Shown here: positions 1 to 32,940 of the stretch, in pieces
How the letters are laid out: every line of letters starts with the position of its first letter
Numbering within the stretch: position 1 is the stretch's first letter
Source of the DNA: Verrucomicrobiota bacterium
GTDB taxonomy: Bacteria > Verrucomicrobiota > Verrucomicrobiia > Opitutales > Oceanipulchritudinaceae
Length of the DNA stretch: 32,940 nucleotides
Assembly (NCBI GenBank): GCA_009908535.1
Contig: JAAAOD010000204.1
Location: forward strand, 1-32,940
Direction: 5' to 3'
Notes under the pieces: model-generated
The model's input: the letters and a program-made list of their open reading frames with translations, nothing else
Databases searched by the model: none
Told to the model about the DNA's origin: nothing
Program-made: the position numbers and the translations under genes

Positions 1-516
1 TCAATTGCCGATAATCACAACAATATCCGGCAACCAGTTTCGAGCACTAACCGAACGAAAGGTGCCTTTCCCTATTACGGTGCTAGCGGGATCGTTGATT
101 ACATAAGTGAATATATTTTTGATGAGCCTCGTCTACTCATTGGAGAGGATGGAGCGAAGTGGGGCGCTTTTGAAAAAACTGCATTTATAGCTCGCGGAAA
201 ATATTGGGTAAATAACCATGCACACGTATTTAGCTCCCGTGTGCTCGATATTCGCTTCCTTGAAAACTATCTAATGCTGCTGGATTTGGCTCCATTCGTA
301 ACAGGTTTTGCACCCCCTAAACTCACGCTCGATAATGCTAAGCGGATTCCTATTCCAGTGCCCTCGAATTCTGCCGAACAACAAAAAATCGCCGACTGCC
401 TCAGCGCCATCGACGCCCTCATCACCGCCCAGACCGAACAAATCGCCGCCCTCAAAGAACACAAAAAGGGCCTGATGCAGAAGTTGTTTCCGAATCCAGA
501 TTTGAATAAGGCATGA
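1..516 (+). CDS. hsdS: Type I restriction-modification specificity subunit HsdS, C-terminal part
   Basis: The frame is open from base 1, so the gene starts outside the window and only its last 171 codons are present. HsdS recognises the target DNA and assembles with HsdM (and HsdR) into the type I enzyme. The visible part holds a target-recognition domain with the family-typical string FPYYGASGIVDYI and a later LIGEDGAKWG segment. It is followed by the conserved C-terminal helix (SAEQQKIADCLSAIDALI, then LKEHKKGLMQKLF), which forms the coiled-coil spacer contacting HsdM. The ORF-track entry beginning at 241 is only the part after an internal GTG. The first ~350 bases are visibly AT-richer than what follows, as expected for exchangeable recognition domains. 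The stop overlaps the next start as ATGA, so the downstream ATPase is translationally coupled. Confidence 0.93.
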   Translation, partial: SIADNHNNIRQPVSSTNRTKGAFPYYGASGIVDYISEYIFDEPRLLIGEDGAKWGAFEKTAFIARGKYWVNNHAHVFSSRVLDIRFLENYLMLLDLAPFVTGFAPPKLTLDNAKRIPIPVPSNSAEQQKIADCLSAIDALITAQTEQIAALKEHKKGLMQKLFPNPDLNKA

Positions 517-1613
517 GCGACGCTTTTGAAAGTTTAGACGCAGTTGCCGCCCACGTTCGGGAGACGCTTGAGGAAAAGAAATGCATCCTTCTTTACGCGC
601 ACAACGGCACAGGCAAGACGAGGCTATCGACCACGTTCAAAGATATCGGCAAACATGGCGAAGAAAGAGATACCCTTTATTTTAACGCCTTCACCGAGGA
701 CCTTTTCTCCTGGGAGAACGACCTCGACAACGACAGCGAGCGTTACCTGAAACTTAACACCAACTCATCCTTCTTCGACGGCCTTGAGTCGATGGAAATG
801 GACAATCGCATTCGTGAGAAATTGTCGCCCTTCTGCGACTTCGATTTCCGCATCGATACCGACAACTGGGAAGTCCATTTCAGCCGAGAGGTCTTTGATG
901 GCGGAGAGCGGACACAACTGGAGGACATCAAGATTTCCCGGGGAGAGGAGAATTGCTTTATCTGGTGCTTCTTTCTCGCAATCGCTCAATTGGCCATCGA
1001 TGGAGCCGAGGCCTACGCTTGGGTGAAATACATCTATATCGACGATCCCATCTCATCGCTCGATGAGCAGAACGCGATCACGGTTTCGAGCAATCTGGCG
1101 AATCTGATTAAAGATACAGACAACGGCACCAAGTTCGTGGTCTCCACGCATCATAATCTGTTTTTCAATGTGCTGTTCAACGAGCTTGGGAGAGCCGTAA
1201 AAACCTGCCTCAGCTTGGATCGCAGCGACATGACCTACAGGTTAAGAAGAACAGGCGAGGACGCTGTTTTCGGGCACATTCACGAGCTGATTGAACTGAA
1301 AAACGCCGTCGATCGGGACGAACTCTGTGGCCATCACTTCAGCCGCCTTCGCTCCCTTCTGGAGCGAGCCGCGGTCTTCCATGGCCACACAAGATTTGAG
1401 GTTTGCTTGAAGCAACCCCAAGGCGAGCATGGCGAGGCTATCTACAGGCGACTGATCCAGATCCTCAGCCACGGGAACTATTCGCTCTACGCTCCCAGGC
1501 GATTGGAGCCGGAGAACAAACAGCACTTTTCGCGGATACTCTCCGACTTCATCGAATTCTACCCTTTCAACCGCGAAATCTTCGAATCTCCTGTACCGAC
1601 TTTCTCGGCCTAA
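513..1613 (+). CDS. PrrC/AAA_13-like ATPase, candidate anticodon nuclease
   Basis: This 366-residue protein has an ABC-type ATPase core: Walker A AHNGTGKT (29-36), a signature-like SRGEE (142-146), Walker B plus D-loop YIDDPISSLDE (175-185) and an H-loop STHHN (211-215). The C-terminal ~100 residues contain R-x3-E (R280, E284) in LRSLLERA and a histidine in ILSHGN (H320). PrrC anticodon nuclease uses an Arg-x3-Glu...His triad with similar spacing, is about 396 residues long, and is encoded within a type I restriction locus beside hsdS. In the PrrC model the ATPase is silenced by the restriction enzyme and released when a phage inhibits it, after which tRNA is cleaved. The gene overlaps hsdS by ATGA and the RhuM-family gene by TAATG. 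The ATPase call is secure; the tRNase role is inference. The alternative is a generic AAA_13 protein without nuclease activity. Confidence 0.85.
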   Translation: MSDAFESLDAVAAHVRETLEEKKCILLYAHNGTGKTRLSTTFKDIGKHGEERDTLYFNAFTEDLFSWENDLDNDSERYLKLNTNSSFFDGLESMEMDNRIREKLSPFCDFDFRIDTDNWEVHFSREVFDGGERTQLEDIKISRGEENCFIWCFFLAIAQLAIDGAEAYAWVKYIYIDDPISSLDEQNAITVSSNLANLIKDTDNGTKFVVSTHHNLFFNVLFNELGRAVKTCLSLDRSDMTYRLRRTGEDAVFGHIHELIELKNAVDRDELCGHHFSRLRSLLERAAVFHGHTRFEVCLKQPQGEHGEAIYRRLIQILSHGNYSLYAPRRLEPENKQHFSRILSDFIEFYPFNREIFESPVPTFSA

Positions 1614-2620
1614 TGCTTATCCTCTACACAACCGAAGACGGCAAAAGCCAGATCGAGCTTCGTGCTAAAGACGACACCGTCTGGCTGAGCCAGCGTGAGA
1701 TGGCGGAACTCTTCAATGTGAGCCAAGACAATGTGGGGCAGCATTTGAAGAACATTTACGCCGATGAAGAACTGAGCCGCGAGGCAACTACCGAGGAATC
1801 CTCGGTAGTTCAACGCGAAGGAAGCCGCGAGGTGCGCCGCCCCTTAACCCTCTACAATCTGGACGCCATCTTGGCGGTCGGCTATCGGGTGCGCTCGCCC
1901 CGAGGGGTGCAGTTCCGCCGCTGGGCCTCCACCGTCCTCAAGGAGTATTTGCTCAAGGGCTTCGCGATGGATGACCAGCGGTTGAAAAACCCGGACGGCC
2001 GCCCCGATCACTTCGACGAGATGCTGGAGCGCATCCGCGACATCCGGGCCTCGGAAAAGCGCTTCTACCAGAAAGTCCGCGATCTCTTCGCTCTCAGCAG
2101 TGACTACGACAAGACCGACACGGAAACTCAGCTGTTTTTCGCGACCGTGCAAAACATGCTCCTCTACGCCGTCACGCAGCAAACGGCAGCCGAGCTGATC
2201 ACCGACCGCGCCAACGCCGACGATCCCCACTTCGGGCTGCTCAGTTGGAAAGGCGACAAAGTCCGCAAGCGGGATATCCTTGTCGCCAAGAACTACCTGA
2301 CTGAGGACGAAATTGATACACTCAACCGCCTCGTGGTCATTTTCCTAGAAACTGCGGAACTCCGCGCCAAGAACCGCCAGGAAACCCGGATGCGTTTCTG
2401 GAAGGAAAACGTTGATCAGATCATCACCGGCAATGGCTTTCCACTGCTCACCGATTCCGGCTCGATTAGCCACAAGCAGATGGAGCGGGACACTTCCGAG
2501 CTTTATCTTGAATACGACCAGCAGCGTAAAGCGGTCGAGGCGCGTCGAGCCGATCTGGAGGATGAGACCGAACTCAAAGCACTCGAAGACCAAATCAAGA
2601 AGCGAAAGACAAGGAAATGA
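1613..2620 (+). CDS. RhuM family protein
   Basis: The 335-residue product matches the virulence RhuM family. It has an N-terminal winged-helix-like segment (VWLSQREMAELFNVSQDNVGQHLKNIY, about residues 22-48), followed by the characteristic SVVQREGSREVRRPLTLYNLDAILAVGYRVRSP block and QFRRWASTVLKEYL. The C-terminal half is rich in charged helices and ends in lysine and arginine. RhuM proteins have no established biochemical activity; they recur in restriction and other defence loci. The ORF track begins at 1403, but that extension runs inside the ATPase gene in another frame. The ATG at 1613 shares a base with the ATPase stop (TAATG) and begins a normal RhuM N-terminus. No Shine-Dalgarno is visible, so coupling to the upstream gene is likely. 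A 25-bp palindrome lies inside the coding sequence. Confidence 0.88.
   Translation: MLILYTTEDGKSQIELRAKDDTVWLSQREMAELFNVSQDNVGQHLKNIYADEELSREATTEESSVVQREGSREVRRPLTLYNLDAILAVGYRVRSPRGVQFRRWASTVLKEYLLKGFAMDDQRLKNPDGRPDHFDEMLERIRDIRASEKRFYQKVRDLFALSSDYDKTDTETQLFFATVQNMLLYAVTQQTAAELITDRANADDPHFGLLSWKGDKVRKRDILVAKNYLTEDEIDTLNRLVVIFLETAELRAKNRQETRMRFWKENVDQIITGNGFPLLTDSGSISHKQMERDTSELYLEYDQQRKAVEARRADLEDETELKALEDQIKKRKTRK
1786..1810. repeat. 25-bp palindrome inside the RhuM-family gene
   Basis: AACTACCGAGGA and TCCTCGGTAGTT are perfect 12-bp inverted arms separated by one base. They sit inside the codons for the family-conserved TTEESSVV stretch. The palindrome could be a dyad operator or, if transcribed, a site that impedes ribosomes; it may also be accidental. 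Confidence 0.6.
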
Positions 2621-2648
2621 CGACCGATCATCCAAATCATAGGTTTGG

Positions 2649-2674
2649 TGATCATGTTTTACATTTCATGATCA
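2649..2674. promoter_or_regulatory. Inverted repeat between the RhuM-family gene and the hsdM-like leader
   Basis: TGATCATG and CATGATCA are perfect 8-bp arms separated by the AT-rich spacer ttttacattt. Two related direct elements flank it: GATCATCCAAATCA at 2626-2639 and GATGATCCACAAATCA at 2697-2712. The cluster lies in the 139-bp gap before the mini-ORF, so an operator for the downstream genes is plausible. The arms are too short and lack a following T-run, which argues against an intrinsic terminator. Confidence 0.35.
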
Positions 2675-2759
2675 ACAAAGTGTTTTGTCGCTCGCAGATG
2701 ATCCACAAATCACAGCACGCGTTTCTCACCGCTCTTTTCCAAGCTCTCCCTTTCAGTCC

Positions 2760-2867
2760 ATGACCGAAAAAGACCAAGCCCAACTCGGCAAAACTCTCTG
2801 GAACATCGCCGACCAGCTGCGCGGAGCGATGAGCGCGGACGACTTCCGCAACGACAAAAGCGAATGA
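2760..2867 (+). pseudogene. Truncated duplicate of the hsdM 5' end (35-codon leader ORF)
   Basis: From its ATG this mini-ORF encodes the same first 30 residues as the intact HsdM at 3818 (MTEKDQAQLGKTLWNIADQL...). The two 90-bp copies differ at two positions only, both synonymous third bases (ACT/ACC and GGA/GGC). After DDFR the sequence diverges to NDKSE and stops. The stop overlaps the DUF3800 start as ATGA. The duplication begins exactly at the start codon, because the upstream sequences of the two copies do not match. It may be the remnant of a deleted hsdM copy, or a leader that now delivers ribosomes to the DUF3800 gene. The track's longer ORF from 2685 only adds codons before this ATG. 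Confidence 0.8.
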
Positions 2868-3673
2868 GACTCAACAAAACAGCGAGCTTTCGAGCTTACA
2901 TTGATGAATCCGGCGACGAAGGATTCCGGTTTCGTGCGGACGGATCGGGCAGTTCGCGCTGGTTCGTTATCTCCGCGCTGGTACTTCGCCTTAAGAACGA
3001 CGCCCAAGTCGTCGAGTGCCTGAAGGAAACGCGGAAGCTCCTAGCGAAACCATTTAAATACCCTCTGCACTTTGTCGATTTAAAGCATGAACAACGGGTG
3101 CCCTACGCAAGACGGGTTGGCAATTTGGCGGCGCGCACGGTCTCGGTCTTGATCTACAAACCCTCGATCCAGGAACCCGAGAAATTCCAGAATGAGAAAT
3201 ACCTCCTCTACCGCTATGCGACCCGTCTTCTGTTGGAGCGGGTGTCTTGGCTGTGTCGTGACCATCGGATCGACGGGGAAGGCGATGGGTCCTGCGATAT
3301 CATCTTTTCGAACCGCAGCAACATGTCCTACGAGCAGATACAATCCTACCTCCGGCATTTGATTGATCAGTCCGGCCCACTTCCTCAGGACGTCCAAATT
3401 GAGCCAACTGCCATCCGGCCGGAGCAAATCAAAGCCGTGGAGCACTCTAAGCTGGCTGGCCTGCAAGCCGCCGACGCAGTCGCCTCAAGCATGCATTTTG
3501 CCGTGAAGCGCAATCGCTATGGCGAGAGCGAGCCCGCCTACAGTCGGCTTTTGACCAAGACATTCTACCGCCACAAAGGTAGCCTCCAAGGATACGGTAT
3601 AAAACTGTGGCCGGACACCCTAGCAGAGTTGAAAACAAAAGCCCCCGAGGCGAAACACCTGGAGGGCTTATGA
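2864..3673 (+). CDS. DUF3800 domain-containing protein
   Basis: This 269-residue protein carries the DUF3800 hallmark near its N-terminus, AYIDESGDEGF (residues 11-21, with acidic D14, E15 and D18), followed by WFVISALVL. The C-terminal LAGLQAADAVASSMHFA contains the second conserved acidic position. The arrangement of acidic residues suggests an RNase H-like metal-dependent fold, but no activity is established for the family. Members are frequent in defence islands and mobile elements. The start codon overlaps the stop of the hsdM-derived mini-ORF (ATGA) and has no Shine-Dalgarno, so expression probably depends on translation of that leader. A 144-bp gap separates it from hsdM. Confidence 0.88.
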   Translation: MRLNKTASFRAYIDESGDEGFRFRADGSGSSRWFVISALVLRLKNDAQVVECLKETRKLLAKPFKYPLHFVDLKHEQRVPYARRVGNLAARTVSVLIYKPSIQEPEKFQNEKYLLYRYATRLLLERVSWLCRDHRIDGEGDGSCDIIFSNRSNMSYEQIQSYLRHLIDQSGPLPQDVQIEPTAIRPEQIKAVEHSKLAGLQAADAVASSMHFAVKRNRYGESEPAYSRLLTKTFYRHKGSLQGYGIKLWPDTLAELKTKAPEAKHLEGL

Positions 3674-3817
3674 AAAATTGCAGGTCCCAGAAACCGAGGA
3701 TCCCACCCAATCGGGCTGCCACTCACTACAGGCGGCCTCTACATCTTCTGCGCTTACCTCAAATGAATATCGCGTAGATTCAGTCTTCCGTCAAACCGAT
3801 TTTTCCCACATTTTCAA

Positions 3818-3907
3818 ATGACCGAAAAAGACCAAGCCCAACTCGGCAAAACCCTCTGGAACATCGCCGACCAGCTGCGCGGCGCGATGAGCGCGGACGA
3901 CTTCCGC
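3818..3907 (+). repeat. Second copy of the 90-bp hsdM 5' direct repeat
   Basis: The first 30 codons of intact hsdM are repeated at 2760-2849 with two synonymous mismatches. The copies lie 1,058 bp apart in direct orientation. Recombination between them would delete the DUF3800 gene and restore a plain hsdM start. Confidence 0.9.
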
Positions 3908-5449
3908 GACTACATGCTGTCGTTCCTCTTCCTGCGCTACCTTTCCGACAACTATGTCGAGGCCGCCCGCAAGGAACTCGGCGGGGATTATCCGGAGCCG
4001 GAGAAGGGCGATGACCGCGTGCCCCTCCAGATATGGTATGACAACAACGCCGATGACGTCGCCGAGTTCGAGAACCAGATGCGGCTCAAGGTGCACTACG
4101 TGATCGAGCCCGCCTTCCTCTGGAGCAATATCGCCGAAATGGCCCGCAAGCAGGACGGCGATCTCCTCAGCACGTTACAGCGGGGCTTCAACTACATCGA
4201 AAACCAGTCGTTCAAGAGCACCTTCAGCGGCCTGTTTTCCGAAATCAACCTCGGTTCGGAGAAGCTCGGTAAAACCTACGAAGCCCGCAACAAAAAGCTC
4301 ACCAAGATCATCGCCGAGATCGCGAAGGGCCTTGACGAGTTTGCGGCGGACAAAGACACGCTCGGCGATGCCTATGAATACCTGATCGGCCAATTTGCGG
4401 CTGGCTCCGGAAAGAAGGCGGGCGAGTTCTATACCCCGCAGCAGATTTCCAACATCCTCTCCTCCATTGTCACGCTCGACAGTCAGGATCCGAAGAGCGG
4501 CAAGCGCGACAAGCTCAGTCGGGTGCTCGACTTCGCGTGCGGTTCCGGCTCGCTGCTGCTCAACATCAAGCGTCAGATCGAAAAGGCCGGCGGCACTATC
4601 GGCAAAATCTACGGGCAGGAGAAGAACATCACCACCTACAACCTCGCCCGGATGAACATGCTGCTGCACGGGGTGAAAGATGCGGAGTTCGAGATCTACC
4701 ACGGCGACACTCTGGAGAATGAATGGGACGAGTTCCGCGAGGAAAACCCGGCCAAGAAACCCGCCTTTGACGCGGTCGTGGCCAATCCGCCCTTCAGCCT
4801 TCGCTGGACCCCCGGCGAGGAAACCACCAAGGATCGCCGATTCAAGAACCACGGCGTGGCCCCGAAGTCCGCCGCCGACTTCGCCTTTCTCCTCCACGGC
4901 TTCCAGTATCTCAAGGAAGACGGCGTCATGGCCATCATCCTGCCCCACGGCGTGCTCTTCCGCGGCGGGGTGGAAGCCAAAATCCGCAAGAAGCTCCTCG
5001 ACGACGGCCATATCGATACCGTCATCGGCCTCCCCGCCAATCTCTTCTACTCCACCGGCATCCCCGTCTGCATCCTCGTGCTCAAGAAGTGCAAAAAGCC
5101 CGACGATGTGCTCTTCATCAACGCCAGCGAGCACTACGAGAAAGGCAAGCGCCAGAACGTGCTGACCAACGACCACATCGAAAAGGTCGTCCAGACCTAC
5201 GTCGAGCGCCCGGACGAGGTCGAACGCTACGCCCGCCGCGTCGGCATGGATGAGATCGAGGAGAACGACTACAACCTCAACATCACCCGCTACGTCAGCA
5301 CCGCCGAACCCGAGCCCATCATCGACCTCGCCGAAACCCACAAATCCATCGTCGCCGCCGATAAGGACATCCGCGAGATGACAAAGAAGCACAATACGTT
5401 CCTCAAAGAGTTGGGTCTGCCCGCGTTGCCGGGAGAGGACAGGAAATGA
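3818..5449 (+). CDS. hsdM: Type I restriction-modification DNA methyltransferase subunit HsdM
   Basis: HsdM (543 residues) is the adenine-N6 methyltransferase subunit of a type I system and works with HsdS. The N-terminal helical domain (1-170) contains DYMLSFLFLRYLSDNY. The catalytic domain shows AGEFYTPQQI (201-210), the SAM-binding motif LDFACGSGSLLL (237-248) and the catalytic NPPF (323-326), typical of N6-adenine methylases. Length and motif order are normal, so the protein should be functional. No Shine-Dalgarno precedes the ATG. Unusually, hsdM lies downstream of hsdS, separated by three other genes, and no hsdS follows it. A small ORF overlaps its stop by ATGA, the junction at which hsdS commonly begins. 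hsdR is not in the window. Confidence 0.96.
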   Translation: MTEKDQAQLGKTLWNIADQLRGAMSADDFRDYMLSFLFLRYLSDNYVEAARKELGGDYPEPEKGDDRVPLQIWYDNNADDVAEFENQMRLKVHYVIEPAFLWSNIAEMARKQDGDLLSTLQRGFNYIENQSFKSTFSGLFSEINLGSEKLGKTYEARNKKLTKIIAEIAKGLDEFAADKDTLGDAYEYLIGQFAAGSGKKAGEFYTPQQISNILSSIVTLDSQDPKSGKRDKLSRVLDFACGSGSLLLNIKRQIEKAGGTIGKIYGQEKNITTYNLARMNMLLHGVKDAEFEIYHGDTLENEWDEFREENPAKKPAFDAVVANPPFSLRWTPGEETTKDRRFKNHGVAPKSAADFAFLLHGFQYLKEDGVMAIILPHGVLFRGGVEAKIRKKLLDDGHIDTVIGLPANLFYSTGIPVCILVLKKCKKPDDVLFINASEHYEKGKRQNVLTNDHIEKVVQTYVERPDEVERYARRVGMDEIEENDYNLNITRYVSTAEPEPIIDLAETHKSIVAADKDIREMTKKHNTFLKELGLPALPGEDRK

Positions 5450-5568
5450 GAGATCCAAAACTCATCGAACCCTCTGATCCAAGAGCTGGCGATATTTTGC
5501 TGTGCAAGGGTGGAGACGAGCGCGCAGAGAAGATTCGAGCCGAGACGGGATCCCCTGGTAGCTCATAG
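5446..5568 (+). pseudogene. Small ORF coupled to hsdM, possible hydrolase N-terminal fragment
   Basis: A 40-codon frame begins at an ATG overlapping the hsdM stop (ATGA). Its product contains PRAGDILLCKGGDERAEKIRAETGSP. GDILL followed by an I-x3-TGSP string resembles the start of YiiX-type (permuted NlpC/P60-like) cysteine hydrolases, where TGS is normally followed by a catalytic SH segment. Here the frame closes right after TGSP, so the catalytic part is missing. The similarity is short and uncertain. The following 90 bp up to the convergent membrane-protein gene hold no convincing gene; the ORFs from 5510 (+) and 5662 (-) show no recognisable features. Confidence 0.35.
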
Positions 5569-5658
5569 ACCTAAGGTGCTCGGACCAATCCAATTGGATG
5601 AAGATATTTTCAAGCAGCCGCTGGAGGTGACGCCACTCGCTGACGGAAGAACAGGCCC

Positions 5659-6150
5659 TCACCGCGCCGGCACTTCCAGCGGCATCGGATTGAAGAGCAT
5701 GATGGCGATGGCGACGCTGTAGAGGATGAGGCCGGCGAAGAGCAGGTAGCCGCCCCGCTTGTAGGCGCGGGTCTTGAGGTTGCGGCGCTCGAGGATCCTC
5801 CGGACGGTGCGTTCCGGGGACGTATCGAGCCGCTGGGTGGCCCAGCGCAGCGTCATTACGGAATGGAACATGTAAAAGGCGGTGACGATCACGACCGCCA
5901 GCCCGGCCACGATGAAGGCCTGGGCGGCGGCATTGGTTCCGGCGATGAGGCGTCCGGAAAACCCCGTCACCGTGATCACGATCCCGCAGAAGCTGAAGAG
6001 GACCTGGGCGCGGTTATGCAGGGTGGTGAACTGCCGCTCCAACACCCCCATCGCCTGCAGCAGCCGGCCTTCGCACATCTCGAGGATGCGCTGTGCCTCG
6101 GTTTCGCTGTCCATGAATGCCTTTTTTGGATCCTTTTCGGGCTCGCTCAT
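5659..6150 (-). CDS. Small membrane protein with three predicted helices
   Basis: I do not recognise the family. The 163-residue product starts MSEPEKDPKKAF, with a charged helical N-terminus of about 48 residues. Hydrophobic segments follow at about 51-67 (VLFSFCGIVITVTGF), 77-97 (AQAFIVAGLAVVIVTAF) and 133-153 (GYLLFAGLILYSVAIAIML). A basic loop (RRILERRNLKTRAYKRGG) precedes the third, suggesting that loop is cytoplasmic. The ORF track extends the frame to 7080, but that extension is antisense to the TamB-like gene and has no hydrophobic or conserved features, so I chose the ATG at 6150. It is the first gene after the defence cassette and convergent to it, with base use like the chromosomal genes to its right. 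Similar short membrane proteins act as effectors in some defence systems, but nothing here proves that. Confidence 0.75.
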   Translation of the reverse strand: MSEPEKDPKKAFMDSETEAQRILEMCEGRLLQAMGVLERQFTTLHNRAQVLFSFCGIVITVTGFSGRLIAGTNAAAQAFIVAGLAVVIVTAFYMFHSVMTLRWATQRLDTSPERTVRRILERRNLKTRAYKRGGYLLFAGLILYSVAIAIMLFNPMPLEVPAR

Positions 6151-6307
6151 GCGGTCAGGTTGAAGGAAGGCGCTTCTCCTGTCATTCCGAAATGACGGGC
6201 CAACCCAAATTCGGGAACGCCTTGGCCGGGAGACGCCAGGTTTCCTCTTTCGAGACCCTGGCCTCGCCTTCGTTGACAGGGGAGCTCGGCGGGCGGAAGG
6301 ATAGGGA

Positions 6308-9300
6308 ATGCCCAGGCGAATTCGGCGTGTAAGACGAGGAATCCTCATGGGGGCGGGCGGCCTGCTGGCGGCGGTGCTCCTTGTGGGCGCGACCTCGCCG
6401 CTGTGGGGGATTTCGCTGCTCAGGACGGTTGCGGACTGGGCCGGGTACGAGGTGGCCGTGGATGAGGTGGAGGCAAACGGCTTCAGCCGCTGGACCCTGC
6501 GGGAATTGACCGTCCGGGGCCCCGCCTTCAGCCTGACCGCGGATCGACTGGAGCTTCCCCAGTTCGGACCTTTAGCTTTGGCGTTGCTGGACGACGCGCG
6601 GCGGCCGTTTTTCGCGGCCGGAATGGTGGAGGTGGTTGTCGGCAGCGAGCCCGGTCGGGACCGGCCCGTCGAAGGGAGGGGAGCCGATTGGCGGCGAATC
6701 GGCCCGTTGGTTGAAGGAATGCTGCCGCGGTTGCCGGAAGGATCCGTCGAGGGCCTGCGGATCGTAAAGCCGGGAGAGGAAAAGCGCGGATGGCTGCTGG
6801 GGGCGGAGAACGTCCGGATCAAAGGCCGTTCGCTGCGTGCCCGCCTCTCGCCCGCGGCCAACGTGCCGGCCGCGGCGATGGAATTGCGGCTGCTTTCGGG
6901 GGAAAGGTGGCAGTTGACGCTGGACCCGGAAATCGCAGAGATGAGCGCCTTCGCGGAGATCCGCTTCAACGGGGAGGCGGCCGGCGTCCATGCGGAGGTA
7001 CGCTCCAGCGAAGTCCCGTTGTTCCTCTCGATCCTCTTTCCAAAGGAAGGCCAGTCTCTTTCCGGAAAGCTGGAAAGCACTTTGTGGCCGATCCCTGAGG
7101 TCCTCCTGCCTCCGCGACTGTCGGTGGTGGAAAAGCCGCGCCTGACCGCTGACGGGAGCTTTACCCTCGAAGGTTACGAACTGGACGCCACCGTGGAAGG
7201 CACGGGGGTGCGCGGGGCCGGCATGGGGGAAATCCCGGTTGTCACGAAAATCCAACTACAGGGCGACCGGGAACACCTCGCCCTGCGGCAGGTCGACATC
7301 CGGTGGGACTGGATCGAGGCGGGCCTTTCGGATCCCGTCACCTATCGTTTCGCGGAAGGTGTGCTGGAGGGAAAGGCCCTTTTCAATGTCAAGGCGGACC
7401 TTGCAAGACAGGAGTTTCTCGATGCGGAGGGCATGCTTCGCGGCCGGGCGCGCTTTGTCGGTGAGACATGGGAGTCTCCGCGGGTCGAGTTTGAAGTGAA
7501 CGGGGAAGGGGTGCGGTACGCGGACTTTCCCGCCTTCAATGCCCGCATGGAGGGGATCTACGAGCAGCCCTTCTTCGAGGTGAGGGAACTTCTGGTGGAA
7601 GGGGGGCCGCGGGAGGGCGAGGCCGTCTTTTCCCTGACCGGGCACGGGCAATGGAATTTCGCTACAAAAGGGTTTTCCGCCACCGTGGAGGGAACGGGCG
7701 ACGCGGAGCAGCTGGCGCCGCTTCCCGGGGGCGTCCGTTGGAGCGGCGACCTGCGCTTGCGGGCCTCGGCGGAGGGCCGTCCCGGGGACTGGACCCACCG
7801 GGGTTCCCTGCAGGCCGGGGTGGTGCGGATGGCGCCGCTTTCGCCTTTCCAGACCGATTTTCGCTGGAACGGAGCGGGGATGGAATCGGTCACGGGCACC
7901 CTGCAATTACAGAATACAGCCGTCGATACCTTGACTCTTGAGGCTGTCTTTCGGCGGCCGGATCCCTCTTCATGGGAGCTGGACCTGCGGGACCTCCGCC
8001 TGCGCACGGGGGATCGCCCCGCACTCGAGCTGGTGGAGCCGGTCTTGATCGGCGGGAGCTGGCCGATAGGCGGCCTGCCCGCAGTGGAAGAACTCGTTCT
8101 GGCGGCGGAGTCCACCCGCTTCTCCTTCGGCATAGCCCCCGCAGAAAAGCGGTTGCAGCTGGAGGTCGCCCGATTTTCCACCGACCGTCTCGCCTCCCTC
8201 TTCCCGGATATCGAGGTGCCCTCCCTTGTCCTCCGCCGATTGTCGGCCGACTTCCTGGAGGAAGCGGGCGGTCTCGTCGGCGGTGTCCATGTGGATATGA
8301 TGGAGAAAGGGCCGCCGCGTCCCTTCGGACTGCGCCTGTCCGCGGACGTTACCGGGGAGTCCATCCGCCTGCGTAACGTCGAAGGCGTGACGGGCGCGCG
8401 CGATGTCGTGAAAGGCCAACTACAGCTGCCGTTCCGGGTGGTCCGCGCGGAGAACGGAAAGGACGGCCCTTTCCGCCTGCGACCGACCGAAAGCGGTCTC
8501 GATGGTGAGCTGCGTCTTTTCCTTCCCGGTGAACTGGCCGAACGCTATCCGTCCTATCGATGGCTTGGCGCCGTGCGCGGACTCGAGGGCGGCCTTTCCC
8601 TCCTTGGAGGCTCCGCGGGGGGAACTGGACCTGCGACTTGACCGCAGCACCGGTTTCGGCGCCCTGCGCGGCTGGCTGGAGAAAGAGCCCCTGCGGGACC
8701 TTCGCCTGAAGGCCGCTGTCTCCGGCGAAGGGATCGTGGTCGACGAGGCCACCGGCCTCTGGGGAGGCGCGCGGCTGCGCCTCGAAGGCACCCTTCCCCT
8801 TGCCCCCGAGGAGATTTTCCGGAAGGGGAGGTCTTCCGGGTTGCGCGAACTGGCCGACAAGCTGGAGGCGCGGCTGGACGTACCGCGTATGGAAATGGCG
8901 GACCTCACCGAGGTCCTGCCCGCGCTCGTGCGCCCCGAAGGCACGGCCTCGGCAAATCTCACCTTGCGTAGTGGATTCCGGCTACAGGGGGAAATCCGTT
9001 TCCGTGACTGGGGCCTGCGCTCGACTCTGTTCACCCGGCCCGTGGAAAACCTGAATGTGCAGCTGGCCTTTGACGGGCGGCGTATCCGGATCCGCGACGC
9101 CTCCGGGCGGATGGGCCTCGGCGAACTTTCGCTTGGCGGATGGCTGCGCTGGAGCCCGCAGGGAGATCTCCGCTACCAACTGGACGTGAAGGGCGACCGT
9201 GCCCCCCTCGTCCGCACGCCGAATCTGCTTCTCCGCAGCGACCTCGATTTGACGCTGCGCGGTGGCCTGCGGGAGCCGCACCGGCTCAGCGGCCGGCTCG

Positions 9301-10025
9301 ATCTCCGGGAAAGTGTGCTCCTGATGGATTTTGATCCTCTCGCCGCGAAGACGCGGAAGGGTCCGGCGGCCAATCCGCCCTACTTCTCCATCGAGGAGGA
9401 CCCCTTCGCCGATTGGGAGCTGGATGTGGAGCTGGCGGGCAAGGAATTCCTGCAACTGCGCAGTCCCTATCTCGAGGCCCGGCTTTCCGTACAGGGGAGT
9501 CTGCAGGGCACCTTGCGCGAGCCGCTGCTCCTTGCCCGCCTGACGACAAGGGACGGAACGGTCCTCTTCCCCGGCGCCCGTCTGTCCATCCATAAAGGGG
9601 AGTTTTTCACGACAAGGGAGGAGCCGAAGAAACTGCGGATCGATGTCGAAGCCACCGGCCGGCAATCCTCCTATGTGCTTACCCTTCGTGCCGACGGCTC
9701 CTCCTCCAATCCCCGCGTCTTCCTCGACTCCACCCCGCCGCTGAGCAATGCCCGCATTCTCCGCCTCCTTGCCACGGGCAGCCTCGAGGGCGGCGGTCTC
9801 GGATCCCTCGGCCTCTACCTCGGCAAAGGCGCCGTATCCTCCGTCGGACGCCGAAACGAGTTCTGGGAACGCTTCTCCGTCGAATTCGGCCGGGATGTAT
9901 CCGAATCCGGACAGAACACGGTCGATCTGTATTTCGACCTCAGCCGTAATCTGTATCTGCATGGTCAATACGACAAGTACGACGAGCAGAACCTTGACCT
10001 CGTCTGGGAGGTCTATCGCAAATGA
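6308..10025 (+). pseudogene. TamB-like translocation/assembly protein, frameshifted
   Basis: Two overlapping frames together encode one TamB/DUF490-type protein. The first (6308-8641) has an N-terminal membrane anchor (GILMGAGGLLAAVLLVGATSP) and long beta-rich repeats. The second continues to 10025 and carries the conserved TamB C-terminus (TRDGTVLFPGARLSIHKGEFFTTREEPKKLRIDVEATG, then YDLSRNLYLHGQYDKYDEQN-like text). Removing one G from the GGGGGG run at 8617-8622 joins them as ...LLGGSAGELDLRLDRSTGF..., giving about 1,238 residues, close to E. coli TamB (about 1,259). TamB-like proteins span the periplasm and act with an Omp85 barrel in envelope assembly or lipid transport. A GGAAGG lies upstream of the start. 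The stop overlaps the TamA-like gene by ATGA. The shift may be a sequencing error, transcript slippage or a true mutation; the intact downstream half favours the first two. Confidence 0.85.
8617..8622 (+). other. G6 run at the TamB-like frameshift
   Basis: The six-G run is the most economical place for the frame change. With five Gs the codons read gcg ggg gaa ctg and join both halves without a stop. Homopolymers of this kind are common sites of sequencing error, polymerase slippage and phase variation. Confidence 0.7.
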
Positions 10026-12115
10026 GCGCGGGAAAGACCGGACTTCTTCTCCTTCTGGTTCTCTTGCTCATCGGTGGGCGGGAAACCGCCCGGGCGGACG
10101 CCGTCAAGGTGAAGGGGCTCGGACTCTGGCGGAATCTCGAGATGGACCGGCGGCTGGAATTTCTCCAGGGGGACGGGCGCGAATTGCCGAGGGAACCGGA
10201 CAGCGCGACCATCGAGGACGGGGCCTTTCTCCTTTTGCAGTTGTTGCGCCGCGAAGGTTATCGCGAGCCCGAAGTGACGGTCGAGCTGGATTTGCCCGAA
10301 GGACCCGGGCGGGAATACACCTTCGCATGGCCCTTCCAGCCCAAGCTTCCCGTCGGTCTGCGGCCGGTTGAAGTGGTGTATCGCTGCGATCCCGGCATTC
10401 TGGAAGTGTACGGCGAGGTGCGTTTCTCGGGACTCGACCACCTTGAGGAGGAAACCGCCCTTTCCTTTTTCAAACCCGGCGGCGGGTTATTCGTCGGTCG
10501 GCGGCAAAAAGCCTTCACCGAGCAGAATCTCGCTTCCCGTTCGCGGCGGCTGGTGACGACCCTCGAGGCCGCGGGTTACCAGGAAGCGGACATCGCGGAT
10601 ACAAGGCTGGAGCGAAGCGGTGACAGCGGGGAGGTGGACCTTCACCTCATCGTGGAGGAAGGCCCGCGGCATTTTGTGGGGAGGGTTGTCCGGCGCACGT
10701 ACGGAGAGGAGGGTTCCCTTGTCCGGGAGGAAGAAGAATCCCTCCGCGAACCGATCGTTTTCACCGGCGATTGGCTGGAGGGCGTGCGCCGGGAATTCCT
10801 CTTTTCCGCTTACCGGGACGGGTACCCGGAGGCCACCGTCACCAGTGAGGAAGTAAGGGTGGACGCCTCCGCGCGGCGTGAGGTGTATGAGGTCAGGCTG
10901 GAACTGCGCCGGGGGGCCCGGGTCCGGTTCGCCGGCGTGCGCTTCGAGGGACAAGGCCATACCCGGCAATCCGTCCTCGACCGGCAAACGCACCTCGGTG
11001 GAGCTGAGTTTTACAATATCCTCGAGGTGGAAGAGGGTCGCCGACGGCTTCTTTCGCTCGGTATCTTCCGGGACGTCCGCTTGCAGACCGAAGATACGGA
11101 AAAGGGCCGTCTTGTGACATACCAGCTCACTCCGGGGCAGCGGGAATCCCTCAATCTCCGATTCGGCTGGGGCAGTTACGAGCAGGGAAGGGCGGGCATC
11201 CGCTGGGAGAGAATCAATCCTTTCGGTCGGGCCCATCGGTACCGCCTCGACGCCAAGCGGAGCTTCAAGGATCTGGAACTGGAAGGAAGCGCCAGCCTTC
11301 CCCACTTTTTCGATCGGGACCTCAACGCGTTCCTCCGCACCCGCTACCTGTTCCGGGAGGAGATCAGCTTCGAGCGCTCCCTTTACGACTTGCGCTTCCA
11401 GCTCTCACGGAGGTTGCACCAGCTCGGGGTCGAGGCCACGGTCGGCTACCTTCTCGAGGATGTCCTTGACGAACGCGACAGTGCGGAGCTTTTCCCCGCT
11501 CTTGACGAAGCCTTGGTGACCAGCCTCGATTTTCGTCTCACCCTTGACCGGCGCGACAGCACCCTCCATCCGACCCGGGGATACGATCTGCAGTTCTTCG
11601 TCAAGGCGGCCGCGGAACAGCTCGGTGGCGAAGCGAATTTCCTTCGCTGGGAGGCTTCGGCCAGCTGGCATTATGCCATCGCCCGGAACTTCCTCCTCCA
11701 CTTGTCCGCCCGTTATGGTCTCCTCCAGAGCGAGCGCCCCACCGAAGACAACCTTCCCTTCGGAGAGCGCTTCTTCCCCGGTGGGGCCAACTCCCTCCGC
11801 GGATATCAGCGCGGGGAGGCCGCTCCTTCCCTCCCCAACGGCGACCGGATCGGCGCCGAGGTCTTTGCTCTCGCTAATCTGGAATTCGAGGTGCGAGTCA
11901 CGGATAAGCTTTCCGCCGTGGCCTTCTGGGACGTCCTGCGCATGAACCGTTCCCGTCAACTCGTTCCGAGGGCCGAAGCCCTCGAGTCCGCCGGCGTCGG
12001 CCTTCGCTGGCAGTCCATCGTCGGGCCCGTCCGCCTCGAATACGGCCACAACCTCGATCCGCGGAAAGAGGACCCGTCCGGAACCCTGCATTTTGCCGTC
12101 GGCTATCCATTTTGA
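10022..12115 (+). CDS. Omp85/BamA-TamA family outer-membrane protein
   Basis: The 697-residue product begins with a signal peptide (GLLLLLVLLLIGG, cleavage near ARADA at 23-27). POTRA-type periplasmic domains follow; the last one is clear as VRFAGVRFEGQGHTRQSVLDRQTHLGGAEFYNILEVEEGRRRLLSLGIFRDVRL. The C-terminal half is a 16-strand-type beta barrel containing the lid-lock-like motif GGANSLRGYQRGE (about 587-599), and the protein ends in GYPF with a terminal aromatic residue. Family members insert or assemble outer-membrane proteins; pairing with the TamB-like gene suggests a TamA role. The ATG overlaps the tamB-like stop, and GGGAGG lies about 10 bases upstream. In E. coli the order is tamA-tamB; here it is reversed. 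Confidence 0.9.
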   Translation: MSAGKTGLLLLLVLLLIGGRETARADAVKVKGLGLWRNLEMDRRLEFLQGDGRELPREPDSATIEDGAFLLLQLLRREGYREPEVTVELDLPEGPGREYTFAWPFQPKLPVGLRPVEVVYRCDPGILEVYGEVRFSGLDHLEEETALSFFKPGGGLFVGRRQKAFTEQNLASRSRRLVTTLEAAGYQEADIADTRLERSGDSGEVDLHLIVEEGPRHFVGRVVRRTYGEEGSLVREEEESLREPIVFTGDWLEGVRREFLFSAYRDGYPEATVTSEEVRVDASARREVYEVRLELRRGARVRFAGVRFEGQGHTRQSVLDRQTHLGGAEFYNILEVEEGRRRLLSLGIFRDVRLQTEDTEKGRLVTYQLTPGQRESLNLRFGWGSYEQGRAGIRWERINPFGRAHRYRLDAKRSFKDLELEGSASLPHFFDRDLNAFLRTRYLFREEISFERSLYDLRFQLSRRLHQLGVEATVGYLLEDVLDERDSAELFPALDEALVTSLDFRLTLDRRDSTLHPTRGYDLQFFVKAAAEQLGGEANFLRWEASASWHYAIARNFLLHLSARYGLLQSERPTEDNLPFGERFFPGGANSLRGYQRGEAAPSLPNGDRIGAEVFALANLEFEVRVTDKLSAVAFWDVLRMNRSRQLVPRAEALESAGVGLRWQSIVGPVRLEYGHNLDPRKEDPSGTLHFAVGYPF

Positions 12116-12169
12116 GCGTTTCTGCGGCAATAAAATAGGCCTTGTTTTTAGAAAAAGTGGGTTATCGCC

Positions 12170-12199
12170 TTGACATAAATAGGGTAATATACCTATATC
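12170..12199 (+). promoter_or_regulatory. Sigma70-type promoter for the PEP-CTERM gene
   Basis: A perfect -35 TTGACA (12170-12175) is followed after 18 bases by TATATC (12194-12199) in an AT-rich stretch that stands out from the GC-rich surroundings. The start codon lies 40 bases downstream. The -10 match is only partial, and a TAATAT lies between the two boxes at an unsuitable spacing. Confidence 0.5.
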
Positions 12200-12239
12200 G
12201 GCCTTGTTTATTATTCAATTCATTCATCTGCTGTCCTTC

Positions 12240-13058
12240 ATGAAAAAAACAACTGGAATCACGATCTCTGCGCTGCTCTTTTCGGGTGCCGCTCTCTCCG
12301 CTCAAGCCGTTTTCCCGGATCTCTACTGGGGAGGTGACCCTACAAGTAACAAAAGCGTCTACCAAGCTGATGTCATCGGCGAGGGCGACGTTTTCGATCT
12401 GACCGGGTTCAACCTCCGGTATAATGATCTTACCGATGTCCTCGACGTCCAAATCCACGGGAACTACTTCGACGATCTTCTGGCCGATGCCGACGAGCTC
12501 CTCGATACCTATATGGGCGATCTCTTCATCAGTACGGACGGCCTTTCCTGGATCGACGGCGAGGAAGCCACGCTCGATGACTTCTACGGACAACCGGACG
12601 CAACCACGTGGGAATACGCGGCTACCCTGGGAACTTACGACAACGCCCAGGGCCACCTCGATGGGGTCGACAGCGACAACCCGATGAGCGGCAGCCTCCT
12701 TTCCGTCACCGATCCAGATACCAATATCGAGCTTTCCAAGGCTGGTCGCGGCGTCTTCCGGGGAAACCAGGAAGTTCGCTACATCGGTGGCGGGGCCTCC
12801 CAGGTCCCCGTTTCCTGGTTCTTCAGTGACGATCACAGCTTCCTGCAGATTTCCATTGCCGACGCCGGCTCCGTCTTCGGCGACGCCGACGAAATCGGCT
12901 TCCACTGGACGATGAGTTGCGGAAATGACGTACTTGAATTCTCCATGCCGGGAAATATCACCCCCGTGCCCGAACCCTCTTTGATCGGGATACTCGGGAT
13001 CGGAGGACTTTTCGGCTTCCTCTGGATGCGTCGTCGGCGTCAGAATCGAAAAAGCTGA
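12240..13058 (+). CDS. PEP-CTERM sorting domain-containing secreted protein
   Basis: The 272-residue product starts with a signal peptide (MKKTTGITISALLFSGAALSAQA, cleavage near residue 23). It ends with a PEP-CTERM signal: VPEPSLIGILGIGGLFGFLWMRRRRQ, that is the PEP motif, a hydrophobic helix and an arginine cluster. Such proteins are cleaved by an exosortase and delivered to the cell surface or exopolysaccharide; no exosortase is in this window. The mature region is acidic and rich in D and G with no recognised domain. I chose the ATG at 12240 because the track's start at 12204 is a TTG that would place a poor segment before the signal peptide. It is a single gene between its own promoter and a strong terminator. 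Confidence 0.88.
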   Translation: MKKTTGITISALLFSGAALSAQAVFPDLYWGGDPTSNKSVYQADVIGEGDVFDLTGFNLRYNDLTDVLDVQIHGNYFDDLLADADELLDTYMGDLFISTDGLSWIDGEEATLDDFYGQPDATTWEYAATLGTYDNAQGHLDGVDSDNPMSGSLLSVTDPDTNIELSKAGRGVFRGNQEVRYIGGGASQVPVSWFFSDDHSFLQISIADAGSVFGDADEIGFHWTMSCGNDVLEFSMPGNITPVPEPSLIGILGIGGLFGFLWMRRRRQNRKS

Positions 13059-13093
13059 GTCGGCTTTTGCTGTCTTTTACCTGTCGCAAACCG

Positions 13094-13133
13094 AAAAAAG
13101 CCCGGCCCGCGCTGATTGCGGACCGGGCTTTTT
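13094..13133. terminator. Bidirectional intrinsic terminator
   Basis: AAAAAGCCCGG and CCGGGCTTTTT form a perfect 11-bp stem at 13095-13105 and 13123-13133, with further GC pairing possible inside. T-runs are present on both strands. It lies between the convergent PEP-CTERM gene and gltD and can serve both. Confidence 0.92.
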
Positions 13134-13151
13134 CGTGAGGACGATCTTTTC

Positions 13152-14642
13152 TCAGGGCAGGCTGGTGACGCCCATGAGGTAGCGGTCGACTTCGCGGGCG
13201 GCGCCGCGGCCCTCGTTGATGGCCCAGACGACGAGGCTCTGTCCGCGGCGGCAATCGCCGGCGGCGAAGACGCCTTCGACGCTGGTGAGGTAACGTTCGT
13301 GTTCGGCCTGGATGTTGGAACGCGGGTCGGTTGCGAGGCCGAGCTGTTCGACGATGGTCTGCTCCGGCCCGAGGAAGCCCATGGCGAGGGTGACGAGCTG
13401 TGCGGGGAGGGTGCGGCGGCTGTTTTCCTTTTTCTGCGGGACGAAGCGGCCGTTCTCGTCCTTCTGCCACTCGATATCGACGAGTTCGAGCCCGGCGAGG
13501 TTGCCGTGGCCGTCGTCGAGAAAGCGTTCGGTCATGACGAGGTACTGGCGCGGATCGGCGCCCTGCTTGGCGGCGGCTTCCTCCTGGCCGTAGTCGAGGC
13601 GGTAAATTTTCGGCCATTCGGGCCATGGATTGTCGGGGGCGCGGCTTTCCGGCGGCCGGGGCATGATTTCGAGCTGGGTAACGCTTTTGCAACCGTGGCG
13701 GAGGGAGGTGCCGACGCAATCGGTACCGGTGTCCCCGCCGCCGATGACGACGACATCCTTGCCCAGGGCGTTGGGCTCGGGAAGGGAACCGTTCACGCCA
13801 TGGTCGAGGAGGTGCTGCGTGTTGGCGGTGAGGAAATCCATGGCGTAGTGGACGCCGTTGAGGTCCCGTCCGGGAATAGGGAGGTCCCGCGGTTTCGTCG
13901 CCCCGGTGCAGAAGACGACGGCGTCGACCTTCTCCTTTAATTCCGTGGCGGAAAGATCCTTGCCGATTTCGCAGCCGGTGATGAACCGGACGCCCTCCTC
14001 GGCAAGCAGGTCGACCCGGCGTTGCACGACCTTTTCCTTCTCCAGCTTCATGTTCGGGATACCGTACATGAGGAGGCCGCCGACGCGGTCGGCCCGTTCA
14101 TAGACGGTGACTTCATGGCCGGCCTGATTGAGCTGGTCGGCACAGGAGAGGCCGGCCGGGCCGGAACCAACGACGGCGATTTTTTTGCCGGTGCGGGAAT
14201 CCGGAATGCGCGGGGTGACCCAGCCCTCGTCCCAGCCCCGGTCGATGATGGCGTTCTCGATGTTTTTGATCGTGACCGGGGGCTCGATCACTCCGAGAAC
14301 ACAGGAACCTTCGCAGGGGGCGGGGCAGACCCGGCCGGTGAATTCCGGGAAATTGTTCGTCTTGTGCAGCCGGTCGAGGGCCTCCCGCCAGCGTCCCTTG
14401 TAGACGAGATCGTTCCATTCCGGGATGAGGTTGTTGATCGGGCAGCCGCTCGCCATGCCGGAAACGAGGTTTCCCGTGTGGCAAAAGGGCGTGCCGCAAT
14501 CCATGCAGCGCGAACCCTGTTTGCGGAGCTGTTCCTCGGGCGGTTCGACCTTGAACTCGTTCCAGTGGCGCAGTCGTTCGAGCGGAGCTTCCTCCCCGAC
14601 CGTCTGCCGTTTTTCTTCCAGAAATCCGGTTGGTTTTCCCAT
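13152..14642 (-). CDS. gltD: Glutamate synthase small (beta) subunit
   Basis: GltD (496 residues) passes electrons from NAD(P)H through FAD to the large subunit, which makes glutamate from 2-oxoglutarate and glutamine. The N-terminus has the cysteine-rich region for Fe-S clusters ([13 protein letters not shown] and later [14 protein letters not shown]). The FAD-binding motif [12 protein letters not shown] follows near residue 155, then the nucleotide-binding [12 protein letters not shown] near 300, and the C-terminal [22 protein letters not shown]. Length is typical. It lies 27 bp downstream of gltB on the same strand, forming a gltB-gltD operon, and ends at the shared terminator. Confidence 0.97.
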
Positions 14643-14669
14643 TTTTCCAATTGCTTGTGGTGCTTGTCG

Positions 14670-17600
14670 TTAATTGCCCGCCACTCGTGCGAGGTCGCGG
14701 AGGTTTTCCTCGAAGGCGGCCATGGCGGCCTCGTCGCCGGAGAGGCCCTGTTCCTCCACCTTGCGGAAGGCGTTGAGCATGCGCTCGTAGTCGCGCGGCA
14801 GGACCTTGACGAATTTGGGCAGCAAATCGTCCCAGTTGTCGAGAACCCAGCGCCCGCGGGCGGAAGCGGTGTGATCGACATGTTTCCCAATCCGTTCACG
14901 GACCGTGGCGATCTCCTTATCCTCGCATTCAACGAGCCGGTAGAGGTTCACCATGTCGGGATTGAGCCGTTCCTCGAAGTCGCCTTCGAGGTCGAGGATG
15001 TAGGCGGTGCCGCCGGACATGCCGGCGCCGAAGTTGCGCCCGGTGCGCCCGATGACGACGACTTCCCCGCCGGTCATGTATTCGCATCCATGGTCGCCCA
15101 CGCCCTCGACGACGGCGCGGACGCCGGAATTGCGGACGCCGAAGCGCTCCCCGGCTATTCCGCTGATGAAGGCTTCCCCGGTGGTGGCCCCGTAAAAGGC
15201 GACATTCCCGATAATGGTCTGTTCCTCCGCCTTGAAGGGGGATCCTTTTGGAGGATAGACGATGATGCGCGCCCCCGAAAGTCCCTTGCCGAGGTAGTCG
15301 TTGGCGTCCCCTTCCAGCTCGAAGGTCATGCCGGGGGGGGTGAAGGCGGCGAAGGACTGGCCCGCGCTTCCGTTGAATTTAAGGTAGACCGTATCTTCGG
15401 GCAGGCCTCCGGCCCCGTGGCGGCGGGTGATTTCGCTCCCGGTGATGGTGCCGACGACCCGGTTGACATTGACGATCGGCAATTCGAGGCGGACGGGCTC
15501 GCCGCGCTCGATGGCGGGTCGGCAGAGCTTGAGAAGGTGGGTGTTGTCAAGGGCTTCGTGGAGGCCGTGATCCTGCTGCTTCGTGCAGTAGGTCCCCACT
15601 TCCGGTCCCACGTCGGGCTTGTGGAAGATGCTGGTGAGGTCGATCCCGTGCGTCGTCTTCCAATGGTCGGTGGCTTCCGCAGTATCGAGGCATTCGGTAT
15701 GCCCGACCATTTCGTTGATGGTGCGGAAGCCGAGTTCGGCCATAATCTCGCGCATTTCCTGGGCGACGAAGCGCATGAAGTTGACGACATGCTCGGGCTC
15801 GCCGGTGAAGTTTTTGCGCAGGCGCGGATCCTGGGTGGCGACGCCGACCGGGCAGGTGTTCTTCTGGCAGACCCGCATCATGAGGCAGCCCATGGTGATC
15901 AGCGGGGCGGTCGCGAAGCCGAATTCCTCGGCGCCGAGAAGGGCGGCGATGGCGACATCCCGACCGGTTTTGAGCTGTCCGTCGGTCTCAAGGGCAACGC
16001 GGCTGCGCAGATCGTTGAGGAGGAGAATCTGGTTGGTCTCGGCGAGGCCCAGCTCCCATGGCGCCCCGGCATTGTAGATGGAGGAGGCGGGGGAGGCGCC
16101 GGTACCGCCGTCGTGACCGGAGATGAGAATGACATCGGCGTGCCCCTTGGCCACCCCGGCGGCGATGGTGCCGACACCGACCTCCGCCACCAGCTTCACG
16201 TTGATGCGGGCGTGGTGGTTGGCGTTCTTGAGGTCGTGGATCAGTTCGGCGAGGTCCTCAATCGAATAAATGTCGTGGTGCGGGGGCGGGGAGACGAGGC
16301 CGACCCCGGGGGTGGAGTGGCGGACCTTGGCGACCCATGGATAGACCTTCGAACCCGGCAGCTCCCCGCCTTCCCCCGGCTTGGCGCCCTGGGCAATCTT
16401 GATCTGGAGCTCGTCGGCATTGACGAGGTATTCGCTCGTGACCCCGAAACGACCGGAGGCGACCTGTTTGATGGCGGAACGCTTGCTGTCGCCGTTGGGA
16501 AGGGGCTTGAAGCGTTCCGGATCCTCGCCGCCTTCGCCGGTGTTGGACTTGCCTCCGATCCGGTTCATGGCGATGGCAAGGGTCTCGTGGGCCTCTTTGG
16601 AAATCGATCCGTAGGACATGGCTCCGGTCTTGAAGCGGCGGGTGATGGCCTCGATGGATTCGACCTCCTCGATCGGGACCGGTTTGCGCTTGCCACGGAA
16701 GCGCATGAGGCCCCGGAGCGTGCAGCGGTTCCGGCTCTGGTCGTTGACCTTGCCGGTGTAGGCGCGGAAGACATCGTAGGAACTCGTCCGCACCGACTTC
16801 TGCAGAAGGTGGATGGTCTCCGGATTAAAAAGATGGTATTCCCCGTCGGCCCGCCACTGGTAGAGGCCGCCAGGGTCGAGGGCGCCGTCGCGTCCGTTTT
16901 CGCCATGGCCGCCAAAGGCTTTGCGATGGCGGCGCAGGCTTTCCTCGGCCAGGGCCTCGATGCCCGCGCCTTCGACACGGCCGGCGGTGCCGGTAAAATA
17001 GCGCTTCACCACTTCGGTATCGAGCCCGATGGCCTCGAAGATCTGGGCCCCCCGATAGGAGGCCACGGTGGAGATGCCCATTTTCGCCATGGTCTTCACC
17101 ACGCCCTTCGTCGAGCCCTTGAGGTAGTTCTGCACCGCCTTGTCGTAGGGCACCTCGAGCATGTTTTCCGCGATCATGCCCTGGATGCTTTCAAAGGCCA
17201 TGTAGGGATTGATGGCGTCGGCGCCGTAGCCGAGAAGGACGGCGAAGTGGTGCACTTCTCGCGCTTCCCCGGTCTCCAGCAGGACGGAGACCCGTGTGCG
17301 GGTGCCTTTCTGGACGAGGTGATGGTGAAGGCCGCCCATCGCCAGCAGGGTCGGGATGGCCGCCTGCTCCGGGGAAACGCCCCGGTCGGAAATGATGAGC
17401 AGGTTGACCCCGTCGGCAATGGCGTGGTCGGCGGCAGCGAAGAGATCCTCGAGGGCCTTCTCGAGGCCTTTGCCGCCCCGGTTGGCCGGGAACAGCGCGG
17501 GCAGGGTGGCGGCTTTGAACCCGTCCAGATCGAGGTGGCGCAGGCGCGCGAGGTCCTCGTCGCTGAGCAGGGGGCTGGGGACTCGGATCATGCGGCAACT

Positions 17601-19343
17601 GTCCTTGCCGGGGGCGAGGAGATTGCCTTCCGAGCCGAGGAAGGTTTCGGTGGCGGTGACCAGTTCCTCCCGGATACAGTCCAGGGCGGGATTGGTGACC
17701 TGCGCGAAGATCTGCTTGAAATACTGGTACAGGTGCCGCGGTCGGTCGGAGAGCACCGCCAGCGGCGTGTCGTTGCCCATGGAGGCAATGGGCTGCACCG
17801 CCTTTTCCGAGGTAGGGCCGATGATCAGGCGCAGGTCCTCGTAGGTGTAGCCGAAAGCCTGCTGTCGCTGGCTGAGCGTCGTCGGCTCGCTGGGCGGACG
17901 CTCCGCACTTTCGGGAAGATCATGCAGGTGGAGGCGCTTCTCCCCCAGCCAGTCCGCGTAGGGGCGGAGCGAATACACCCGTTCCTTGACCTCCTCGTCC
18001 GGGATGATGCGCCCCTCTTTCATGTCGACGAGGAACATGCGGCCCGGCTGCAGTCGTCCTTTTTCCACTACGGAACAGGGATCGAGCTCGGGCAGGACGC
18101 CGACCTCCGAGGCCATGATGACGAGATCGTCCTCGGTGACGTAATACCGGCTCGGACGGAGGCCGTTGCGGTCGAGAACCGCCCCGATCTGGTAGCCGTC
18201 GGAAAAGGTGATGGAGGCCGGGCCGTCCCACGGTTCCATGAGACAGGCGTGGAATTCATAGAAGGCCCGCTTGGCCGGATCCATGGTGGCGTGGCGTTCC
18301 CACGGTTCCGGAATCATCATCATGACCGCGTGGGCGAGGTCGTAGCCGCCGAGGTGGAGGAACTCGAGGACGTTGTCGAAACGCGCCGAGTCGGAGCCGT
18401 CCTCGTTGACAATCGGGAAAATGCGCTCGAGGTCCTCGCCGAAGAGGTCCGTGTCACAAAGGGCCTGGCGGGCCTTCATGAAGTTCTCGTTGCCCATCAC
18501 GGTGTTGATTTCTCCGTTGTGAGCGATGAAGCGGTTCGGATGCGCCCGCGGCCAGCTCGGGAAAGTGTTCGTCGAGAAGCGCGTGTGCATCAGGGCAAGG
18601 GCCGACTCGAAGTCCTCGTCGTGCAGGTCGGGAAAGTAATCGGCCAACTGGCAGGGGGTGAGCATCCCCTTGTAGATCATCGTCCGCGAGGAAAGCCCGG
18701 TGACGTAGAAAAATTCACCGCCCGGGAAGCTGTGCTTGGTCGTACGGTGGACATCGTAGAACTGTGAAGGCACTTCGTTGAATCGGATCGCGTTCCCGAC
18801 GCGCTTACGAATGACGTAGAGTTTCCGCTCGAAATCCATCGTGTCCCTGATGTCGGAGGAGCGTCCGATGAAGACCTGCTTGATGACCGGTTCGTATTGC
18901 CGGGAGGTCTTGCCGAGAATGTCGCTGTTCACCGGCACGGTCCGCCACCCAAGAAAGGTCTGCCCCTCCTCGCGGATGATGTGCTCGAACAGCTGCATGG
19001 TCGCCTCCCGCTCGCTGGCGTTGGGGGAGAGGAAGATGAGCCCGGCGCCGTATTCGCCTTCAGCGGGCAGCTCCACGTCCCGCTCCGCCATGACTTTGCG
19101 CAGGAACTTGTCCGGCATCTGCACAAAGAGACCGGCCCCGTCGCCCGTGTCCGGATCCGAGCCGCTTGCGCCACGGTGGATCATCTGTTGGTTCATGACG
19201 AGGGTTTTGTGGATGATTTCGTGCGAGCGTTTGCCCTTCAAGTGCGCGATGAAGCCCACTCCGCAGGAATCCTTTTCGCGGGAGGGATCGTAGAGGCCTT
19301 GCGGTTCCGGCCAGCCGAGGGGGGTGCGGTCCATGTGTGCCAT
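14670..19343 (-). CDS. gltB: Glutamate synthase large (alpha) subunit
   Basis: GltB is the ammonia-assimilating glutamate synthase large subunit, about 1,557 residues from the chosen start. The N-terminal class II glutaminase domain starts at the nucleophile cysteine of [13 protein letters not shown], after a propeptide of 26 residues that should be removed. The FMN-dependent synthase domain contains [42 protein letters not shown] and [12 protein letters not shown]. The 3Fe-4S cysteines lie in [15 protein letters not shown], and the C-terminal GXGXG domain ends the protein. The track's first ATG at 19394 gives a 43-residue propeptide; that is also within the known range, but the residues before [10 protein letters not shown] are not family-like. 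No Shine-Dalgarno precedes either start. Confidence 0.95.
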
Positions 19344-19453
19344 AAGCGGTAAAGTCGTTGGTTCAGGCCTACACAAACGGTCAAGGGAAGGCATGGGAAG
19401 AAATTTTTTTTGGGCTTCCTGCCCCCTTGCCTCAGGAAAGGAGTCCGTGTCTT

Positions 19454-19471
19454 GACGGGTCGGGGCCCGTC
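19454..19471 (+). promoter_or_regulatory. Small hairpin upstream of the cytochrome/sugar dehydrogenase start
   Basis: GACGGG and CCCGTC pair with a TCGGGG loop, ending 14 bases before the ATG at 19486. It may affect translation. The stem is only six base pairs in GC-rich sequence, so chance is possible. Confidence 0.25.
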
Positions 19472-19485
19472 GCCACCCTCGGTTT

Positions 19486-20928
19486 ATGAACCGATATCCG
19501 GCATCGATCCTTTTTCTGACCGGGATTCTCCTCTCGTCCGGCCCTCTCCATGCCCAGTATGCGATCGGCGGCGGGGAGGTGGAGGGCCTCTACCAGCGCC
19601 ATTGCGCCGTTTGCCACGGGGAAAATCTCGACAACGGCCTCGGTGGCTCCCTGCTGACGACGGAACGGTGGACGAACGCCATCGACGAGGAGTACACCGA
19701 CATCATCCGCCACGGGCTCCCCGACCTCGGGATGCAGGCTTTCGGGGACATTCTCAGTGAAGAGGAAATCCGGGCCCTCGTCATCTACATAAGGGAGGAG
19801 TGGCTGCTCGCGCAGAAGAAGGAGACCCGGCGGAAGGCCGCGCCGCGGGGAGGCGTCTTCCGCTCCGAAAAGCACGATTTCCGCGTCGAGACCATCTGGG
19901 AGCGGGGCGGCGTGCTCTGGTCGATCGAATTCATGGAGCCGGAGAAGGCCCTCGTGACCCACTTCGACGGGCAGCTTTTCATTCTCGACACGGCCAGCGG
20001 GGAGGCGGAGGAGATCGCGGGCCTGCCCGAGGTCTGGCGCAGGGGGCAGGGCGGTTTGATGGAAGCCAAACCGCACCCGGATTATCGCCGGAACGGCTGG
20101 ATCTACCTCGCCTACAACGCCGCTTCCAGAGAGCGCGGCGGCAGCACCGTCGGTATGACGAAAATCGTCCGGGGTCGCATTGAAGAGGGCCGCTGGACGG
20201 ATCAGGAAACGGTTTACGAAGCCCCGGCAAACACCCACCTCGGGACCGGACGCCACTTCGGGACGCGGATCGTCTTCCACGACGGATTTCTCTTTTTCGC
20301 CATCGGGGATCGTGGAAGGAAGGCCATGGCGCAGGAGCTGGACCGCCCGAACGGGAAAATCCATCGAATATGGCCCGACGGACGCGTCCCGAAGGACAAT
20401 CCTTTCGCCAACGAGGAGGAGGCCCTCGGCAGCATCTGGAGCTACGGCCATCGCAATCCGCAGGGAATGGTCCTTCACCCGGCCACCGGCGGCCTCTGGG
20501 CCACCGAACACGGTCCGCGCGGGGGTGATGAACTCAACCTCATCCGCCGCGGGGCCAATTACGGTTGGCCGGAAGTCACTTATGGGATGAACTACAATGG
20601 AACGCCCATCACCGCGCACACGCGCAAGCCGGGGATGGTCGACCCCGTCGTCCACTGGACCCCGTCCCTTGCCGTCTGCGGCATGGACGTGGTCACGGGA
20701 GACGCCTTTCCCGGCTGGCGGGGCGACCTCCTCGTCACTGGACTGGCCGCGCAGGAACTGCGCCGCCTTGCCCTCGAGGATGCCAAGGTCGTTCGTGAAG
20801 AGGTGCTTATCAAGGAGCGGGGGCGCGTCCGCGACATCGCCTGCGCCCCGGATGGCACCCTTTACATCCTTTCCATGACGACCGGAAACAAAGTCGGCAG
20901 GGTACAGCGGTTGCGTCCGGCGGGGTAA
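19486..20928 (+). CDS. Secreted cytochrome c-PQQ-type sugar dehydrogenase fusion
   Basis: The 480-residue product has a signal peptide (cleavage near LHAQ, residue 24), a short c-type cytochrome domain with CAVCH (C40, C43, H44) and a likely axial methionine in LPDLGMQAF (M83). A glucose/sorbosone dehydrogenase (Asd/YliI-like) beta-propeller spans about 125-480. Propeller signatures include [26 protein letters not shown] and [22 protein letters not shown]. The propeller family oxidises aldoses with bound PQQ in the periplasm; the fused haem could pass the electrons to the respiratory chain. Substrate is unknown. The gene stands alone, divergent from gltB and convergent with the sensor kinase one base away. 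No PQQ biosynthesis gene is in the window. Confidence 0.9.
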
Positions 20929-20929
20929 G

Positions 20930-23185
20930 CTACAGCCAGCTTGTCCTGCGGTCGCGAAGCCGCAGGATGGTGGCGCGGACTTCCCCGATATGGATAGGTT
21001 TGCTGATGTAGTCGTCCATTCCGGCCTTGAGGCAGTGCTCGCGGTCCCCCTCGACGGCGGAAGCGGTCAGGGCGATGATGGAAGGACGCTGGCCGAAGCG
21101 CTCCCGGATTTTCCGGGTTGCCTCGAACCCGTCCATGACCGGCATCTGCAGGTCCATGAAAAGGAGGTCGTATCCATTTTGGATGACTTTATCAAAGGCC
21201 TCCTTGCCGTCGTTGGCGGTGTCGCAGGAATAGCCCAGTTCCCCGAGAATCCGCTTCGTCACCATCCGATTGACGGCATTGTCCTCGACGAGAAGGATTT
21301 TCAGATCGCGGGGTAATTCCCCGTCCTCCCCATTCGCCTGTGCCGCGGCGGAAGCCTTTCGCGAGGCCTGTTTCAACTCGACGTTAAAGGTAAAAGAAGT
21401 GCCCCGGTCGGAGGTGTGTTCGAGATGAATTTCCCCGTTCATCAATTGACACAGGCGACGGCAAATGGAGAGGCCGAGCCCGGTTCCGCCATGGCTGCGC
21501 GTCGAGGAGGCATCTCCCTGGTTGAACGGCTCGAAAACCTTCCGGGACGCCTCCTTGTTGATCCCCTTCCCGGTATCGGTAATGCTGACGAAGAGGCGCA
21601 GGCGGTCCGCGCCCGTTTCCTCGACCCACGCTTCCATGCGCACATACCCCTGCTCGGTGAATTTGATGGCGTTGCTGAGGAGGTTGTAAATGACCTGACG
21701 GAGACGATAGACATCGCCCAGAACCCTTCTGCTCAGATCGTCCTCCAACTCGCAGATACCCTCGAGTTGTTTTTCCTCAAGCTGCCCGGCAAAAAGGTGA
21801 AAACTGTCCTGGAGGGACTCCCGGAGAGGAAACTCTTCCTCGGCAAGGGTGAAGGCCCCGGATTCAATTTTGGAAAGGTCGAGGATATCCTTGATGATGG
21901 AAATCAGGACCTGACCACTGGAATGGATGACCTGCAGGTGATCCCGCTGTTCCGCGGTCAGGTCGGTCTTGAGGAGGAGCTCGGTCAATCCGATCACCCC
22001 GTTCATGGGGGTGCGGATCTCGTGACTCATGTTGGCAAGGAACCGGGATTTTGCCTCGGTGGCCTCGCGTGCGGTTTTGAGGGCCTCCTTCAATTTTCTT
22101 TGCGCCATCGTGGTTTCCGTCACATCGAGGACCACCGAGGCCACGGAACTGATGTCGCCTTGCCGGTTGCGGATAACCGCATTGTGCCATTCGCAAAAGA
22201 TGGATTCCCCGTCGGCCCGGACATTCCGGTTGTAGTTTTCGTGACCACCTTCACCGCGCAGGAGGACATGCATGACCTGGGCAATTTCACCCTTCAACTC
22301 TTCGGGGATGATCAATTCGCTGGCGGTACGGCCGATTGCTTGTTCCGGGCGATATCCGAAAATCTTCTCCGCGGCTTTATTCCACTGGAGGACGCGGAAG
22401 CCCGGATCCCATTCGATGTAGCCGACGGGTGTTTTCTCGAGTATAAAGGCAAGGTGCTGGCTCGATTCCCGCTGCCTTTGCTTCAACGCCTCCCGTTCAT
22501 GGATGATCCTTTTGTAGGCAAGGGTCACCTGCCCGATTTCGTCCGGGCTGCGGACGGGAAGGGAGGCGGCTGCTTCGGGATCTTCCTTACCAGTGGCGGC
22601 TTCCAGTTCGCGAAGGGGCTGCGCAAGCCGGCGCGCAAGCGCCCAGGCGAGAACGGAGGCCAGAAGCCAACCTGTAAAGCCAAGGGCCCCGTGACGTAGG
22701 AGGGCGTCGCGGGTCGTCGCCGTTACCGAAACCGGGGTCCTTGCCAGCAACAGCGTGCCGAGGACTTCTCCGGCGTTGACGACGACCGGTAGCTTCAGAA
22801 GGAGCTGATCCCCCTCGACGCGCAGCAGGGGCTGGAAATTTCCCTTTTCCCGTTTTCCGAAGCCTTCCACGGAGAGCGGGGACCCGGTCTCCGGTTCCTC
22901 CACCAGCAGCCTGCCATCCGGCGCAAGCACTTTGGCGCGCGTGAAAGAGGATGTGCGGATGATCGTACGCAAGGTTGGCCGAAGACCGCTGACGCGTTGA
23001 AAATAGAGGTCGTTGCGCAGGGCATTGGCAACGAGAACGGCCTCGCTGGAGGCCCTTTCCCGCGACTCGGCGCGGGTTTCCCGGTTTTCCAGAACGACTC
23101 CGGCTGCGACAAGAAGGGCGGCCAGGATGGCAAGAAGGCTCACCATGGAAAGAAACCATTTGGTCTGCACACGGGCGTTCACCAT
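20930..23185 (-). CDS. Hybrid sensor histidine kinase/response regulator
   Basis: The 751-residue protein is a membrane sensor of a two-component phosphorelay. Two transmembrane helices (about 11-31 and 167-184) enclose a periplasmic sensor of about 130 residues. A HAMP linker (LAQPLRELEAA) and a PAS domain (about 242-360) follow. The HisKA site FLANMSHEIRTPMNG places the phospho-acceptor at H388. The ATPase domain shows LLSNAIKFT, DTGKGI and GGTGLGLSICRRL. The C-terminal receiver (about 627-751) has the EDN pocket and phospho-acceptor D678 in LLFMDLQMPVMDG, with TASA and the KP lysine. No separate regulator is adjacent, so a histidine phosphotransfer partner is probably elsewhere. The input signal is unknown. 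Confidence 0.95.
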   Translation of the reverse strand: MVNARVQTKWFLSMVSLLAILAALLVAAGVVLENRETRAESRERASSEAVLVANALRNDLYFQRVSGLRPTLRTIIRTSSFTRAKVLAPDGRLLVEEPETGSPLSVEGFGKREKGNFQPLLRVEGDQLLLKLPVVVNAGEVLGTLLLARTPVSVTATTRDALLRHGALGFTGWLLASVLAWALARRLAQPLRELEAATGKEDPEAAASLPVRSPDEIGQVTLAYKRIIHEREALKQRQRESSQHLAFILEKTPVGYIEWDPGFRVLQWNKAAEKIFGYRPEQAIGRTASELIIPEELKGEIAQVMHVLLRGEGGHENYNRNVRADGESIFCEWHNAVIRNRQGDISSVASVVLDVTETTMAQRKLKEALKTAREATEAKSRFLANMSHEIRTPMNGVIGLTELLLKTDLTAEQRDHLQVIHSSGQVLISIIKDILDLSKIESGAFTLAEEEFPLRESLQDSFHLFAGQLEEKQLEGICELEDDLSRRVLGDVYRLRQVIYNLLSNAIKFTEQGYVRMEAWVEETGADRLRLFVSITDTGKGINKEASRKVFEPFNQGDASSTRSHGGTGLGLSICRRLCQLMNGEIHLEHTSDRGTSFTFNVELKQASRKASAAAQANGEDGELPRDLKILLVEDNAVNRMVTKRILGELGYSCDTANDGKEAFDKVIQNGYDLLFMDLQMPVMDGFEATRKIRERFGQRPSIIALTASAVEGDREHCLKAGMDDYISKPIHIGEVRATILRLRDRRTSWL
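20944..20967. terminator. Possible hairpin at the convergent gene junction
   Basis: TCCTGCGG and CCGCAGGA pair over an 8-base loop just beyond the sugar dehydrogenase stop, inside the 3' end of the kinase gene. No T-run follows, so termination is uncertain and the pairing may be coding coincidence. Confidence 0.2.
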
Positions 23186-23278
23186 TGCGGAAGTTGAGGA
23201 ATCCCCCTCTTTTTGTCAGGGAAAATTGGCCCGTTTCTTGGTAGAAGGAAGAATTGCCAAGGTCCTACCTGAATTCTG

Positions 23279-23322
23279 GCAGGGAAGAAGGTGGACAAGG
23301 CCGGGGACTCCTTCTTCCCTGC
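23279..23322 (+). promoter_or_regulatory. Perfect 13-bp hairpin before the DUF3127 start codon
   Basis: GCAGGGAAGAAGG and CCTTCTTCCCTGC pair perfectly over an 18-base loop. The right arm ends five bases before the ATG at 23328 and occupies the place of a ribosome-binding site. The purine-rich left arm (AGGGAAGAAGG) is itself SD-like, but it is far from the start. No T-run follows, so a leader control element is more likely than a terminator. Confidence 0.55.
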
Positions 23323-23327
23323 TTGCC

Positions 23328-23690
23328 ATGGCGTATACAATGTCCGGCAAAGTTACAAAGATCTTCCCTCTGCAGGAGTTCCCGAGCGGTTTTTCCAAGC
23401 GCGAATTTGTCGTGCGCACAGAGGAGCGTTTCCCCCAGGAGATCAAGTTCGAGTGCCTGAAGGAAAAGGCGGAACTGCTTGATGCGGTGAAGGAGGAGGC
23501 CGAGGTCACGGTGCACTTCGATATCCGCGGGCGGGAGTGGAATGATCGCTACTTCGTCAATCTGGCCGCATGGAAGATCGATGCTGGTGCCGGGGGCAAG
23601 GCGGGTGGCCGGGAAGTCGCGGAAGAGCCGGCCGTACCGGCGGAGGATCCGGCCGAGTATCCCGCCGACGATGAAGACATCCCTTTTTAG
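23328..23690 (+). CDS. DUF3127 domain-containing protein
   Basis: The 120-residue protein matches DUF3127: MSGKVTKIFPLQEFPSGFSKREFVVRTEERFPQEIKFECLKEKAELL, then VTVHFDIRGREWNDRYFVNLAAWKI. The family has an OB-fold-like pattern and is common in Bacteroidota and Verrucomicrobiota; its role is unproven. The tail (PAEDPAEYPADDEDIPF) is acidic and ends in DDEDIPF, resembling the C-terminal tip of single-stranded DNA-binding proteins. The track's longer ORF from 23013 runs through sequence antisense to the kinase gene, so I chose the ATG at 23328; a second ATG at 23340 is possible. No Shine-Dalgarno is present and a strong hairpin sits immediately upstream. Confidence 0.85.
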   Translation: MAYTMSGKVTKIFPLQEFPSGFSKREFVVRTEERFPQEIKFECLKEKAELLDAVKEEAEVTVHFDIRGREWNDRYFVNLAAWKIDAGAGGKAGGREVAEEPAVPAEDPAEYPADDEDIPF

Positions 23691-23711
23691 TCCCTTCCTT
23701 TCTGCCACCGT

Positions 23712-24887
23712 ATGCCATCGGGGGCCCCGATGACCGGGAACCCGCACGATTGTGTCGCCACTTGCCGGCCCGGCCTCGAGACCGTCGTGGCGGAGGAACT
23801 GCAGTCCCTCGGCATTGCGAAAACCCGTCGCGGCAAGCGCTCGGTGCGATTCGAAGCCGGCCCCGCCGAGCTCTACCGGGTGAACATGGGCCTGCGGGCG
23901 GCGATTCAGGTGCTCGTCGAGTTACGGAGGTTCCGGGCGCGCACGTACGAGGTGCTTTATCACCAGGCCCGGCGGACCAACTGGCACCACCTCTTCACGC
24001 CGGACAAACCGTTGCGGATCGATGTCAACGGTCGATCCCCGCACCTGCGCAACAGCCAGTACGTCGTCCACCGCATCAAGGACGGCATCGTCGATACCTT
24101 CCGGAAATTGCACGGGCAGCGCCCCGACATCTCCAAACGCGAGCCGGAAATCCATGTCGTCGCCCATCTCGAGGGGGACGAGGTTTCGCTGTGCTTCGAC
24201 AGTTCCGGGATCCCGCTCTTCAAGCGCGGATACCGCCGTGAACACGGGGAGGCCCCCTTGAAGGAGGATCTTGCCGCGGGCATTCTCCTGATGAGCGGTG
24301 TGCGGGACCATGCAGGCCTTGTCGACCCCTGTTGCGGCGGGGGAACCTTCTGCTTCGAGGGTTGGATGATCGCGTGCGGGGTTTACCCGAACCTGCGGCG
24401 GGATTTTGCCTTCACCCATTGGCTCGACTACAACCCGCGAGTCCACCAGACCGAGAGGGACAAGCTGGCCGCGAAAGCGGAACCGCATAAACGCTTCTCC
24501 GCCCACGGCGCGGACCGGGACGCGGAGGCCGTCGCGCTCTGTGAGAAAATCCGCAGTGACCATTTTCCGGAGGCGGCCGGTCTGGATTTCCATTGCCGCC
24601 GCTTGCAGGAGGCTGGGGCGTCGGTTCCCGGCGGACTGCTCGTTGCCAACCCGCCCTACGGGAAGCGCCTTGGCTCCGAACCGGAACTGGTCGCTTTGTA
24701 CCGCGACCTCAGCTGGGCGGCGCGTTGCCGCGTTCCCGGGGGAGGTTTTTCCCTCTTCACCGCCAATCGCGCGGCGGCAAAGCAGATTCCCCTCAAGCCG
24801 GCATGGACCCGGACCCTCTTTAATGGTGCCCTCGAGGGACTCTTACTGCATTACCGGATGCCCGAAGAAAAAAAAGCCGCCTCCTAG
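23712..24887 (+). CDS. THUMP-domain class I SAM-dependent rRNA methyltransferase (RlmL-like)
   Basis: The 391-residue product has an N-terminal ferredoxin-like/THUMP region (ATCRPGLETVVAEELQSLG and THUMP text to about residue 165). A Rossmann methyltransferase domain follows, with VDPCCGGGTFCFEGW (near 205) and the catalytic LLVANPPYGKRL (near 313). This corresponds to the RlmL half of E. coli RlmKL, which makes m2G in 23S rRNA, and to Bacillus YpsC. The RlmK half is absent. The first ATG (23712) and a second (23730, MTGNPHDC) are both possible. It follows the DUF3127 gene by 21 bp and may be co-transcribed with it. Confidence 0.9.
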   Translation: MPSGAPMTGNPHDCVATCRPGLETVVAEELQSLGIAKTRRGKRSVRFEAGPAELYRVNMGLRAAIQVLVELRRFRARTYEVLYHQARRTNWHHLFTPDKPLRIDVNGRSPHLRNSQYVVHRIKDGIVDTFRKLHGQRPDISKREPEIHVVAHLEGDEVSLCFDSSGIPLFKRGYRREHGEAPLKEDLAAGILLMSGVRDHAGLVDPCCGGGTFCFEGWMIACGVYPNLRRDFAFTHWLDYNPRVHQTERDKLAAKAEPHKRFSAHGADRDAEAVALCEKIRSDHFPEAAGLDFHCRRLQEAGASVPGGLLVANPPYGKRLGSEPELVALYRDLSWAARCRVPGGGFSLFTANRAAAKQIPLKPAWTRTLFNGALEGLLLHYRMPEEKKAAS

Positions 24888-24926
24888 GGTTGGCAAAACG
24901 GGATCCGCCTTCACCTTGGTGCCTTT

Positions 24927-25877
24927 GTGGACAGCGTTCTCCAGATCAGCGGAGTGACAAAGCGGTTCGGCGACCTTTGCGCCGTGGACGACGTCAGCCT
25001 CACCGTTCCCCCCGGCGAGATCTTTGCCCTCCTCGGGCCCAATGGCGCGGGCAAGACGACGTTGATCGGCTGCATCGCCGGGCTCGTGCAGGATTTTGAC
25101 GGTAGCATTGATGTCGGGGGGTACGACGTCGTGCGCGACTACCCCGTCGTGCGCCAGCTCATCGGCCTCGTCCCGCAGGAATTAAACTTCGACGGTTTTT
25201 TCAAAAGCCGGCACATCCTTGAATACCAGGGTGGCTTCTTCGGCATTCGCCATTACCGGCGCCGGACCCGCGAACTCCTTGAGATCTTTTCCCTTGGTTC
25301 CAAGGCCGAGGACAACAGCCGCTGGCTCTCCGGGGGCATGAAGCGCCGACTCATGATCTGCAAGGCCCTCGTTCATAATCCCGCTGTTCTCTTCCTCGAT
25401 GAGCCCACCGCCGGGGTCGATGTCGAACTCCGGGAGGAGCTTTGGGAATACGTCCGCAGGCTTCGCGACCGCGGCACCACCATCGTATTGACCACCCACT
25501 ACCTCGAGGAAGCCGAGCAGCTCGCCGACCGCATCGGCATGATCCAGAACGGACGCCTCGTCCTCGTCGAGGACCGCGATGACCTTCTCAATCACTATGG
25601 CGAGCGGTGGCTCGAAATCACCTTCGCCGAGGAGGTGACGGCGTCCCTTTTTGAGGATATCCCCGAGCTGCGCACGGAGTTCATCGACAGACGGAGCCTC
25701 CGCTTCGCCTTCAAGGACAGCACCCGTGCCAACCCGGAACCGCAACGCGTCATGCCGGCAATCTGGGAACAGATCAAAATCCAAGGTCTGACCCCTTTGC
25801 GTGTGGATGGCGGGCGCAGCCGGCTGGAGGAAATTTTCCGCGGGGTCATGGCGCGGGAGCGGGAGGCGTCAGCGTAA
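24927..25877 (+). CDS. yadG: ABC transporter ATP-binding protein, YadG-like
   Basis: The 316-residue ATPase energises the membrane partner encoded immediately downstream. It has Walker A LLGPNGAGKTTL (35-46), the Q-loop in VPQELNFDGF, signature WLSGGMKRRL, Walker B AVLFLDEPTAGVD and the H-loop TTHYLEEAEQ. The C-terminal ~90 residues form an extra domain typical of the YadG subgroup. Start is GTG, with no earlier ATG in frame and no Shine-Dalgarno. The substrate of YadGH exporters is not established. The stop and the next ATG share a base (TAATG), so the two proteins are translationally coupled. Confidence 0.92.
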   Translation: MDSVLQISGVTKRFGDLCAVDDVSLTVPPGEIFALLGPNGAGKTTLIGCIAGLVQDFDGSIDVGGYDVVRDYPVVRQLIGLVPQELNFDGFFKSRHILEYQGGFFGIRHYRRRTRELLEIFSLGSKAEDNSRWLSGGMKRRLMICKALVHNPAVLFLDEPTAGVDVELREELWEYVRRLRDRGTTIVLTTHYLEEAEQLADRIGMIQNGRLVLVEDRDDLLNHYGERWLEITFAEEVTASLFEDIPELRTEFIDRRSLRFAFKDSTRANPEPQRVMPAIWEQIKIQGLTPLRVDGGRSRLEEIFRGVMAREREASA

Positions 25878-26710
25878 TGCGGACGCGAGAACAGGAGCAG
25901 TCGGCGCGGGAACATTTCGCGCAGGTACGGGAGCGGGCGCGCGGGGAGGGCGGTCTGTTCGGGACGTGGACGCTTTTCCGGAAGGAGATGCACCGGTTTC
26001 TGTCCATCGCGGGGCAGACGGTGTTGAGCCCGGTGCTTACGACAATGCTGTGGTATCTGGTATTCGGCTACTCGCTGGGGGACCGCCTCGACGTCATCCG
26101 CGGGATTCCCTATACGGACTTCCTCGTACCGGGGCTCGTCATGATGGCGACGATCACAAACGCCTTTCTGAACTGCGGTTTTTCCTTCTTCATCGGAAAG
26201 GTGCACGGGACGGTGGTGGACCTGCTCGTCTCGCCGTTGAAGCCGTATCAGATCACGCTTGCCTACACGATGGCGGGGGTGGTGCGGGCGATGATGGTCG
26301 GCGGGGTCATCTGGGCGGTGGCGGCCTTCATGGGGGCGGGCACGATGCACAACGTCGGGATCACGTTGCTTTTCCTGTTCGGGACCAGTTTCGCTTTTGC
26401 GCTGCTGGGCCTTGCCACGGGGATCATCGCGCAGGATTTCGACCACGTGAACTTCATCCCGGCTTTTCTGCTCATTCCCCTGACGTTTCTCGGCGGTGTC
26501 TTCTACTCCATCCACCTGCTGCCGCCGCCATGGGATCTCGTTTCGCTGGGCAATCCCATCGTCTACATGGTCAACGGCCTGCGCTACGGGATGACGGGGG
26601 TGAGCGACGTGCCGGTCCTGCCGGGCCTGCTCATCGTCGCGCTCACCGTTCTTCTCGGCCTCCTTCTCGTCAGCTGGATCCTCCGCACGGGCCGGGGAAC
26701 GAAGAGTTGA
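25877..26710 (+). CDS. yadH: ABC-2 type transporter permease, YadH-like
   Basis: The 277-residue permease forms the membrane channel of the exporter. A cytoplasmic N-terminus of about 45 residues leads into six hydrophobic segments, including [45 protein letters not shown] and [36 protein letters not shown]. That last stretch is characteristic of the ABC-2 family. The N-terminal ~45 residues are longer and more charged than usual. A GGGAGG precedes the start by about nine bases. It is convergent with the pyrophosphatase gene 18 bp away, and its stop lies within a 12-bp palindrome GACCCGCGGGTC. Confidence 0.93.
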
Positions 26711-26728
26711 CCCGCGGGTCCCGCCCCC

Positions 26729-28735
26729 TCAGAGCAGCGGCGCGATGACGAGGGCGACGATGGCCATGACATTGATGAGAATGTTCATGGACGGGCCGGA
26801 GGTATCCTTGAGGGGATCCCCGACGGTGTCGCCGACGACGCAGGCGCGGTGCGCGTCGGAGTTCTTGCCCCCGTAGTTGCCCTGCTCGACGAATTTCTTC
26901 GCGTTGTCCCATGCGCCGCCGGAGTTGGCCATCATGAGGGCGAGGAGAACGCAGCCGAGAAGGGCGCCGACGAGCATGCCGCCGAGGGTTTCCGGCCCGA
27001 AGGCGAAGCCGACGAGGACGGGGCTGAAGACGGCGATGGCGGCGGGCAGGAACATGCGCTTGAGCGCCGCATCGGTGGCGATGTCGACGCAGCGCGCGGA
27101 ATCCGGCTTCGCCTCCCCGTCGAGGAGGCCGGGGATTTCGCGGAACTGGCGCCGGATCTCCGCGATCATTTCCCCGGCGGCGGAACCCACGGCGTTCATC
27201 GTCACGGAACTGACGAGGAAGGGCAGGAAACCGCCGATGAAAACGCCCGTGAGAACGGCGGGATCACCGAGCTGCAGGCTGAAATCATCGTAGCGGGAAC
27301 GGATGACATTGATGTAGGCGGCGATGATGGCGAGGCCGGCGAGGGCGGCGGCGCCGATGGCGAAGCCTTTCCCAATGGCGGCGGTGGTGTTCCCGACTTC
27401 ATCGAGGGAGTCCGTGATGTCGCGGGTCTTCTTCCCAAGGCCGCCCATTTCGGCGATGCCCCCGGCGTTGTCGGCGACCGGACCGTAGGCGTCGATGCTC
27501 ATGGTGATGCCGATCGTCGAGAGCATGCCGACGGCGGCGATGCCGACCCCGTACAGGCCGGCCAGCTCGCTGGTGATGAGCAGAATGGCGGCCACGGTGG
27601 CGAGCGGAATGACCACGGACTGCATGCCCATGGCAAGGCCGGAAATCATCACCGTGGCGACCCCGGTCTGGGAGGATTTGGCGATGTCGCGCATGGGGCG
27701 TCCGCCCGTGTAGTACTCCGTGGCGAGGCCAATGAAGACGCCCCCGACGGAACCGCAGAGAACACAGAACCAGACGGCCGGTTCGATGCCGAGAAGCGAC
27801 ATGATCCCATAGGCGGCGAGAATAAAGAGGACGGAGGCCCCGAGTGTCCCGGTGCGGAGCGCGCGGGCGGGATCCTTGCCGGCGCTGGCCCGCACGAGCA
27901 GCATTCCGGCGAGGGAGCAGAGGAGTCCGGTGGAGGTCAGGGCAAGGGGCAGAAAGAGAAGGCTGAAGCTGGAATCCGCCAGCTCGGAAACCATGGCGGC
28001 GCCCATCGTGGCGGCGATGGCCATGCTGGCGATCTGCGCGTTGCAGTAGGATTCGAAAAGGTCGGACCCCATGCCCGCGACGTCGCCGACATTGTCGCCG
28101 ACGTTGTCCGCGATCACTCCCGGATTGCGGGGATCATCCTCAGGAATGCCGGATTCGAGCTTGCCGACAAGGTCGGCGCCGACATCGGCCGCTTTGGTGA
28201 AAATGCCGCCGCCGACGCGGAAGAAGATGGCGACGAGGGAGGCGCCCATGGCAAAGCCGTGGATGATGTGGATGTCCGCTTCGCTGCGCCCGAAAAAGAG
28301 GAAGAGCCCGCCGACGCCGACAAGACCCATCGAGGCCACCGTCAATCCCATGATGCTGCCGCCGAAAAAGGCCGTGCGCAACGCTTCGCCGGCGCCCTCT
28401 TCATGGGCCGCCACGGTGGTGCGGACATTCGCCTTGGTGGCCGTGTACATGCCGATGAAGCCTGCCGCGCCTGCACATATGGCCCCGAGGAAGAAGGCGA
28501 AGGATTCATAGGGATCCTTGAAGGCGAGGGCGCCGCCGACAACGACGGCGAAAAGGACCAGGATCGTGAACTCGCGGCGCATGAAGACCATGGCGCCGTT
28601 GTGGATCTGGCCGGCAATGTCCGCGATCATCCCCTCTCCGGCCGGGCGCCGGCGGATGGAGCGGTAGATGGCGAAGGCGCAGAACAGTCCGAAGAAGCCG
28701 AGAAGGGGGGCGAGGAGGGGGAGTGAGAAATTCAT
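26729..28735 (-). CDS. hppA: Membrane-bound ion-pumping pyrophosphatase
   Basis: This 668-residue protein hydrolyses pyrophosphate and pumps H+ or Na+ across the cytoplasmic membrane. It shows the family's catalytic strings [57 protein letters not shown], and near the C-terminus [11 protein letters not shown]...[27 protein letters not shown]. About 16 hydrophobic helices fit the length. [11 protein letters not shown] near residue 448 carries alanine where K+-independent enzymes have lysine, so this should be the K+-dependent subfamily. The sequence alone does not settle Na+ against H+. It follows the unrecognised gene upstream by 15 bp and is probably its operon partner. Confidence 0.96.
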
Positions 28736-28750
28736 GACGGAAGGACCGGG

Positions 28751-29527
28751 TTAAAAGCGGGAGACCGAGGTGGCCGAACTCCACCATGTGTGATGCGGGC
28801 CTTCCAGCTCCTCCTCGGAGGGGAAGGGGTAGGCGCGGACGTCCTCCTGGTCCCCGACGAAGAAAGCGTTTTCGACCACGGGGTAGATCAGCTCCCGGTT
28901 GAGGTCACGGTGGACGATCTTCGTCATCTTGTCCGTCCGGTATTTCAATGCGGTGAGGCACTCGCGGATATGATTGACGTCCTTGTAGGGCAGGTTGCGG
29001 GCGGAGCTTTTTTCGGGGTCTCTGGCAAGTCCGTTCAGCCGCAGTTCGCAGAAGACAAGGCGCGGGATGAAGACCGGTTGTTCCGGGTTCGTCACGTAGC
29101 GGCAGAATTCCTCCGGCCCGAGCGGGCTGGCCACCTTCGGGTTCACCGGACAGAGTTCCTGATAAAGGTGAAAGCCGGAGCGTTCAGGGAGGGGCGCACT
29201 GCTCGGGGCAAGCTCGAGGGTGAGGCCGTCCTTGGTCGTCAGGTACAAATTTCCGAGGGCGGAAACGGGGATATTGGCCAGCGCGCCGTAGACGGAGACA
29301 TAGGTCGAACGCCGGGGAGAGCCGTCGGGATGGGCGACGCACTTTTCCCGCGCCGCGGCGAGCTGGAAGGCTTCGGACTCGAAGGACGGATCGACTTTGA
29401 AAAATATGGCCGGTCCGCGGGTGAGCTTCTTGTCGCCGATGGCGAGGTATTTGCCGAAACGTTCCGGAGGCAGCTGCGAAAAGATCAAGGCTTCCGGGAT
29501 GAGGGAGAGGTAGAGGTAATTTTCCAT
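28751..29527 (-). CDS. Unrecognised protein in an operon with the pyrophosphatase
   Basis: I do not recognise this 258-residue protein. It starts MENYLYLSLIPEALIFSQLPPERFGKYLAIGDKKLTRGPAIFFKVDP and is soluble in appearance, with no signal peptide or membrane helix. Conserved-looking blocks are YVSVYGALANIPVSALGNLYLTTKDG, FIPRLVFCELRL and RDLNRELIYPVVENAFFVG; the C-terminus ends HHTWWSSATSVSRF. The track's start at 29698 adds 57 residues of low-complexity text that overlap the promoter region and first codons of the ClC gene, so I chose the ATG at 29527. It precedes hppA by 15 bp on the same strand. Function is unknown. Confidence 0.7.
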   Translation of the reverse strand: MENYLYLSLIPEALIFSQLPPERFGKYLAIGDKKLTRGPAIFFKVDPSFESEAFQLAAAREKCVAHPDGSPRRSTYVSVYGALANIPVSALGNLYLTTKDGLTLELAPSSAPLPERSGFHLYQELCPVNPKVASPLGPEEFCRYVTNPEQPVFIPRLVFCELRLNGLARDPEKSSARNLPYKDVNHIRECLTALKYRTDKMTKIVHRDLNRELIYPVVENAFFVGDQEDVRAYPFPSEEELEGPHHTWWSSATSVSRF

Positions 29528-29657
29528 GGGAGGGGAGTGGTGACAGCGGAAGACGTTGGGAAGAATCCGCTCCGGAGGCAAGTCCATCGAGGGCTGGTCG
29601 GGGAAGTCCTCAAGGCTGGTTCCGGATGAGGGTTTGCCAGAGGCGGTTCCAGCTGCC

Positions 29658-31478
29658 ATGCAATCCTCTCCAATGAGCGAAGCCAACCTCGGCGGCACGA
29701 TCCAACGGCGGTTACGTTTCCCCGATTATCTTCGGCGGAACTTCACCGATACACAGCGCTACCTGATCATCTGGATCATCACGGGCATCGCCTGCGGCGC
29801 GGTGGCGGTGGCCTTTCATAAATCCATCGACCTTGTCTTCCACTTTGTCCGTTCCATGGCGGAATGGATCGGCGACGGATCCAGCGGGATGACCTACTTT
29901 TATCTGGGCATCGCCCCTGTCCTCGGGGGTCTTCTCACGGGCCTGATCGTGCAGTTTCTGGCTCCCACCGCTGTGGGTTCGGGCATTCCGCAGACCAAGG
30001 CGCGGTATTACCGGGACTTCGGGGTCTTCCGTCTTCGCGAGGCGGTTTACCGCTTCATCGTCGGCACACTCTCGGTGGGTTTCGGGATGAGTCTGGGACG
30101 GGAAGGGCCGACGGTGCATATCTGTGGCGCCCTTGCCTCGTGGATCGGGCAGATGTTCGGTCTCGCGAAAAAACGGGTGCAGGCGATGGTGCCGCTCGGG
30201 ATGGGGGCCGGGATCTCCGCCGCGTTCAACGCGCCCATGGCGGCGGTCTTTTTCGTCTTTGAGGAGCTGCTGGGCGACTTCAGCAGCAAGGCCTTTTTCG
30301 GTATCTTTGTCTGCGTGGTGATCGCGACGGCCATCCAGCGGATCGCGATCGGGGAGCACCCGGCCTTTGCCATCGAACTGGAGCTGATCACGACGGACTG
30401 GTGGATGTTGCTTGCGGTGCCGCTGGGATTGGCGAGCGCGCTACTGGGGAGGTTTTTCGTCGAGGGCCTGTTGCAGACGCGACAGTTTTTCCGTGAGCGC
30501 ACCTCGGTGCCGGCCTGGATCCGTCCGGCCTTCGGCGGCCTTGGCGTGGGGATCATCGGGGTGACCGTGGCGATGTTGGCCGATGGCCACCTCGGCATTT
30601 TCGGGATCGGCTACGATGACCTGAACACGGCCCTGAACGGACGGCTGGTTCTCCTTTCCACGGTGACCCTGCTGCTGGGCGGAAAAATCATCGCCACCCT
30701 GCTCGCTTACGGCAGCGGGGGAAGCGGCGGCCTCTTCGCCCCGACCCTCTTCATCGGCGGAATGCTCGGAACCCTTCTCGGATGCGCGGCACAGCCCCTT
30801 TTTCACTACAGCAACGACATCATCGGGGCGATGGCCCTTCTCGGGATGGGCTCCTTTTTCGCCGCCGTCATCCGCTGTCCCATGACCTCCATCGTCATTA
30901 TCTGGGAGATGACGGGGCAGTACGCCCTCATTCTTCCCCTCATGGCGGGGAACATGCTTGCCTGGCTGCTTTCCGGAAAGCTGCAACCGGTGCCGCTGTA
31001 CGACGCCCTCCTTCTGCAGGACAAGATCAACCTGAAGAAGATGCCGCACTACAAGGGCGACCAGGACTGGCGCAACCTGCCTGTGAGCACCATCATGAGC
31101 TTCGACCCTGTCACGGTGGGGGCAAAGGAAAACCTCGACGACCTTCTCGCCCGTATCGGTGAGGAGGGGCTCCGCCATCATGCTTACCCGGTTCTCGACG
31201 CGGCGGGCAAGGTGGTCGGCGTGGTCACCCACCACGAGATGGAGGAGAAGCAGCGGGCGCAAGCGGCGCGGACGGTCGGCGAACTCGTGGAAGGCCAGCA
31301 TCTCATCAGCCTTAACCCGGAGACGAGCATCCGCGACGTTGCCCAGATCCTCGTCCTTGAGGATGTCATGCAGGCCCCGGTGGTCAGCTCGAGCGACCCG
31401 GGCAAGCTCATGGGCATCGTCACCCTGCACGATATCGCGCGCCAGCAAAACGCCATCGAGGATGCCATCGGACGCTGA
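29658..31478 (+). CDS. ClC-family chloride channel/antiporter with CBS domains
   Basis: The 606-residue protein has the ClC selectivity-filter motifs GSGIPQTKARYY (107-118), GREGPTVHI (147-155, with gating glutamate E149) and GGLFAPTLFIGG (near 355). About ten or more hydrophobic segments lie between residues 35 and 460. The C-terminal ~120 residues carry a CBS pair (VSTIMSFDPVTVGAKENLDDLL... and GQHLISLNPETSIRDVAQILVLEDVMQAPVVSS), a nucleotide-sensing regulator. The protein should exchange Cl- for H+ or conduct Cl- in the inner membrane. A second ATG at 29673 (MSEANLGG) is equally possible; the track's TTG at 29556 lies in the intergenic region. It is divergent from the preceding gene. Confidence 0.92.
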   Translation: MQSSPMSEANLGGTIQRRLRFPDYLRRNFTDTQRYLIIWIITGIACGAVAVAFHKSIDLVFHFVRSMAEWIGDGSSGMTYFYLGIAPVLGGLLTGLIVQFLAPTAVGSGIPQTKARYYRDFGVFRLREAVYRFIVGTLSVGFGMSLGREGPTVHICGALASWIGQMFGLAKKRVQAMVPLGMGAGISAAFNAPMAAVFFVFEELLGDFSSKAFFGIFVCVVIATAIQRIAIGEHPAFAIELELITTDWWMLLAVPLGLASALLGRFFVEGLLQTRQFFRERTSVPAWIRPAFGGLGVGIIGVTVAMLADGHLGIFGIGYDDLNTALNGRLVLLSTVTLLLGGKIIATLLAYGSGGSGGLFAPTLFIGGMLGTLLGCAAQPLFHYSNDIIGAMALLGMGSFFAAVIRCPMTSIVIIWEMTGQYALILPLMAGNMLAWLLSGKLQPVPLYDALLLQDKINLKKMPHYKGDQDWRNLPVSTIMSFDPVTVGAKENLDDLLARIGEEGLRHHAYPVLDAAGKVVGVVTHHEMEEKQRAQAARTVGELVEGQHLISLNPETSIRDVAQILVLEDVMQAPVVSSSDPGKLMGIVTLHDIARQQNAIEDAIGR

Positions 31479-31519
31479 GCCGGGCTTGCGGGATGGGGTT
31501 CCGTGGGTAGGTTGGCAAC

Positions 31520-32764
31520 ATGGAAGCAGTTCAGACCATGGCCGCCGCCGATCTGGCGGCACTCCGGTCCCAGTTCCCGCTACTGGGGCGGGAATTCAAT
31601 GGCCGCCCTGTGGTGTACCTCGACAATGCGGCCTCCGCGCAGAAGCCCGCTGTCGTGCTGGAGCGTCTCGACCGCTTTTACCGGGAGGAATACGCGAATA
31701 TCCACCGCGGGGTCCACTTCCTGTCCCAGACCGCGACCGAGGCCTACGAAGGCGCCCGGGCCCGGGTGGCGGCTTTCCTCGGCACTGCCTCGGCGGAGGA
31801 AATCGTTTTCACTAAAGGGGCCACCGAAGCGATCAACCTCGTCGCTGCCGGCCTTGGCGAGACCCTCTTGCGGGAAGGGGACACGGTTCTGCTGACGCGC
31901 ATGGAACACCATGCCAACATCGTTCCGTGGCAACTCCTTGAAAAGCGCAAAGGAATCCGCATCGCGGTGGCCGAAGTTACGCCGGAGGGCGAAATCAACC
32001 GCGAGGATTTTCGCCGCAAACTGCGCGAGCTGCAGCCGAAAATGGTGGGCTTGGTGCACGTTTCGAACTCGCTGGGTACGATCAACCCGGCACGGGAACT
32101 GATCGCGGAGGCGCAGGAGCTGGGAGCCCGGGTCCTTCTCGACGCCTCCCAGTCAGCACCCCACTTTGCGATTTCGGTGCGGGATCTCGGGTGCGATTAC
32201 CTTGTCTTCAGCGGCCACAAGATCTTTGGACCGACCGGGATCGGCTGTCTGTGGGGAAAGGCGGAACTTCTCGCGGAGCTGCCGCCGTACCAGGGCGGCG
32301 GGGACATGATTGAGAATGTCGCCTTCGAAGGGACGGAGTTCAAGGATCCGCCGGCCCGGTTTGAGGCCGGAACTCCGCCTGTCGCGCAGGCGGTCGGTCT
32401 TGCCGCGGCCATTGATTTCCTCGAGGCGCAGGACCGCGAAGCTCTTGAGGCGCATGAAACCGCCCTGCTCGCGAAGGCCACGGAGGGGCTGCGGGAGATT
32501 CCCGGTTTGCGCATTATCGGGGAGGCGCGGGAAAAGGCCTCTGTTATCTCCTTCGTCCTCGACTGCGCGCATCCGCATGACATTGCCACCTTTCTCGATG
32601 CGGACGGCATCGCCATTCGTACCGGCCACCATTGCACGCAGCCGCTGTTCCGGCATTTCGGGCTCGCGGGCTCCGCGCGGGCGAGCTTCGCCTTCTACAA
32701 CACCTTTGCCGAGGTCGAACAGCTGGTCGCCGCGGTAGGAAAGGTGCACCGCTTTTTCGGCTGA
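31520..32764 (+). CDS. sufS: SufS family cysteine desulfurase
   Basis: SufS is the PLP enzyme that releases sulfur from cysteine for Fe-S cluster assembly. The 414-residue protein has VVYLDNAASAQKP (31-43), EHHANIVPWQ (129-138), the PLP lysine in FSGHKIFGPTG (K234) and the persulfide cysteine in RTGHHCTQP (C372). The sequence around that cysteine fits the SufS/group II type. Length is typical. A second ATG six codons in (MAAADL) is possible; the first has a weak purine stretch upstream. No sufBCD or sufE gene is next to it in this window, so it may act from a separate locus. The gene ends 10 bp before the convergent aminotransferase gene. Confidence 0.95.
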   Translation: MEAVQTMAAADLAALRSQFPLLGREFNGRPVVYLDNAASAQKPAVVLERLDRFYREEYANIHRGVHFLSQTATEAYEGARARVAAFLGTASAEEIVFTKGATEAINLVAAGLGETLLREGDTVLLTRMEHHANIVPWQLLEKRKGIRIAVAEVTPEGEINREDFRRKLRELQPKMVGLVHVSNSLGTINPARELIAEAQELGARVLLDASQSAPHFAISVRDLGCDYLVFSGHKIFGPTGIGCLWGKAELLAELPPYQGGGDMIENVAFEGTEFKDPPARFEAGTPPVAQAVGLAAAIDFLEAQDREALEAHETALLAKATEGLREIPGLRIIGEAREKASVISFVLDCAHPHDIATFLDADGIAIRTGHHCTQPLFRHFGLAGSARASFAFYNTFAEVEQLVAAVGKVHRFFG

Positions 32765-32774
32765 GGCGACCGGG

Positions 32775-32940
32775 TCAGAGACAATCGGCGAGGGCCCGCG
32801 CGAAGCGTGGCAGGTTGGCCTCGTTGAGCCCGGCCACGTTGATACGTCCGCTTTCGACGATGTAGATGCTGTATTCTTCGCGCAGGCGGTGGAGGGTCGC
32901 CTCGGGAAGGCCGGTGTAGGAAAACATGCCCCGGTAATTA
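32775..32940 (-). CDS. Aspartate/aromatic aminotransferase, C-terminal part
   Basis: The reverse strand is open from the window edge to a TGA at 32777-32775. The last 55 residues read NYRGMFSYTGLPEATLHRLREEYSIYIVESGRINVAGLNEANLPRFARALADCL. This matches the C-terminus of class I AspC/TyrB transaminases, including the substrate-binding arginine region ESGRINVAGL. The rest lies outside the window, so aspartate against aromatic specificity cannot be settled. This frame was not in the ORF track because it lacks a start here. Confidence 0.88.
   Translation of the reverse strand, partial: NYRGMFSYTGLPEATLHRLREEYSIYIVESGRINVAGLNEANLPRFARALADCL

Follow-up and report, generated by a model that had tools for sequence, protein, structure and literature searches.

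A truncated hsdM start in front of a DUF3800 gene, probably a recombination scar of accessory-gene insertion in a type I restriction operon

Why does a type I restriction operon carry the beginning of hsdM twice, and why does the first, truncated copy run into a DUF3800 gene? In the window, the whole 32,940-nucleotide stretch of a draft Verrucomicrobiota genome that was analysed, the genes follow the order hsdS, prrC-like, rhuM, a short leader ORF, DUF3800 and hsdM (Table 1). The window begins at a contig end, inside hsdS. The hsdM at the end of this series clears the TIGR00497 equivalog cut-off for type I restriction-modification hsdM. Its codons 1-30 are present at both 2760-2849 and 3818-3907. 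Both copies translate to MTEKDQAQLGKTLWNIADQLRGAMSADDFR and differ at codons 12 and 22, each time by a synonymous change. Based on self-comparison of the window, the direct repeat spans 97 nt (2760-2856 against 3818-3914) and is identical at 93 of the 97 positions (96%). A search of the 2.7-Mb draft genome returned two matches to the repeat, with E values of 2.7e-45 and 7.2e-40; this uniqueness excludes chance as its source.

Table 1. Features of the operon, with positions in the window
Feature	Position	Strand	Evidence or remark
hsdS 3' part (type I specificity subunit), truncated at the contig end	1..516	+	PF01420 E 3.9e-19
PrrC-like AAA ATPase / anticodon-nuclease-type gene, 4-nt overlap with hsdS	513..1613	+	PADLOC PrrC E 6.3e-126
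RhuM-family gene	1613..2620	+	PF13310 E 8.2e-109
Putative ancestral hsdM upstream region, inverted repeat TGATCATGTTTTACATTTCATGATCA at 2649-2674	2644..2759	.	Homologous to L004 6896-7000
Leader ORF, 35 codons and stop (hsdM codons 1-30 as a stub, then the tail NDKSE)	2760..2867	+	97-nt repeat; translation; like stubs in 6 other loci
DUF3800 gene, predicted RNase HII-like fold, start overlapping leader stop (ATGA)	2864..3673	+	PF12686 E 3.6e-14; AlphaFold2/Foldseek
DUF3800-VII RNA (RF02967), convergent with the DUF3800 gene	3674..3762	-	56.8 bits, gathering threshold 36.2
Sigma-70-like promoter match just upstream of the DUF3800-VII RNA	3766..3794	-	Consensus match only
Complete hsdM, first 97 nt repeated at 2760-2856	3818..5449	+	TIGR00497 395 bits, cut-off 243

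The upstream ORF translates as MTEKDQAQLGKTLWNIADQLRGAMSADDFRNDKSE followed by a stop. Its TGA (2865-2867) overlaps the ATG of DUF3800 (2864-2866) in the 4-nt motif ATGA at 2864-2867, the overlapping stop and start expected of a translationally coupled gene pair. The DUF3800 start is credible because a homologue with 75% identity begins at the same column. Similarity between the two hsdM copies ends at the start codon. The first-pass annotation had described the repeat and the overlap correctly: thirty hsdM codons present twice with identical protein and two synonymous changes, and an upstream copy that begins exactly at the ATG and ends after 35 codons on a stop overlapping the DUF3800 start. 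Recombination between the 97-nt copies could possibly lead to loss of DUF3800.

Then, which of the two hsdM starts is the original one? The nearest relative, L004, belongs to the Opitutales and has an 85% identical HsdM protein, a degree of identity that does not make it a strain-level empty site. L004 has a single hsdM start, and the DNA directly before it (6896-7000) is homologous to window positions 2644-2759, with 65 nt aligned at 83% identity (E 4e-13) and the homology taking in the inverted repeat around TGATCA. The DNA before the complete hsdM of the window, in contrast, gave no match to the hsdM upstream DNA of L004, and the two window copies have upstream regions that differ from each other. 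Since the upstream DNA of the stub matches L004 and that of the full gene does not, the stub is best read as the resident hsdM start, which places the DUF3800 unit between the stub and the complete hsdM. On this upstream homology, what remains of the operon's first hsdM is its 5' end, still at the ancestral place, and the rest of that copy is missing or displaced. The earlier idea of a scar left by a deleted hsdM is thereby largely borne out, with the addition that the stub is the original 5' end where it always stood. An operator-like inverted repeat lies before the original start, at 2649-2708 in the window and at 6898-6950 in L004, where it reads TGTGGATCA-14 nt-TGATCCACA with a further GATCCACAA half-site and is located between a Fic-like gene and hsdM. 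Inside rhuM of the window there is also a perfect palindrome, CTACCGAGGAATCCTCGGTAG (1785-1814, about codons 60-67), which is nearly unchanged at L004 5692-5721, where the surrounding rhuM sequence is gone. This palindrome is common to several rhuM genes and several rhuM stubs end near it; it may be a breakpoint or a mobile palindrome.

The insert between the two hsdM starts is a recognised unit of gene plus RNA, as its two parts indicate. The DUF3800 gene passes the curated PF12686 score (54.1 bits, cut-off 21). Its AlphaFold2 model is of moderate quality (pLDDT 69.8), and the best Foldseek matches are to RNase HII (E 1.1e-4); a search by sequence found no solved structure that matches. The prediction of an RNase HII-like fold, made with moderate confidence, agrees with the RNase H fold with rearranged catalysis predicted for DUF3800 in PMC10910872. 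Adjoining the gene is a match to RF02967 above its gathering threshold, on the minus strand at 3674-3762, between DUF3800 and hsdM, which the first-pass annotation had missed. The DUF3800-VII RNA was located after every DUF3800 homologue checked.

The arrangement is not confined to this locus. Of 81 hsdM loci, the window plus 80 related ones, seven carry a truncated hsdM start that precedes an accessory gene and lies 675-1410 nt upstream of the full hsdM. The gene behind the stub is RhuM in L049 and L083, a RhuM remnant with a DUF1016-like gene in L060, DUF1016-like in L076, MazF-like in L037, transposase-like in L073 and DUF3800 in the window; the names given without a Pfam run are our reading of the translations. 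The stubs of the six other loci and of a further locus, G008, retain 15-59 hsdM codons. When the 81 loci were searched with successive tiles of hsdM, extra copies of codons 1-40 were found in 6, and the 12 other tiles together gave 2 hits. The seventh stub, in L073, keeps only 15-17 codons; it was found with a shorter query and stands outside the tile count. Almost all of the extra hsdM copies are thus copies of the gene start. Remnants of rhuM are likewise 5'-only, and the two 3'-only cases sit at contig ends. In G008 a 59-codon hsdM stub is coupled to a rhuM stub, which is followed by a zeta-toxin-like gene; these coupled stubs indicate successive, layered scars. The stubs of the window, L037, L049 and L076 are nearest to the hsdM of their own locus, and those of L060, L073 and L083 are closer to hsdM of other lineages.

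In this wider form, with any accessory gene behind the hsdM stub, the arrangement was found in several phyla. Of the 13 strongest matches in a profile survey of 388 genomes of the phylum, three were short frames. A survey of the order of G452 detected hsdM remnants, some of which proved on inspection to be due to simple decay or to an internal deletion, and one of the order of G453 gave 17 strong matches with no short-frame remnant among them. In E. coli, considered as a population test, the hsdM family was present in 42 genomes and the locus inspected had no stub, and the 11 close hsdM loci on viral contigs contained none. Among plasmids, H41 looked like an unannotated stub and was rejected as a full hsdM. 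Is the arrangement, then, a DUF3800 module, as the first-pass annotation had supposed might emerge from a search for DUF3800 genes with an hsdM N-terminal fragment in front? None of the other DUF3800 homologues examined has such a fragment; those in G008, G399, Cupriavidus plasmids and viral contigs have different surroundings and no hsdM stub in front. A DUF3800 module is therefore not supported, and the arrangement can be called a module on the hsdM side in a looser sense. We had also considered a breakpoint hotspot at a hairpin, GCGGACGACTTCCGC, in hsdM codons 26-30, and rejected it since the stubs end at different points between codons 15 and 59. Other repeats were seen along the way. In L075 the 3' end of hsdR is duplicated (3570-3670 and 4595-4695, 101 nt at 97%) around an unannotated gene of 284 codons, a mirror case at the other end of the operon; repeats in L082 resemble integron sites, and many repeats of about 600 nt are internal to hsdS.

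We interpret the leader as a recombination scar of accessory-gene insertion whose stub has been kept as a start-codon relay, and give this reading as a whole a probability of about 0.68; its scar part is well supported. The starting operon would have been hsdS, prrC, rhuM and hsdM. A block consisting of DUF3800, the DUF3800-VII RNA and an hsdM start would then have been joined in after hsdM codon 30, the left junction formed by illegitimate recombination and the right junction by homology within hsdM. A deletion between two neighbouring operons would give the same look by another route. Either event would leave resident hsdM codons 1-30 and the old promoter region before DUF3800, with a complete hsdM behind the block. 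Stubs that pass in frame into the 3' end of an unrelated gene are a mark of illegitimate joining: the L073 stub leads into the C-terminus of an HsdS and then overlaps the next gene, and the G465 stub leads into what we read as a GroEL-like C-terminus. Together with the homology on the hsdM side, these joins are suggestive of homology-facilitated illegitimate recombination. No donor locus with DUF3800 directly before hsdM and no strain-level empty site was found, so the direction and order of the insertion are given here as we infer them.

Why would the stub persist? Probably because it carries a start codon that feeds the overlapping DUF3800 ATG: ribosomes starting on the stub would terminate and restart at that ATG, and the sequence of the peptide would be irrelevant. 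Seven independent stubs bear on this point, with L060 and L083 counted as one and G008 included. An exact ATGA overlap with the next start is present in five of them (the window, L049, L060/L083, L073 and G008); the overlap of L037 is looser, and in L076 the stub and the next start are 42 nt apart. For a random frame, with an expectation of at most one third, the chance of such an excess over seven events is 0.045. The excess and the retention of 5' parts only favour the relay, by which the stub start codon would pass translation into the newcomer gene. The captured translation signal proposed by the first-pass annotation is plausible, with indirect support from the same five of seven overlaps and from the keeping of 5' over 3' parts. 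A related explanation goes further and takes the leader as a selected regulatory element, whose HsdM N-terminal peptide or mRNA controls DUF3800 in step with hsdM. The exact ATGA overlap, the identical peptide in the window and the recurrence in other loci speak for it. A regulatory leader peptide should have a conserved sequence, however, and the stubs of L060 and L083 differ by 11 changes, 8 non-synonymous and 3 synonymous, a ratio that indicates a peptide that is not conserved. Stub peptides change freely and lack residues that are invariant in HsdM, so that on the sequences compared the peptide appears unconstrained. With stub length varying as it does, with different upstream regions before the two window copies and with no such leader at any other DUF3800 examined, a selected regulatory leader is very unlikely.

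The geometry of repeat, insert and repeat with hsdM left intact also suits insertion with long target duplication proper, in which a mobile DUF3800 and RNA unit entered hsdM at a staggered break and 97 nt were duplicated without any donor hsdM. Long variable duplications are described for restriction-modification genes, as cited in PMC3031569 and PMC3154945, and the stubs nearest their own hsdM (the window, L037, L049 and L076) also fit simple target duplication without a donor. Two RF02967 units elsewhere are flanked by repeats: that of L139, with other cargo, stands between copies of the glgB 3' end (164 nt, 98%), and that of L134 is flanked by a 101-nt repeat of 92%. Yet hsdM stubs accompany at least five unrelated cargos, so the duplication does not belong to the DUF3800 unit as such. 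Flanking repeats are missing from most RF02967 units, and the candidate in G103 (L138) was rejected since the 55-nt repeat beside its DUF3800 unit is dispersed through that genome, with 48 hits. The stubs of L060, L073 and L083 are nearer to the hsdM of other lineages than to their own. At glgB, the relatives share no left flank and none shows an empty site. For the unrelated cargos, the dispersed repeat and the RF02967 units without repeats, we rank this explanation second and consider it unlikely. Its broadest form would make DUF3800-VII RNA units autonomous mobile elements: each would enter at the end of a gene and copy about 100-160 nt of it, so that the target gene stays intact, with the window (97 nt, hsdM 5' end), L139 (164 nt, glgB 3' end) and L134 (101 nt) as one class; we regard this as highly doubtful. 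In L139 (G362:C32), two small DUF4258-like and DUF2283-like genes replace DUF3800 beside the RNA, and the unit of L134, on a viral contig at about 2725-4256, has a 35-nt repeat near its 101-nt direct repeat. The draft state of the genome (280 contigs, 5.88% contamination), the window start at a contig end and the repeated nature of hsdM starts raise an assembly artefact in which two loci were joined through an hsdM start. The stub, however, leads into DUF3800 by way of unique sequence and a coherent overlap, and independent assemblies have this architecture too, which leaves the artefact a slim chance at most.

With the recombination scar as the preferred reading, such scars can be read as a record of the way accessory defence genes come into type I restriction operons: the new gene is placed just ahead of hsdM and takes over the hsdM start. 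A 5' leftover with various newcomer genes in about one of twelve related operons is a mark of defence operons swapping parts. If the relay is true, short 5' gene stubs, usually dismissed as debris, would be functional joints by which a foreign gene is translated at once in a tightly overlapped operon. Stubs of this kind can be searched for in any operon with overlapping genes.

How does the locus compare with known systems? A recombination scar is of a known kind; a 5' stub that recurs as a coupled leader whatever the cargo is, as far as the literature consulted shows, new. Insertion with long target duplication, known for restriction-modification genes (Nobusato et al. 2000, as cited in PMC3031569 and PMC3154945), shares with the window, in those accounts, an insert placed in defence genes between long direct target repeats, here 97 nt at 96%, with an intact target copy left. 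The insert in those accounts is a restriction-modification gene complex, whereas that of the window is an accessory gene, DUF3800, with the RF02967 RNA inside a restriction-modification operon, and its repeat is a coding 5' end predicted to have turned into a coupled leader. Homology-facilitated illegitimate recombination with sequential displacement, as in type VI effector/immunity arrays (PMC5361080, PMC3240628), likewise joins one side by homology and the other illegitimately and leaves remnants of older genes beside newcomers; what those arrays retain is orphan immunity genes, and in the loci studied here it is the 5' ends of hsdM and rhuM. Known pairs of a DUF3800 gene and a DUF3800 RNA (Rfam RF02967; PMC10910872) have the same protein family and the same RNA family as the window, which differs in insertion context only. 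Finally, the prrC gene that lies within the type IC locus EcoprrI (review: PMC12707154) is also a toxin-like accessory gene inside a type I operon; the available text of that review describes no hsdM stub for EcoprrI, whereas the slot in the window lies just before hsdM and takes many types of gene across loci.
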